Shown here: piece by piece, positions 1 to 64,000 of the stretch
Position numbering within the stretch: position 1 is the first letter of the stretch
Layout: each line of letters begins with the position of its first letter
Assembly: GCA_016705685.1 (NCBI GenBank)
Contig: JADJLB010000012.1
Location: forward strand, 62,001 to 126,000
Direction: 5' to 3'
DNA: 64,000 bases
Origin: Propionivibrio sp.
GTDB lineage: Bacteria > Pseudomonadota > Gammaproteobacteria > Burkholderiales > Rhodocyclaceae
Program-made: the position numbers and the translations under genes
Notes under the pieces: generated by a model
Told to the model about the DNA's origin: nothing
Databases searched by the model: none
What the model saw: the letters and a program-made list of their open reading frames with translations, nothing else

Positions 1-392
1 GAGACAAGATTAAAATAGCTGCCGTCAGGCTCGGTCAGCACCAGATGCCTGACACTGCGGCGCACCATGATGACGCTCGCCTGATGCGCCGTTGCGCTGG
101 CTGGCAGCGTGATCAAACCGCCGGTCATGATCACGGCGATTGGCGCATCGAGGTCGCCCGCTTCGATGGCGATGCGTCGAAGCACATCGCGCAGCGTCAC
201 GATGCCGAGCGGAACATGGCTAGCTTCGTCCACCACGACAATGGCATCGGTATGGGCCGCATCGAGCTTGAGCAAGGTCTCGCGAACACTGGCGGACGGC
301 GGCACGGTGAGTGGCGCCGCGCGAACCAGATGGCGCAGGATGGTAAAGGACGATAAGGGCGCGACTGCCGTATCAGTACTTGAGTCGGGCAT
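1..392 (-). CDS. CBS-domain protein, C-terminus beyond window
   Basis: Reads leftward from an ATG at 392 and is still open at the window edge, giving about 130 residues. Two CBS-like repeats are visible: one around residues 25-75 (DAIVVVDE then PLGIVTLRDVL) and the start of a second around residues 90-125 (ASVIMVRRSVRHLVL). CBS pairs usually bind adenine nucleotides and regulate an attached or partner protein. The start lies inside the 3' end of the exonuclease-fusion gene (20 bp overlap), so the two are probably translationally coupled. Relatives in such clusters often continue into a nucleotidyltransferase-like (DUF294) region; that part would lie outside the window, so this is inference. 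Confidence 0.7.
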   Translation of the reverse strand, partial: MPDSSTDTAVAPLSSFTILRHLVRAAPLTVPPSASVRETLLKLDAAHTDAIVVVDEASHVPLGIVTLRDVLRRIAIEAGDLDAPIAVIMTGGLITLPASATAHQASVIMVRRSVRHLVLTEPDGSYFNLV

Positions 393-2535
393 GATAAGTC
401 CTCTGACTCGCTTCGCGCGCCTGACGCAGCGTATGGATGCCGATTCCGGCCAGCAACGGCAGCATTTTCAGAAAGATTTCACCGGTCACCATGGCGTCAC
501 CCAGCGCCGTGTGGCGTCCGATCACGGAAACGCCAAGCCGTTCGGCGATGGCTTCGAGCCGATGCGACGTCTGATTGGGATGCAATGCGGCTGACAGCAA
601 CAGGGTGTCGAGTACTGGTTGATCAAAATTCAGGCCCAGGGCTTGCTGTTTCAATTGCAAGAAGCGCATGTCGAAGGCCGCATTATGCGCAAGCAATACC
701 GTGTCGGCGCAAAAGGCATGAAATGCGGGAAGCACGGTATCGATGGTCGGCTGTCCGACCAGTAGGTCCGGCGTGATCCCGTGGATGCCGATCGACTCTC
801 GTGACAGCATGTGTTGCGGATCGACAAGCTGGTCGAAGCATTCGTTGTGCAACAGTCTGCGGTTAACAATGCGCGTTGCGCCAATCTGGATGATTTCGTC
901 GCCTTCCGAGGGTTGAAGCCCGGTCGTTTCCGTATCGAAAACGGTATAGGCCAGTTCGCTCAGTGGCCTGTCGTCGAGTTCATGCGCGGAAGCCGACCAC
1001 TGAAAAAGATCGAAGTCGTAAAACTCGGGGCGGCTTCCCTGACGTGGCAACTGAATGCTCCGTGGCACCTCCTTGGGTGAATCCGCAGCGGGAAGCAGGA
1101 TACGGTAGAACGCTCGATGCGAAACGCGCTCGCGCTGAAACCAGATCTCTCCATTGCAACGATCAATTACTTCGCGGACGGACAAGGGCGTTGCTTCGCC
1201 GCCGGTGGTCATTGAATCCAGTTCCCAGGCCATGGCCGTTTCGTTGTTCATTGAAGTGCCAAACCACATCAGGTCGAGCTGGGCCAGACGACCTCCGAGC
1301 GACAAGGCCAGGCGCACTTCGCGGATATGATATTCGTCATGAAGGCGGGTGGTGAGGAAGGACAAGGCCTGCAGCAAGCCGAAACTGTCGATGCGCAGCC
1401 AGATGCTTTCATCGACGGTGTCCACTTTGACGGCCAATCCGCTACGCTCGCCGATGCGACGTACGGCGGCGTTGACCAGGTCGGCTCCCAGCATTTCCTC
1501 CAATGGCCAACGCACGCGCAGGTCATCCGAAAACGCTTTGGCGGCGCCTTCGAGGTGCCGCGACAGCGCCCGCGCTTCGTCCTGGATGACGCCAAGAAAA
1601 CGCTCGCGCTGTTCCGGCGAGATATCGGCAAACTCCGACAGCGTCTCGGCGGCGGCTCGGATGCTCCCCAAGGGACCGCGTCCACCCTCGGTTAAGGACT
1701 GAATCAACGCATCGCGCCGGGCATCGCGCTCGTTGGTCGCGGTGATGTCATCGAGAATCAGGACGAAGCCGGTAATCTCCGAGACAGGCGCATCTTCTTG
1801 GTCAATTCGTTCGGCGGCCAGCACGGGCGACATGTGCGCAAGCAGCAATTTTCCGGAGCGCGTCGCCGTTACAAATTGCGCAGACGGCCTCTCGGCGTCG
1901 CTGTTCAACTTGTGTTGCAGACGCTCCAGGGCGTGCGCAATCAGGCTGCGGTCGAACAGGTGATAGATCGATCGGCCGAGGCCGAGCAACTCACTCCCGA
2001 GATTTTCCGAACCAGCGCACAGCTCCTGTTGTGCCCTCTGGTTGTAGAGCAGCACGCGGCCGTCGAGATTGCAGACAACAACACTCCGATCGAGCTCCGC
2101 CATGAGCGCGGCCAGGCGGCTGCGCTCCTGCTCCAGCGATGCCCGCGCCTCCCGTACGCGCTCCGCCACATCGCCCGCCAGCACATCACGCGCGGCGGCC
2201 AGCCGGTTGACGGCATGCCCCAGCACGCGCAATTCGGGCGAACCGTACTCGCCTAGACGCGTGCCGCTGCTGATCAGAGCATCGACTTCCTCGGCCATAC
2301 GCAGCGTGGCACGCAGATAATTCTCATGCAGTTTGGATAGCAACACCCAGGCCAGCCAGCACGATGCCAGGGTGAGCACCACTACGCCGAAGATTCGCCC
2401 TTCGGCAGCAGAGGGATCCCTTCCGCTCTCCAAGGCGCCTCCCACCAACAGTAAGGCGGCGGTAATCAATACAAGGGTAATCAGAAAGAGGCAAGTACCC
2501 GCCGTCAGGCAAACAAGTTTGCGCCGGGGATTCAC
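373..2535 (-). CDS. degenerate sensor-kinase fused to DEDDh (DnaQ-like) 3'-5' exonuclease
   Basis: A 720-residue membrane protein. Two membrane segments lie at about 7-32 and 46-66, followed by a coiled linker, a PAS-like region (about 140-265, SVVVCNLDGRVLLYNQRA) and a histidine-kinase-like core (about 275-500). The core has no H-box histidine: the usual SHELRTPL position reads GGRGPLGSI, and the ATP-lid N-box is eroded, so it should not be a kinase. The C-terminus (about 525-715) is a DnaQ-type exonuclease with an intact DEDDh set: FDTETTG, AHNAAFD and HTALGD. The start is GTG, one base after the TGA of the receiver gene, with GGGG eight bases upstream. Often annotated 'DNA polymerase III epsilon', but replication use is unlikely given membrane anchoring and its place in a signalling operon. 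The substrate is unknown. Confidence 0.8.
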   Translation of the reverse strand: MNPRRKLVCLTAGTCLFLITLVLITAALLLVGGALESGRDPSAAEGRIFGVVVLTLASCWLAWVLLSKLHENYLRATLRMAEEVDALISSGTRLGEYGSPELRVLGHAVNRLAAARDVLAGDVAERVREARASLEQERSRLAALMAELDRSVVVCNLDGRVLLYNQRAQQELCAGSENLGSELLGLGRSIYHLFDRSLIAHALERLQHKLNSDAERPSAQFVTATRSGKLLLAHMSPVLAAERIDQEDAPVSEITGFVLILDDITATNERDARRDALIQSLTEGGRGPLGSIRAAAETLSEFADISPEQRERFLGVIQDEARALSRHLEGAAKAFSDDLRVRWPLEEMLGADLVNAAVRRIGERSGLAVKVDTVDESIWLRIDSFGLLQALSFLTTRLHDEYHIREVRLALSLGGRLAQLDLMWFGTSMNNETAMAWELDSMTTGGEATPLSVREVIDRCNGEIWFQRERVSHRAFYRILLPAADSPKEVPRSIQLPRQGSRPEFYDFDLFQWSASAHELDDRPLSELAYTVFDTETTGLQPSEGDEIIQIGATRIVNRRLLHNECFDQLVDPQHMLSRESIGIHGITPDLLVGQPTIDTVLPAFHAFCADTVLLAHNAAFDMRFLQLKQQALGLNFDQPVLDTLLLSAALHPNQTSHRLEAIAERLGVSVIGRHTALGDAMVTGEIFLKMLPLLAGIGIHTLRQAREASQRTYHARLKY

Positions 2536-2904
2536 TCACATCCCCAACAGGGAACGTACCTGGGCCACCAGTTCCTTGGTCGAAAAGGGTTTGGTCATAT
2601 AGGCATCGGCACCCAGCCCCAGGCCTTTGGTGACCTCGGTATCGCGCCCCTTGGCGGTAAGCATCAGCACGCGCATCGAGGCCAATTCAGGATCGGCACG
2701 TAAGGCTTGACATACGTCGAAGCCATTCATTTTGGGCATCATCACATCGAGCAGCACCAGATCGGGCCGTTCGCTACGCGCCTTGGCCAGCGCTTCTTCG
2801 CCGTCGGCAGCGACCAGAACGTCGAACCCTTCGCGCCGCAGCAGAAAATCGAGAGAAATGACGATATTCTGCTCATCGTCGGCAATCAGCACTTTCTTTG
2901 TCAT
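2536..2904 (-). CDS. stand-alone CheY-like response regulator
   Basis: 122 residues, a single receiver domain and no output domain. The acidic pocket (ADDEQ near residue 9), phospho-acceptor aspartate (VLLLDVMMPKMNG, about residue 53) and conserved lysine (MTKPFS, about residue 104) are all present, so it should be phosphorylatable. The ATG at 2904 has GGAGA five bases upstream. It lies 32 bp after the symporter-kinase and directly abuts the exonuclease-fusion gene, so the natural phospho-donor is the neighbouring kinase. With no DNA-binding domain it must act by protein contact, perhaps with the kinase-dead fusion next door (inference). In CrbSR and CbrAB systems the regulator carries a DNA-binding domain, so this is a variant arrangement. 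Confidence 0.85.
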   Translation of the reverse strand: MTKKVLIADDEQNIVISLDFLLRREGFDVLVAADGEEALAKARSERPDLVLLDVMMPKMNGFDVCQALRADPELASMRVLMLTAKGRDTEVTKGLGLGADAYMTKPFSTKELVAQVRSLLGM

Positions 2905-2936
2905 CTCGTCTCCACTCCGAATAATCTCGAAACGCC

Positions 2937-5696
2937 CTACAAAGGAGCGTTTTCCATTGAATTGTCAGGTCGTGCGAAGGGCAGAAAGAAACGAAAGACG
3001 GCCCCTTCGCCAAGCACGCTTTCTACCCACAAGCGCCCGCCGAAATGCTCGACGATGCGACGGCTGATCGGCAAACCGAGGCCGGTCCCGGCCGGTTTAT
3101 CAGTCATCGAATCCCCGACCTGACGGAACTTTTCGAATATGATCTGCTGATCGTCGACGCCGATCCCCGGGCCGTTGTCAATAACGCTCACTTCAAGCCC
3201 TTCCGTTCTGGTGCGCAAGCTTACCTTAACCCAGCCGGACTCTGCAGGAAGAAACTTTACTGCATTGGACAACAGATTGAGCATCACCTGTATCAAGCGG
3301 TCACGGTCAGCCAGGATCAGCGGCAACCCCTCAGGCAGATCAAGCTCGATACGCCCCCCCTTGGCGCTGAACAGCTGGCTAGTAGCCGCCACCGACTGCT
3401 CGATCACTTCTTTCAGGTCAAGCTGGGTGCCACGCCAGTCGGCGTTGCCCGATTCGATTTTTGCCAGATCCAGGGTCTGATTCACCAGACGGGCCAGGCG
3501 CTCGGTTTCGCTGACAATCAGCGACAGAAATTTCTCCCGATCCGGGAGGTGCATTTTCGGATCGTCACGCAGCAACTCCGAAAACGCACGGATCGAAGTG
3601 AGCGGGGTTCGCAGTTCGTGAGTAACTGACGACATGATGTCATCCTTGACGCGATCAAGCTCCTTCAGACGCTCGTTGGCACCCTTGAGGTCACTCGTGG
3701 CAGCCTCAAGTTCGCGCGACTTGCGCTCCAACTGGCGACTGTAACTGCGCAATTGCGAGGCTTCATCGAGGATGTTCATGACTTCTGACAGGCTGAGCGG
3801 CTCTTCCTTGGCCACCGACGCCACCATCACCCGCGCTGAGGCACTACCGATCGCTCCGGCGAGCAAGGACTCGGCGAAATGCACCAGTTCGGCGTCGGCT
3901 TCCGGCGAATCTTCGGCATCCCCCCCTTTTCTCCGCGCATACGCGGTGAAAGCCGATTTGGCACGCTCTGGCCCGAGAAAGCGGCCGACCAGTTGCAGCA
4001 GATCGGCCACCTCGGCGCGCCCGCGCCACAGCGCCGCACCCACAGGCCGCGTATGCTTCAGGGCGTCGACAAAAAGCGTGGCTTGACTGGCCTCGACCGC
4101 ACTGGGCGGTCGCATGACCGAGAAGGCAACATAAGCGCCGATGTTGGCGAAAAAACTCCAGAACAGGCAGTGAGGAATTTCATCCAGACCAGTCAAGCCA
4201 AAGAGCTGTTGCGGACGCAGCAGATTCAAACCGAACGGCCCCTGGGTCAGGAAGTCGGCAGCCAGCCAGCCAGACTTGGCAAACGATGGCAACAGCAGGG
4301 TGTAAGCCCACACCAGAAATCCGGCACTCAACCCGGCCAGCGCGCCACCCCGCGTCCCTCCGCGCCAATACATGCCTCCGATCATGGCCGGCGCGAACTG
4401 GGCGACCGCCGCGAAGCTGATCAACCCGATGGCGACCAGCGCGTAGGCTTCGCCGGCTAAACGGAAGTAGAGATAGCCGAGCAGCAGGATGACCACAATC
4501 GCTCCCCGGCGTATGCCAAGCAGAAGCTGGGAAAGATCCTTCGACTCGGCCAGTTCCGCGCCACGCCAGCGGAGCAAGATCGGCATCACCAGATCGTTGC
4601 AAACCATCGTCGACAACGCGATGGTTTCGACGATGACCATGCCTGTTGCTGCCGACAAACCACCGATGAAGACCAGCAGGGTCAGTCCTTCCTGCCGGTG
4701 GGCCATGGGCAAGGTCAGGACAAAGGTATCGGCATCGACAGCTTCTCCGGAAAAATGCAGCAGGCCGCCAAAGGCAATCGGCAGGACAAAAATATTTATC
4801 AGCAGCAGATAGAGCGGAAACAACCATGCGGCACGTTTGAGATGCGATTCGTTGACGTTTTCGACGACGGCAACCTGAAATTGACGAGGCAGGAACAGGA
4901 TGGCCAGACCGGCCAGGAGGGTCAGCGAAAACCAACCGGTATACCCGTGTCCCGAAGGTATGGCGACGGTCAATTTACGCAAACTTTCTTCCACAGCCAC
5001 GCGTTGAAAGATGTCTGCGAAACCATCGTAGACCCCATAGGTGACATATAACCCGACCGCCAGAAACGCCACCAGCTTGACGCTGGATTCAAGCGCAATC
5101 GCCGCAACCATCCCTTCATGACGTTCCGTGGCATCCAGGTGACGCGTGCCGAATACGATGGTGAAGGCGGCTAGTATCATGGCAATGTAGAAACTCATGT
5201 CGGCAAACACGGGCAATGCCGTGCTGCGCCCGGGCATGACGATTTGCGGGTAATTGAGCAGCAGGATGACACTGCCCGATACCGCCTTGAGCTGTAAAGC
5301 GATGTAAGGAATGATGCCGACCACGGCGATCACGGTCACCAAACCGCCGAGCAGATGGCTTTTCCCGTAGCGGGAGGAAATGAAGTCGGCAATCGAAGTA
5401 ATGCGGTTGGCTTTCGCCGTTCGGATCATCTTGAGCAGGAGGAACCAGCCGAGGGCCATGATCAGCGTCGGGCCAAGATAGATCGGGAGGAAACCGATGC
5501 CCGACACGGCGGCACGGCCAACGCTGCCGTAAAACGTCCAGGTTGTGCAATAGACCGCCATCGACAGCGCGTAAATTGTCGGATTGGCGATGATCGAGCG
5601 CCCCTGATCGGCGCGCTTGTCGCCCCACCAGGCAACGGCAAAAAGCAGCCCGAGATAGAGCAGCGAGGCTATAAAGATCGTCGGAGCGTTGAGCAT
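2937..5696 (-). CDS. sodium:solute symporter-like sensor histidine kinase (CbrA/CrbS family)
   Basis: 919 residues. The N-terminal 500 or so residues are an SSS-family transporter module with about 13 membrane segments, starting near residue 6. A STAC-like linker follows (about 535-650), then a coiled coil (RQLERKSRELE), a HisKA domain with the phospho-histidine in SSVTHELRTPLTSI (about residue 690) and a HATPase with intact N and G boxes (NLLSNAVKF, DNGPGIG, GTGLGLPISRR). There is no fused receiver. Relatives control acetate switch (CrbS) or carbon/nitrogen balance (CbrA) and may transport or sense the solute. The ATG at 5696 follows the small membrane ORF by 9 bp. An actP/yjcH acetate transporter lies elsewhere in the window, which fits acetate sensing, but no acs gene or LuxR-type regulator is adjacent. 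Confidence 0.85.
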   Translation of the reverse strand: MLNAPTIFIASLLYLGLLFAVAWWGDKRADQGRSIIANPTIYALSMAVYCTTWTFYGSVGRAAVSGIGFLPIYLGPTLIMALGWFLLLKMIRTAKANRITSIADFISSRYGKSHLLGGLVTVIAVVGIIPYIALQLKAVSGSVILLLNYPQIVMPGRSTALPVFADMSFYIAMILAAFTIVFGTRHLDATERHEGMVAAIALESSVKLVAFLAVGLYVTYGVYDGFADIFQRVAVEESLRKLTVAIPSGHGYTGWFSLTLLAGLAILFLPRQFQVAVVENVNESHLKRAAWLFPLYLLLINIFVLPIAFGGLLHFSGEAVDADTFVLTLPMAHRQEGLTLLVFIGGLSAATGMVIVETIALSTMVCNDLVMPILLRWRGAELAESKDLSQLLLGIRRGAIVVILLLGYLYFRLAGEAYALVAIGLISFAAVAQFAPAMIGGMYWRGGTRGGALAGLSAGFLVWAYTLLLPSFAKSGWLAADFLTQGPFGLNLLRPQQLFGLTGLDEIPHCLFWSFFANIGAYVAFSVMRPPSAVEASQATLFVDALKHTRPVGAALWRGRAEVADLLQLVGRFLGPERAKSAFTAYARRKGGDAEDSPEADAELVHFAESLLAGAIGSASARVMVASVAKEEPLSLSEVMNILDEASQLRSYSRQLERKSRELEAATSDLKGANERLKELDRVKDDIMSSVTHELRTPLTSIRAFSELLRDDPKMHLPDREKFLSLIVSETERLARLVNQTLDLAKIESGNADWRGTQLDLKEVIEQSVAATSQLFSAKGGRIELDLPEGLPLILADRDRLIQVMLNLLSNAVKFLPAESGWVKVSLRTRTEGLEVSVIDNGPGIGVDDQQIIFEKFRQVGDSMTDKPAGTGLGLPISRRIVEHFGGRLWVESVLGEGAVFRFFLPFARPDNSMENAPL

Positions 5697-5705
5697 CGAC
5701 GCGGC

Positions 5706-5906
5706 CTACTCGATCGGGTGCTCGATAAAGAAAGCCATGATGGCGATCAGCCCAGCCCAGGCAGCAAATATGTAGGCATAGATCAATGGGATGCCGAACA
5801 GATCGGCGCCACGATCGAACAGCGACAGCACGGGGTAATTGAACAGCAAGCAGCCTCCGAGAAAAGTGGCTATCAGTCGCTCGCCGATAAGTTTCCTGTC
5901 GGGCAT
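5706..5906 (-). CDS. small two-helix membrane protein upstream of symporter-kinase
   Basis: 66 residues with two hydrophobic stretches (about 9-28, ATFLGGCLLFNYPVLSLF, and 36-60, GIPLIYAYIFAAWAGLIAIM). A strong AGGAGGGG sits six bases before the ATG at 5906, and the stop is 9 bp before the kinase start, so the two are surely co-transcribed and perhaps translationally coupled. Pseudomonas cbrA is preceded by a comparable small ORF, cbrX; this could be the counterpart by position, but I cannot show homology. A role as accessory subunit or stabiliser of the symporter module is inference. Confidence 0.65.
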   Translation of the reverse strand: MPDRKLIGERLIATFLGGCLLFNYPVLSLFDRGADLFGIPLIYAYIFAAWAGLIAIMAFFIEHPIE

Positions 5907-6096
5907 CTGCTTCCCCTCCTGCGAAGATCGGAAGTTCCAGTTTGCATCACTCGACCCCTATTACGCCACCCGATGGCGTCAATGGTTCGCGGCCCAACGG
6001 TGTCCGCCCTCTGGGCACTTTTCTCCCGGGCGCTCTAGAAAAGTGTCAGAGACGTCAGCCGGCGGGCCACGTCAGGCTGTTTCACACCAACTGTGC

Positions 6097-6570
6097 TCAG
6101 GCAATTCGAAGCCGTGCCAGCGACGCAACGGCGTCCCCGCCCCCGATTTCGGGGGTAATCACCAGTTCGAGTACCGTAACTCCGGACAGTTCAACCTGAT
6201 GTTCTTCGATTTCGGCAGACGCTCCTTGCGGATTGAAATTCCACTGTTGCCTGACGATCTCGCGGTAGGTTTTTCCCTTGTCGGCAGACCAGCGCAGAAC
6301 ATATTCCTGCGTGCGTGACCAGGATTCTTCCACGAATGACAGCAGTATCCTGCGCACCCGTTGTGGCTGAGGAAAGATCAGTCGGATCGTCTGCTTGCCG
6401 GATACGGCGGCACGCCACCCGGCGTGTTCGCCATGTGCCAGCGCGAGCTCTATGGGGTGGGCCGCGTCCTCGGAGCTGATTTCAACCTCGACCAGATCTT
6501 CAAGGTCAAGCCAACCCTCGTCCGACGTTGACGTCGCTTGCCGGGTTTCTTCGATCAATCGTTTACGCAT
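6097..6570 (-). CDS. hypothetical protein with F5/8 type C-like (discoidin) fold
   Basis: 157 residues, no signal peptide, predicted cytoplasmic. From about residue 25 the protein is beta-rich with a pattern typical of galactose-binding/F5/8-C sandwiches (GWRAAVSGKQTIRLIFPQP, then VRRILLSFVE, then VTVLELVITPEI). It is ATG-initiated at 6570 with AGAGGA eight bases upstream. About 190 bp separate it from the small membrane ORF of the kinase operon, so it may be an independent unit. I do not recognise a specific function; a carbohydrate- or surface-binding role would rest on fold only. The 5907-6096 gap holds nothing I can identify. Confidence 0.6.
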   Translation of the reverse strand: MRKRLIEETRQATSTSDEGWLDLEDLVEVEISSEDAAHPIELALAHGEHAGWRAAVSGKQTIRLIFPQPQRVRRILLSFVEESWSRTQEYVLRWSADKGKTYREIVRQQWNFNPQGASAEIEEHQVELSGVTVLELVITPEIGGGDAVASLARLRIA

Positions 6571-6643
6571 TTAACTCATCCTCTCTGTAGTCGAACCGTT
6601 GCGGGACCCGGAATTCGCTTACCGAATCCAATAATGCCTATTG

Positions 6644-6847
6644 TCATACCCCGATCTCGCCAAGCTGCGCGGCCAGCTGTTGCTCGGCCATTATCCAGTA
6701 GTGCGTCGCAGAGCTCCGGAAACCGTCATTCTCGGCAATGAAATAGGCGGCGGATTCGATCCTGCGATAGCGCGCCTCGGCGTCCTGAGTCGCCGGGTCT
6801 TTTTTTCTGGCAGCAGCACGTTTGCTGGCAATTAATCTTTCCGGCAT
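6644..6847 (-). CDS. DUF2934 family protein
   Basis: 67 residues from the ATG at 6847, chosen over an in-frame ATG at 6874 because GAGGGG lies five bases upstream. A basic N-terminal segment (ASKRAAARKKD) leads into the DUF2934 helix motif: IESAAYFIAENDGF, then HYWIMAEQQL. The function of the family is unknown. It is small, recurs in proteobacteria, and its aromatic/acidic pattern (AAY..AE..GF...W..AE) is easy to recognise. A second, longer member lies in the glycogen locus at 25997-26374. The 149 bp between this gene and dgkA contain no clear element. Confidence 0.75.
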   Translation of the reverse strand: MPERLIASKRAAARKKDPATQDAEARYRRIESAAYFIAENDGFRSSATHYWIMAEQQLAAQLGEIGV

Positions 6848-6996
6848 GTCACCCCTCGGAGGAGCAGAACACATAACCCTGGGAAACGCAGACTAACGCT
6901 CCCGTAAGTTCCTGTATTTTCTGCTGGAGATTGCACAGAACCGCGTAAGATCATGCCACATAAACTGTTTTTTCGTTCGGATAATCGTACGCTCAT

Positions 6997-7371
6997 TTAC
7001 CCGAACAAAATGCAAATCCAGGTAATAAGTACATTGGCGAGCGACAAGAAAACGGCAGCACTGCCGATATCCTTGGCACGCTTTGACAATGGGTGCCGAT
7101 CCAGTGAAATCCGATCAACGACCGCTTCAATCGCCGAATTGAGCAATTCAACAATCAATACCAGGAGGACGCTGGCGATCATCAGAGCGCGCCCGACCCC
7201 GTTCACCGGAAGAAAGAAGCTGGCTGGTATCAGCAGTGCTGCAAGAAGGGCTTCCTGGCGAAAAGCATCTTCGCAGGTGAAAGCCGCATGCAAACCGGCC
7301 AGAGAATAGTGCAATGCATTCCATAACCGTTGCATGCCGGTTTTTCCCTTGAACGGGCTTTCCTCAAGCAC
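6997..7371 (-). CDS. dgkA: diacylglycerol kinase (prokaryotic, membrane-bound)
   Basis: Phosphorylates diacylglycerol to phosphatidate at the inner membrane, recycling lipid released by membrane-derived glycan synthesis. I place the start at the GTG at 7371: AAGGAG lies seven bases upstream and the result (124 residues) matches the usual length of about 120, whereas an upstream ATG would add an unlikely 59-residue leader. Family marks are the N-terminal amphipathic helix (NALHYSLAGLHAAF), the catalytic segment EDAFRQE, and the signature VELLNSAIEAVVDR with three membrane helices. It is transcribed divergently from rpiA. Confidence 0.9.
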   Translation of the reverse strand: MLEESPFKGKTGMQRLWNALHYSLAGLHAAFTCEDAFRQEALLAALLIPASFFLPVNGVGRALMIASVLLVLIVELLNSAIEAVVDRISLDRHPLSKRAKDIGSAAVFLSLANVLITWICILFG

Positions 7372-7620
7372 GGAGCTCTCCTTGCCAGAAGCACAAGCCG
7401 CCAAGTATAGCGGCTTTGCCGGCGGTTTCCTGATTTGAAGACGTCGACTAAACGCCTCGCTTTGCAGAAAGCGCACCGCGCCTGGTTTCGAATTTTCTAT
7501 GACATAGACCGATTCGGGGCTACATGTTGTTTCCAAGACCATGCTCATTCGATACGACGACCTGCTGAAAAAATAGGGCTAGAATGCGCTTCACCACACT
7601 GTCGCAGGATCCACCTCGCC

Positions 7621-8283
7621 ATGAATCAGGACGAACTCAAACAAGCCGTTGCCCATGCCGCACTGGCGTATGTGGTGGAAGACAGCATCGTTGGCGTCGG
7701 TACGGGGTCCACGGCCAGGATGTTCATCAAAGCGCTCTCCGGCATGAAGGACAGAATCACCGGTGCCGTGGCCAGCTCGGAAGACACCCGGAAACGCCTC
7801 GAAGGGCACGGCATTCGGGTTTTCGACCTGAACGAGGTCTCGGAACTTCCGGTGTACATCGATGGCGCCGACGAAATAAATCCCGGGTTGCACATGATCA
7901 AGGGCGGAGGCGGCGCTTTGACCCGCGAAAAAATTATTGCGGCCGTCGCCAAGACCTTTGTTTGTATCGCCGACGAATCAAAACGGGTAAACGTTCTCGG
8001 CGCCTTCCCGCTGCCTATCGAAGTGATTCCGATGGCTACTGCCCATGTCGCTCGCGCAATGGTCGACCTCGGTGGTTCTCCGGTACTGCGCGAGGGCTTT
8101 AGAACGGACAACGGCAATTTGATTCTCGATGTTCACGGATTGCAGATCGTCGACCCGGTCGGCCTCGAAACACGCATCAACCACATCGTTGGCGTCGTCA
8201 GCAACGGGCTGTTTGCCCGCCGACCCGCCGATATCTGCCTGCTGGGTACCTACAGCGGCGTGCAGGTCTTGTCCGCCCACTGA
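7621..8283 (+). CDS. rpiA: ribose-5-phosphate isomerase A
   Basis: Interconverts ribose-5-phosphate and ribulose-5-phosphate in the pentose phosphate pathway. 220 residues, the normal length. The phosphate loop GVGTGSTA (about 28-35), DGADEI (about 84-89) and [11 protein letters not shown] (about 97-107) hold the known substrate-binding and catalytic Asp/Glu/Lys residues. The start at 7621 gives the family's N-terminal [11 protein letters not shown]; an in-frame upstream extension has no family similarity. The ribosome binding site is weak. It is followed after 77 bp by phoU. Confidence 0.95.
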
Positions 8284-8360
8284 AACATCGGTGTAACCTT
8301 AATACGTTAAACTGGCAGACAAGCGTTCTCCCAACACAGAACCATCATGGAGCAAGTCGA

Positions 8361-9065
8361 ATGAGCGACCATACTTCCAAGAATTTCGATCTCGAACTCG
8401 AAAATCTGCGTACTCGCGTCCTGCAAATGGGGGGCTTGGCTGAAGAGCAGGTTCGCAAGGCGATGGAAGGCCTTGACACGGGCGACCATCCGCTTTTGGA
8501 AACTGTCATCCGCAACGACGTACTGATCAACGAGATCGAGATCGATACCGAAACCTCGTGTTATCAGATCATTGCCAAACGGCAACCGACGGCGAACGAT
8601 CTGCGCATGATTGTCTCTGTCCTCAAGGCCATATCCGATCTGGAACGCGTCGGCGACAAGGCCAGGAAAATCGCGCGCCTGGGCATCGCCCTGACGAATC
8701 ATCCGTCCGCCGGCTCGCTGAATATTGAGTTGAACCATATGGCCGAAACGGCGCTGAAGATGTTGCGCCTTTCACTGGACGGTTTTGCCCGTCTTGACGT
8801 CAGCCTGGCGACCAAAGCGATGCATCTCGACAGTCTGGTCAATACGGAATATCTGGCCGTAACCCGCCAATTGATCACCTACATGATGGAAGATCCGCGC
8901 ACCATCACGCGGTCATTGGATATCCTGTCAATCGCCAAGGCCATCGAGCGCATCGGCGACCATGCAAGCAGCATCGCCGAATATGTTATTTTCATGGTCA
9001 AGGGGCTGAACGTGCGCCACGCGACGGCCGACGAGGTCGAAGCGAAGATTGCCAGTTTCAGTTGA
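8361..9065 (+). CDS. phoU: phosphate-signalling protein PhoU
   Basis: 234 residues, two repeats of a three-helix bundle. Each carries the metal-binding ExxxD-type signature seen here as DLERVGDKARKIAR (about 93-106) and AIERIGDHASSIAEY (about 195-209). PhoU links the Pst phosphate transporter to the PhoR kinase and restrains phosphate uptake and polyphosphate accumulation. The ATG at 8361 has GGAG eight bases upstream. No pst or phoBR genes adjoin it here. In a genome that also encodes a PPK2 polyphosphate enzyme 2 kb away it may bear on polyphosphate storage (inference). It converges on yggX with a 76 bp gap. Confidence 0.93.
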   Translation: MSDHTSKNFDLELENLRTRVLQMGGLAEEQVRKAMEGLDTGDHPLLETVIRNDVLINEIEIDTETSCYQIIAKRQPTANDLRMIVSVLKAISDLERVGDKARKIARLGIALTNHPSAGSLNIELNHMAETALKMLRLSLDGFARLDVSLATKAMHLDSLVNTEYLAVTRQLITYMMEDPRTITRSLDILSIAKAIERIGDHASSIAEYVIFMVKGLNVRHATADEVEAKIASFS

Positions 9066-9141
9066 TGTCGGCGACCACAGGGGCAAACGCCGATCGGTCG
9101 TGGCGCCGGCCACAGACGCGCGGGACTGGCGGACCACGCAT

Positions 9142-9414
9142 TCAGTGACTTGGGGGCACGTACCCCTGTACCTGATCGGCTCCACTGCCAAAAAAGTGCT
9201 TCTCGATCTGCTCGGCCAGATACTTACGATGCGCCGCATCCGCCAGATTCAGACGATTTTCGTTGATGATCATCGTCTGCATGCGAATCCACTGCTGCCA
9301 GGCTTCTTTGGAAACGCCTTCGTAAATCCGCTTTCCGAGTTCCCCCGGATAGGGTGGAAAATCGAGCGCTTCGGCCTCTCGCCCGAGTTTTACACAGTTC
9401 ACCGTTCTTGCCAT
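9142..9414 (-). CDS. yggX: Fe(2+)-trafficking / oxidative damage protection protein YggX
   Basis: 90 residues, the standard length. The conserved N-terminus [11 protein letters not shown] with its single cysteine, [13 protein letters not shown], and [17 protein letters not shown] are diagnostic. The protein protects iron-sulphur clusters from oxidation and influences iron supply in the cytoplasm. GGAG lies seven bases before the ATG. It is last in the minus-strand run rsmE-pap-argA-yggX and follows argA by 76 bp, a common pairing in betaproteobacteria. Confidence 0.93.
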
Positions 9415-9490
9415 AAATTCACTCCGTCATGCACTAAACGCATTCGCCATTCGACGCCCGGATTATACCGTGCAAGACGAATCCAAAAAC

Positions 9491-10810
9491 TCAAACCGCC
9501 TTGGAAAATACTTTGGAACGGCGTTGCAGGTTGTAAAGAAGCCGTTTCTCAGTCGGCAGTTGATCTACCGGTTGTTCGACAAAGCCCCTTTCCTTGAACC
9601 AGTGCGAAGTCACCGTGGTCAGCACGAACAAGCGCTTGATGCCTACCGCCCGGGCGCGCGTTTCGATGCGTTTGATCAGTTTTTCCCCATAGCCCCAGCG
9701 GCGGTAGTGGGGATGCACGGCGACGCAGGCCAGTTCGGCCTGATCGTCGCCATAGGGATAAAGCGCGGCGCACCCGACAATCAGACCATCGTGTTCAATC
9801 ACCGAGAAGCGCGTAATTTCGCGCTCGAGCAATTCACGCGAACGGCGCACCAGGGCTCCGATCTCCTCAAGCGGCTCGATCAGCGCCACCAGTCCGCTGA
9901 TATCGTCCGGACGCGCGTCACGTAAAATCTCAAGCGATTCACGGGTAATGATGGTGCCTACGCCATCACGCGAAAACAGTTCGCGCAGCAAGGTGCCATC
10001 CTCGTTATAGCTGATCAGATGCACCCGGCCGATGCCGGCGCGGCTGGCGCGTACGGCACAGGGTAGATAGCGCTTGATGTCCGGCGACAGCCAGTCGCCA
10101 GTCGTTACCAGGCGCTCGGCCGAATCGGCGGTGAGCTCGTCGAGCAGATTTCCATCACGATCCGTTACGCCCTGGCTATCGGTCAGAAAAATCAGCTTGT
10201 CGGCGGTAATGGCCTTTGCTGCCGATTCGGCGACTTCTTCCATGGCGAGATTGAATATTTCGCCCGTTGGGCTGGCCCCCAGGCAAGAAAGAATCACGAT
10301 ATTCCCCATGCCCAATTGCGCTCGAATCCCTTCGGCATCGATCTTGCGCACGCTCCCGGCATATTGCATATCCACCCCGTCAAGCACGCCGAGTGGTTTG
10401 GCCGTGATGAAATTACCGGCAATGATGCGTATCGTGCTGTTGGCCATCGGCGTATCGGGCAAGCCCTGAGAAAGCAGCGCGTCAATTTCGAGATACACGC
10501 TGCCGACCGCATCGATCACGCAATCCAGCGTCGCCGCATCGGTGACGCGGTAACCCAAATGGGTAATCGATTTGATGCCCTTCTCGCTCAATTCTTCTTC
10601 TATCTGCGGACGCGCACCATGCACCAGCAACAGCCGCACCCCCAGCGCGGCCAGCAGATTTGCGTCGTAGGCCAATGTACGCGCCAGCGGACCCGAAATC
10701 GCCTTGCCCCCGAAAGCAATTACAAACGTCTTACCTCGAAACAGATTGACATAGGGAGCAACCGACCGGAACAGGGATACGAAGTGGGCGGAACTCAGTT
10801 CATCGTGCAT
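9491..10810 (-). CDS. argA: amino-acid N-acetyltransferase (N-acetylglutamate synthase)
   Basis: Catalyses acetyl-CoA + L-glutamate to N-acetylglutamate, the first step of arginine synthesis. 439 residues with an N-terminal amino-acid-kinase fold (about 20-285: VIAFGGKAISG, LVHGARPQIEE, ILSCLGASPTGEIFN), which binds the arginine feedback inhibitor, and a C-terminal GNAT domain (about 295-435: LACVAVHPHYRRWGYGEKLI is the acetyl-CoA loop). The ATG at 10810 begins only 5 bp after the stop of pap, indicating one transcript. Confidence 0.93.
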   Translation of the reverse strand: MHDELSSAHFVSLFRSVAPYVNLFRGKTFVIAFGGKAISGPLARTLAYDANLLAALGVRLLLVHGARPQIEEELSEKGIKSITHLGYRVTDAATLDCVIDAVGSVYLEIDALLSQGLPDTPMANSTIRIIAGNFITAKPLGVLDGVDMQYAGSVRKIDAEGIRAQLGMGNIVILSCLGASPTGEIFNLAMEEVAESAAKAITADKLIFLTDSQGVTDRDGNLLDELTADSAERLVTTGDWLSPDIKRYLPCAVRASRAGIGRVHLISYNEDGTLLRELFSRDGVGTIITRESLEILRDARPDDISGLVALIEPLEEIGALVRRSRELLEREITRFSVIEHDGLIVGCAALYPYGDDQAELACVAVHPHYRRWGYGEKLIKRIETRARAVGIKRLFVLTTVTSHWFKERGFVEQPVDQLPTEKRLLYNLQRRSKVFSKAV

Positions 10811-10815
10811 TTTAT

Positions 10816-12327
10816 TTATTTGTCCTTGGATTTTTCTTTTGCCTTGTCTGCGTTCAAGGCGCTTTCCAGGCGTTCGCAGAGGGTCCGCAAGATCTTGACC
10901 CGAGCATAACTTTTGTTGTTCGCTTCAACCAGCGTCCACGGCGCCGTACTGGTGCTGGTCCGGTCGACCATATCGCATACCGCAGTGTGATAGGCCTCGG
11001 CCTTTTCACGGTTGCGCCAGTCCTCTTCGGTAATCTTGAAACGCTTGAAATCGATTTTCTCGCGCTCCTTGAAGCGCTTGAGTTGTTCTTTGTCGCTGAT
11101 CTGCAACCAGAACTTGATGACTATCGCACCGTCTTTTTGCAGCTCATGTTCAAAGTCATTGATCTCAGTGTAAGCACGCAACCAGTCGGCTTCAGTACAA
11201 AACCCCTCGACACGCTCGACCAACACGCGGCCATACCAGGTGCGGTCGAAAATAGCCACCCGACCAGTGCGCGGGATGTGCCGCCAGAACCGCCACATGT
11301 AGGGCTGGGCGCGCTCCTCCTCGGTCGGCGCAGCAACGGGAATGATCTGGTATTGACGTGCATCGATCGCCGCCGTAATACGCCGTATACTCCCGCCTTT
11401 GCCAGCGGCGTCCGAACCTTCGAAAGCGACGATCAGCGAGCGCGTCTTGAATCCGGGATGGCGCACCAGCTCTGACAATCGCCCCTGCCACTTGGCCAGC
11501 TGGACTTCGTAAGCCTGGTGATCGAGTTTCTGCGTCAGATCCAGTGCGGTCAGCACATCGAGCGTATCGATCTTCGGGGCCAGCGGCGGAGCCACCGGAA
11601 AGTTCTGGTCACGCTTGTCGGCCAGGCGCTTTTGAAGTGCGTCCAGGATGATCTTGCCGACGGTCAGCGAACGATAACGATCGTCCGTTCCCTCGATGAC
11701 GATCCACGGCGCCCAGGGCGTATTGGTCATGCGTAGCACATGACCGGCCGCATCCTGCAACTTATCGTAGGTTTTTAGACGCGACCAGCTCTCCTTGGTC
11801 ACCCGCCAAGCCGTTCTGGGGTTTTTTTCGATCGCCTTCAAACGTTGGCGCTGACCATCCTTGGAGAGATGGAACCAGAATTTGAGGACCAGTGCGCCTT
11901 CATTGACCAGCATCGCCTCGAAACGATTGATCTGGTCCATGCGCTGGTCGAGGTCGCCTTTGGCCAACTGCCCCTGAATCCGTTCACGAATCGGGTCGGA
12001 ATACCAGGAGCCGGCAAAAATACCGGTTCGCCCTTTGGGGGGCAGAGCACGCCAGTAGCGCCACATATAGGGCCGCTCGCGCTCTTCGTCGCTGGGCGCG
12101 GAAAAAGCGAGCGTGGACAGGTATCGCGGGTCCATCCATTCATAGAGTACGTTGATGGTTTCCCCCTTGCCTGAACCATCGACTCCGCTGACCAGAATAA
12201 CGACTGGAAATTTCCCGTTCTCGCGTAGCTCGAATTGCGCATCGAGCAAATCCGCGCGCAACTTGGGCACTTCTTCGCGGAAAGTCGTCTTGTCGATCGT
12301 ATGTCCCAGTTCTGCCGATTCAAACAT
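10816..12327 (-). CDS. pap: polyphosphate:AMP phosphotransferase (two-domain PPK2)
   Basis: Uses polyphosphate to phosphorylate AMP to ADP; with adenylate kinase this regenerates ATP. About 503 residues from the ATG at 12327, with two tandem PPK2 domains. Domain 1 (about 15-245) has Walker A SGVDGSGKGETI but a changed second motif (AGSWYSDPIRERI, where FDRSWY is usual). Domain 2 (about 265-495) has EGSDAAGKGGSIRR and the intact FDRTWYGRVLVERV. In characterised Pap enzymes the C-terminal domain carries activity, which fits this asymmetry. An open frame runs on to 12492, but that part lies inside rsmE in another frame and lacks PPK2 similarity. It overlaps the rsmE stop by 8 bp and is followed by argA. 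It is the clearest polyphosphate marker in the window. Confidence 0.92.
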   Translation of the reverse strand: MFESAELGHTIDKTTFREEVPKLRADLLDAQFELRENGKFPVVILVSGVDGSGKGETINVLYEWMDPRYLSTLAFSAPSDEERERPYMWRYWRALPPKGRTGIFAGSWYSDPIRERIQGQLAKGDLDQRMDQINRFEAMLVNEGALVLKFWFHLSKDGQRQRLKAIEKNPRTAWRVTKESWSRLKTYDKLQDAAGHVLRMTNTPWAPWIVIEGTDDRYRSLTVGKIILDALQKRLADKRDQNFPVAPPLAPKIDTLDVLTALDLTQKLDHQAYEVQLAKWQGRLSELVRHPGFKTRSLIVAFEGSDAAGKGGSIRRITAAIDARQYQIIPVAAPTEEERAQPYMWRFWRHIPRTGRVAIFDRTWYGRVLVERVEGFCTEADWLRAYTEINDFEHELQKDGAIVIKFWLQISDKEQLKRFKEREKIDFKRFKITEEDWRNREKAEAYHTAVCDMVDRTSTSTAPWTLVEANNKSYARVKILRTLCERLESALNADKAKEKSKDK

Positions 12328-13081
12328 GATGTAAGCCCTCTCTGAAATCGCCCCACAAACCCTGAATTGCCGCCAGTGCAGCCAGCCCGGCCGTCTCGGT
12401 GCGCAAGATTCTCGGCCCGAGCCGGATTGGAAGAAAACCAGCTTGCTCCGCCTTCTTGAGTTCCTCCATAGCCAATCCTCCCTCGGGACCAATCAGTAAT
12501 TCGATCTGCCCCCTGGGAGCAACGGGTGCGATGCTATCCAGAGTGTGCTCCGAACCGGGCACCAGCATCAAGCGCATTATTTCTTCCCCACCCGGCTTGT
12601 CCAGCCATTGCACGAGATCCATCAGCGCATCTACCTCCGGCACCCGGTTGCGACCGCACTGTTCGCAGGCCGCAATGGCTACAGCTCGCCAGTGCTCAAC
12701 ACGCCGCGCTGACCTCTCGCGTTCGAGCCGAACGACGCTGCGTTGCGACTTCACCGGAACGATACGCGAAACGCCTAACTCGACGGCTTTCTGTATGGTC
12801 ATGTCCATCTTCTCGCCAGCCTGCAGGCCCTGCACGAGCGACACGCGGATCGGTGCCTCACACTCGGCATCACGCCATTCCAGCACATTGACCACCACCT
12901 GCGCGCGCTCAATTCGGGCAATGCGGGCAACATATTCGCCACCGTGGCCATCGAACAAAATCAGATCGTCACCTTCGCGCAAACGCAAGACCCGGCTGGC
13001 GTGGCGCGCTGCGGCTTCAGGCAGGGCAAGCTGAGAAGTATTCTCCAAGGGCAGTGGGCAGTAAAATCGGTTCATGCGCAT
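12320..13081 (-). CDS. rsmE: 16S rRNA (uracil-1498-N3)-methyltransferase
   Basis: 253 residues, SPOUT-class methyltransferase that modifies U1498 of 16S rRNA using S-adenosylmethionine. An N-terminal PUA-like domain (about 1-75: HASRVLRLREGDDLILFDG) precedes the trefoil-knot domain, whose SAM-binding loops are visible as LLIGPEGGLAMEE (about 196-208) and LGPRILRTETA (about 221-231). It starts at 13081; an internal ATG two codons later is equally possible. First of the run rsmE-pap-argA-yggX, divergent from the thioredoxin-like gene with about 55 bp between the start codons. Confidence 0.92.
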   Translation of the reverse strand: MRMNRFYCPLPLENTSQLALPEAAARHASRVLRLREGDDLILFDGHGGEYVARIARIERAQVVVNVLEWRDAECEAPIRVSLVQGLQAGEKMDMTIQKAVELGVSRIVPVKSQRSVVRLERERSARRVEHWRAVAIAACEQCGRNRVPEVDALMDLVQWLDKPGGEEIMRLMLVPGSEHTLDSIAPVAPRGQIELLIGPEGGLAMEELKKAEQAGFLPIRLGPRILRTETAGLAALAAIQGLWGDFREGLHHV

Positions 13082-13136
13082 GGTGATATTATATGAGTAT
13101 GTTTAAGTCATCATGACCGGCAGGTCAATCTCAACT

Positions 13137-13688
13137 ATGGCCATCAACACTCCAATTTGCAATTACGGCTGGAACGCACCCGAATTCGAACTCCCCGACA
13201 CGACGGGCAGATACTGGACATTGGATAAACTTCGCGGAGTCAATGGTCTGTTGCTGATGTTTATTTGCAACCACTGCCCCTACGTCAAAGCAATCATCGA
13301 CCGTATTTGCCAAGACGCGTTAAGACTGCAGCAGATGGGCTTTGGCGTTGCCGCCATCATGAGCAACGATACAGACGCCTATCCGGAAGATTCGTTGGCC
13401 AACATGAAAGGGCTTTCTCAAAGCCTCGGGTTTTCATTCCCGTATTTGCACGACGAATCGCAGAACGTTGCACGCGACTATGGCGCCGTATGCACACCGG
13501 ATTTCTTCGGTTTCAACAAGCATCTGCAGTTGCAATACCGGGGCCGCCTCGATTCGAGCGGTCGCGCACCGGCAGCGCCCGATGTCCGGCGCGAACTGGT
13601 CGATGCCATGCGGCTGATTGCGGCCACTGGAAACGGACCGGCCGAACAGGTGGCCTCGATGGGCTGCTCGATTAAATGGCGCAGTTGA
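13137..13688 (+). CDS. thioredoxin-family (AhpC/TSA-like) protein
   Basis: 183 residues with a thioredoxin fold: N-terminal APEFELPDTTGR (peroxiredoxin/TlpA-like), then FICNHCPYVKAI, a CxxC-like N-H-C-P site in which the first catalytic position is C-N-H-C, and a cis-proline loop VCTPDFFGF. Such proteins are common, cytoplasmic (no signal peptide) and thought to be thiol reductases or peroxidases, but none has a settled role that I can assign. I start at MAINTP (13137), the usual family N-terminus, rather than an ATG 24 bases upstream. Divergent from rsmE. Confidence 0.82.
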   Translation: MAINTPICNYGWNAPEFELPDTTGRYWTLDKLRGVNGLLLMFICNHCPYVKAIIDRICQDALRLQQMGFGVAAIMSNDTDAYPEDSLANMKGLSQSLGFSFPYLHDESQNVARDYGAVCTPDFFGFNKHLQLQYRGRLDSSGRAPAAPDVRRELVDAMRLIAATGNGPAEQVASMGCSIKWRS

Positions 13689-13801
13689 CGGGGAATTCCT
13701 GAAGCAGGCTCACGACTTGATCTCAACGCACGCAATCGCCCATTGTTTGAAATCGATTCTCTTCTGGGCCAATTTAAGGTAGAATTTACGTTCAGTCATA
13801 T

Positions 13802-13825
13802 AGTTAACCAGTACACTGGTCAACT
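13802..13825. promoter_or_regulatory. palindrome upstream of fbp, candidate operator
   Basis: AGTTAACCAGT and ACTGGTCAACT form an 11-bp inverted repeat with one mismatch and a 2-bp spacer, centred about 59 bp before the fbp start. Its size and symmetry fit a dimeric repressor or activator site. A TAGAAT box (13790-13795) just upstream could be a -10 element, but there is no good -35. Confidence 0.45.
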
Positions 13826-13872
13826 GTATACATTTCTTCATGCGTTTTCACAAAAAATTCGGAGATTCGACG

Positions 13873-14889
13873 ATGCGTCGCACCACACTCAGCCGTTACC
13901 TGATTGAAGAGCAACGGGAAAAAGGCAAAATCAATGCCGATCTGCGCCTCCTTCTGGAAGTCGTTTCTCGTGCCTGCAAAGGAATTTCAATCGCCATCGG
14001 CAAGGGTGCATCGGCTGAAAACGGAGGCGTATTCGGTGAAGCCGGCAGCGAAAACGTTCAGGGCGAGGCGCAAAAGAAACTCGACATCCTTTCCAACGAA
14101 ATTCTTCTGGAGGCCAACGAGTGGGGAGGCCACCTGGCCGGTATGGCTTCCGAAGAAATGGCCGAGCCTCATTCGATTCCGAACCGTTATCCGCAGGGCG
14201 AATATCTGTTGTTATTCGACCCGCTGGACGGCTCCTCGAACATCGATATCAACGTTTCCGTTGGCACCATTTTTTCTGTTTTGCGCTGCCCCGATGGTGC
14301 GGACCCGACTCAGTCCTCGTCCTTCCAGCAAGCTGGGACACAGCAAGTTGCTGCCGGTTACGCTGTCTATGGCCCGACCACACTGCTGGTACTCACGGTC
14401 GGAGATGGCGTCGTCTGTTTTACGCTCGATCGCGAATACGGCTCCTTCGTGCTCACCCATGAAAACATGCAAATCCCGGCGGATACCAAAGAATTTGCCA
14501 TTAACATGTCGAACGCGCGTTTCTGGGATGCGCCGGTAAAGCGCTACGTCGACGACCTGCTGGCCGGGGCGAACGGCCCACGCGGCAAGGACTTCAATAT
14601 GCGCTGGGTAGCCGCGATGGTTGCCGACGTACATCGAATCATGACACGAGGCGGTGTCTTCCTTTATCCGATTGACAGCAGAAACCGCGACAAGGGCGGT
14701 AAACTCCGTTTGATGTACGAGGCTAACCCGATGGCCTTCATCGTCGAGCAGGCTGGCGGCGCGGCAACCACCGGCACCGAACGTATCATGAGTATTGTGC
14801 CAACCGCTCTGCACCAACGTGTTTCGGTCATTCTCGGGTCCAAGAGCGAAGTCGAAATCGTCGAGAAATACTATCGGGAAATGAACTAA
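13873..14889 (+). CDS. fbp: fructose-1,6-bisphosphatase class I
   Basis: Hydrolyses fructose-1,6-bisphosphate to fructose-6-phosphate, the irreversible step of gluconeogenesis. 338 residues from the ATG at 13873, where GGAG lies eight bases upstream; an open frame from 13840 adds an atypical leader. Metal and substrate motifs are [20 protein letters not shown] (about 110-129, the FBPase metal site), RYVDDLLAG, and the C-terminal [21 protein letters not shown]. It supplies hexose phosphate to the glycogen genes 3 kb downstream. It converges on the SulP gene with a 29-bp gap. Confidence 0.95.
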
Positions 14890-14918
14890 ACCCGCTGGGC
14901 GCAATGAGACCGGGCACT

Positions 14919-17129
14919 TTAGTGCTCCTGCAACAGAGTAAGCTCGTTCTCGGTATGCCTTAGTCGTATCGCCAGCGTCCGGGCCAGCTTGGAGACCAGC
15001 ACAAAGGCGATGCGCTTGTGCTCTCCGGCCAGGACGTTGAATTTCTCCAGGGTGACCAGATAGAGTTCGCAATCTCTGGACGCGATGGCGTCGTTGCCGC
15101 GCGGCCGCTGATCAAGAAATGCCAGGCCGCCGAAAAATTCGCCCCGGCCAAAGGTGGCGATGTGGCATAAACGCGAACTCCCTCCGACACAACCCATGAT
15201 CCGCACTTCCCCGCTGCGGATCAAATAAAGGGCTGTTCCAGGATCGCCACGCGCAAAGATGACTTCCCCGGCCTTGTAGGAGCGTGTTTCCATGCAGGCC
15301 TCAAGATCGGACAGCGTGTCGGCCTTGCTCCCCATAAACAGGCCGATTTCATGCAATTCGAGCGGCGGCAGGTCCGTGTCGTCGGCCCCCATATCACCGA
15401 GCAGGCGATCCTCGACCCATTCGATGGCCGCCTCGAGCGATGGCATGAAGATTACCTTTTTATCGTCCGATACCAGTCCAGCAAGTTCAAGAAATTCGCG
15501 CAGATTGCGTCCGTTGGGTAAACTTTCGCGCACATTGGAAAGCAAGAGTGGAACACCGCGCTCGGACAAGGCGTTGCGTACCAGTTTAAGCATGTGCGCC
15601 GCCGTCACATCGACGGATTGCACACGCTGCAGATCGAGGATCAGGTAATCGGTTGTCGCCAGTTCCGGTTCCAGGGTCAGGAAGAGCTGATGCGTGGTGC
15701 CGAAAAACAGGCTGCCCTGCAGCTCAAATATGACTGCGGTATTTCCTTTCTGTTCGAGTATCAATGTTTCTGTTTCCGGCCGGTACCAGGTCGAAGAGCG
15801 TTGTCCGACAAAGCTCTTTCGGCGTACCACATTGCCGCCCACCTGCTCGCGCAGAAAAAGGATGATCGACAGAATGACGCCGACAGCCGAAGCGGCGATC
15901 AAGCCCACAAAAAGCGCTACGCCAATAACCGCCAAGACCACCGTGAAGTCCAGAACGGTTGAGCGCGATTCAAGAAAACGCAAAGGATCCGTGTCGATCA
16001 TGCGCAATCCGATCACGATCAGCACCCCACTCAGCGCGGGAACGGGAATCCACGCGACATAAGCACTGAGCAGCAATGCGGCAATCAAAGTCATGACTCC
16101 TTCGACAATGCCGGATATTCTCGTTTTGGCGCCGCTTGACAAATTGACCAGGCTGGCACCCATGGTCCCTGCGCCTGGAAGGCCTCCGATGGTACAAGCC
16201 ACGACATTGGCAAGTCCCTGCGCCGCGAGTTCACGGTTCGGATCATGACGCGTGCGTGTCATCTGATCGAGAACAACACAGGTCTTCAGGGTATCGATTG
16301 AAAGCAGAGCCGCCAGCGTGATCGCACTGCCGACAAGAGCAGCTACCTGCGCAAGCTTGAGTTCACCGATCTGATACCAGCGATCGGTTATCAGATCGAT
16401 ATAGCCCACGCCTGTCGCGCCGAATGCGCCGACAACCAGAGAATTTCCGTCAAGCTGCAACAAGGACGCGTCGGTGATGGCAATACCGGCATACGTCAGA
16501 ATCCCAGCAAAAATACCCATGATCGTTCCCGGTATCGTCTTGGTCAGCTTCGGTCCGACAAGCATTGCAAAAACGGTCATACCGCCGATCAGCAACCCGC
16601 GCCAATCCCAGTGCAGAGGCGAAACCAACACCTCAAGCCAGTTCACGCCGGTTGGCGCACCGGCAAATTTTGGCAACTGACTGCCAATGATGATCAGACC
16701 GACTCCACTCAGATAACCACTGACTACCGGGTACGGTATGTATTTAATCAACCGGCCTATGCCGAGAAATCCGATGAGAATCTGGATCAGGCCGGTGAGT
16801 ATGCCCAGGACGGTCATCAGCAGGACTATGGGCAACGGCTGTAATCCCTGCGAAACCAGTTGAATGGCAAATGCCGAGAGGACCGCTGCCGCAGGTGCGC
16901 AGGGCGCGCTGATCAGTCGATCCGTACCGCCGAAGGTGGGGGCAATGAGCCCGAGGGCGGTTGCCCCAAAAATACCGGCGAGCGCACCGAAAGCCGCATA
17001 CTGGGGGCTGATTGCGGCATATACGGTTACGCCGAATGCCACAGCCGCCGGCAAGGCGACCAGCATGGCTGCCAGACCGCCCCAGAAGTCGCCCGAATAG
17101 CGCATCCACGTCCCGGAAAACTCGCGCAT
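14919..17129 (-). CDS. SulP-family anion transporter with STAS and cyclic-nucleotide-binding domains
   Basis: 736 residues. Residues about 10-420 are a SulP permease of 10-14 membrane helices (PQYAAFGALAGIFGA, GLPGAGTMGASLVNLSSGAKT). About 455-570 form a STAS domain (LDLQRVQSVDVTAAHMLKLV). About 600-715 form a cNMP/Crp-type domain with GEVIFARGDPGTALYLIRSG and a phosphate-binding-like GEFFGGLAFLDQRPRGNDA. SulP members move sulphate, bicarbonate or dicarboxylates; the substrate cannot be read from sequence. The added cyclic-nucleotide module suggests allosteric control by cAMP or another ligand. GGAGG lies about eight bases before the ATG at 17129. Confidence 0.88.
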   Translation of the reverse strand: MREFSGTWMRYSGDFWGGLAAMLVALPAAVAFGVTVYAAISPQYAAFGALAGIFGATALGLIAPTFGGTDRLISAPCAPAAAVLSAFAIQLVSQGLQPLPIVLLMTVLGILTGLIQILIGFLGIGRLIKYIPYPVVSGYLSGVGLIIIGSQLPKFAGAPTGVNWLEVLVSPLHWDWRGLLIGGMTVFAMLVGPKLTKTIPGTIMGIFAGILTYAGIAITDASLLQLDGNSLVVGAFGATGVGYIDLITDRWYQIGELKLAQVAALVGSAITLAALLSIDTLKTCVVLDQMTRTRHDPNRELAAQGLANVVACTIGGLPGAGTMGASLVNLSSGAKTRISGIVEGVMTLIAALLLSAYVAWIPVPALSGVLIVIGLRMIDTDPLRFLESRSTVLDFTVVLAVIGVALFVGLIAASAVGVILSIILFLREQVGGNVVRRKSFVGQRSSTWYRPETETLILEQKGNTAVIFELQGSLFFGTTHQLFLTLEPELATTDYLILDLQRVQSVDVTAAHMLKLVRNALSERGVPLLLSNVRESLPNGRNLREFLELAGLVSDDKKVIFMPSLEAAIEWVEDRLLGDMGADDTDLPPLELHEIGLFMGSKADTLSDLEACMETRSYKAGEVIFARGDPGTALYLIRSGEVRIMGCVGGSSRLCHIATFGRGEFFGGLAFLDQRPRGNDAIASRDCELYLVTLEKFNVLAGEHKRIAFVLVSKLARTLAIRLRHTENELTLLQEH

Positions 17130-17647
17130 TGTCTACACTTCCTCCGCAGTGATAACGGTTAATAGTGAATTAGGCGCAGCAAACTATACCTCAGCAATTG
17201 CTCCGTGCGCGGCAATCTGAAGCCGCATATCATTTGCCAGCCGGCTCTCGAATGAACTAGACTCCGCATGGCGGGTCCTAGACCGACGGGTTACCGCTTG
17301 TGGCGCCTTTTTTTCCACTCCGGCTATCTGTGACATTTCCCCCTTAACCCGTCAGATTGAAGTATGACCTGCCTCCCATTCTTGTCACTTCGTTTTCATT
17401 CTCGCTGGCTCGCGACTGGTCGTGACATTCGTTTCGCTGTTAGGCAACACCTGGACCGCACTCGATTCGTGTTTGTTTTCCCAATATTTCTCGTTTCGCC
17501 GCCGCCTGTGGCTACGAACTCATGTATTGCCCACTTGGCGGTTACCGCAACTTATGTAATGCTATCCCCCTTCCGGTTCAACTTGGCACCATCCCAGCCA
17601 TAGCTTCAGCCTATGGTTGTTTGTAAACCTTTTGGAGTACCTGACCG
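17130..17647. other. divergent intergenic region SulP / glgP
   Basis: 518 bp between divergent genes, expected to hold both promoters. A short open frame on the plus strand at 17364-17603 has no ribosome binding site and no family character, so I do not call it. The only structure I see is a perfect 6-bp inverted repeat, CCATAG at 17598-17603 and CTATGG at 17611-17616, in the glgP leader. GGAG at 17634-17637 is the glgP ribosome binding site, ten bases from the ATG. I cannot pick a convincing -35/-10 pair. Confidence 0.5.
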
Positions 17648-20107
17648 ATGCCTCATTCAAAAAAACCCAAAGTTGACGGTGTGGCATTCCACGCCCAAAT
17701 CGATGAAAAGCTGCTCACCTCAGTTGCTGCCGAGCCCATCACGGCCAACAACAAGGAACTTTATAAGGCACTTTCGCTGGTTGCACGCGATCAACTCGCG
17801 CAACGTTGGGTTAAAACACAGGTCGATGATCGTAAGAACAAGGTGCGTCGCATCTACTATATGTCGATGGAATTCCTGATCGGCCGCACCTTGAACAATG
17901 CGCTATCGGCGCTCGGCCTGCGCGAAAATGCAGATGCGGCTTTCTCGACTGCAGGCGGCCCGTCGCTCACCGATCTTCTTGAATGCGAACCGGATGCCGC
18001 TCTGGGCAATGGCGGCCTCGGTCGATTGGCCGCGTGTTTTCTAGACTCGATGGCAACAGTGGAACTGCCGTCCTGGGGCTACGGCATGCGTTATGAGTAT
18101 GGCATGTTTGCCCAGTCAATCATCAATGGCGGCCAGGTCGAACATCCGGATTCCTGGCTTGTCGACGGCACCCCGTGGGAGTTTCCGCGGCCGGGCACGC
18201 ACTTCACCGTCAAATTTGGCGGCTCTGCCGAACATCACGGCGAGTGGGCCGAATGGAATGCCGCCGAGGCTGTGGAAGGACGCGCTTTCGACTATGTCAT
18301 CCCAGGGCACGGCACGGACAGGGTCAGCACGCTCCGGCTCTGGCGGGCCGGCGCGCCCGCCCAGATCGATCTGAACGCCTTCAACTCCGGTGACTACGCG
18401 CGCGCCGCCGAGTTCAAGAACCGCTTTGAAAACATTTCCTGGGTGCTGTATCCGAATGACACCACGCCGGCTGGTCGCGAACTCCGCCTGCGCCAGGAAT
18501 ACTTCTTTGTCTCGGCTTCGCTACAGGACATATTGTTCCATCATGTCGAAGAGTATGGCCATGTCCATAACCTGGCCGAGCAAGTGGCGATCCATCTGAA
18601 TGATACCCATCCGGCAATAAGCGTCGCCGAACTGATGCGCCTTTTGTGCGACGAACATGGCATGCCTTGGTCGGAAGCCTGGAATCAATGCACCCGGATA
18701 TTTTCATACACCAATCACACATTGATGCCCGAGGCGCTGGAAACCTGGTCGGTCGGTCTGATGAACAGTTTGCTGCCGCGTCACATGCGTATCATCTATC
18801 GCATCAATCAGGACTTTCTCAGCGAAGTCTCGCAACGCTACCCAGGTAACATCGATCTGATCCGGCGCGTCTCGCTCATTGACGATGCTGATGGCAATCC
18901 AGACAACAAGCGGGTACGCATGGCTCACCTGAGCATCGTCGGTAGCCATCGAGTCAACGGGGTGTCGCAGTTGCATTCGGACCTGATGGTCCAGACGATC
19001 TTTGCCGACTTTGCCAAGCTTTACCCGAAACGTTTTCACAACAAGACCAACGGCGTCACACCACGTCGCTGGCTGGCGCAGGCCAATTCCGGACTGGCCG
19101 GCTTGCTCGACGAACACATCGGCGATAGTTGGCGACTCAATCTCGACCGCCTGGAGAAGCTGAAACCCCTGGCCAACGACAAAGCATTCCGTTCGGCGTT
19201 TGCCACGGTCAAGCGCAACAACAAACTGCGTCTGGCGGACTACATCAAACGTGAAACGGGCGTCATTCTCAACCCGGACAGCTTGTTCGATGTTCAAGTC
19301 AAGCGTATCCACGAATACAAGCGGCAGCTGCTCAATGTGCTGCACGTCATCACCCGGTACAACGCCATACTGCACGGTCTTGCCGACAACGCCGCGCCGC
19401 GTTGTGTCATCTTCGCCGGCAAGGCCGCGTCGTCATACTACATGGCCAAGCAGGTTATCCGCTTGATTCACGATGTCGCCAATGTCATCAACAACGACCC
19501 GCGCACGATGGACAAATTGAAGGTCGTTTTTGTCCCCAATTACGGCGTTTCGGTCGCGGAACTGATCATGCCGGCAGCTGATCTTTCCGAGCAGATATCC
19601 ACAGCAGGCACCGAAGCCTCAGGCACGGGCAACATGAAGTTTTCTTTGAATGGCGCGTTGACCATCGGCACCGAGGATGGGGCGAACATCGAGATTCGTG
19701 ACAACGTGGGCGCAGAAAACATATTCATCTTCGGCAATACCACCCCGCAAGTTGAAGCCATACGGAAAGCCGGCTACGACCCGAAGTCCATTTACCAGAA
19801 AAATGCAATGCTCAATGAAACCTTGAACAAGATCGACGGCGGTTTCTTTTCGCCAACCGACAAGAGACGTTATCACGACGTCTTTAACTGTCTGGTGAAT
19901 TACGGCGACCATTACCTGCTGCTGGCCGACTATGCGGATTACATAGCTGCTCAAACCAAGGTCGATAGTCTTTTCCTGAAGCCCGACGAGTGGAATCGCA
20001 AGGCGATTCTCAATGTCGCCGGGATGGGCGTCTTTTCTTCCGACCGTACCATCCGGGACTACGCCATCGACACCTGGAACATGGGCTCACTACTGAAGAA
20101 AGTTTGA
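17648..20107 (+). CDS. glgP: glycogen phosphorylase
   Basis: Releases glucose-1-phosphate from glycogen chain ends using phosphate and pyridoxal phosphate. 819 residues, full length for GT35. The PLP lysine lies in GTGNMKFSLNGALTIGTEDG (about 660-680), and other conserved blocks are RIYYMSMEFLIGR (about 62-74), ALGNGGLGRLAACF (about 118-131) and RIHEYKRQLLNVLH (about 555-568). First of a plus-strand operon: only one base separates its stop from the glgB ATG. It shares the locus with both synthesis and debranching genes, so glycogen turnover is encoded in one place. Confidence 0.96.
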   Translation: MPHSKKPKVDGVAFHAQIDEKLLTSVAAEPITANNKELYKALSLVARDQLAQRWVKTQVDDRKNKVRRIYYMSMEFLIGRTLNNALSALGLRENADAAFSTAGGPSLTDLLECEPDAALGNGGLGRLAACFLDSMATVELPSWGYGMRYEYGMFAQSIINGGQVEHPDSWLVDGTPWEFPRPGTHFTVKFGGSAEHHGEWAEWNAAEAVEGRAFDYVIPGHGTDRVSTLRLWRAGAPAQIDLNAFNSGDYARAAEFKNRFENISWVLYPNDTTPAGRELRLRQEYFFVSASLQDILFHHVEEYGHVHNLAEQVAIHLNDTHPAISVAELMRLLCDEHGMPWSEAWNQCTRIFSYTNHTLMPEALETWSVGLMNSLLPRHMRIIYRINQDFLSEVSQRYPGNIDLIRRVSLIDDADGNPDNKRVRMAHLSIVGSHRVNGVSQLHSDLMVQTIFADFAKLYPKRFHNKTNGVTPRRWLAQANSGLAGLLDEHIGDSWRLNLDRLEKLKPLANDKAFRSAFATVKRNNKLRLADYIKRETGVILNPDSLFDVQVKRIHEYKRQLLNVLHVITRYNAILHGLADNAAPRCVIFAGKAASSYYMAKQVIRLIHDVANVINNDPRTMDKLKVVFVPNYGVSVAELIMPAADLSEQISTAGTEASGTGNMKFSLNGALTIGTEDGANIEIRDNVGAENIFIFGNTTPQVEAIRKAGYDPKSIYQKNAMLNETLNKIDGGFFSPTDKRRYHDVFNCLVNYGDHYLLLADYADYIAAQTKVDSLFLKPDEWNRKAILNVAGMGVFSSDRTIRDYAIDTWNMGSLLKKV

Positions 20108-20108
20108 T

Positions 20109-22301
20109 ATGTTAAGCAAGGCAGAAGTCATTTCCCTGTGCCGTGGCGAGCACGGCAATCCATTTGCCGTGCTCGGGTTGCACGCCGGCGCGAAAGGTCG
20201 CTTATGGCTTCGCAGCTTGCAACCCGGTGCTAATGCGGTTTTCGTCATCGATGCCGAGAGCGGTCAAGAGTTAATCGAATTGACCCAGCGCAAAATCGAA
20301 GGTTTGGGGGATGCATCCGGTTTTTTTGAAGCATCCATTCTCGGCCGGAGCGATCCGTTCAAGTACCGACTGCGTATTGTCTGGCCGGGCGGCGTACAGG
20401 AAATCGACGATCCCTACAGTTTTTCGATGGTTCTAGGCGAGCTTGATGTATGGTTGCTTGCCGAAGGGTCGCACCTTCGCCCTTTCGAGCGTCTTGGTGC
20501 CCATTTACGTGAAATCGATGGCGTGCAGGGAACCGCATTCGCTGTCTGGGCTCCCGACGCGCAACGCGTCAGTGTCGTCGGCGACTTCAACACCTGGGAC
20601 GGTCGACGAAACCCCATGCGTTTGCGCCGCGAGTGTGGCGTCTGGGAGCTCTTCCTGCCTGGCGTTGGGCCGGGAGCCTGCTACAAGTATGAAATACGTT
20701 CGCAGGGAGGCCATATATTGCCGCAAAAGGCCGATCCCTACGGCTTTGCGTCCGAAATGCGGCCGGCTACGGCATCGGTCGTCACCGAATTGCCACAGAT
20801 CGCTTCACGCACGTCGGTAGCGTCCGGCAACAAGCTGAACTCCCCGATTTCGATCTATGAAGTCCATCTCGGTTCCTGGAAACGCGCCGATGGCGGCGGC
20901 TTTCCAGATTGGCAACGCATCGCTGAAACGCTGATCCCCTACGTGGTCGATCTCGGTTTTACGCACATCGAGCTTCTGCCGATTTCGGAACACCCCTTCG
21001 ACGGCTCGTGGGGTTATCAACCGCTCGGCATTTATGCCCCGACGGCCCGCTTCGGTTCTCCGCAGGGTTTCTGTGACTTTGTTTCGGCCTGCCATTCGAC
21101 CGGAATCGAAGTCATCGTCGATTGGGTTCCAGCACATTTTCCGACCGATGCACACGGCCTTAGCAACTTCGACGGCAGGCCACTCTATGAACATGCCGAC
21201 CCACGTGAGGGCATGCATCAGGACTGGGGAACGCTGATATACAACTTCGGCCGACGCGAGGTTTTTAATTACCTGGTTGGCAATGCGCTTTACTGGATCG
21301 AGCATTACGGTGTTGATGGATTGCGCGTGGACGCGGTCGCATCCATGCTGTACCGCGATTACAGCCGCTCTCATGGCGAATGGATACCGAACATTTACGG
21401 CGGCAGGGAAAATATTGAAGCCGTGCATTTCCTGCGCCGGATGAACGAGACGCTTGGCCAGGAATGTCCTGATGCGACAACCTATGCCGAGGAGTCCACC
21501 GCCTGGCCGGCTGTGACCCGCCCGCCATCGATGGGAGGTCTGGGCTTCAACTACAAGTGGAATATGGGCTGGATGCACGACGTTCTTGACTACATGAAGC
21601 TCGAACCGATCTATCGCCGCTATCACCACAACAGCCTCACCTTCGGCCTGCTCTACGCCTTCACTGAAAACTTTGTCCTGCCGCTGTCGCACGACGAAGT
21701 TGTTCATGGCAAGGGGTCACTGCTCACCAAGATGTCCGGAGATTATTGGCAGAAATTCGCCAATCTGCGAGCGCTTTACGGCTTCATGTGGGGGCACCCG
21801 GGCAAGAAACTGCTGTTCATGGGCGGCGAATTTGCCCAGTGGAGCGAATGGAACCATGAAACTTCACTCGACTGGAACCTACTCGACTACCCACAGCACG
21901 ATGGCGTACGCCGCCTTGTCAGGGACCTGAACCGGCTCTATCGCGACACACCGGCGCTGTATGAGCTTGATTTTGAACCCGCCGGATTCGAGTGGATTTC
22001 GGCCAACGATTCCGACAATTCGGTCATTGCTTTCATCCGTCGCGGCTATGACCGAAAACGCGCGATGCTTTGTATCTGTAACTTTACGCCGGTCGTTCGG
22101 TCCAACTACCGCTTGGGCGCTCCCGGGCCCGGCTTGTACCGTGAACGCATCAACACGGACTCTCAGCACTATGGCGGCAGCGATGTCGGCAACGCTTACG
22201 GCCTGGTTAATGCCGAGCAGATACCGGCACACCAATTCGAATGGTCAATTGCAGTGACGCTTCCACCGCTGGCCACCGTGTATCTTGAATGGGAGCATTG
22301 A
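20109..22301 (+). CDS. glgB: 1,4-alpha-glucan branching enzyme
   Basis: Cuts alpha-1,4 chains and rejoins them as alpha-1,6 branches. 730 residues: an N-terminal N1 module (about 1-105), a CBM48 module (about 120-210, FAVWAPDAQRVSVVGDFNTW), the GH13_9 barrel, and a C-terminal beta domain. Catalytic residues are visible in DGLRVDAVASMLYRDY (nucleophile Asp), YAEEST (acid Glu) and LSHDEVVHGKGSL (stabilising Asp). The presence of the extra N1 module marks the long, E. coli-like form. Its 3' end overlaps glgX by 13 bp. Confidence 0.96.
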   Translation: MLSKAEVISLCRGEHGNPFAVLGLHAGAKGRLWLRSLQPGANAVFVIDAESGQELIELTQRKIEGLGDASGFFEASILGRSDPFKYRLRIVWPGGVQEIDDPYSFSMVLGELDVWLLAEGSHLRPFERLGAHLREIDGVQGTAFAVWAPDAQRVSVVGDFNTWDGRRNPMRLRRECGVWELFLPGVGPGACYKYEIRSQGGHILPQKADPYGFASEMRPATASVVTELPQIASRTSVASGNKLNSPISIYEVHLGSWKRADGGGFPDWQRIAETLIPYVVDLGFTHIELLPISEHPFDGSWGYQPLGIYAPTARFGSPQGFCDFVSACHSTGIEVIVDWVPAHFPTDAHGLSNFDGRPLYEHADPREGMHQDWGTLIYNFGRREVFNYLVGNALYWIEHYGVDGLRVDAVASMLYRDYSRSHGEWIPNIYGGRENIEAVHFLRRMNETLGQECPDATTYAEESTAWPAVTRPPSMGGLGFNYKWNMGWMHDVLDYMKLEPIYRRYHHNSLTFGLLYAFTENFVLPLSHDEVVHGKGSLLTKMSGDYWQKFANLRALYGFMWGHPGKKLLFMGGEFAQWSEWNHETSLDWNLLDYPQHDGVRRLVRDLNRLYRDTPALYELDFEPAGFEWISANDSDNSVIAFIRRGYDRKRAMLCICNFTPVVRSNYRLGAPGPGLYRERINTDSQHYGGSDVGNAYGLVNAEQIPAHQFEWSIAVTLPPLATVYLEWEH

Positions 22302-24295
22302 ACCTCGGCGCTGGGCTGGAAGCGGGCCAACCCTGGCCGCTTGGGGCCCATTGGGATGGTGCAGGGGTCAATTTCACCCTATTTTCGGCGCGTGCCGAAC
22401 GGGTTGATCTATGCATTTTCGAAGGCAGCACCATGCGTACGCTGCCGCTTCCCAAGTGTACGGATCAGGTGTGGCACGGCTATCTGCCAGGCGCCAGCCC
22501 CGGTCTTTCTTATGCCTATCGCGTATATGGACCTGAGTCACCCGGCAACCGCTTCGCTTCGAATCAACTGCTCGTCGACCCCTATGCGCGGGAACTGAGC
22601 GGCAATTTTTCCTACGACCCGTCGTCTTCCCCGGCCAAGGGACTGAAGTCATGCGTCATAAACGCGTCGTTCGATTGGGGCGACGATGCGCCGCCGGCCA
22701 TTCCCTGGGCCGATTCGGTTTTTTACGAAATCCACGTCAAAGGAGCAACCCGACTGCATCCGGGTGTTCCCGAAGCGCTCCGCGGCACCTATGCCGGATT
22801 AGCTTCGCCCGCCATGCTAAAGCATCTCAAACGGCTGGGCGTCACTGCGGTCAACCTGCTCCCGGTGCACTACTTTCTCGACGAAGAACGCCTGGTTGGA
22901 ATGGGTCTGACCAATTACTGGGGTTATAACACGCTCGGCTTCTTTGCACCGGAGCCGCGCTATGCCGCCAGGGTTGGTGGCCAACCGGTCATCGACGAGT
23001 TCCGTTCCATGGTGCGTGCGTTGCACGCGGCGGGAATCGAAGTCATTCTCGACGTCGTGTTTAACCATACGGCTGAAACCGATGAAACCGGTCCGACGGT
23101 CTCGTTTCGCGGTATCGACAATTCGAGCTACTACCGTTTGTCAGGCAACGACCCGAATTACTACGAGAACTTCAGCGGTTGCGGAAATACTTTCAACCTA
23201 GCCCATCCTCGCGTTCTTCAGCTGGTCATGGATGCGCTGCGCTACTGGGTTGGCGAAATGCACGTTGACGGCTTCCGTTTCGACCTGGCAGCGACGCTCA
23301 CTCGCGATAGTGGATTCCTTGCAGCTGTCAGACAGGATCCCTTATTGGCGCGAGCCAAAATGATTGCGGAACCCTGGGATCTGGGGCCTGATGGCTATCA
23401 TCTGGGTCGATTTCCGCCAGGCTGGAGCGAATGGAACGACCGCTTTCGCGATGTCACTCGTGCTTTCTGGATGACGGGTGAATCCGAACCGGCGGCAATG
23501 GCTCAACGACTCGCCGGCTCTAGCGAAGTATTTCGTTACTCCGGGCGAGCCCCGCAAGCCGGTGTCAATTTCATAACCGCGCACGACGGCTTCACCTTGC
23601 TTGATCTGGTCAGTTACCAGTCCAAACATAACGAGCTCAACGGCGAGAACAACCGAGACGGGCACGGTCACAACCTCTCATGGAATTGCGGAGAGGAAGG
23701 CCAGAGCAATGACCCGATCGTTCTTCAGCGACGTCATTCTCTACAGCGCGCCCTGCTGGCCACTCTGTTTGTGGCTCAGGGTGTTCCCATGTTGCAGGGA
23801 GGTGATGAACTGGGCCGCACGCAGTCTGGCAACAACAATGCCTACTGCCAGGACAACGCCATGACCTGGCTTGACTGGAAACATGCCGACACCGGTCTGA
23901 TCGATTTTACGGCTGGTTTGATCGGCTTGCGACAACGTTTTCCACAGCTTCGCCGCAACAACTGGCTGACGGGCGAATGTAACGTTCACGGCCAACGCGA
24001 CATTGTCTGGTGGCATCCCGGTGGGCGCGAGATGGGCCACGATGACTGGCATTCGCCGCCAAGGGGCGCTCTGGGCTTCATTATGGCGCCCTTACCCGCA
24101 GGCGACTCAAATAATGCCTCTCAAACACTGCTTGTCCTGATCAACCGGGACGCCGATGCTCAGACTTTTGCTCTGCCATCGGGTGACTGGCACCAACTGT
24201 GCGACAGCAATGCTGAAAAACCTTTCGCACCGCTGTTACGTCAACAGACCGTGTTACTGGCAGCACGAAGTGTGCTCATACTCTCACAGGAATAG
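22289..24295 (+). CDS. glgX: glycogen debranching enzyme (isoamylase-type)
   Basis: Hydrolyses alpha-1,6 branches left by phosphorylase. 668 residues, GH13_11. A CBM48 domain lies at about 10-105 (LGAHWDGAGVNFTLFSARAE), then the barrel with VILDVVFNHTAE, DGFRFDLAATL (nucleophile), MIAEPWDLGPDGYHLG (acid Glu) and FITAHDGFTLLDLVSY. The start overlaps the end of glgB by 13 bp, pointing to coupled translation. It is followed after 4 bp by malQ, which processes the released maltodextrins. Confidence 0.95.
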   Translation: MGALNLGAGLEAGQPWPLGAHWDGAGVNFTLFSARAERVDLCIFEGSTMRTLPLPKCTDQVWHGYLPGASPGLSYAYRVYGPESPGNRFASNQLLVDPYARELSGNFSYDPSSSPAKGLKSCVINASFDWGDDAPPAIPWADSVFYEIHVKGATRLHPGVPEALRGTYAGLASPAMLKHLKRLGVTAVNLLPVHYFLDEERLVGMGLTNYWGYNTLGFFAPEPRYAARVGGQPVIDEFRSMVRALHAAGIEVILDVVFNHTAETDETGPTVSFRGIDNSSYYRLSGNDPNYYENFSGCGNTFNLAHPRVLQLVMDALRYWVGEMHVDGFRFDLAATLTRDSGFLAAVRQDPLLARAKMIAEPWDLGPDGYHLGRFPPGWSEWNDRFRDVTRAFWMTGESEPAAMAQRLAGSSEVFRYSGRAPQAGVNFITAHDGFTLLDLVSYQSKHNELNGENNRDGHGHNLSWNCGEEGQSNDPIVLQRRHSLQRALLATLFVAQGVPMLQGGDELGRTQSGNNNAYCQDNAMTWLDWKHADTGLIDFTAGLIGLRQRFPQLRRNNWLTGECNVHGQRDIVWWHPGGREMGHDDWHSPPRGALGFIMAPLPAGDSNNASQTLLVLINRDADAQTFALPSGDWHQLCDSNAEKPFAPLLRQQTVLLAARSVLILSQE

Positions 24296-24299
24296 ACCG

Positions 24300-25865
24300 A
24301 TGCCATTGCAGCGGCACAGCGGAATCTTGCTTCATCCGACATCACTTCCTGGTCCTCATGGCTCAGGGGATCTGGGACCATCGGCCTATTACTTTGTCGA
24401 CTGGTTGGTTGCCGCTTCCCAAAGCCTGTGGCAGGTTCTGCCTCTCGGTGGTATCGGCCCGGGCAATTCACCCTATATGAGCCCTTCAGCCTTTGCCGGC
24501 AACGAATTGTTGATCGACTTGGCACAGTTGCGCGATGCAGGGTGGCTGTCGGATGCGGACATTTCTCCGGACCACGGCTTCGACGATTACAAGGTCAATT
24601 TTCCAGCAGTGCAATCGTTTCGCATTTCGCGACTGCGCATGGCGGCAAGCAAATTTTTCGCCGATTCACGACACGCTGCCCAACAGCGCTTCAGAACGTT
24701 CTGCTACGAAGCGCGTAACTGGCTAGACGACTACGCGCTGTTCATGGCCCTCGACAAAGAATACGGCGGTGATGGAAAGCTCTGGCAAGATTGGCCATCT
24801 GAACTGGCGCACCGCCAGCCGGAGGCATTGCGCGCAGTGGCTGAAAAATTGTCCGAGGAATGTAATTTCTGGAAGTACTGCCAGTGGTGCTTCTACAACC
24901 AATGGGCCGTACTCAAGGAGTATGCCAATAAGCGCGGCGTGGAGATCATCGGCGATATGCCGATTTTTGTTTCTGCCCATGGCGCTGATGTTTGGGCCAA
25001 TCAACAATTATTCGATCTCGACGACAAACGAAAACCTCGCGTCGTTGCCGGTGTACCCCCGGATTTCTTCAGTGCTACGGGACAACACTGGGGTAATCCG
25101 CTGTACAACTGGCCAGCGCATGCGAAGGAAGGCTATCGGTGGTGGATCGATCGGCTCATCGGAACGCTGACACTCTGCGACATTGTACGCATCGACCATT
25201 TCCGAGGCTTCGAGTCTTACTGGGAAATACCTGCCACTTCGGAAACAGCCATCGATGGCCAATGGAAACCAGGGCCTGGTCTGGCCCTGTTCACCGCATT
25301 ACAAAACGCACTGAACAAGCGACAAGACCAACTCGGTGATGGCCCAAGAATCATCGCTGAAGACCTTGGGATCATTACTCCGGAAGTCACTGCTTTGCGC
25401 CAAGCCGCGGGTCTGCCGGGAATGCGCATCCTCCAGTTTGCCTTTGACGGACACTCTGACAATTTATATCTCCCGCACAACTTTGAAGCCAATACCGTTG
25501 CCTACACGGGAACCCACGACAACGATACGACTTGGGGCTGGTGGGATACGCTGGCACCGAAAGATCAGGATTATGTTCGTCGTTATCTTGGCATCCAGGG
25601 GGAGTTCAGCGTTTGGGATATGATCCGGGTTGCCTCGGTTTCTGTTGCTGCGCTTTCCATCATTCCCATGCAAGACATTCTCGGCCTTGACACTACTTGC
25701 CGTATGAACCTTCCTGGGTGCGCTGAGGGCTCTTGGGAATGGCGTTTCAACTGGTCTCAGCTTGCGCCTTGGCATGCCGACCGTCTGGCCGAGTTGACAC
25801 GCGTGCATGGACGTATTCCAACGCGCCGCAGCGATGAAGCGACACAATCAAGTAGCACCGATTGA
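24300..25865 (+). CDS. malQ: 4-alpha-glucanotransferase (amylomaltase)
   Basis: Transfers alpha-1,4 glucan segments between maltodextrins, so short debranching products can again be used by phosphorylase. 521 residues, GH77. The N-terminus RHSGILLHPTSLPGPHGSGDLG is split here by motif only: SGILLHPTSLPG is the family signature. Catalytic blocks are VRIDHFRGFESYW (nucleophile), IIAEDLGIITPEV (acid Glu) and TGTHDNDTTWGWW. The ATG at 24300 is four bases after the glgX stop; an open frame extends upstream only because of the overlap. Last enzyme of the plus-strand glycogen operon. Confidence 0.94.
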   Translation: MPLQRHSGILLHPTSLPGPHGSGDLGPSAYYFVDWLVAASQSLWQVLPLGGIGPGNSPYMSPSAFAGNELLIDLAQLRDAGWLSDADISPDHGFDDYKVNFPAVQSFRISRLRMAASKFFADSRHAAQQRFRTFCYEARNWLDDYALFMALDKEYGGDGKLWQDWPSELAHRQPEALRAVAEKLSEECNFWKYCQWCFYNQWAVLKEYANKRGVEIIGDMPIFVSAHGADVWANQQLFDLDDKRKPRVVAGVPPDFFSATGQHWGNPLYNWPAHAKEGYRWWIDRLIGTLTLCDIVRIDHFRGFESYWEIPATSETAIDGQWKPGPGLALFTALQNALNKRQDQLGDGPRIIAEDLGIITPEVTALRQAAGLPGMRILQFAFDGHSDNLYLPHNFEANTVAYTGTHDNDTTWGWWDTLAPKDQDYVRRYLGIQGEFSVWDMIRVASVSVAALSIIPMQDILGLDTTCRMNLPGCAEGSWEWRFNWSQLAPWHADRLAELTRVHGRIPTRRSDEATQSSSTD

Positions 25866-25996
25866 ATAAGCAGTACATTCGTTTTGCGGTGAAACAAATC
25901 GCATATTGACTCAGTTTTTTAAATCGCGCTTATGCAGTACAATCCTGTCGTTGCTCTTTTTCTAGAACCAGTTTTCCTCTTTATAGGGATAGAACC
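25866..25996 (+). promoter_or_regulatory. possible promoter before DUF2934 gene
   Basis: The 131 bp between malQ and the next gene are AT-rich. TACAAT at 25938-25943 is a good -10 match, but the hexamer 17 bp upstream is only TTTTTT; a TTGACT lies further upstream at poor spacing. The gene may therefore have its own weak promoter in addition to read-through from the glycogen operon. Confidence 0.3.
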
Positions 25997-26374
25997 ATGG
26001 CCGAGACAACCACTAAAGCAGCCCCCAAAAAAGCGGCAACAAAGACTGCCGTCGCCAGCGCCAAACCGGCGCCAGTCAAGAAACCCGCTGTAAAGTCTAC
26101 GGCAACGAGTGACAAGCCGGCCGCGGCAAAGGCCAAGACCGTCAGCGCCAAGCCGGCTATACCCAACAAGACACCAGCCACCAAGAGTCCTGCTGCCAAA
26201 CCTGCTGCGCGCAGTTCAAAGGCCATGGTTGTGAGTGATGAGTTGCGTTATCGCATGATCGGCGAAGCAGCCTATTACCGCGCCGAGAAAAATCACTTCA
26301 AGAGCGACCCTGTCCGCGACTGGATCGAGGCTGAAAGCGATATCTCGAAGATGCTCGACGGCGGGAAAAAATAG
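25997..26374 (+). CDS. DUF2934 protein with histone-H1-like Ala/Lys/Pro-rich tail
   Basis: 125 residues. The first 75 or so are low-complexity, almost only Ala, Lys, Pro, Thr and Ser (for example KKAATKTAVASAKPAPVKKP), strongly basic and like bacterial histone-H1 tails. Residues about 82-120 are a DUF2934 domain (MIGEAAYYRAEKNHF, then DWIEAESDISKML). The ATG at 25997 follows AGGGAT. The tail could bind DNA, polyphosphate or another polyanion; this is inference from charge. It lies at the end of the glgP-malQ operon, and a short paralogue without the long tail lies at 6644-6847. Confidence 0.8.
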   Translation: MAETTTKAAPKKAATKTAVASAKPAPVKKPAVKSTATSDKPAAAKAKTVSAKPAIPNKTPATKSPAAKPAARSSKAMVVSDELRYRMIGEAAYYRAEKNHFKSDPVRDWIEAESDISKMLDGGKK

Positions 26375-26390
26375 TCGTTCGCCCCAAGCA

Positions 26391-26453
26391 CGCCCCACGT
26401 ACGGGGCGCAGGGATTTCAGTTTATTGACCAACCTCATCAGCATGAGGTTGGT
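26391..26453. terminator. hairpins between convergent glycogen arms
   Basis: Two stems lie in the space where the plus and minus glycogen arms converge. CGCCCC (26391-26396) pairs with GGGGCG (26403-26408). A perfect 11-bp stem, ACCAACCTCAT (26428-26438) with ATGAGGTTGGT (26443-26453) and a CAGC loop, follows. Neither has a convincing T-tract on either strand, so they may stop transcription weakly in both directions or protect transcript ends. Confidence 0.45.
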
Positions 26454-26573
26454 GTTGATTGGGTGTCGCCAGTAGCATCGCAGGCGGACCACGGGAACAC
26501 CTGAATTCCCGGCCCCTTCAGCTTTCCCGATACGGATAATCCGATGCCGAAATTTTTCTAGCGCGGTGTGGTA

Positions 26574-28019
26574 TCAATTCAGACTGCGGTACAGGGATTC
26601 GTAATTGGCAGCGGAATCATTCCAGGAAAAATCCTGCCCCATCGCCCGCCTCTGAACTTGTAGCCATGTCGTCGGGTCGCCATACAGCGCACAGGCTTGG
26701 CGGACGCATCCGAGAAATGCGGGCAAAGTGGCCAAGTCAAATACAAAACCAGTGGCTTTCTCTGATTTCAGGTTTTCTGGACTTGCGTCAATCACGGTAT
26801 CCCCCAGCCCCCCAACTTTGCGCACTAGCGGCAAAGTCCCGTAACGCAAGGCATAGAGCTGGGTCAATCCGCAGGGTTCGAAGCGCGAGGGGACGAGAAA
26901 CACATCGGCCCCTGCCATAAAGCGATGAGACATTGCCTCGTCATAGCCGATATGTACGGCAATGGAATCCGGATTGGTCAGTGCGGCATGCCGAAAGCCG
27001 CTTTCCAGGGCGCTGTCCCCCGTACCGAGCACGGCCAGCTGAACACCCGCTTTGATGAAATCGGGCAATGCCGCCAATAGCAGATCCATGCCCTTTTGCG
27101 ACGTTAGCCGGCTAACGACGGCGAAAAGCGGGCCGGTAGCGTGAGGAGACAGGCCAAGTTCAGACTGCAAAGCGAGCTTGCATTCCTTCTTGCCCTGGAT
27201 ATTGTTCAAATTGTATGACCTTCCGCTGACCGGATCATCTGGATTCCAGACAGCATAGTCCACACCGTTCAGAATGCCGGTAAGGTCATCACCGCGCTCG
27301 CGCAAAACCTCGTCAAGGCCGCATCCGAATTCCGGCGTACGGATTTCCCTTGCATAGGCCGGACTGACCGTCGTTATCTTTCTGGAGTGGACGAGGCCCG
27401 CCTTCATGAACGATATTTTTCCGCGAAATTCGATACCCTGCGGGGTCAATTCGGTCGCTGGCAATCCCAATTCGACGTAATAGTCCATCGGAAAAATTCC
27501 ACGGAAAGCCAGATTGTGAACTGTGAAGACGGTAGCCGTCTTCAGCCCAGGATTCTGGGCGATGTATACGGGCACCAATCCAGCGTGCCAGTCATGCGCA
27601 TGTATTACATCGGGGAGCCATCCGGGGGACAGTTCACCGGAGGCCATATGGGCAGCGACCCATCCCAACAGGGCAAAACGGCGATGATTATCGCTCCAGT
27701 CATGTCCTTTAGCGTCAACATACGGATTGCCTTCGCGTTGATACAGGAACGGAGCATCGATCACATAGGCATGTAAACCGCTGTCTGGCATACGACCGAT
27801 GCGTATCGTTATGACTGCCGCACCAAACGCCGGGCCGAAGCGGATTACCGGCGCGAGCCCGACGAGACCTTCGAGTATGGCAGGAAACCCGGGCAAGAGG
27901 AGACGAACGTCAAGCCCACGTTTGGCAAGCGCCGGTGGCAATGACGCGACAATATCGGCCAAACCACCGGTTTTGACTAAAGGGTAAATTTCAGCGGCGA
28001 CATGCAGGATGCGCATCAT
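26574..28019 (-). CDS. glgA: glycogen synthase (ADP-glucose)
   Basis: Adds glucose from ADP-glucose to growing alpha-1,4 chains. 481 residues, GT5. The N-terminal ADP-glucose site KTGGLADI (about 17-24), HAHDWHAGL (about 140-148) and the C-terminal SRFEPCGLTQLYALRYGTLP with GGLGDTV are intact. The start could be either of two adjacent ATGs (28019 or 28016). Last gene of the minus run pgi-pgm-glgC-glgA, 20 bp after glgC, and convergent with the degradation arm. Confidence 0.95.
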   Translation of the reverse strand: MMRILHVAAEIYPLVKTGGLADIVASLPPALAKRGLDVRLLLPGFPAILEGLVGLAPVIRFGPAFGAAVITIRIGRMPDSGLHAYVIDAPFLYQREGNPYVDAKGHDWSDNHRRFALLGWVAAHMASGELSPGWLPDVIHAHDWHAGLVPVYIAQNPGLKTATVFTVHNLAFRGIFPMDYYVELGLPATELTPQGIEFRGKISFMKAGLVHSRKITTVSPAYAREIRTPEFGCGLDEVLRERGDDLTGILNGVDYAVWNPDDPVSGRSYNLNNIQGKKECKLALQSELGLSPHATGPLFAVVSRLTSQKGMDLLLAALPDFIKAGVQLAVLGTGDSALESGFRHAALTNPDSIAVHIGYDEAMSHRFMAGADVFLVPSRFEPCGLTQLYALRYGTLPLVRKVGGLGDTVIDASPENLKSEKATGFVFDLATLPAFLGCVRQACALYGDPTTWLQVQRRAMGQDFSWNDSAANYESLYRSLN

Positions 28020-28039
28020 TTGGAAAAGCTGGGTAGGAA

Positions 28040-29311
28040 TCAGCCCAGCCGTTCGATCATCTGTCGTGTAACCAGTGTGACCCCGTTCTCCGTTCGCCGG
28101 AACCGCCGAAAATCTTCATCATAGTCTTCGCCGATAACCATGCCGGGCGGTATACGCACGCCATGGTCGATGATGCAACGATGCAACCTCGCCCCCCGGC
28201 CGATTTCGACATCGGGCAAGAGCACCGAGAAATTGATCTTCGCATGAGAGTGAACACGGCAAGATGAAAACAGCAGTGAACGATTCATTTCGCCTGAAAT
28301 GATGCACCCCCCCGAAACGGTGGACTCGATGGCCAACCCATGACGGTCTATCTGGTTATGCACGAACTTTGCCGGAGGAATCTGCTGCTGATAGGTCCAT
28401 ATCGGCCAGTTGCGATCATACAGATTCAATGAAGGCTCAGTCGCCGTCAAATCGATGTTGGCTTCCCAATAGGAATCGATGGTTCCCGCATCGCGCCAAT
28501 AATCCTCTTTATTTTGCCCTTCTTCCGGTGCATGAACACAGCTACGGTCAAACGAATGTGACATGGCCCAGCCGTTCTGCACGGCACGGGGAATGATATC
28601 CTTGCCGAAGTCATGACTGGAGTTCGGATCGTTGATGTCGCGCAACAACTCGCTGTACAAGAACTTCGAGTTAAAGATATAGATACCCATGCTGCACAGC
28701 GAGCGATCCGGTTTTCCGGGCATTGCTGGAGGGTCAGCCGGCTTCTCAACGAACTCGGTGATTCGACGGCTGGCATCCACCGCAATCACGCCAAACCCGG
28801 TGGCATCCTTGCGCGGCACTTCGATACAAGCGAGCGTGCACTCCGCGCCACTCTCGACATGGTCGACCAACATTGCCGCATAGTTCATTTTGTATACGTG
28901 ATCGCCCGCAAGAACCACCACGTATTCCGGCGCCGGCCGGTAGTTTTCGAGAATGTCGATGTTCTGATACACCGCATCAGCCGTTCCGCGATACCAGGAT
29001 TCCTCGTCAATACGCTGCTGGGCAGGCATCAGGTCGACGAACTCGTTCACCTCGCCACGAAGGAATCCCCAACCGCGCTGAAGGTGGCGCAGGAGGCTGT
29101 GGGACTTGTATTGAGTGATCACGCCAATGCGACGAATGCCCGAATTGACGCAGTTGGACATGGCAAAATCAATAATTCGGTACTTGCCTCCGAAATACAC
29201 GGCGGGCTTTGCCCGACTTTCGGTCAACTCGTATAACCGGCTTCCACGACCGCCGGCAAGCACCAGCGCAACCGCTTTGCCGGGCAACTGAAAAGTTCGC
29301 CTTTCTAACAT
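28040..29311 (-). CDS. glgC: glucose-1-phosphate adenylyltransferase
   Basis: Makes ADP-glucose from ATP and glucose-1-phosphate, the committed and allosterically regulated step of bacterial glycogen synthesis. 423 residues. The nucleotide loop [13 protein letters not shown] (about 17-29) and [20 protein letters not shown] (about 32-51) include the activator-site lysine. The C-terminal left-handed beta-helix begins near residue 300. The pyrophosphorylase signatures are complete, so it should be active and regulated by glycolytic intermediates (family knowledge). Confidence 0.95.
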
Positions 29312-29352
29312 TTTGCCATGCTCCTAATTAAAACCGATTTCAACAACAGTTC

Positions 29353-31023
<1,671 letters not shown>

Positions 31024-31063
31024 TCAGTATTGACAGGGTTCAAACGGATGAAGGCGGATGAAC

Positions 31064-32701
31064 TCATTTGAGATGCTTACGACTGAAATTCAACAATCCC
31101 TGTGTGGACGCGTCGAGCATCTTGGCCAACTCTGGCTCATAAACCGCCGGGAGAATGCGATTGGCCACTGCCTTGCCAAGCTCAACACCCCATTGGTCAA
31201 ACGAATTGATGCCCCACACGGCACCCTGCACAAACACCTTGTGCTCATAGAGCGCAACCAGCGAACCGAGCGAACCCGGATTGAGGCTGCTCAGGAGCAT
31301 CGTCGATGAAGGCTGGTTACCGGCAAACACACGGTGTGGCAGCAAATCCGCAATTTCCTTCGGGCTAAGCGATTCTTTCTCCAGACTGGCACGCACCTCG
31401 CTCTCGTTCCTGCCGAAAGCCAAGGCCGCGCTTTGAGCAAAGCAGTTGGAAAGAAGCGCTTCCTGATGTTTCGGCAGGGGAAAATCGGAGCGCACGGCAG
31501 CGATAAAATCGCAGGGCACCAAACGCCCACCCTGATGCAAGAGCTGGAAAAACGCATGCTGCCCGTTGTTGCCCAACTCGCCCCAAACGATGGGTGACGT
31601 TGCGTAATCGAGTGCTTCCCCGCCAATGCTGACTGATTTGCCGTTACTTTCCATCTCGAGTTGCTGCAGGAAGGACGGGAAGTATTTCAGCGACTCGTTG
31701 TACGGTAATACCGAGTTGGTCGTCGCGCCAAGGAAATTGGTATTCCAGATACCGATCAGCGCCATCACCACCGGAAGATTCCGCTCGAATGGCGTCGTGC
31801 GGAAATGCTCGTCCATGCGCTCAGCGCCGCGCAGCATTTCGTCAAAGGCATGCGGACCGATGGCGACCATCAACGCAAGGCCAACGGCCGACCACAGGGA
31901 ATATCTTCCGCCCACCCAGTCCCATATCGGGAATACCAGATCCTTGCTGACGCCGAACTCGACAGCACGTTCAGGTTTGCTGGAAACCGCCGCGAAATGA
32001 TTTTCCGATACCAGTTCGTCGCCAAGATTTGCGCGTAACCATTCTCGAGCCGTATTGGCGTTGAACATGGTTTCTTGCGTCGTGAAAGTCTTGCTAACGA
32101 CAATGAACAATGTCGTGCGAGGATCCAGCGTCTGTAGCAAAGGAGCCAGCTGCGCCGCGTCGAGGTTCGAAATATAATGCACTCCGAGCGCAGGATGGCT
32201 GAGTGAGCGCAAAGCTTGGCCCATCATTTTGGGGCCCAGATCCGAACCGCCAATGCCGATATTGACGACATCGCGAATCGGCATTCCCTTGTGCCCAAGG
32301 CATTTGCCACTGCGCAGGCGTTCGGCAAATTCGGCCATGCGCCGTCTTGTCTCAATGACTTCCGGCATCACGTCGAACTGGCTGCCCGGGAACGGGCCGG
32401 CAGAACGTCTCAGGGCAACATGCAAAACCGAACGCCCCTCGCTGATATTGATACGCTCGCCGGCAAACATGCGCTCGGTCGATTCAGAAACCCGTGCCTC
32501 ACGGGCAAGCGAAGCCAGCAAACCCAGTGTTTCTGAGGTCATCCGCTGCTTCGAGAAATCGTAGAGAATGCCGTCGAATGTAAGCGACAGCGATTCCACG
32601 CGATTTGGGTCGCTGGCAAACAGATCTTTCAGGTGCGATTTACCGACAGACTGGCGATGGGATTCGAGTGCCGCCCATGCGGGCGTGGAGGTGATCGTCA
32701 T
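31064..32701 (-). CDS. pgi: glucose-6-phosphate isomerase
   Basis: Interconverts glucose-6-phosphate and fructose-6-phosphate. 545 residues, full length. The phosphate-binding segment NIGIGGSDLGPKM (about 147-159), LEMESNGKSV (about 352-361) and the C-terminal signature SFDQWGVELGKAVA (about 490-503) are present. AAGGGG lies about eleven bases before the ATG. First gene of pgi-pgm-glgC-glgA, which takes fructose-6-phosphate from gluconeogenesis stepwise to glycogen. Its promoter must lie in the 32702-33287 intergenic region. Confidence 0.95.
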   Translation of the reverse strand: MTITSTPAWAALESHRQSVGKSHLKDLFASDPNRVESLSLTFDGILYDFSKQRMTSETLGLLASLAREARVSESTERMFAGERINISEGRSVLHVALRRSAGPFPGSQFDVMPEVIETRRRMAEFAERLRSGKCLGHKGMPIRDVVNIGIGGSDLGPKMMGQALRSLSHPALGVHYISNLDAAQLAPLLQTLDPRTTLFIVVSKTFTTQETMFNANTAREWLRANLGDELVSENHFAAVSSKPERAVEFGVSKDLVFPIWDWVGGRYSLWSAVGLALMVAIGPHAFDEMLRGAERMDEHFRTTPFERNLPVVMALIGIWNTNFLGATTNSVLPYNESLKYFPSFLQQLEMESNGKSVSIGGEALDYATSPIVWGELGNNGQHAFFQLLHQGGRLVPCDFIAAVRSDFPLPKHQEALLSNCFAQSAALAFGRNESEVRASLEKESLSPKEIADLLPHRVFAGNQPSSTMLLSSLNPGSLGSLVALYEHKVFVQGAVWGINSFDQWGVELGKAVANRILPAVYEPELAKMLDASTQGLLNFSRKHLK

Positions 32702-33166
32702 TTATGGAATACCCCTTAACGTATAACTTGATTAAATCCACGTCACGGCCACTGAACGCCAAGGCACATAACGTAATCGGGTCTATTCTATGCGAAATAT
32801 TTACCCTTCTGCGATACTCGATTCACAATATTTGAGAGCCTCGTGCATGGGCTTGAGCATTACTCAACCTGGAATGGCCTGAACGCCTTTCTGGATAGGG
32901 GCTCCCGTGAATTGACCACACCTCGGAAATCGAGAGGGTTTACGGGCAGCCTCTCAACCTAATTTCGGCTGCCTTGTTTAGACCCACGAGATCGCGACTT
33001 ACCTCCAGTAAAAAATCACCGTTACCGGTTCGGCCAATTCGCTACGATCCTTCTGCACGCTGATTTTTTCTCGCTTCTTTGCTGCGGAATCCTTCCAGGC
33101 AACACGATGCTGAGGTACTATTGAAAGTGGTCGTTTTACAGTCATTCGCGACGATCATCCTGTTTA
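32702..33166. other. intergenic region pgi / etfB, left part
   Basis: About 465 bp upstream of the divergent pgi and etfBA transcripts. I see no coding region with a ribosome binding site and no tRNA or recognisable riboswitch. It contains T-rich runs near 33060 but no terminator-grade hairpin. The right end of the region carries the etf promoter described separately. Confidence 0.5.
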
Positions 33167-33215
33167 TTGACAGCCGCCATACTGTACCGTATGCTAACCG
33201 TACTCAACAGTATGG
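33167..33215 (+). promoter_or_regulatory. etfBA promoter overlapped by inverted repeat
   Basis: TTGACA at 33167-33172 and TATGCT at 33190-33195, separated by 17 bp, make a near-consensus sigma-70 promoter about 100 bp before etfB. A perfect 9-bp inverted repeat overlaps it: CCATACTGT at 33177-33185 and ACAGTATGG at 33207-33215, with a 21-bp spacer. The left arm is in the -35/-10 spacer and the right arm lies just past the expected start site, so a bound repressor would block RNA polymerase. Confidence 0.6.
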
Positions 33216-33287
33216 TTCAGAGTACGATCTGGCGTAGGCAACGTCGAATGCGGCGTTTTCTGCTCAGCCACATAAAGGAGATCAGCA

Positions 33288-34036
33288 TTGAAGATTATTG
33301 TTCCAGTCAAACGGGTCGTCGATTACAACGTAAAAGTGCGGGTCAAGGCGGATGGTACGGGTGTGGATATAGCCAACGCCAAGATGTCGATCAATCCGTT
33401 CGACGAAATTGCCATTGAAGAAGCCGTTCGCCTGAAGGAAGCCGGTATTGCCAGTGAAGTGGTTGCCGTTTCGGCCGGGGTTGCCGGTTGCCAGGAAACC
33501 CTGCGCACGGCGATGGCCATTGGCGCCGACCGCGCCATCCTGATCCAGAGCGATACCGAATTACAGCCCCTGGCCGTCGCCAAGCTGCTCAAGGCCGTCT
33601 GCGAAAAGAACAACCGCAGATCGTACTGTGCGGCAAGCAGGCCATTGACGACGACGCGAACCAGACGGGTCAGATGCTCGCGGCGCTGATGAACTGGCCG
33701 CAGGCCACCTTCGCCTCGAAGGTGCTGGTGGCAGACGGCAAAGCGACGGTGACGCGTGAAATCGACGGCGGGCTTGAAACCATCGAAGTTTCGCTGCCGG
33801 CCGTGATAACCACCGACCTGCGTCTCAACGAGCCGCGTTACGCGACACTGCCCAACATCATGAAGGCCAAGAAAAAACCGCTCGAAACCGTCACCCCGGA
33901 GGCGCTCGGTGTGGAGGTCGCACCGCGCCTCAAGACGCTGAAGATGAGCGAACCGGCCAAGCGAACGGCTGGAGTCATCGTCGCCGACGTGGCCGAACTG
34001 GTCGCCAAACTCAAGAATGAAGCAAAGGTAATCTGA
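33288..34036 (+). CDS. etfB: electron transfer flavoprotein beta subunit (one frameshift as written)
   Basis: ETF carries electrons from acyl-CoA dehydrogenases to ETF-quinone oxidoreductase. It starts with TTG at 33288 after a strong AAAGGAG seven bases upstream, and reads [16 protein letters not shown] at the N-terminus. Near 33605-33608 the frame shifts: a run of four A's (GCGAAAAGAAC) needs one more A. With it the protein continues [20 protein letters not shown] and reaches 249 residues, the normal size, with the C-terminal recognition loop [19 protein letters not shown] intact. A base-call error in a homopolymer is likelier than a true mutation, since both halves are well conserved. Confidence 0.88.
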
Positions 34037-34037
34037 C

Positions 34038-34970
34038 ATGACCATTCTCGTTATTGCTGAACACGACAACACGTCGCTCAAGCCCGCCACCGCCAACGCC
34101 GTGACGGCAGCCGTAAAGATCGGTGGCGACATTCACCTGCTGGTGGCGGGCAGCGGCTGCACGGCGGTGGCCAATAGCGCCGCGACGATCGCCGGCGTCA
34201 CCAAAGTCCTGCTGGCCGATGCGGCACACTATGCCGATCAGTCCCCGGAAAACCTGGCGACACTGATCGTCGCCCAGGCAGCGTCTTACAGCCATATCCT
34301 TGCCCCGGCCACCACCGCCGGCAAGAACATGCTGCCGCGCGTCGCGGCACTGCTCGATGTGGCACAGGTTTCAGACATCGTCGCCGTCGAATCGCCCGAC
34401 ACCTTCGTTCGTCCGATCTATGCCGGCAACGTGCTGGCGACGGTGCAGTCGTCGGATGCGGTCAAGGTCATTTCGGTGCGCATGACGGCCTTCGATCCGG
34501 CTGCGGAAGGCGGCGCGGCAGCGGTCGAGACTCTCGCCGCCGGTGCCGATCTGGGCCAGAGCAAGGCTGTTTCACGTGAGCTGACGCAATCCGCACGGCC
34601 GGATCTGGCGATCGCCAAGGTGGTGGTGTCCGGCGGACGCGGCATGGGCAGTGGCGAAAACTACCACGCGCTGCTTGAACCGTTGGCCGACAAGCTCGGC
34701 GCGGCGCTAGGTGCGTCGCGTGCAGCCGTCGATGCCGGCTACGCACCGAACGACTTTCAGGTTGGACAGACCGGGAAGATCGTCGCGCCACAGCTGTATA
34801 TCGCCATCGGTATTTCCGGTGCCATCCAGCATCTGGCCGGCATGAAGGACAGCCGCGTGATCGTAGCCATCAACAAGGACCCGGATGCGCCGATCTTCCA
34901 GGTCGCCGATTACGGCCTCGTCGGCGATCTGTTTGAGCAAGTGCCGGCTCTGATGGCAGCGCTTGGTTGA
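34038..34970 (+). CDS. etfA: electron transfer flavoprotein alpha subunit
   Basis: 310 residues, intact. The C-terminal FAD-binding domain shows [14 protein letters not shown] (about 195-208), [35 protein letters not shown] (about 245-264) and [20 protein letters not shown]. Its ATG lies one base past the etfB stop, so the subunits are made together. It serves the acyl-CoA dehydrogenases of the cell, including the methylsuccinyl-CoA dehydrogenase encoded 8 kb away. Converges on ETF-QO with a 58-bp gap. Confidence 0.95.
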
Positions 34971-35028
34971 TCAGGGAACGGTGTCAGCGACAACTGCAAG
35001 TCAACGCTGATACCGGCTAAGAGCCGGC

Positions 35029-36675
35029 CTACATATTCGGATAATTCGGCCCTTCGCCACCTTGTGGGACCACCCAGGTGATGTTCTGAGTCGGATCCTT
35101 GATGTCGCAAGTCTTGCAATGCACGCAATTCTGCGCGTTGATCTGCAGACGCGGGTTATTCCCGTCGTCGTCTCTTACAATTTCATAAACGCCGGCCGGG
35201 CAGTAACGCTGTTCGGGGGCATCGTAAAGCGCCAGATTGACCTCAATCGGCACTGAGGGATTCTTCAATGTCAAATGACAGGGCTGATCTTCCTCGTGAT
35301 TGGTGTTGGACAGATAGACCGAAGATAACCGGTCGAAGCTGATCACGCCATCGGGCTTGGGGTAGACGATGGGCTGGCATTCGGCCGCCTTCTTAAGCTT
35401 GGTATGGTCCGCTGCCGTATGGCGTAGCGTCCATGGCGCCTGACCACGAAATACAATCTGGTCGATACCGAACATCAGGCTGCCCGGACGCAATCCCTTG
35501 GCCATCCATGGCTTGAAGTTGCGCGCCTTGTGCAGCTCGTCAAAAAGCCAGCTCTTGCGAAAAGTGTCGGGATACGCCGCCAGCTCATCGCCGCTACGTC
35601 CGGCCACAACGGCATCGAAGCAGGCTTCCGCCGCCAGCGCCCCGGTCTTGATGGCACAATGCGACCCTTTGATCCGCGCCGCATTGAGAAAACCGGCATC
35701 GTCGCCAATCAGCGCGCCGCCGGGGAATATCAGTTTAGGCAGGGATTGCAGCCCGCCGGCAGTGAGTGCGCGCGCGCCGTAGGCGATGCGTTTTCCGCCT
35801 TCAAGAAACGTTCGCAGCGCAGGATGGGTCTTCAGGCGCTGAAATTCTTCAAAGGGCGACAGATACGGATTGCTGTAACCGAGTCCGGTAACAAAACCGA
35901 CCGACACCTGATTGTCTTCCATGTGGTACATGAAGCCACCACCGTAAGTCTGCGGGTCAAGCGGCCAGCCGCCAGTATGAATGACCAGTCCGGATTGATG
36001 TTTCTCCGGTTTGACTTCCCAAAGCTCCTTGAGGCCGATGCCGTAAACCTGCGCGTCGGCGCCTTCGCGCAGATTGAATTTCTCTTCAAGTTGCTTGCCC
36101 AACTGGCCGCGACAGCCTTCGGCAAACAAGGTGTATTTGGCGAGTAGTTCCATGCCGGGCTGATAAGCCGGGCCCTGGCTGCCATCCTTGAGCAAACCCA
36201 TGTCACCGGTGGCCACGCCTTTGACCGAGCCGTCCTCATTGTAGAGCACCTCCGCGCCGGCAAAGCCTGGATAGATTTCAATGCCAAGTGCTTCTGCCTG
36301 CTGGCCGAGCCAACGGCAGAGATTGGCCAGGCTGATCACGTGGTTGCCTTCATTGTGGAAGCAGCCGGGTAACATCCAGTTCGGGATTTGGAAACTGCCG
36401 CCTTCCTTGAGCATCAAGAAGCGATCTTCGCTGACCGGCGCTTTGAGTGGTGCACCCAGGGTCTGCCAGTTGGGAAAGAGTTCTGCCAATGCGCGCGGAT
36501 CAAGCACCGCTCCGGAAAGAATATGCCCCCCGATTTCGGCCGCTTTTTCGATCAGGCAAACACTAATTTCACTTGCATGTTCGGCGGCAAGTTGCTTGAG
36601 GCGTATTGCCGCAGACAACCCCGCCGGCCCACCGCCAACAATTACGACATCATATTCCATGGATTCTCGTTGCAT
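35029..36675 (-). CDS. electron transfer flavoprotein-ubiquinone oxidoreductase
   Basis: Passes electrons from reduced ETF to ubiquinone at the inner membrane. 548 residues. The N-terminal FAD dinucleotide fold is VVIVGGGPAGLSAAIRL (about 9-25); the 4Fe-4S site is C-V-H-C-K-T-C near residue 520, with a further cysteine in RYCPAGVYEI; a membrane-binding region is GFVTGLGYSNPYLSPFEEF. Start at 36675 (MQRESMEYD, the usual family N-terminus). With etfBA facing it, the locus forms a complete electron route from flavin dehydrogenases to the quinone pool. Confidence 0.94.
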   Translation of the reverse strand: MQRESMEYDVVIVGGGPAGLSAAIRLKQLAAEHASEISVCLIEKAAEIGGHILSGAVLDPRALAELFPNWQTLGAPLKAPVSEDRFLMLKEGGSFQIPNWMLPGCFHNEGNHVISLANLCRWLGQQAEALGIEIYPGFAGAEVLYNEDGSVKGVATGDMGLLKDGSQGPAYQPGMELLAKYTLFAEGCRGQLGKQLEEKFNLREGADAQVYGIGLKELWEVKPEKHQSGLVIHTGGWPLDPQTYGGGFMYHMEDNQVSVGFVTGLGYSNPYLSPFEEFQRLKTHPALRTFLEGGKRIAYGARALTAGGLQSLPKLIFPGGALIGDDAGFLNAARIKGSHCAIKTGALAAEACFDAVVAGRSGDELAAYPDTFRKSWLFDELHKARNFKPWMAKGLRPGSLMFGIDQIVFRGQAPWTLRHTAADHTKLKKAAECQPIVYPKPDGVISFDRLSSVYLSNTNHEEDQPCHLTLKNPSVPIEVNLALYDAPEQRYCPAGVYEIVRDDDGNNPRLQINAQNCVHCKTCDIKDPTQNITWVVPQGGEGPNYPNM

Positions 36676-36732
36676 CTCGGTCCTCGCGTCCGTAATCGGT
36701 TGTCGGGTTTACCGGCAATTTTAACCTAGAAA

Positions 36733-36848
36733 CCTCAGTTGGACGGGCGGAGTGTGCGGTTTTTGGGGTGCAGGGCAAGGCGCAACGACGCAGAAGAAGT
36801 GCCATTGGCGTCGATGGCCTACGCCATGAGATGAGCGGTGAACTGAGG
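36733..36848. repeat. possible MITE-like intergenic element with terminal inverted repeats
   Basis: CCTCAGTT (36733-36740) and AACTGAGG (36841-36848) are perfect 8-bp inverted repeats, extended by AAA on each outer side, enclosing 100 bp of GC-rich sequence. Inside is a second inverted pair, GGCGT and ACGCC, around 36808-36824. It contains no gene. The size and structure fit a small non-autonomous repeat; only one copy is visible in this window. Confidence 0.35.
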
Positions 36849-36942
36849 CTTTCAGGCTGCAGGCATTACATACAAAGCGGGAAGCCAGCGTCAGACACAG
36901 GAACGGCAGCGCACATGTAACGGCAAAGAATCGATCCGTGAC

Positions 36943-37932
36943 TCAATCGATGTCTTGCGGCATCGTAATGACAACCTTTCCAGTGGATTTGCGGGTCACC
37001 ACCTGATTGAGCGCCTCGACCGCCCTTTCCAGTGGATAAATTGCCGAGATATGCGGTTTTATCGCACCGCTCAGATACCACTGAATCAGTGTCCGTAGAC
37101 TACGGGTCATCACTTTGGGATGCAATTCCGCATAGGCTGGCCAGTTCAGGCCGATCACATCCACATTCTTGACCAGCAGATGGTTGGCGGGAATCTGCGG
37201 CACGGATCCACTGGCAAATCCAATCAACAAGATGCGCCCTTCAAAGGCGATGCTGCGTAGCGACGCGCTGAACAACTCGCCACCCACCGGATCGTAAACT
37301 ACATCCGCACCACGGCCGTTGGTCAGTTCCTTGATTCGATCCCGCACGTTCTCATGGTTCGTATCGATGAGATGATCAGCACCGTGCGCTCGAGCCACTT
37401 CGAGTTTTTCCGGGCTGCTCGCCGTGGCGATGACCGAGGCCTTCAGTTGCTTGCCTATGGCTACGGCGGTCAAGCCGACGCCTCCGGAGGCGCCATGGAC
37501 CACCAAGGTTTCTCCCGCGCGCAATCGCGCCCGGTGCCACAAAGCGATATGCGAAGTGCCATACACCACGGGAAAGGCGGCACCATCTTCCCAGGACATC
37601 GCCTCGGGCATCGGCACACAGCCGATGGCAGCAACAACAAGTTGCTCGGCATAGCCGCCGTACGGAGTCATGGCAATCACGCGTTGCCCGATAACGAACC
37701 GTTTCACGCCGGTGCCCAACTCCAATACGTCACCGGAAACTTCAAAACCGGGACTGAAGGGTGGTTGCGGCTGCCTTTGATATTGGCCGCGCGTAATCAA
37801 CCCATCGGCGAAATTGACTCCGCAGGCACGGACACGGATACGGACTTGGCCGGGACCGGGACGCGGCTCCGGAACCTCATCCAGGCGCAATGCCGCTGGG
37901 CCGGTGAGTTCATGACAGACGATGGCTAGCAT
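36943..37932 (-). CDS. NADPH:quinone reductase-like medium-chain dehydrogenase/reductase
   Basis: 329 residues, zinc-free MDR family. The N-terminal GroES-like domain includes GVNFADGLITRGQYQ and PFSPGFEVSGDV. The Rossmann segment is VVHGASGGVGLTAVAIGKQL (about 140-160), followed by SSPEKLEVARAHGADHLID. The specificity could be quinone, enone or acyl-CoA; its place directly after the crotonyl-CoA carboxylase/reductase, itself an MDR enzyme, suggests acyl-CoA or reductase duty, but this is inference. A terminator-like hairpin separates it from that gene, so it may be transcribed separately. Confidence 0.8.
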   Translation of the reverse strand: MLAIVCHELTGPAALRLDEVPEPRPGPGQVRIRVRACGVNFADGLITRGQYQRQPQPPFSPGFEVSGDVLELGTGVKRFVIGQRVIAMTPYGGYAEQLVVAAIGCVPMPEAMSWEDGAAFPVVYGTSHIALWHRARLRAGETLVVHGASGGVGLTAVAIGKQLKASVIATASSPEKLEVARAHGADHLIDTNHENVRDRIKELTNGRGADVVYDPVGGELFSASLRSIAFEGRILLIGFASGSVPQIPANHLLVKNVDVIGLNWPAYAELHPKVMTRSLRTLIQWYLSGAIKPHISAIYPLERAVEALNQVVTRKSTGKVVITMPQDID

Positions 37933-37957
37933 GGCAGCGTATTCCCCACCGTTAAAG

Positions 37958-37997
37958 AAAATTCCTTCCCTGCCCCGAAGGGTGGGAAGGGAATTTT
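37958..37997 (-). terminator. rho-independent terminator after ccr
   Basis: On the minus strand AAAATTCCCTTCCC pairs with GGAAGGAATTTT and runs straight into TTTTCTTT. The position, downstream of the ccr stop and before the quinone reductase, fits the end of an EMC-gene transcript. Confidence 0.65.
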
Positions 37998-38001
37998 ACA
38001 A

Positions 38002-38029
38002 CCATCCCACCCTGAACAGGGTGGGATGG
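38002..38029. terminator. perfect 12-bp hairpin next to ccr terminator
   Basis: CCATCCCACCCT and AGGGTGGGATGG form a perfect 12-bp stem with a GAAC loop. There is no T-tract directly after it, so it may protect the mRNA end or act with the terminator five bases away rather than terminate by itself. Confidence 0.5.
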
Positions 38030-38066
38030 CCTACAACGTAGCCAGTACCTTATCGAGCGCCGAATC

Positions 38067-39814
38067 CTAGCCGATGATCTTGCGCACCACATCGGTCATG
38101 GAGATCACGCCGACCGGCTTGTCTTTCTCGGTGACCACCAGGCGGTGCATCCGCCGACCTGTCATCAAGCTGACCGCATCGCTCAAGAGCATATCGGCAT
38201 CGCAGGTCGCACAACCTGGAGTCATGATCTCGCTGGCCTTCATCGACCGCGCCTGATCCGGCGTCCGGCCCTGACGCGCCAGAACCATATCAGTTTGTGA
38301 TACGACACCGGTGGCTTTGCCCTGCTCCATGACCACTACTGCGTGGATTTCCTTGTCCACCATGATCTTGGCCACTGCGCCGATCGTGTCGTCCGGGGTA
38401 CAGGAAATAATGCCATGATGCATCAAATCACGCACCTTGGTACCGTCATCGGCGATGGTCAAGGCCTCGGCCTCCTCAATGCTGGGCAACGGTTCGGACA
38501 TCGGGTACGGATGTGGCGTGGTATGCACATCGCCCTTGGGTAGCGTCGGATGAACAACCGTCACTGCGGGCTTGCCACTGACACCGAGCCCGAACTGGGT
38601 CGCGCCAATGAGCACTGACATGTTGCCATGCGGATGCTTATTGTCAGCCATTAACTGATGCGCAATTGGTAACTCATCATAGGTGAATGCCCGCGACATG
38701 CAAGGGTCAAGCTGTCCGCTCAGCGCCAACTGGTTCATCTGGTTGGACTGCTCGGTATTGGCAAAATGCGAACCCTGCAGGCGCTTCTGGCGCATCCACA
38801 GGTAGCGCAAATCGACAGTCGCATTGTAGCCGGTCGTCCCGGCGCAGACCACCACCATGCCACCCGTTTCGCAAACGAAAATCGAGCTTGGGATGGTGGT
38901 TTCACCCGGGTGCTCGAAGACGACGTTCGGTGCACGCTTCTCACCCAGAACTTCCCAGATTTTCGAACCAAAGGCCCGGACACCCTTAAGCCACTTGGCA
39001 TAACCAGCGTTGTCTTTCCAGTGTGGGAGCATACCCCAGTGATCGAATTCGTTGCGGTTGATGCAACCTTTCGCGCCCAACTTCATACAGTAATCAAACT
39101 TGTCTTCACCCGACACCATGGCCACGGAGGTCGCCCCAACGGCCTTGGCGATCTGAATCGCCATCGAACCCAACCCACCAGCACCACCCCAGATCAAGGC
39201 CACATCACCTTTCTTGATAGAGCTGGAACCCCAGCCATGCAGCATCCGCCAAGCGGTCGCCGCAACCAGCGTATAAGCGGCGGATTCTTCCCAGTTCATA
39301 TGCTTCGGTCTGGGCATGCACTGCTGGGCCTGCACCGGGTAAACTGGGCAAAGCTGCCGTAGTTGGTCTCGTAACCCCAAATCTTGAACGAGGGGGAGTA
39401 CATCGGATCCCCGCCCTTCTTGACCCACGAGCAATTCCGGTCAAAGGTTCCACAATGCATCACGACTTCATCGCCAACCTTGACGTTAGTCACATCCTTG
39501 CCAACCTTGTACACGATGCCGGACGCATCGCTGCCGCCGATATGAAAGTCTTCGGGTTCGCCGTTCTTGTTACGTGCGCCGATGACGTTGACGGGGATGC
39601 CCATCGCCGCCCAGACGTTGTTGTAGTTGATCCCTGCCGCCATCACGTAAACCAGCACTTCGTCGTCGGCGATCGACGGCGTATTCACTACTTCCTTCTG
39701 AAACGCTTCCGTCGGCTTGCCAAAACGGTCCGCGCGAACCAGCCAGGCGTGCATTTTTTCCGGAACTTCGCCCAGGGGAGGTTGTTCACCTATTTCATAC
39801 AGTTGCTTGCTCAT
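38067..39814 (-). CDS. ccr: crotonyl-CoA carboxylase/reductase with C-terminal CBS pair (one frameshift as written)
   Basis: Reductively carboxylates crotonyl-CoA to ethylmalonyl-CoA with NADPH and CO2, the key step of the ethylmalonyl-CoA pathway. Starts at the ATG at 39814 (GGAG eight bases upstream). Near 39328-39331 one G is missing from a GG run: FAQFTR must continue [17 protein letters not shown]. Repaired, the protein has about 582 residues. Residues 1-430 or so are a normal CCR ([53 protein letters not shown], ending [11 protein letters not shown]). A linker and about 125 more residues form two CBS repeats ([46 protein letters not shown]). I know of no characterised CCR with such a tail. 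It suggests control by adenine nucleotides. Confidence 0.88.
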
Positions 39815-39846
39815 CGGGATGCTCCTTCTTTGGTTGAACTGCTTGA

Positions 39847-40812
39847 TTAATCGGACAACTTGAATCTGGACAAAATATGCTGTCGCATAAGATCGTATTC
39901 TTGAAACTGTCCGGAACGATTTCCGCTCAGGCGTTCGCCGATACCGGTCAAGCCGCCAACCAACTCCAAGCCGAATGTTCCGAATTCTTCCTTCAACAAG
40001 CGTATTACCCAGGCGCTGTGATGGCGCACGCGCAACTTGCCAAGCAATGCGGAACTGGCCAGAAAGCCGCGATGCCTGTCGATATGTTCCTGTAATTCCT
40101 TGATCCCTGTATTCATCGTCGCGCTGACCAGGCACACCGGGTAATCCCATTCTTCCCGACGATCCTGTCGCGGAGCGCTACGGCCAATTTCGGCAGCTGT
40201 CTTGCGTGCTGCAGCGCCAAGATCGGACTTATTAACCGCAAAAATATCAGGGATTTCGATAATACCAGACTTCAGATACTGAATTGCATCGCCCGAGGCC
40301 GGTTGCGCCACGTAACAAACCGTGTCGGCAATTTCGGCAATCTCGATTTCAGTTTGCCCGACTCCGACCGTCTCGATGACGACGATATCGAAGCAGGCGA
40401 GCATCAGCCAGCTCATCGGCCAAACCTCGGTCGCCACACCGCCCATCTGATTGCGATTCGCCAGCGAGCGAATGAACAGGCCTTCATCATGCGAGGTGTT
40501 CTTGATGCGAATACGATCGCCGAGCAGGGCACCACCGCCGAGTTCGGGGCGGCTCGACGGATCCACGGCCAGCACGCCAACGGTCCTCCCTGACAGGCGC
40601 CAGGCACGAATCATCGCGCTGACCAGCGAAGACTTCCCAGCGCCAGGCGGGCCCGTCACGCCGATAAGGTGGCCTTCATTCAACCAGCGATCGCCGGACA
40701 GGGACGCCAGCAACCTTGCCGAGCAAGTTCGCGCCTCGCCCCGCTTGTTATCCAGAAGATTCAGGCCACTGGCAACCGCCGCCCGCTCACCGCGCCGTAT
40801 CCGCGAAGCCAA
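39847..40812 (-). CDS. meaB: MeaB-type P-loop GTPase, mutase chaperone
   Basis: Protects and reloads B12-dependent acyl-CoA mutases. About 321 residues: Walker [12 protein letters not shown] (about 51-61), [14 protein letters not shown], switch region [18 protein letters not shown] (about 143-160) and NKSD (about 197). The frame opens at a TTG (40812), but upstream codons (reading SEPSDPEQL) look like real N-terminus. An ATG at 40844 would join them if one T were added to a TT run nearby, so the true start is probably 40844 with another single-base error. It lies between ecm and ccr, in keeping with service to the ethylmalonyl-CoA mutase. Confidence 0.87.
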
Positions 40813-40851
40813 CTGTTCGGGATCGGAAGGTTCGCTAATATCATTTCCCCA

Positions 40852-42870
40852 TCACTGCAGCAATCCGAGACGTTTGAGCCCGTTGCCTTCACGGATCACA
40901 TCCACCATATCCGCCATGATGGTATTCAAATTGAAATCCTTGGGTGTGTAGATTGCACGTACGCCAAGCGCCATCAGCTTTTCGGCATCCTCTTGCGGGA
41001 TGATCCCACCGGCAATCACCGGCACGCCCGCCAGATCGCGCGCGCGAAGTTCCTGCAGAACGGCTTCCACCAGTTCCATGTGACTCCCCGAAAGAATCGA
41101 CAGCCCCACCATATGCACCCCTTCTTCCTGGGCCGCCTGGGCAATCTGCTGAGGGGTCAGCCGGATTCCGTCGTAGACGACCTCGAAACCGACATCCCTG
41201 GCCTTGACGGCAACCTGTTCCGCACCGTTGGAGTGTCCGTCCAGACCTGGCTTGCCGACCAAAAGTTTCAAGGGGCGACCCAATTCATTGCCGGTGTTGG
41301 CGACCCGCGCCCGGAGCTCGGCTACCTGATCCTTCTTGCCGAGCACTTCGCGGCTGTCAATGGCAATGTCGATACCCGTCGGTGGCCTGAACTCGCCGAA
41401 AACCGCGCGCAAGGAATCTCCCCATTCGCCGGTCGTGACTCCGGCCAACGCACAGCGAATCGAACTGGGCATGATGTTGGCGTCGCTCTTGGCGGCATCA
41501 GTGAGTCCTTGCAAAGCAGCCCGCGCTTCGGCATCGTTACGGTTCTTGCGATGCGCCTGCAGACGTTCGATTTGCTCCCCGCTCGGCCGCCGGATTGGTT
41601 TTCATGATGCTGCCGTCGCTGTCCAGGGTCAGCGGCGATTCCGCTGTTTCCTGGAAGCAGTTAACGCCGATGATTTTCAGGTCGCCCGATTCAATGGCGC
41701 GCAGACGGTTCATGTGGCTACCGACCAGTTCGCGCTTGATGTAGCCGGACTCGATCGCCGCAACAATCCCGCCCTGGGCTTCGACATTCTCGATTTCCGC
41801 CCTGGCCCCTTCGACCAGTTCCTTGACCTTGGCGGCAATCACCGGCGACCCATCCAGAATGTCCGCGTACTCGAGCAAATCGGTTTCGAAAGCCATCACC
41901 TGCTGTATACGCAGGGCCCACTGCTGATCCCAGGGCGCGGCAAACCCATGGCCTCGTTCCAGGCCGGGAGTTGTATGGCGCGGGCTCTGGCGTTTTTCGA
42001 GAGCACCACTGCCAGCATTTCCAGGACGATGCGCTGCACGTTGTTTTCGGGTTGTGGCTCGGTCAAGCCCAGCGAATTCACCTGGACGCCATAACGGAAC
42101 CGCCGCAGCTTGGGATCTTCGACCTTGTAACGCGTCAGGGTCAGTTCGTCCCACATTTCGCCAAATGCGCGAAGCTTGCAGCACTCCTCAACGAAGCGTA
42201 TGCCGGCATTGACAAAAAATGAGATGCGTTCGACAACTTGCGGAAAATCGCTCGGCGCGATCTCGCCGGTCGCCTTGACCCGGTCGAGAACGGCCATCGA
42301 GGCGCAGAGGGCGTAAGCCAGCTCCTGAACCGGCGTTGCACCCGCTTCCTGCAAATGGTAGCTACATATATTGGTCGGATTCCATTTGGGAACATGCTTG
42401 ACGGTATAGTTGATCGTATCGGCAATCAAACGCATCGACGGTCCCGGCGGATAGATATACGTCCCGCGCGAGAGATACTCCTTGATGATGTCGTTCTGGG
42501 TTGTGCCGCTCAGTTCCTTCGGATCGATGCCCCGCCGTTGCGCCAGGCCAATGTACATCGACAACAACCATGGCGCCGTGGCATTGATGGTCATGGCCGT
42601 GTTCATTTTGTCGAGGGGAATCTGATCGAACAATTGATCCATGTCCTCGATATTCGATATGGGCACGCCAACCTTGCCGACCTCGCCTCTGGACAAGGGA
42701 TTGTCGGCATCGTAGCCAGTCTGCGTTGGCAAATCGAAGGCTACCGAGAGCCCCGTCTGGCCTTTGGCCAGATTGGTTCGATAAAGCGTATTGGACGCCT
42801 TGGCGGAGCTATGACCACTATAGGTCCGCATCAACCAGGGTCGATCGACTTTCTTCTGAGTTGAAACCAT
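40852..42870 (-). CDS. ecm: ethylmalonyl-CoA mutase, B12-dependent (two frameshifts as written)
   Basis: Converts ethylmalonyl-CoA to methylsuccinyl-CoA with adenosylcobalamin. The barrel N-terminus is RPWLMRTYSGHSSAKASN, with PTQTGYDADNPLSRGEVGKV and CSYHLQEAGATPVQELAYAL; the B12 domain near the C-terminus has GKPGLDGHSNGAEQVA, where the Asp-x-His ligand lies, and GLSILSGSHMELV. One C is missing near 41933-41935 (LPRP must run on as WDQQW), and one extra G lies in the run at 41577-41580. Corrected length is 672 residues, right for Ecm and shorter than methylmalonyl-CoA mutase large chains. Sequence character favours Ecm over Mcm, and so does the context beside ccr. Start ATG 42870 with AGGGG upstream. 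Confidence 0.88.
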
Positions 42871-42913
42871 GACTATCCCCTCTTACTGATCATGAGTCGG
42901 GCTGAAGCGCTGT

Positions 42914-44416
42914 CTAAACCGCATCAATCAGCGAACGCGCGATAACCTTCAGCGCCAACGTTTCTTCCGCGCCCTCGAAGATCGACAGCACGCGGGCATC
43001 CAGGAAATAACGGCTGACCGGCGTCTCCTCGGCATAGCCCATGCCCCCATGAATCTGCATCGCTTCGCGGGTGAGCCACTCGGCGGTCCGGCAGGTGAAC
43101 AGCTTCACCATGCTGGCCTCCATTTGCCCCTTGCCCTGATCCATCAAGCGACCCACGGCGTAGGTAAATTGGCGCGATACGGTCAGCAAAGTCGCCATGC
43201 GCGCCAGCTTGACGCGGGTCCGTTGGAAATCGCCGATCAGTTTGCCAAACGCCTTACGCTCCTGGGAATAGGAAACGGCTTTTTCAAAAGCGGCCTGCAT
43301 CACGCCGATGGCGCGTGCGGCCGTCTGGATCCGACCGCCGGCAAACCCGGCCATGGTGAAGTAGAAACCTTTTCCTTCGCCCTCCGGCCCGCCAACCAGA
43401 TTGTCATCCGGCACAAAGACATGGTCGAAAAAGACCTCGTAGGAATGCATCCCGCGATAACCGATCGTCGCAATCGCACGCCCCGTCAGCACACCGCCTA
43501 GCGGTTGACGATATTCAAAGTCATGCCCGTCGTAAGAATCCTTCTCGACCAAAAACATGCTCAGTCCCTTGTGGCCGAGCGAGCTGTCCGGATTGGAGCG
43601 GGCCAGGACCAGGAGTAGCCCGGCCTTCCCGGCCATGGTGCACCAGGTCTTGGCGCCGTCGAGTATCCACCCGCCCTCGCATTTCGTTGCTTTGAGTCGC
43701 ATGGCGGCGACATCGGACCCGGTATCGGGCTCGGTTACGGCAATGGCGCACAAGGGCTGACCCATCGCGATTTGAGGCAACCATTTTTGTCTTTGTGCTT
43801 CGGTTCCCCTTTGAGCAGTGAGCGGCTGAGGATCTCCGGACGCGTGATCAGGCTGCCCGCTCCGCCCAGCGAGCCATGCGAAAGCTCCTCCGTCACCACG
43901 ATCATCCCCATGTTGTCTTCATGATCGTCACTCTGGATACCACCGTATCGCTCGGGGATCGACAGGCCAAAACAGCCCATTTCGGTCAGCGGATCCAGGA
44001 TCTCCGGCGGAATGATCCGGTCTTCCCGATGTATTTCTTCAGCCAGCGGCATCACCACGTTCGTCGCCAGTTTGCGGAAGGAGTCCTGCATCATCGTGGC
44101 ATCGTCGCCAAGCAGGTAGGCGCCACTGCCGCCATCCAGCGTTGAGACCAGTTTGCCCAGCGCATCCAGATTGCCGGCGTCCAGTTGCTCCTGGCAGAAC
44201 CGGGCAATCGCGGGGGAGGCCAACGTTGCGACGTCCGCTTCGCTCAGGCCGTAATTCTGCGGACGCACTCGCAAACGGTTTTGAATGTTCTGCAAGGCCT
44301 CTGCACAAAAACCAGAGTCATCCGTTGTTCCAGGCAAACACCCTCGCCCGCTGTGCTGGCGGCCATCTTTTCGGCGTATTCCAGGGCAAAGCGCGCTGCG
44401 GTGGATTCGGCGGCAC
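42914..44416 (-). CDS. mcd: methylsuccinyl-CoA dehydrogenase-like acyl-CoA dehydrogenase (three frameshifts as written)
   Basis: Expected to oxidise (2S)-methylsuccinyl-CoA to mesaconyl-CoA, feeding ETF. The protein is longer than common acyl-CoA dehydrogenases through an N-terminal region of about 130 residues, as in Mcd. Core motifs are VTEPDTGSDVAAM (about 245), TWCTMAGKAG, QIHGGMGYAEETPVSRYFLD and LSIFEGAEETLAL. Three runs each lack one base: CC after the probable GTG start (44416, AGGGAG upstream), A/T5 at 44307-44311 (VF then CAEALQNIQN), and A/T5 at 43784-43788 (HKDK then WLPQIAMGQPL). Corrected length is 501. The substrate is inferred from neighbours; a generic acyl-CoA dehydrogenase is the alternative. 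It begins about 31 bp after the lyase gene. Confidence 0.8.
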
Positions 44417-44447
44417 TTTTTCTCCCTGATTTGCGTTCAATTGGCCA

Positions 44448-45890
44448 CTATTTCTTGGTGCGATTATTGACGATTCGAACGAACGAGCGGGAGCGCAATT
44501 CGTCCAAGGTAATTCCCGTCGCCAGAACTTCCTGCTCGGTGATCGCGCCGCAGGCCATCCCACGCAAGAAGAAGTTCAGCAGGCCTTGGCCGGTCGCCGC
44601 ATCGTCGAAGGTATTGCCCACCAGCGTGGCTTGGGCGGCCTTGTTCAGGAACGCGTTCAGTCGAGCCGAGGCATCCTGCAATCCACTGAGGAAGAATGCA
44701 TCCATGGCCGCATAGCGAATCGGCAACTGTCCCGGATTCAGATCCCAGCCCTGATAGTAGCCATGGGCAAGCGAGTGCCTGATATTGTCGTAGTGCAGCT
44801 TCCACGCGCCATGAACCACCATGCGGTTTTCGTACCTTTGCTGGGAAGTCAGCACGTCGTCTTTACCGGCCTTGTGCGGACCGATCGGCATGCTCGTGGT
44901 CGCGCCGTCGCTGATGGTGATGCCGGTTCCCGCCAGGCTAACCTGCATCACATGGCGGGCGAAGTCGCAGGCCGGGTGCGTGTGCTTCTGGTGAGCGGCC
45001 GTAATATTGCACGAGGCTGTGTAATCGTAAGTCCCGAAAATGGCCGAGCGGCAGCGCCCGCCGGCGGCAGCCACCAACAACGGGACCGTGTTTTCCCCCC
45101 TTGTGATTGATGATCGACTGCGTAGTCTCGATCATGATTTCCATTTTCAGCGAGCCCTTGGCGAAACCTAGCTTGGCTTCGAGTTTCTCCAGAATCTTGA
45201 CGCAGGTGGAAACCTGAGTCGGGGTATTGACCTTCGGCAAGGTAACGATGAAATGATTTGGCAGTTTGCTACCTGTCTTCTCGGCCAGACGGGTCAGGAA
45301 CAGGTCAAGCGTGCGGATCGACCGAACCTTGCACTCATCTGAAAACGTCTTGATGCGGATACCGATGAAGGGCGACAGAATATTCTCGCTCATCCCTTTG
45401 GCGACTTCATCTGCGGCCGCGATGGCATGCGCATCTTCCTCTTCGTCAGGACGATTACCATAGCCGTCCTCAAAATCGATGCGGTTGTCCTCGATCGGCT
45501 CGGTTTGCAGCTTCTTCACGACGCGGTTATATACCGTATAAGCCAGCCAGGCGGCCTGTTTGGTTTCGCGTACCAGCTCGGGGTTGGTCTCCAGCGCGCG
45601 GGTCAGATTCGCCAGTTCGGTGGGATCCGTCGGCAGTGTATCCGCGCGCGGCATACCCAACGCACGGGCGAAGACACTGTAAGTAGGCGCATGGGTTTCC
45701 AGAGTTTTGAGCGCGACCTCACCCAACTTGGCGGAAAATCCGGCCTTGAACAGATTCGCGCCTCCGTAAACCGTATGAACCGGCTGCCGATGAAAAGAAT
45801 CCGCCGGATAATGTACATTGAATGCCGCATTGAGTCGTGCAACTCGCTGCAATAGGCATTCATTTCATCGTGGGTGAGCGTAAGTTTCAT
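44448..45890 (-). CDS. HpcH/HpaI-CitE superfamily lyase, candidate malyl/methylmalyl-CoA lyase (two frameshifts as written)
   Basis: Corrected length 480 residues, much longer than classical Mcl1 (about 320). Superfamily metal and CoA sites are visible as DNRIDFEDGYGNRPDEEED (about 145-163) and MEIMIETTQSIINHKG (about 260-275). GTYDYTASCNI and DGATTSMPIGPHK follow. It resembles the long aldolase group sometimes called DUF6986, which lacks assigned function as far as I know. The pathway needs a lyase to split beta-methylmalyl-CoA or malyl-CoA, and this is the only candidate here (inference). One base is missing in the TT run at 45851-45852 and one G is extra in the run at 45095-45100. GGGAGG lies six bases before the ATG at 45890. 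Confidence 0.72.
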
Positions 45891-45904
45891 GTGTTGCCTC
45901 CCTA

Positions 45905-46449
45905 ATCGTTTCCAAAAACCACATTGATCACGTCTTGAAAAAATTCACCGAATCGTGCAGGCCATCCGTCAATCGTCGTGATGCGCCGCAACACGCATGG
46001 CGGGCGCGCCGCCAAAAAATAGCCCCTGCGGCATGCGCGCCTCAAAATACTGAAAGCGTCTCGAATAACAGGAGAAAAAGCTGTAAAAAAGGCAAAAAAG
46101 ACACCCATTCAAGTGCAAGAAAACCGACCCCGGATAGGCAAAATCATTCTAACGCCTGATGATGTTGCTATGCAACATTAATTGAGAAAAAAGCGTCGAT
46201 CCAGGAACAACCCGTAGGGATTTTCTTAATCGTGTTATAGGATGTGACTGAACCGATGACTCCTGGCAAACCCTAGATGCTATAGCCACTGTTGACGGTT
46301 TGCAAATACCAGGATACCGGGATGATTTGCCATTGAAGGTCGGATCTGCAAAACGCTCATGCTCACCATCGTTGCCGCGTTAGTCAGTTTCCTTTTGCGT
46401 ACAGCCTTCACTTCAGCCCTCTATCCCCTTGAACGAAAGCATACCGATC
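45905..46449. other. divergent regulatory region between lyase and enoyl-CoA hydratase genes
   Basis: About 545 bp with no credible gene. It lies between two divergent EMC-linked transcripts and contains the palindrome described separately plus an 8-bp TTTGCAAA at 46299-46306. TTTGCAAA is, from memory, the half-site reported for PccR/ScfR-type short-chain acyl-CoA regulators in Rhodobacter; here it occurs once, with TTGACG at 46293 nearby as a possible -35. Confidence 0.5.
46162..46178. promoter_or_regulatory. perfect palindrome, candidate operator for EMC genes
   Basis: ATGTTGC and GCAACAT are exact inverted arms around a TAT centre, 17 bp in all. It lies in the shared upstream region of the lyase operon (minus) and the hydratase gene (plus), the place one would expect a common regulator to bind. 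Confidence 0.5.
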
Positions 46450-47224
46450 ATGATTGCCACCATTCTGTGCGACCGCGCCGACTCTATTGCCACGATCTCA
46501 CTTTCCAATCCAGGCAAAATGAACGCCATGAACGCCACCATGTGGCGGGAACTACGGCAGACCGTGCAGCAACTTGCGGAAGACCCCGATATCCGTAGCA
46601 TTATTCTACGCGGCGCAGGCGAGGTGTTCGCCGCGGGGGCGACATCGAGGGAGCTCAGAGGCCCGTGCCACCGTCGACAGCGCATTGGCGTATCTCGAGA
46701 CTGTCGGCCAGGTATTACAGGCGATCGAGCAGCTTCCGCAACCGACCATTGCGGCGATTCAAGGGCCATGCGCTGGCGCCGGGCTGGAAATCGCCAGCGT
46801 CTGCGACTTGAGAATTGCCGGTCATTCAGCCCGTTTCGGCGCACCAGTCATGAAGCTGGGATTTTTCAATGTACCCCGGTGAACTGGCGGGCTTGCTTGC
46901 GCTTGCCGGTCCGGCGTTGACTCGGGAAATCCTGCTGGAGGGCCGCTTGCTAACAGCCGCCGAAGCGTTGAACAAAGGGCTGCTAACGCGCGTCGTGCCG
47001 GACACCGAAGTCCATGCTGAAGCTCTGGTGACGGGGCGCCGCATCGCTGCGGGGGCACCTTTGGTGGCGAAATGGCACTAAAGTGGATTGCGCGGCTGAT
47101 GAACCCTGCGCCACTGAGCGAAGACGAGAAACGCGCCTCTTTCGCATTTCTCGACAGCGCCGACTATATTGAAGGGCTTGCGGCCTTTCTCGAAAAGCGC
47201 CCGCCGGACTTCTCCGGACGCTGA
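46450..47224 (+). CDS. enoyl-CoA hydratase/isomerase family protein (four frameshifts as written)
   Basis: Crotonase fold. Four single-base events break it: one G missing in the run at 46635-46639, one G missing at 46649-46651, one extra T in 46862-46866, and one C missing near 47078. Corrected it gives 258 residues, a normal size, with the oxyanion-hole segments FAAGGDIEG (about 62-70) and IQGPCAGAGLEIASVCDLRI (about 98-117), then PGELAGLLALAGPALTREI. Enoyl-CoA hydratases of this type act on crotonyl-CoA-like substrates; a role in producing or draining crotonyl-CoA is inference. An upstream TTG at 46429 is an alternative start. Confidence 0.78.
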
Positions 47225-47334
47225 ATCTCTGCTCGTTTTCCTCAGTGACGTAGTCGAGAACGGTCGGCTTCCAGCGACAAATTATTATGAGATCTACGGT
47301 TAAATCATCTGTCGCCGGACGCGGGAGCGATATA

Positions 47335-47784
47335 TTACTTGCCGGCTGCCTCGCGTTTGCGCCGTGAGGTTGGCATCAGAGTCGCCTCACCATCGATGAC
47401 CACCGTGTCACCCACGGTGCAAACGGTTTCGAGGACTACTCGACCCTTTTCTGCGATAACTTCCTTGACCGTCGCCTTGGCATGCACAGTGTCGCCAGGG
47501 CGCACCGGCGCCCGGAAACGCAGCGACTGGTTCATGTAAATACAACCGGGTCCGGGCAAACGATTACCCAGTACCGCTGAAATAAGGCTGGCGGACAACA
47601 TGCCGTGCGCGATGCGGCCTTTGAACATGGTCGTCTTGGCGAAGTCTTCATCCATATGGACTGCATTGACGTCCGTGGACACGCCGGCAAACATGACGAG
47701 GTCTGCATCAGTAATGGTTTTGGCGATTTCTGCGCTCATGCCGACAGACAAATCTTCGATGTCGTAACCGTTCTGAGGATTCAT
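47335..47784 (-). CDS. MaoC-like (R)-specific enoyl-CoA hydratase
   Basis: 149 residues from the ATG at 47784 (an open frame runs further upstream without similarity). Single hot-dog domain with the hydratase-2 catalytic block FAGVSTDVNAVHMDEDFA (Asp and His present, about 31-48), FKGRIAHGML and LGNRLPGPGCIYMNQSLRF. Such PhaJ-type enzymes interconvert crotonyl-CoA and (R)-3-hydroxybutyryl-CoA, joining PHA turnover to the ethylmalonyl-CoA route. It is too short to be the two-domain mesaconyl-CoA hydratase. The gene is intact, unlike its neighbours. Converges on the enoyl-CoA hydratase gene with a 110-bp gap. Confidence 0.85.
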   Translation of the reverse strand: MNPQNGYDIEDLSVGMSAEIAKTITDADLVMFAGVSTDVNAVHMDEDFAKTTMFKGRIAHGMLSASLISAVLGNRLPGPGCIYMNQSLRFRAPVRPGDTVHAKATVKEVIAEKGRVVLETVCTVGDTVVIDGEATLMPTSRRKREAAGK

Positions 47785-48100
47785 TGAAAGCCTTTCTTGG
47801 TAATTATCAGCACGGAAACGCCGCGCCCCGGAAAAACGACGCAAGCGACCGCCCGCGCCAACCTATTTGCTTGCGCGTTCCGGACATTTCGAAATAGGTA
47901 CGTCGCAAGGCTGGATATTACAATTGCGACGACGAGTATCCTTGATATGGGCATTTAGGTCAAACGCCAGCAGCCGTCAGCCCGTCCGTGATCAGATCAG
48001 GCGCTCCGAATAGAACGTTGTTCGCGCAATGAACGCACGTCGTTGGATAGACAAGAAGCGCGAGCAGAAAGTACAGAGGTCTTGACTCAGGGGTCCACTT
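47785..48100. other. intergenic, no gene recognised
   Basis: Upstream of the MaoC gene and left of the integrase remnant. An open frame on the minus strand (47960-48355) crosses the remnant in antisense and has no ribosome binding site or family character, so I reject it. No hairpin of note. Confidence 0.4.
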
Positions 48101-48232
48101 CATCGTCAGGCCGGTACCCGTTGTGACGTACTCAATGAACTCAGTGGCTGGAAGACTCGGTCGATGGTGTATCGTTACGCCAAGTTCGCCACAGAGCATC
48201 TGGCAACGGCAGCGAAGCGGTTGAGACAGTGA
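48101..48232 (+). pseudogene. phage-type tyrosine recombinase, C-terminal remnant
   Basis: The plus strand reads HRQAGTRCDVLNELSGWKT and then RSMVYRYAKFATEHLATAAK before a TGA at 48230-48232. This is the typical end of a tyrosine recombinase, containing the W of the LGGW block and the catalytic Tyr in the RYAKFA segment. There is no start codon, and sequence upstream is out of frame and soon meets a stop, so only about 44 codons survive. It marks an old integration next to tRNA-Phe (3.5 kb away) and the accessory genes between. Confidence 0.7.
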
Positions 48233-48322
48233 CGGCGGATAACGTGATTGAATTGTCACGTTTCTGTCACGCTCCAGAAACGATAAGAGCCTGACCTTAC
48301 GGTCAAGCCCTTGGCGGTACGG

Positions 48323-48432
48323 GTGGTGGAGAACCTCCACCTGAAGAACCAGCATCTTAAAGCATTTCGGTTTTTTTAGGAAGGATTGAGGCCAGCAGGG
48401 GCTTCAGAGGTGGTTTTTCGAACCTCCACCAC
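48323..48432. repeat. inverted repeat pair with internal hairpins
   Basis: GTGGTGGAG (48323-48331) recurs inverted as CTCCACCAC (48424-48432). The left copy also folds on itself (GGTGGAG with CTCCACC). They flank about 92 bp without a gene. It could be the scar of a small element beside the integrase remnant. Confidence 0.3.
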
Positions 48433-48834
48433 GTCCTACCATGCACCGGGCACCCCTTCATTGCTTAACGGACCAAAAAATAAAAACAGCCCGGAGGTCC
48501 GAGCTGCAGCGGTTCGGTGCCAGTCGATTGCTACTCAGCAACCATTACACGAGTCTTCATTAGATCCTGAATGACCCTCTCACGGAAACTGGGGCTTTGT
48601 GATTGGCGAGACGTGAATGCGACAACGCTGGCCGAACGTTGCTGTACAGGAGTATTAGCTGGGCACATGGCCTGAGGTACTCATACCACCCTCTGAACTC
48701 GTTATTGTTTATTGATAACGCTACCGCCCAGCACATCTGCCAGCCTATACATACTTGACATAAATGGCACTTCGGCGGGGGAAATTTACTTTAAGCGCCA
48801 TGATGCCTGAATCGATACTCTTTCGCAGATCGTT
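48433..48834. other. intergenic, no gene recognised
   Basis: About 400 bp between the inverted-repeat pair and the Fic stop. It holds a short inverted repeat, CGTTAT ... ATAACG, near 48700-48721. I see no open frame with a ribosome binding site and no RNA gene. Confidence 0.4.
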
Positions 48835-49884
48835 TTAGCGCAGGACGTACCAAACCCCTCGGCCACTGCCATGCTGGTTCAGCGTGCTGCGTTCGACCAG
48901 GGTACGAAAATGCTGCTTGAGCGTATTCCGGCTAGCGCCGGTCAGCTTGATGGCATCGCCAATGGTGGTGCGGCCATGCTCGCGGGCAAACTCGACGATC
49001 TGTAACTGCAGTTCGGGCATGGTTGCCAACACAATCTTCTCGCGCTCGACCTTCTTCTCCAGACGCCGCATCTGCTCGGCCAAGGAACGTAGAAAGAACA
49101 CTAGCCACGGCTGCCAGTTCGGTGACTCCGTGCGGATCGTGCCTTGCGTCTGACGCAACGCCAAGTAGTAGGCTTCCTTGCTGTGCTCGATCACGCTTTC
49201 CAACGAACTGTACGGCACATAGGCGTACCCGGCCTGCAGCAGCAGCAGCGTGGTCAGAACCCGGGAGAGCCGCCCGTTGCCGTCTTGGAACGGATGGATC
49301 TCCAGGAAAACGACAACGCACAGGGCAATGATCAGCAGTGGATGCAGTCGCGCAGTCTCCCGCTCCTGGTTAACCCAGGCCACCAACTCAGTCATCAGGC
49401 GAGGCGTATCGAAGGGTGACGCGGTCTGGAAAACAATACCGATCTGCGCGCCGGTTTCGTCGAAAGCGGCAACGCTGTTCGAGTTGGTTTTGTAGTTGCC
49501 GCGATGCCAAGTGTCCTTCTCGCTATGGCGCAGCAGGATCTGATGCAACTGTTTGATGTGGTTCTCGGTGAACGGGATGTCCTGCCACGACGAGAACACC
49601 AAGTCCATCAACTCGGCATAGCCAGCCACTTCCTGCTCGTCGCGGGTGGCGAAGGATTTGATCTCCAGATTCGACAGTAGCTGTTCCACCTCCCGGTCGG
49701 ACAGCTTGCTGCCCTCAATTCGGGTGGAAGAGCCAATGCTCTCGATGGTGGCCACACGGCGCAGGGCCGACAGGCGGTCGGGCGCGAGTGTGCCCAAAGC
49801 CCGCCAAGCGCCCTTGAACTCGTCGATCTTGGCAATGAGGCTCAAGATCTCCGGGGTGATCTGGATGGTGTCAGTTTTAAGCAC
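48835..49884 (-). CDS. Fic-family AMPylase-like protein with C-terminal winged helix
   Basis: 349 residues. The Fic core motif is complete (HPFQDGNGRLSR, about 195-206), so nucleotide transfer to a target protein is plausible. An N-terminal inhibitory helix of class II type, S-x-x-x-E-G in SSTRIEGS (about 52-59), should restrain activity. Residues about 290-348 form a winged-helix domain (TTIGDAIKLTGASRNTLKQH), suggesting DNA binding or autoregulation. It starts with GTG at 49884; no good ribosome binding site is visible, and repeated ACACCC boxes begin 12 bp upstream. Stand-alone here, with no antitoxin gene beside it. It lies in the accessory patch near tRNA-Phe. Confidence 0.88.
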   Translation of the reverse strand: MLKTDTIQITPEILSLIAKIDEFKGAWRALGTLAPDRLSALRRVATIESIGSSTRIEGSKLSDREVEQLLSNLEIKSFATRDEQEVAGYAELMDLVFSSWQDIPFTENHIKQLHQILLRHSEKDTWHRGNYKTNSNSVAAFDETGAQIGIVFQTASPFDTPRLMTELVAWVNQERETARLHPLLIIALCVVVFLEIHPFQDGNGRLSRVLTTLLLLQAGYAYVPYSSLESVIEHSKEAYYLALRQTQGTIRTESPNWQPWLVFFLRSLAEQMRRLEKKVEREKIVLATMPELQLQIVEFAREHGRTTIGDAIKLTGASRNTLKQHFRTLVERSTLNQHGSGRGVWYVLR

Positions 49885-49895
49885 GAGCCAATACT

Positions 49896-49949
49896 ACACC
49901 CATTTACACCCAATAAAGCAGAAAACCATTCTCACACCCGATTACACCC
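49896..49949. promoter_or_regulatory. four ACACCC boxes upstream of fic, candidate operator
   Basis: ACACCC occurs at 49896-49901, 49906-49911, 49934-49939 and 49944-49949, as two pairs. Units within a pair are 10 bp apart, and the pairs are 38 bp apart centre to centre (nearly whole helical turns). The surrounding 16 bp are repeated with two mismatches. The array sits over the fic initiation region, as expected for autoregulation by its winged-helix domain. Confidence 0.55.
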
Positions 49950-50113
49950 ATTTCATCGACTTATACCGTAGTGTTGCGAAACATCGGGTGATTGACTTCT
50001 GACCCGATGGGTCGGAACGGGCGTGCAGGAGCACGCCCACCCGGTAATACCCTTCCCGGCCGAAGGCGGCCCGGTCACGCACGTTCCATTTCAATCTTTG
50101 AATGGAGTGCATC

Positions 50114-50314
50114 ATGACCAAGCAATGCAAAGCCTGTGGCAAAGCGTTTCAGTCTCATCCCAAGGTTCCCACCCAAACCTACTGTTCGTCCCCAAAATGC
50201 CAACGCGAGCGTCGCCGGCGGTGGCTGGAAGAAAAACGGCAGGTTGACGCTGACTATCAAGGCAACGAACCGCAAAAGATCGAACAGTGGCGAAACGACC
50301 ATCCGGACAGGTAG
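50114..50314 (+). CDS. small zinc-ribbon protein, probably truncated
   Basis: 66 residues from the ATG at 50114 (GGAG six bases upstream). A Cys4 zinc ribbon opens the protein: CKACGKAF, then YCSSPKCQRER, followed by a basic helix and a tail ADYQGNEPQKIEQWRNDHP. Similar small proteins that I recall continue well past this point, so the TAG here may reflect truncation. Function unknown; related sequences often sit near mobile elements. The 290 bp that follow (to 50603) hold no gene. Confidence 0.6.
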   Translation: MTKQCKACGKAFQSHPKVPTQTYCSSPKCQRERRRRWLEEKRQVDADYQGNEPQKIEQWRNDHPDR

Positions 50315-50603
50315 TCTGTCCCTGCGTTTTCTATTGTCTCAGACAGATCGGGAAGATACGCTTTCCGAAGTGACTCAAGATCATCGCGAACTCTTGCACG
50401 GAGCGTCAGACAGTTTGAGTTGGCCTTATGGACGATGCTGAAAAAACCAATGGGTGAAAATAGCCACATAGATACCTCCTCAAATAAACCGTGTTGTTCA
50501 AACGATATGTAATCTCCAAATTCAACGACAGGTAAATGGCCTTTCAAGCGTGGCTATAACCCTGTCGGACAGATACAAGTAAACTGGTTGAAATGGTTTC
50601 CGG

Positions 50604-51182
50604 TTAGCCGGTGATTCGCTTAAATGTCAGGATGGCTGCCACGTCGTTTCTATCTGCGAGTGTCGCCTTTGCCTCGAAGTCTGCTGGATTCTTTGAGAAT
50701 GACAGCAACTCAAACATTCCTTGGTATTTCCACTGGTTCGTACCCATTTTCAGAAATACAGGTATAGACCCGCCTTGGGCGGCCAATATCTCTGCCTTGC
50801 CAATAATTTTTGGACCGTTGCCCACCAGCACAACTTCCGGGGCTTCCGGGTTCATGGTTGTAGTGAAGCAACCGCATAGGATGGTTTGCTTGTTTTGTGG
50901 GAGATAGGACCCACCTTTGGCATCGCCACCAAAAGTCTTGCAAATATAGTCATGGGTATAAATCTGGCCAACTTGTAAGTTTGCTTTTGCGTCCATGTTG
51001 CCCTCCCTTAAGTGATTGTTCTTTCTCAACCACAGTTCGATCTCCTGTTTGTTCCATATTTGGCCGCAAGCCAAATCAGCGACAGGCTCTGGAAATGAAG
51101 GGTCTCTGGAAACCCAGTTGCTTATCGCGGCCCGACTTGTTGATGCGAGGGCGGCAATTTCGCTAATTCCAACGAGTTCCAT
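50604..51182 (-). CDS. HTH protein with C-terminal domain of unknown function
   Basis: 192 residues in two parts. Residues about 3-55 are a MerR/AlpA-like helix-turn-helix (GISEIAALASTSRAAISNWV, then IWNKQEIELWLRKN). Residues about 70-188 are a compact domain, VGQIYTHDYICKTFGGDAKG and NPEAPEVVLVGNGPKIIGKA and PVFLKMGTNQWKYQGMFEL, whose layout reminds me of the SRA/YDG-like modules of modification-dependent restriction proteins; that is a resemblance, not an identification. The ATG at 51182 has AAGGGG six bases upstream, and an excellent promoter lies just above. Base composition is lower in GC than the neighbours, consistent with transfer. I do not assign a function. Confidence 0.7.
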   Translation of the reverse strand: MELVGISEIAALASTSRAAISNWVSRDPSFPEPVADLACGQIWNKQEIELWLRKNNHLREGNMDAKANLQVGQIYTHDYICKTFGGDAKGGSYLPQNKQTILCGCFTTTMNPEAPEVVLVGNGPKIIGKAEILAAQGGSIPVFLKMGTNQWKYQGMFELLSFSKNPADFEAKATLADRNDVAAILTFKRITG

Positions 51183-51217
51183 GGTGACCCCTTGTGGTTA
51201 ATGTGTGTACGTAGATC

Positions 51218-51248
51218 ACTCTAAACGTTAGTGTGAATGTTGTCAACA
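51218..51248 (-). promoter_or_regulatory. promoter and palindrome of the HTH gene
   Basis: On the minus strand TTGACA (51246-51241) and TAGAGT (51223-51218) are 17 bp apart. An 11-bp palindrome, TGTTG-A-CAACA (51248-51238), covers the -35, as a repressor site would. The expected start site is about 30 bp before the ATG. Autoregulation by the HTH protein is the simplest reading. Confidence 0.6.
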
Positions 51249-51664
51249 CATATTTATGGCATTGTGAGCGAGAGAGTTCTTTAGCGAGCGGGGTCGGGTT
51301 CAGCTTTGCCTATATTGGGCATGCGGACTTGTCTGGTACTTCAATGAAAGCCTTGCCGATCTATTTGCAACTTGCGCTGACCTGACAAGACGAACCAAAT
51401 AGACTGCTGATTTGGTGGCTGTCGTTGCGAGCATCGCTGCTGATATTTCTTGATGTATCCGTAGCGCGTCTTTCTACCATTTCTCCTCTCTTTCGTGTTT
51501 GACGAACAACGCAGCCTGCGCTTGCCACGGCGAAAGAGTTGGTGGAGATTTTGAGAGAACAGAGGGCAAAAGAGAGTCGAACCGGCTGCCCTTCGGCTTA
51601 GGGCTGACGCACCCCTGGCACACGCAGAATGAGCGGGAACCCCGCGTGTGATGCGGGAAGCACA
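51249..51664. other. AT-richer intergenic region beside tRNA-Phe
   Basis: About 415 bp between the HTH gene promoter and the tRNA terminator. Several short open frames exist on both strands but none has a ribosome binding site or family features. I looked for a duplicate of the tRNA 3' end that could be an attachment site and saw none. Confidence 0.4.
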
Positions 51665-51696
51665 AATGAAAACGCCCAACTGAGAACAGTTGGGCG
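51665..51696 (-). terminator. rho-independent terminator of tRNA-Phe
   Basis: On the minus strand a perfect 10-bp stem, CGCCCAACTG with CAGTTGGGCG and a 4-base loop, is followed by TTTTCATTT. It lies 9 bp past the CCA end of the tRNA. Confidence 0.85.
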
Positions 51697-51704
51697 TCTA
51701 ATAC

Positions 51705-51780
<76 letters not shown>

Positions 51781-51792
51781 AAAGAAGGCGGC

Positions 51793-51821
51793 ATTATAGC
51801 GGCCCACCCCTGCTACGTCAA
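51793..51821 (-). promoter_or_regulatory. tRNA-Phe promoter
   Basis: TTGACG and a perfect TATAAT lie 17 bp apart on the minus strand, about 12 bp before the tRNA 5' end. A GC-rich stretch after the -10 (GCCGCC) resembles a stringent-control discriminator. Confidence 0.85.
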
Positions 51822-51865
51822 AAAACAAACGGGCGTTTGCGTGCAAGAGGGAGGTTAAATATTCT

Positions 51866-53359
51866 TCAGGCGAACCCACTCTGGTAGCGCTCGGAGTCCG
51901 GCCGACTGGCGGTATTCAAGCGATGCGCAGTGAACACCAGTCGGGCAATCGAACCCGCAACCCGGCCTCCTTGATCATCGGGCGAGCGCGGGCGCAGACT
52001 GGCTGCCGCGCGGTGTAACTCGGCAATTTCACGTACGATGGCAAGCCCTAATCCGCTGCCCTCCACGCCGGTGCCATCAACACGATAAAACCGGTCAAAC
52101 ACTTTATGCGCGTCTTCATCGGCGATGCCGATACCGCTGTCTTCAATTTCCAGCAAGACAAAATCACCCTGGGCAACCACCCGGGCAGTCACCCTGCCGC
52201 CATCGGGCGTATAGCGCAAGGCATTGTCGAGGAGGTTGTTGATCATCTCGCGCAGCAGCAGGTCGTTCCCCAGAATATGTACGGGCCCCGCCGGTTCGTA
52301 ACCGAGATCGATATGCCGGTCAAGCGCCCGGATGACCCAGGTTTCAACAATATCGTGCAGTAATTGATCAAGATCAACAGGCACGAGTGCCTGTTCGGAG
52401 AGTTCGCTTGCTTCGGCGCGGGCCAGCGCGAGCAGTTGATCGACCAGGTGCGATGCGCGGTCGACACTGCTTGAAATATTCTGCAGGGCATAACGAAGAT
52501 GGCCTGGGTCATTTTCTCGCATGGCCAATTGGGCCTGCATTTTCAGCCCGGTCAGCGGTGTACGCAGTTGGTGCGCGGCATCGGAAATGAAGCGACGCTG
52601 AGCATCCATATTGTGTTGCATGCGCACCAACATGGAATTGAACGCCTCGGTCAAAGGCTGCAGTTCCTCGGGAACACGGCTGGCTGCTATCGGAGAAAGA
52701 TCGGCCTCGCGACGTGATTCAATTCGCTCACGTAGACGGGTCAAGGGTCGCAGCCCTTGCGACAACCCAAACCAGACGAGAACCACGGCGAGCGGGATAA
52801 TGACAAATTGTGGAAGAATCACACTGGCGATGATCTTGTTTGAAAGTTGCGAGCGTTTTTCAAGGGTCTCACCTACTTCAACAAGAACCCAGCGTTCACG
52901 TGGCGAGTCAGGCTCTGCCAGGTACATATAGGCCACCCTGAGGTCCTGGCCGCTGGTGTCGTCATCGCGAAAGTAAACCTCTCCCGGCTCAACCTTTTCC
53001 GGCACATCGACAGTTTTCAGTCGCGGCAACTCGGAATCCCCCGCAATCAATTTACCCCCGTCGCCAAGCACATGAAAATACACGCTGTCGATTTCATCGG
53101 CGCGCAAAAAGGCTCGCGAAGATTCGGGAAAGGTTATCTGTGGACGACCTTGGACAAACTTGACCTTGCGCGATATTTCGGTCACCTGATCGCGCAGGAC
53201 CTGGTCGTAAGGGAAATTGGCGACGCTGGTTGAAAAGAAATGCGTGACAGCGATACTGACCGGCCACACAAACAGGAGTGGCGCCAACATCCAGTCCAGA
53301 ATTTCCCCAAACAGCGAACGCTGGGTATCAGGGTTTGGGCTCTTGCGCAGACTTTTCAA
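51866..53359 (-). CDS. sensor histidine kinase, TctE/QseC-like
   Basis: About 497 residues. Membrane helices at about 25-45 (WMLAPLLFVWPVSIAV) and 195-220 (VILPQFVIIPLAVVLVWFGL) enclose a periplasmic sensor domain. HAMP follows (PLTRLRERIE), then HisKA with the phospho-histidine in SDAAHQLRTPLTGLKMQ (about 275) and HATPase with NLLDNALRYTP, IEDSGIGI and GSGLGLAIV. The start is uncertain: the frame is open to a TTG at 53389, and I choose the TTG at 53359; either way it overlaps the regulator gene. Partners the OmpR-type regulator just upstream. TctE relatives sense tricarboxylates, but the ligand cannot be read here. Confidence 0.85.
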   Translation of the reverse strand: MKSLRKSPNPDTQRSLFGEILDWMLAPLLFVWPVSIAVTHFFSTSVANFPYDQVLRDQVTEISRKVKFVQGRPQITFPESSRAFLRADEIDSVYFHVLGDGGKLIAGDSELPRLKTVDVPEKVEPGEVYFRDDDTSGQDLRVAYMYLAEPDSPRERWVLVEVGETLEKRSQLSNKIIASVILPQFVIIPLAVVLVWFGLSQGLRPLTRLRERIESRREADLSPIAASRVPEELQPLTEAFNSMLVRMQHNMDAQRRFISDAAHQLRTPLTGLKMQAQLAMRENDPGHLRYALQNISSSVDRASHLVDQLLALARAEASELSEQALVPVDLDQLLHDIVETWVIRALDRHIDLGYEPAGPVHILGNDLLLREMINNLLDNALRYTPDGGRVTARVVAQGDFVLLEIEDSGIGIADEDAHKVFDRFYRVDGTGVEGSGLGLAIVREIAELHRAAASLRPRSPDDQGGRVAGSIARLVFTAHRLNTASRPDSERYQSGFA

Positions 53360-54008
53360 AGCAGTACCCAAGACCACGCACGTTGGCAATCTTTACATCG
53401 CTGGATTCGAGTTTCTTGCGCAAACGATGCACATAAACCTCGATCGCATTGTGGCTCACTTCCTCACCCCAGCTGCACATGTGCTCCACCAGTTGATCCT
53501 TGCTCACCAACCGTCCCGCGCGGGACATAAGCACCTCAAGCAAACCCAGCTCACGCGCCGACAAGTCGAGCATCACGCCGTTCAACAGCGCGCAACGATC
53601 CTTTTGATCGAAGGACAATGCGCCACACTGGATGACCGGCGCTGTTCCCGTTGAGCGGCGCGTTAGCGCCCTCACGCGTGCTTCCAGTTCGGGGAGTTCG
53701 AACGGCTTGGCCATGTAGTCATCCGCACCCAGGTCGAGCCCTTTGACCCGATCGCTGGTCCCGTCAAGTGCCGTAAGAATCAGTACCGGCACATTCGACT
53801 TTCGCGCGCGCAAACGACGCAGAACATCAAGACCGGACAGCTTGGGCAGGCCGATATCGAGAATGACCAGATCGTACGTCCCGGCAGTCAGCGCATTGTC
53901 CGCATCGACACCGTTGGCCACCCAATCGACCGCATAGCCTGTCTGGCGCAACGAACGACCCAGCCCATCCGCAATGATCCGATCATCTTCGGCAATCAGA
54001 ATTCGCAT
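53328..54008 (-). CDS. OmpR-family response regulator, TctD-like
   Basis: 226 residues. Receiver domain: AEDDRII (acid pocket), VILDIGLPKLSG (phospho-aspartate, about residue 51), ADDYMAKPFELPELEAR (lysine). A winged-helix output domain follows (about 125-220: ARELGLLEVLMSRAGRLV, IEVYVHRLRKKLE, RGLGYCF). It comes before the kinase gene and overlaps it, so both are made from one message. No target promoter is evident in the window. The 275 bp upstream, to the groEL terminator, hold nothing I recognise. Confidence 0.92.
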   Translation of the reverse strand: MRILIAEDDRIIADGLGRSLRQTGYAVDWVANGVDADNALTAGTYDLVILDIGLPKLSGLDVLRRLRARKSNVPVLILTALDGTSDRVKGLDLGADDYMAKPFELPELEARVRALTRRSTGTAPVIQCGALSFDQKDRCALLNGVMLDLSARELGLLEVLMSRAGRLVSKDQLVEHMCSWGEEVSHNAIEVYVHRLRKKLESSDVKIANVRGLGYCFEKSAQEPKP

Positions 54009-54280
54009 GTTCTCTTTTTCTGTGGTCGACTTGCGTAAGTTTTTTGTAAGCCGCTGCTTATACGATGCACACGCTGTTCTCCTTTATGGTCTTGGGAGTT
54101 TAGGTTTCGACCAAAACTCGGGGAGTGCCTGTAACTGCACCGGGCGCTCCCCGCCATTTTTCCTTCAGTCGCTCTCCCAGGCCGACACGGCACCCGATGG
54201 GTGCTCCGTGAAATTCCACGCAGCCTTATTGTGCCACTAAATTTGGCGCACAATAGCCGTTCAAAATCACCCCGCACAAA

Positions 54281-54317
54281 AGAAAACCCCCTGCATGGAA
54301 TACCACACAGGGGGTTT
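54281..54317 (-). terminator. rho-independent terminator after groEL
   Basis: On the minus strand AACCCCCTG and CAGGGGGTT form a 9-bp stem with a 14-base loop, followed by TTTTCTTTTG, about 40 bp past the groEL stop. Confidence 0.85.
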
Positions 54318-54358
54318 GACTTGCGGAAATGCTCAGACTGGCTTGGTCTTCCGGGTAA

Positions 54359-56071
<1,713 letters not shown>

Positions 56072-56077
56072 TTACGC

Positions 56078-56368
56078 TCAGGCTTCGACGACGCCCATGA
56101 TGTCTTCTTCGCGCATGACCAGCAGTTCCTCGCCATCGATCTTGACCGTCTGGCCAGAGTATTTGCCGAACAGGATGCGGTCGCCGACCTTGACATCGGG
56201 AACCAGGCGCTGGCCTTTGTCGTCACGCTTGCCTGGGCCAACGGACAAAACTTCACCTTGATCCGGCTTTTCAGCGGCGGCATCGGGAATGACGATACCG
56301 GAGGCGGTTTTGCGCTCCTCTTCGAGGCGTTTGACGATCACGCGATCATGCAACGGACGGATTTTCAT
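56078..56368 (-). CDS. groES: co-chaperonin GroES
   Basis: 96 residues from the ATG at 56368 (AGGAG seven bases upstream); an open frame extends to 56413 without similarity. The N-terminus [20 protein letters not shown], the mobile loop [13 protein letters not shown] and [20 protein letters not shown] are typical. Caps the GroEL cavity. It lies immediately below a CIRCE element and dual promoter. Confidence 0.98.
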
Positions 56369-56452
56369 GCAGTTTCTCCTAGGGTTTATTACGAATAACG
56401 ACACACTGACCAATATCGTTCCAGCCGGGCCGCTCGCCCGCCGACAAAGATA

Positions 56453-56479
56453 TTAGCACTCACTTCTTACGAGTGCTAA
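56453..56479. promoter_or_regulatory. CIRCE operator (HrcA binding site)
   Basis: TTAGCACTC at 56453-56461 and GAGTGCTAA at 56471-56479 are exact CIRCE arms with the canonical 9-bp spacer. HrcA represses groESL here until heat shock. It lies about 85 bp before groES and overlaps the expected transcription start. Confidence 0.95.
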
Positions 56480-56508
56480 TAATAGGGGCGGGCAGCGGAA
56501 ATTTCAAG
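56479..56508 (-). promoter_or_regulatory. groESL promoter, overlapping sigma-70 and sigma-32 type
   Basis: On the minus strand TTGAAA and TATTAT are 17 bp apart, a good sigma-70 promoter. The same bases read CTTGAAA, 13 bp, CCCCTATTA, close to the RpoH consensus. The operator CIRCE lies at its downstream edge, so both positive heat-shock control and HrcA repression are possible. Confidence 0.7.
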
Positions 56509-56644
56509 CAGCGATTGTATGAATTACGACAATTCTTTGCGGGCACGGTCCGTTCATCGCCCTTCAGGTCATCTTTCTGACCTGCATCTTGTGGCTGAAC
56601 AGCTTTTGAACCAAGCCTCGCAGGCTGCCTACCGCCACAAAGAA

Positions 56645-56677
56645 AACGGCCCGGGAGCTTTCACTCTCGGGCCGTTC
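56645..56677 (-). terminator. rho-independent terminator after actP
   Basis: Minus strand: AACGGCCCG.AGAG pairs with CTCCCGGGCCGTT (about 12 bp with a small bulge), followed by TTTTCTTT. It lies 23 bp beyond the actP stop. Confidence 0.85.
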
Positions 56678-56699
56678 CAAGCCTTGAAACTACCTTTTC

Positions 56700-58388
56700 T
56701 TAGTGGCCGGAAGCGCTGCTGGAACCCAGACCGGTTTCCGAACGCACTCTCTGCGCCGGGTAAAGCGAGCGCTCGAGTTGAGCCTGTTTGCTGTTATCCA
56801 TCTTGGATACCAGATAGATGGTCAGGAACGCCGCGCTCATCGAGAACAATCCCGGTGAAGAGTACGGGAACCAGGCACTGCCCTTCGGATTACCCATCAC
56901 CGCTTCCCAAACCGAAGCCGAGGCGATGGTCAGACCTGCCGAGCTGATCAAGCCGACGATCCCGCCGGTGACCGCGCCCTTGGTCGTGCAATCCTTCCAC
57001 AGTACGGACATGAAGAGGACCGGGAAGTTCGCCGAACAGGCAATGGCGAAGGCCAGCATCACCATGTAGGCCACGTTTTGCTTTTCAAAAGCGATGCCCA
57101 GATAAACCGCGACGATGCCCAAGCAGATCGTGGTGATCTTCGAAACACGCAGCTCGTGTGCCGAATCGGCCTTCCCCTTCATGAACACCGTGGCATAGAG
57201 GTCGTGCGATACGGCCGAAGCACCGGACAACGTCAGGCCGGAAACCACCGCCAGAATCGTGGCGAAGGCCACGGCGGAGATGAATCCGAGAAAGACGTTG
57301 CCACCGACCGCGTTCGCCAGATGGACAGCGGCCATGTTGCCGCCGCCCTTCAGACCCTTGGCCAGTTCGCCACCGACGTAGTACGAGGCCGGGTCCTGCG
57401 TCAGCAGAACGATGGCACCAAAACCGATGATGAAGGTCAGAATATAGAAGTACCCGATCCAGGTCGTTGCCCAACCCACGGACTTGCGGGCCTCCTTGGC
57501 GCTCGGCACGGTAAAGAAACGCATCAGGATGTGCGGCAGACCGGCCGTGCCGAACATCAGGGTCATGCCGACCGAGATGGCCGAGATCGGATCCTTGATC
57601 AGCGCGCCCGGCCCCATGATGGCGTCGTGCTTGCTGTGGATTTCAACCGCCTTGGCGAAAAGCAGTTCGGGGTTGAAATGGAACTGCCAGAGCACCGCCA
57701 GGGCCATGAAGGTCGCACCGCAGAGCAGCATGATGGCCTTGATGATCTGCACCCAGGTCGTCGCCGTCATGCCGCCGAACAGGACGTAACACATCATCAG
57801 CACGCCGACGATCATCACCGCGTAGTGGTACTCGAGGCCGAACAGCACCTTGATCAACTGGCCGGCACCAACCATCTGGGCGATCATGTAGAACGCCACG
57901 ACGACCAGGGTGCCACACGCTGCGAACACGCGAGTCGGCGTTTGCGCAAAGCGGTAGGACGCCACGTCAGCAAAGGTGAACTTGCCAAGATTGCGCAAGC
58001 GTTCGGCCATCAGGAAGGTGATGACTGGCCAGCCGACCAGCCAGCCGATCGAGAAGATCAGGCCGTCGAAGCCGTTGGCAAACACCAAACCGGAAATACC
58101 AAGGAAGGACGCGGCGGACATGTAGTCGCCGGCGATCGCCAGACCGTTCTGGAAACCGGTGATGCCGCCCCCGGCCGTGTAGAAGTCAGCCGCCGTCTTG
58201 GTCTTGTTGGCGGCCCACTTGGTAATAAACAGGGTGATGGTCACGAAAACGGCAAACATGGCAATCGCCACCCAGTTGGTTTCCTGTTTGACCGTGGTGC
58301 CGAGATCGGCGCCTGCGGCCAGAGCGAGGCTGGTCGCCAGCAAGCCAAGCAGGACACATAGGCTGTTACGCACAAAGTTGTTCCTCAT
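56700..58388 (-). CDS. actP: cation/acetate symporter
   Basis: Takes up acetate and other short carboxylates with a cation. 562 residues, SSS family with a cleavable-looking N-terminus ([19 protein letters not shown]) and about 13 membrane helices. Typical ActP blocks are [20 protein letters not shown] (about 68-87), [12 protein letters not shown] and [20 protein letters not shown] (about 278-297). GGAGG lies inside the end of yjcH about nine bases upstream, and the genes overlap by 4 bp. Fits the acetate-feeding life inferred from the symporter-kinase at 2937-5696 and the EMC genes. Confidence 0.95.
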
Positions 58389-58699
58389 TTCTGATTCGCC
58401 TCCTTGATGATTTCAGCATTAAGCCGGTCGAATTCCGAGTTGGCGCGACGTACGTAGATATTGGTGATAAGGATGGTTAACACGATGACGCCCACGCCCA
58501 TCGGGATGCCGATCGAGGTCACCATGCCGGCGCCCATTTTCTGCGCCAGGAATTCCTTGTCATAAGCGATCAACAAGATGTAGCCGTAGTAAATCAGCAT
58601 GACAAGAATGGTCATCATGATGCTGTACGAACTACGGGTGCTTACAAATTTGTGATACTTGGGATTTGCCTCAATCCGTGCGGCTAAATCGTCAGCCAT
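58385..58699 (-). CDS. yjcH: DUF485 inner-membrane protein (YjcH-like)
   Basis: 104 residues, two membrane helices (about 27-50, [20 protein letters not shown], and 60-85, [19 protein letters not shown]). Almost always the upstream partner of actP, where it is thought to help the symporter. GGAG lies six bases before the ATG. In E. coli the order acs-yjcH-actP is kept; acs is not adjacent here. The 190 bp upstream hold no recognisable gene. Confidence 0.92.
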
Positions 58700-58890
58700 C
58701 GTTATCTCCTCAAGAAGTAGTTTTTCAAGCCGTTGCCAGCAACTGCGAAGGCGACAATAGTCCGTAAAACTTACTATTCACTTACACCTTCATGAGTTTT
58801 AGCTGATTATTAGTCCTCGCTGCTGACTGAAACTTGTTCTTCCCCTTACTTCTTACCTCGTGCTTGTCAGGCGACAGGGCAGAAAGGCGC

Positions 58891-58923
58891 AAAAAAAAAG
58901 CTGTTGCCCTCTCGCGCAACAGC
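58891..58923 (-). terminator. rho-independent terminator after chemoreceptor gene
   Basis: Minus strand: GCTGTTGC and GCAACAGC form an 8-bp stem with a short loop, followed by nine T's. It lies 27 bp past the chemoreceptor stop. Confidence 0.9.
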
Positions 58924-58949
58924 CTTCAGCGGGAAAATGCAAGATCGCT

Positions 58950-60590
58950 TCAACAGCGGAAGCGGCTGACCAGTTGGGTCAATTCACTCGAAATCTTTTC
59001 CATATCGCCCGCGGTAGCCGCCGTCGATTGCATGGCGGCCGTCGTTTCCGCAACCATGGCGGTAATCTCCTCAACCTTTTGCGCAATATTGTTGCTGGCA
59101 ATGCTTTGTTCCTTGGTCGAGTCGGCAACCTCGCGAATTCGATCCAGCGTCGATTGCGCACCATCCTTGATCTGGCGCAACGATTCGGCCGCACCTTCAG
59201 CCGCCTGTACCCCTGCGGCAACCTGTGGCAATGCCGCATCCATTACACCAACCACCTGCACCGTATCCGCCTGAATGCCGGCGATCATCTGTTCGATTTC
59301 GATCGTTGCGGCCGACGTCCGCTCGGCCAGCTTGCGCACTTCATCGGCGACGACGGCGAATCCGCGGCCTTGTTCACCAGCGCGGGCGGCTTCGATGGCG
59401 GCGTTCAGCGCCAGCAGGTTGGTCTGCCCGGCGATATCCTTGATCACGCCGGCGATCGATGAAATCTGGTTGGCACGCTCCTCGAGCTTGCGAATACGAC
59501 CGGAGGCGTCGCTGACCCGCGAAGCAATTTCCTTGATTTCACCCCGGGCCGTTTCGACCCTGCCGAACCCGTCTTCGGACAAACTCACCGATGCCAGAGA
59601 ATTCTCCTGGGTATCGTTCGCGTTATCGGAAATATGGTTGATGCTGACCGTCATTTCCTCGATCGCCGCGGCCATCGCCTGCGTTGCATCGGATTGCTTC
59701 TCCGAAGCCAAAGCGACCTCCCGGGATGCGCTGCTGATGCGCTCCGTATCCTTGGTCAACCTGGACGAGCTCTGGCTGATTTCGGAGACCATATTGCGAA
59801 TCGATCCGACCATTTCACCCATGGAATCCAACATGCTTCCTTTCGGCGCTGCCGGCATGGTACCGGTCAGATCGCCAGCGGCCACTCGCGACATGAATTC
59901 AATGGCAACGGTCGGTTCGCCGCCTACCTGTCGCAATATCCCTCGTGCAATAGCGAATCCCAGCCCGGCGATCAGAACGATCAGAACACCGGCTACGCCG
60001 AGATCGAAGAGCAGGCGCTTCTGAAATTCGTCGTTGATGTCGTCGATGTAGACCCCTGTGCCGATCACCCACGACCACGGCTCGAAAAGCTTGACGTACC
60101 CAAGTTTATCCACCGGAATTTTGTCGCCCGGGCGCGCCGTCAATGTCGTCAGAAATGCGCCATTCGGGCTCTGTTTGACTGCTGCAAGAATGTCTTTCCA
60201 GGTGTAGTTACCCCGGGTGTCCTTGATCTTCTCAAGCATGTTCTGCCCGATGCGTTCCTTGACCACATGATAGACGCCGACGCCTTCCGTCGTGAAGGAA
60301 TAGACGTATTCCGACTTGCCGTCCTGGCCGCCGTAGCGCACCCTGCCGATGGCCTCTGCGGCCGACTTCTGCGCCTGTTCGCGGGTCATCTGACCAGCCA
60401 CTTCCTGCGCCTGATAGGCCGCCAGGGTCGAGTAAACCCCTTCGAGCACCGACTGGATGACTTCCTTGCGGCCGTTGAGCATGTCCCGTCGCGTCTCGAC
60501 CGCAGAAAAGACCACCAGGCTGACCAAGCCAAGCAGCGCAGCAATGACCAACAGGGCAATTCTTGTTTTCAGTTTCATGCGATCGATCAT
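58950..60590 (-). CDS. methyl-accepting chemotaxis protein with single Cache sensor
   Basis: 546 residues. A membrane helix (about 9-30) leads to a periplasmic sCache domain (about 35-185: [36 protein letters not shown]). A second helix (about 190-212), HAMP and a long signalling coil follow. The hairpin tip is the conserved [20 protein letters not shown] with [20 protein letters not shown]. Such receptors detect small carboxylates in several species. AGGAG lies seven bases before the ATG at 60590. No CheR/CheB pentapeptide tether ends the protein. Confidence 0.93.
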
Positions 60591-60634
60591 GGCGCGTCTC
60601 CTGTATCCCGAAATTCTCTACTTGCTGAAGCGGA

Positions 60635-61195
60635 TCAAGCCGCCATCAGCGCACGTACACACGATGACGGGCGAACGATCCCGACCCGATGTTGCTCGAC
60701 GGCGATCCGGCATAAATCGAGGCCGGCGTTGTCGATCTCCGTGACACCGGAGAGGTCCATCTCATCGACGCCCATCCGGGTCAGGCTGTGCATGAAGTCG
60801 CTGCGCAAACTGGCGTTCAGGCCCCCGGCAATCCGCATTACCTTGCGTCCCTGCAGTTCATTTATACTCAGCACGGAAGCTTTGCCTGAAGCCAGCGCAT
60901 GATCGATCGCGTCCTGAATGAGCACTTCGCTGATCGGCCCGGCCTGAAAACGAACCCCGTAGCGATCACCGATCTTGCTCACGACGACGGCCGACATATC
61001 GATGAGAGGCGAATCAAAGACGGTAAACTCGCAACCGAACGCTTCGCCCACCTTGAGAGGCATTTCCGTTCGCAGCAACAGCCCGCCGAGTGAAATATTT
61101 TCCAATGCGCCGGTTCCAGCCAGCCCGAATTGTCCGATACGCACAGGGGGCAGAACGTTAAAGCGAATGCGCTGGTGTTTACGTTGTTCCGTCAT
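60635..61195 (-). CDS. PilZ-domain protein with STAS-like C-terminus
   Basis: 186 residues from the ATG at 61195 (GGAG five bases upstream). Residues about 3-95 are a PilZ domain with both c-di-GMP motifs: RKHQR and the NISLGG box, so it should bind c-di-GMP. Residues about 100-186 look like a STAS/anti-sigma-antagonist fold (GRKVMRIAGGLNASL, then VDEMDLSGVTEIDNAGLDL). It lies 44 bp before the chemoreceptor gene, and a GGDEF-EAL gene follows within 2 kb, suggesting a link between c-di-GMP and motility. The combination is unusual; the second fold is my inference. Confidence 0.75.
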   Translation of the reverse strand: MTEQRKHQRIRFNVLPPVRIGQFGLAGTGALENISLGGLLLRTEMPLKVGEAFGCEFTVFDSPLIDMSAVVVSKIGDRYGVRFQAGPISEVLIQDAIDHALASGKASVLSINELQGRKVMRIAGGLNASLRSDFMHSLTRMGVDEMDLSGVTEIDNAGLDLCRIAVEQHRVGIVRPSSCVRALMAA

Positions 61196-61241
61196 AACGC
61201 TCCTGACCCATATTTCATTCATTATTTTTCGCACATATTAC

Positions 61242-62684
61242 ATGCAACACCATGCCATGGCACAACTATCCCCTACCTCCCGCCGCGCTCGCCTGAGGTT
61301 TATTCTGACCACCTTGCTGTTCTTGCTGGCGCCACCCCTGGGTGCCCAGAGCGCCGAGTTGCCGCCTGCCGTCACGCGAGCGTTGCAGGACGCCGGGATT
61401 CCGCTACGCAGCACGGCCATTGTCGTACAAGGCGTCGATGCCGAGCCGGCCTTGATCCGCCACAACGCCATGCAGGCGATGAATCCGGCTTCGACGATGA
61501 AGCTGGTGACGACTTACGCCGCGCTGGAACTCCTCGGACCGGCTTACACCTGGAAAACGGAGGCGCTGACGGATACGCCACCCCACAACGGCCAGCCCAT
61601 CGGCCATCTCTACCTGCGTGGCAGCGGCGACCCGCGGCTCGCACTGGAACAATTCTGGCTACTCTTACGCCAGTTGCGCGCACGGGGCGTCACCGACATT
61701 GCCGGCGACTTGATTCTGGACCGTAGCGCGTTTGCCCTGCCGGCGTATAACCCAGCCGAATTCGACAACGAGCCGCTGCGTCCCTACAACGCTGGGCCGG
61801 ATGCCTTGCTGGTCAATCTGAAGAGCCTGCGCTTGACCCTGCGCCCGGACAGCGCCAAACATGCTGTTGGCGTAATCGTCGAAACACCGAGTGACGACCT
61901 GCGCATCGACAACCGCTTGCTGCTATCGGCAGACGCCTGTGGCGACTGGCGCGAACAGATCAAAACCAGGGTCAATGTAGAAAGCATAGAACTCACCGGT
62001 AATTTTTCGGCAAGCTGCGGCGACAAGGCGCTGAACCTCTCGCCATGGTCCGCCGATGTGCAGGTCGAACGGCTGTTTCGCGCGCTTTGGCGCGAGCTGG
62101 GCGGCACCCTACGCGGCAAGGTTCGCGAAGGCGTGACGCCAGCCAACGCACAGGTACTGGCCGTACAGGAATCACCCGCGCTCGGCGAAGTGGTCCGTGA
62201 GATCAACAAGTTCAGCAATAACGTCATGGCCCGCCAGGTGTTTTTGACCCTTGACGGAGACCGTCCGGCCACGGCAGAAGGCGCGCGCCGACGCCTCAAG
62301 GGGTGGTTGGCCGACAAGCGATTGAAACTGCCCGAACTGGTTATCGACAATGGCTCGGGACTGTCGCGCAGCGAGCGCATCTCGGCCGACGGCCTGAGCC
62401 AGTTACTTCTTTCGGCCTGGAAAAGCCCGGTGATGCCGGAGTTGATGTCCTCGTTGCCGCTTGCCGGTATCGACGGCACCTTGAAGAAACGTCTCGGCAA
62501 CAGTGCCGCCGCTGGACGCGCGCACTTGAAAACCGGTTACCTGGACGGTGTTCGGGCCATTGCCGGCTACGTGCTAGACAGCAATGATCAGCGTTGGGTC
62601 GTCGTTTTCCTGATCAACGACCCGAAATCAAGGAACGGCAAGCCGGCCATGGATGCGCTGCTGCGCTGGGTGGCGGAACGCTGA
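61242..62684 (+). CDS. dacB: D-alanyl-D-alanine carboxypeptidase/endopeptidase (PBP4)
   Basis: Trims or cleaves peptidoglycan cross-links in the periplasm. About 480 residues. A signal peptide (about 12-38, FILTTLLFLLAPPLGAQSA) precedes the S13 peptidase domain. The catalytic triad motifs are SxxK in PASTMK (about 86), SxN in KFSNNVMAR (about 325) and KTG in LKTGYLDG (about 430). Start at 61242; an in-frame ATG at 61257 is equally possible and no ribosome binding site is clear. Divergent from the PilZ gene, with only 46 bp between start codons. Confidence 0.92.
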   Translation: MQHHAMAQLSPTSRRARLRFILTTLLFLLAPPLGAQSAELPPAVTRALQDAGIPLRSTAIVVQGVDAEPALIRHNAMQAMNPASTMKLVTTYAALELLGPAYTWKTEALTDTPPHNGQPIGHLYLRGSGDPRLALEQFWLLLRQLRARGVTDIAGDLILDRSAFALPAYNPAEFDNEPLRPYNAGPDALLVNLKSLRLTLRPDSAKHAVGVIVETPSDDLRIDNRLLLSADACGDWREQIKTRVNVESIELTGNFSASCGDKALNLSPWSADVQVERLFRALWRELGGTLRGKVREGVTPANAQVLAVQESPALGEVVREINKFSNNVMARQVFLTLDGDRPATAEGARRRLKGWLADKRLKLPELVIDNGSGLSRSERISADGLSQLLLSAWKSPVMPELMSSLPLAGIDGTLKKRLGNSAAAGRAHLKTGYLDGVRAIAGYVLDSNDQRWVVVFLINDPKSRNGKPAMDALLRWVAER

Positions 62685-62688
62685 ACGA

Positions 62689-64000
62689 TCACCGCGGTCG
62701 ATAGTCGCGCACGAACGCTTCCAGCTGTTCGGCCGACATGGGTTTGGCATAAAAATAACCCTGCACCTCATGGCATCCCTTGTCACGCAGGAAAGCGACC
62801 TGCTCCGCCGTCTCCACACCCTCGGCAATGGTATGCAAGCCGAGACTTCGGGACAATCCGATGATGGCATCGACGATCGCTTCGTCTTCCGGATCGCTGG
62901 AAATGTCCTGCACAAAGGACTGATCGATTTTAAGCTTGTTGACCTTGAAGCGTTTGAGATAACTCAGCGAGGAATATCCGGTGCCAAAGTCGTCGATCGA
63001 CATGCGGACGCCGCGCGCATGCAGATCGTTCATCACCTTGATCGCCGCGAGGGGATCGTCCATCGCCACGCCTTCGGTCAACTCCAGCTCCAGGCAGTGT
63101 GGCGGCAAATCGTATTCATTGAGAATCTGCGATATCAGCTCGGGAAGGCGACTCTGGCGGAACTGGACCGCCGAAAGATTGACCGCCATCACCATCGGCG
63201 CCAGACCGGCATGGGCCCACGCTTTCATCTGGCGAACCGCCGTCCGCAATACCCACTCGCCGATGGGCAGGATCAGGCCGCTATCTTCGGCCACAGGGAT
63301 AAAATCACTCGGGGAAACCGTACCGAGACCGGGGTGCTGCCAGCGCAGCAGTGCTTCAACACCGATGATATGGTCATTTTCCAGAGAAATCAGCGGCTGG
63401 TAATGGAGCTGGAACTGGTCGCGCTCCAAGGCGTGGCGCAAGGCGTTTTCAAGTTGCAGCGTGCGATCCGAGCGTTCCTGCATTTCCCGGGTAAAAAAGC
63501 GGAAAGTTTGACGTCCGCCTTGCTTGGCCCGGTACATGGCGGCGTCGGCACACATCGACAACGTTTCATAGGTATCCCCGTCGGCGGGGTACATGGCAAT
63601 GCCCAACGATGGTGTGATGGTCAATACATGCTGTTCGATTTGATAGGGGCGTGACAGTGCATTCAGGATTTTTTCCGCGACATGGGTGGCGCCATCCGCA
63701 CCGGTTCCCGGCAAGACAAGAATGAATTCGTCGCCACCCAGGCGCGAAACCGTATCCTCGTCACGCAAGGCCGCCTGCAAGCGCCCGGCCACCTGAATCA
63801 GCAGTTCATCGCCGATCCGGTGCCCGAGCGAATCATTGACATTCTTGAAGCGATCTAGATCGAGAAAAACCAGCGCCAGCGTTTCTCTATCACGTTCCGC
63901 CATGCTCAGCGCCTGACTGACACGGCCGGCCAACAAGCTGCGGTTCGGCAGACCAGTAAGCGCATCGAAATGGGCCAGGCGATGAATGTGCGCCTCATTT
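62689..64000 (-). CDS. GGDEF-EAL protein, 5' end beyond window
   Basis: Enters from the right edge; at least 437 residues are visible. The GGDEF domain begins with the edge motif FDALTGLPNR and has the intact active site RLGGDEF. The EAL domain (about 185-430 of the visible part) has GVEALLRW, ELTEGVAMDD, DDFGTGYSSLSYL, KIDQSFV and QGYFYAKPM; all main metal residues appear present, though the ELTES block reads ELTEG. The protein may both make and break c-di-GMP. Sensor domains would lie beyond the window. Its stop is four bases from that of dacB, on the opposite strand. Confidence 0.92.
   Translation of the reverse strand, partial: NEAHIHRLAHFDALTGLPNRSLLAGRVSQALSMAERDRETLALVFLDLDRFKNVNDSLGHRIGDELLIQVAGRLQAALRDEDTVSRLGGDEFILVLPGTGADGATHVAEKILNALSRPYQIEQHVLTITPSLGIAMYPADGDTYETLSMCADAAMYRAKQGGRQTFRFFTREMQERSDRTLQLENALRHALERDQFQLHYQPLISLENDHIIGVEALLRWQHPGLGTVSPSDFIPVAEDSGLILPIGEWVLRTAVRQMKAWAHAGLAPMVMAVNLSAVQFRQSRLPELISQILNEYDLPPHCLELELTEGVAMDDPLAAIKVMNDLHARGVRMSIDDFGTGYSSLSYLKRFKVNKLKIDQSFVQDISSDPEDEAIVDAIIGLSRSLGLHTIAEGVETAEQVAFLRDKGCHEVQGYFYAKPMSAEQLEAFVRDYRPR

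Follow-up and report, generated by a model that had tools for sequence, protein, structure and literature searches.

We report here that the only crotonyl-CoA carboxylase/reductase (CCR) found in the genome of a Propionivibrio sp. is a fusion protein, in which the C-terminal end of the CCR part runs on in the same reading frame into a pair of CBS domains (a Bateman pair); in our judgment, this pair is probably a binding site for adenine nucleotides through which the activity of the catalytic part is tuned. The gene, called ccr-cbs below, represents a CCR subfamily that extends across several phyla and is not an oddity of one genome, and its presence in wastewater and other bacteria suggests a built-in, putative switch on a carbon route. 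The DNA examined (the window) is a stretch of 64,000 nucleotides (assembly GCA_016705685.1, contig JADJLB010000012.1, positions 62,001 to 126,000), and the genome comprises 3.46 Mb in 17 contigs.

Results

Layout of the ccr-cbs gene

When the intact protein of a relative (L038) was aligned with the window by tblastn, residues 1–168 fell on positions 39814–39311 and residues 161–582 on positions 39335–38070 in a second, overlapping frame. The ccr-cbs gene therefore occupies positions 38067–39814 of the reverse strand with a single break in the assembly, which lies within the overlap at 39311–39335, and the end of its stop codon is at 38067; in L037, L038, L008, and L009, the corresponding gene is in one open frame. 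An earlier note on this DNA had given the same positions and strand, which the alignment and the profile matches bear out. The product, encoded throughout on the reverse strand, begins with a GroES-like domain (39311–39814; PF08240; TIGR01751 profile positions 4–155), which is followed by the NADPH-binding domain with the end of the catalytic domain (38583–39335; PF00107; TIGR01751 positions 147–396, 344.4 bits), a partly conserved linker of about 43 residues with the consensus LPxxDVHxTPHPYP (38454–38582), and two CBS repeats. Repeat 1 (38277–38435; PF00571, 48.5 bits) carries the motifs IHA (His491) and GVVSQTD (Ser506, Thr508, and Asp509), and repeat 2 (38073–38237; PF00571, 51.2 bits) carries MHR (His557 and Arg558) and GVISMTD (Ser572, Thr574, and Asp575), all in the numbering of L037. 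In that numbering, the CCR part ends near residue 411, before the linker, and not near residue 430 as was thought earlier.

The tail is in the same frame as the C terminus of CCR; namely, the frame at 38067–39434 matched PF00107 and two PF00571 repeats (E 6.6e-25, 87.6 bits against a cut-off of 24) and stops at 38067. All the CBS motifs are present in the window's own frame, and the tail is identical to that of L037 in 123 of 129 residues. Together with two frame changes each in the neighboring genes ecm and mcd, the break in ccr-cbs makes five in about 6.3 kb. Since ecm of L038 is in one frame, as is mcd of L038 for as far as its locus extends, these breaks are better read as errors in the sequence than as decay. 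With frame changes in three genes, gene calls from this assembly should be used with caution.

As regards family identity, the fused proteins of two genomes in the same genus (G022 and G013) scored 555.5 and 554.9 bits against TIGR01751 (cut-off, 378.55), while the two CCR pieces of the window, with 191 and 344–345 bits, each stay under this cut-off because of the frameshift. The CO2-site residues of CCR in K. setae are, as we take it, Asn81, Phe170, Glu171, and His365. By alignment to 6na3 (chain numbering from -1), these positions map to N65, Y148, E149, and H350, of which N65, E149, and H350 are invariant and Y148 is kept in at least 90% of the 52 rows that we aligned (distinct, complete, and with a single CBS pair, picked from the closest-match-biased set of 79 loci described below). 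Tyr148 replaces Phe of K. setae, but Tyr is also found in 4gi2. The ccr-cbs product thus shares the presumed carboxylation residues N65, E149, and H350 with known CCRs, and its predicted activity is reductive carboxylation.

Occurrence of the fusion

A scan of public genome contigs with the C-terminal part gave 473 relatives, the best 80 of which were taken and correspond to 79 loci (some genomes contribute two). The CCR end and the CBS pair share one open frame in 78 of these 79 loci from the best 80 of 473, a scan that is biased because only the closest matches were kept and the tail supplied two of its six patterns; the single exception, L079, has a frame change within CBS repeat 2. The closest named matches are two records of Propionivibrio (91 and 89% identity), the closest named kin of the window, and one of Accumulibacter (90%). 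According to the earlier note, a CBS pair encoded on its own in every close relative would have refuted the fusion, but the close relatives are fused. By record title, 42 of the 79 loci belong to Propionivibrio (2), Accumulibacter (21), Competibacter/Contendobacter/Competibacteraceae (17), and Defluviicoccus (2), all of which are names from polyphosphate- or glycogen-accumulating sludge bacteria. Also, we noticed that bins named Synechococcaceae and Rhizobiales (L079 and L080) hold CCR-CBS genes resembling those of Competibacteraceae/Accumulibacter; these contigs are possibly misplaced. Two genomes drawn from or titled Alphaproteobacteria have two adjacent ccr-cbs genes (L102, 2026–6368, and L245).

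We then searched 1446 genomes from six drawn groups with TIGR01751 (E ≤ 1e-90) and found CCR in 265: 4 of 274 in the window's own class, 121 of 385 in the class of G341, 12 of 251 in the phylum of G334, 96 of 296 in the phylum of G332, 26 of 188 in the phylum of G336, and 6 of 52 in the phylum of G339. The fused form was present in 14 of the 265, distributed over these groups as 3 (of the 4 CCR genomes in the own class), 4, 1, 1, 3, and 2, respectively. No tail was found in the other 251, where an open frame under 540 residues was scored as tail-less and longer ones were read (a full fused frame has about 570 residues or more), so that frames cut by contig ends could conceal a few tails. The tail is the minority form among CCRs overall. 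Eight of the 14 fused genomes were already among the relatives from the first scan, one is the window's own (G000), and five (G126, G257, G497, G676, and G1448) were unseeded, some of which may repeat genomes of that scan. In 27 further genomes of the same genus, several of them incomplete, CCR over the cut-off was found only in G013 and G022, and both are fused. Among 18 genomes reached from fused loci, furthermore, the fused protein is the sole CCR at E ≤ 1e-60 in 15, and G333, G341, and G345 hold further CCRs. The bin G333, assigned to Kineosporiaceae, has three CCRs (L138, L265, and L082, of which L265 runs off its contig) near Competibacter/Accumulibacter-like ones, reflecting either horizontal transfer or a mixed bin.

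Descent of the fusion

From 245 CCR frames, we removed three with under 330 aligned residues and those with identical cores; the remaining 219 (82 with the tail) were thinned to 122 rows (38 with the tail), from which a quick tree of the CCR part alone was made and rooted at the midpoint. The tail label changes twice on this tree, against a mean of 32.6 when shuffled (0 of 500 shuffles as low), and all 38 fused rows fall in one group of 40 rows with an SH-aLRT of 96. The check proposed in the earlier note, to place C-terminal CBS domains of CCR homologs on a tree, thus gave a tail that occurs in several phyla and in one CCR clade. The only tail-less members of the group are L116, which ends 5 residues past the CCR match, and L138, which keeps the linker; at the L138 locus, the tail profile finds nothing and none of six CBS motifs was found in any frame. 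This pattern fits one gain of the tail and one or two losses, as far as the tree tells, but L116 could instead be primitive, given the unresolved base of the 40-row group and the midpoint root. In the tree of the tail alone, the deep forks are weak and several of the small groups of the CCR tree recur. The lack of the tail in the 251 genomes and in L116 and L138 within the clade means that it is not needed for catalysis.

Two possible sources of the tail were rejected. First, the tail profile matched no CBS gene beside tail-less CCRs (138 loci, frames of 60 aa or more, E 0.01) within the bases left after the CCR frame, which had a median of 1452 and were under 500 in 8 of the 138, a more distant gene being beyond reach. 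Second, the best other CBS protein in the own genome scored 74 bits against 214 for the tail and is hence too far off to be named the donor. This CBS pair, the most similar to the tail in that genome, belongs to a four-CBS protein that ends in a GGEEF-type motif (G000:C2:500353-501084; L282, L292, L297, and L301; about 74 bits).

Conservation and fold of the CBS tail

In all of the 52 aligned relatives, CBS, ADH_N, and ADH_zinc_N were matched in one protein. The median dN/dS (Nei–Gojobori; 66 pairs among the first 12 of the 52 rows) was 0.063 in the CCR part and was higher in the CBS pair (0.136) and the linker (0.178). The three domains matched in 52 of 52 relatives and the median of 0.14 in the tail argue that the fusion is no chance event. 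Residues M465, G503, T508, D509, Q515, M531, A547, G569, S572, and D575 of the tail are invariant in the 52 rows, and the ribose-binding Asp that ends each repeat (Asp509 and Asp575) is thus among them. In two proteins of Caldilineales, L110 (4400–6782) and L114 (3008–6785), the chain contains two CBS pairs, although the contig end truncates the second one in L114.

In a structure model, the tail is predicted to have the CBS fold; the CBS part was folded alone, since the CCR part filled the list of the fold search with the whole protein. Structures matched by the tail include SAM and c-di-AMP complexes of CBS pairs, and its match to AcuB was tied with ligand-free and SAM-bound CBS pairs. The full-length model has low confidence at residues 303–349 and 420–454, the latter being under pLDDT 50. 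Such a flexible linker is more in keeping with a regulator on a tether than with an integral structural element.

Gene cluster and metabolic setting

Directly upstream of ccr-cbs, and like it on the reverse strand, is the gene of a meaB-like GTPase, a mutase chaperone (39850–40824; TIGR00750, 224 bits against a cut-off of 240.75; 87% to meaB of L038). Further upstream on that strand are ecm, an ethylmalonyl-CoA mutase by context (40855–42870; N and C domains of acyl-CoA mutase; two frame changes, so that the 672-aa protein of L038 aligns by tblastn in three pieces), and an mcd-like acyl-CoA dehydrogenase, a methylsuccinyl-CoA dehydrogenase by context (42917–44414; acyl-CoA dehydrogenase models; two frame changes, with three pieces against the 505-aa L038 frame). 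A quinone oxidoreductase-like MDR protein is encoded downstream on the same strand (36943–37932; TIGR02824, 254.7 bits against a cut-off of 296.8), the order being mcd, ecm, meaB, ccr-cbs, and the quinone oxidoreductase-like gene. Among the 79 loci, matches at E ≤ 1e-20 were found to the N part of ecm in 54, its C part in 53, meaB in 53, and the C part of mcd in 40, where the counts are limited by contig ends and a match is not necessarily an ortholog. The quinone oxidoreductase-like gene is also downstream of ccr-cbs in 39 of the 79 loci (E ≤ 1e-20), with 72–83% identity.

Of 25 genomes with fused CCR, isocitrate lyase was found in 10 and PhaC in 16, both including the window's own, in which isocitrate lyase is at G000:C10:635425-636696. 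The glyoxylate cycle and the ethylmalonyl-CoA pathway may therefore coexist in this genome. Given isocitrate lyase, acetyl-CoA has a second route besides the ethylmalonyl-CoA pathway, and with two routes we consider a redox valve or a switch between routes no less likely than a simple control of carbon entry. According to the accessible part of a study on phosphorus-removing sludge, genes of the ethylmalonyl-CoA pathway were transcribed more in Accumulibacter under low phosphate, and in Propionivibrio it was the methylmalonyl-CoA pathway, not the ethylmalonyl-CoA pathway, that rose; the latter is discussed there as a possible anaerobic redox sink, and that discussion, in the part accessible, names no enzyme-level control of it (PMC12604563). 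In the accessible text of another study, five genomes of Defluviicoccus were judged to have the full ethylmalonyl-CoA pathway, and the glyoxylate cycle was scored absent from them (PMC9041414).

Discussion

CBS pairs often form discs and commonly dimerize, and CCR catalyzes a key step that consumes NADPH and CO2, the latter being added to a small fatty-acid thioester. In the mechanism that we propose, AMP, ADP, and ATP would compete for the sites of each CBS pair, the CBS pairs of neighboring subunits would form a disc, and the bound ligand would alter the movement or coupling of CCR subunits. A guide to the ligand is AcuB; as described in the accessible part of the source, its Asp52 and Asp122 hold the ribose, His34 bridges the alpha-phosphates, and Arg33, Thr119, Lys120, and Thr121 hold the beta-phosphate (PMC13121692). 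The spacing of His491 and Asp509 (18 residues) equals that of His34 and Asp52 in AcuB, and Thr574-Asp575 at the end of GVISMTD parallels Thr121-Asp122. By this mapping, which we infer from sequence, the tail would keep most of the ribose- and phosphate-contact residues of the adenylate-sensing AcuB, and adenylates are the most likely ligands. Several observations count against adenylate tuning of CCR: the place of AcuB Arg33 is taken by Ile490, with a conserved Arg in repeat 2 instead (Arg558); the CBS pair has a dN/dS about double the value for CCR; ligand-free and SAM-bound pairs match the structure as well as AcuB does; no tail was found in 251 of the 265 CCR genomes or in L116 and L138 of the clade; and the low-phosphate rise in Propionivibrio, in the accessible part of PMC12604563, is in the methylmalonyl-CoA pathway.

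If adenylates are the ligands, we lean slightly toward AMP and ADP raising CCR activity and ATP restraining it, because transcripts of the ethylmalonyl-CoA pathway in Accumulibacter, in the accessible part of the sludge study, rose under phosphate limitation (PMC12604563), a condition in which less ATP can be drawn from polyphosphate and a sink for reductant is called for. Single-residue variants of one CBS protein reverse the regulatory sign, and the direction is hence not to be guessed from the fold.

Elsewhere, the ligands of CBS pairs include SAM, NAD(H), and cyclic dinucleotides, and some pairs have no ligand; the tail might be a regulator that reads another adenosyl ligand such as SAM, NAD(H) or NADPH, a CoA-type ligand, Ap4A, or another alarmone. 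We consider this unlikely though credible; the conserved His491, His557, Arg558, and Thr508/Thr574 would favor a phosphate-bearing ligand over SAM. There is a still smaller chance that the tail is mainly structural, with CBS discs linking CCR subunits or tetramers into larger assemblies and no ligand control. The common dimerization of CBS pairs, the doubled pairs of the two Caldilineales proteins, and the long and flexible linker would be consistent with such a role, but it would not need the ribose- and phosphate-contact residues Asp509 and Asp575 to stay the same in all 52 rows. A redox or metal switch is very improbable: Cys472, Cys535, and Cys538 are indeed present in 48, 46, and 43 of the 52 rows, and Cys472 of one repeat corresponds in position to Cys538 of the other, but a few further CBS domains of the own genome also have Cys at this position (by eye), so that it may be ordinary, and the Caldilineales rows have no counterpart of Cys535. 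Finally, an assembly artefact, or a stop missed between the CCR and CBS parts, can be dismissed despite the five frame breaks, since the break in ccr-cbs sits inside CCR and not between the two parts, and the architecture is open in 78 of the 79 public loci (some genomes giving two) and in G013 and G022 of the same genus, a true in-frame fusion as the earlier note held.

Returning to adenylate tuning of CCR, we may extend it, tentatively and with somewhat less than even confidence, to a single ancient fusion that gave rise to widespread energy-charge-gated CO2-fixing enoyl-CoA reductases. In the bacteria of sludge that removes phosphorus, these would work like a valve: depending on AMP, ADP, and ATP, crotonyl-CoA, NADPH, and CO2 would be apportioned among polymer storage, the glyoxylate cycle, and propionyl-CoA. 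Caldilineales would have a doubled sensor. CCR fixes CO2 very efficiently and is a favorite part for synthetic carbon fixation; a natural CCR class with a built-in sensor, if true, would supply a switch that is ready for use. With such a class, the choice that bacteria make between the ethylmalonyl-CoA pathway and the glyoxylate cycle when they have both would also become testable; in the accessible part of a Paracoccus study, transcriptional, posttranslational, or allosteric regulation of both routes is named as future work (PMC6747724).

The literature that we searched, mostly without subscription papers, contains no description of a CCR-CBS fusion, in agreement with the earlier note, which knew of no described CCR with this tail; domain databases may list the architecture. 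In papers naming CCR, crotonyl-CoA, or ethylmalonyl-CoA together with a CBS domain, the CBS mention concerns another protein, and nothing was found there for Accumulibacter with "CBS domain." A broader search for fusions of CBS domains with oxidoreductases likewise brought up nothing related. Allosteric control of CCR is likewise not described in the searched literature, so far as its text was accessible.

The ccr-cbs product resembles CCRs such as those of TIGR01751 and 4gi2 in full CCR homology and in clustering with ecm, meaB, and mcd. The tail-less CCR loci that we read, however, stop 3–62 residues past the CCR match, whereas ccr-cbs runs on to about residue 583 with the linker and the CBS pair, and the closest solved CCR-type proteins, AntE (4y0k) and 9kva, are chains of 410–426 residues without a CBS pair. 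CBS domains that read adenylates are known in IMP dehydrogenase and AMPK gamma, which differ from ccr-cbs in protein and arrangement; HR of repeat 2 (HRLVV) presumably resembles the HRLVVVD motif of AMPK gamma. In CBS-pyrophosphatase, the CBS pair is not known to be C-terminal. That protein is, like ccr-cbs, a metabolic enzyme that forms oligomers and contains a CBS pair in its own chain, but its catalytic domain is unrelated to CCR, and the adenylate regulation is the pyrophosphatase's own: in the accessible part of the source, the tetramer is inhibited by AMP and ADP and activated by ATP and diadenosine polyphosphates (PMC11172384). AcuB, a Bateman plus ACT protein, senses energy charge and acts on acetyl-CoA synthesis, as stated in the accessible part of PMC13121692. 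The tail shares with it the CBS pair fold, the ribose Asp, the bridging His, and the phosphate-site Thr; AcuB is nonetheless a separate protein of the AcsA/AcuA/AcuC system with a C-terminal ACT domain and Arg33, which is not kept in the tail, and the ccr-cbs chain is fused to CCR and ends after CBS repeat 2. The CCR enzyme and the CBS sensor are each well known, and their fusion is undescribed in the literature that we searched.
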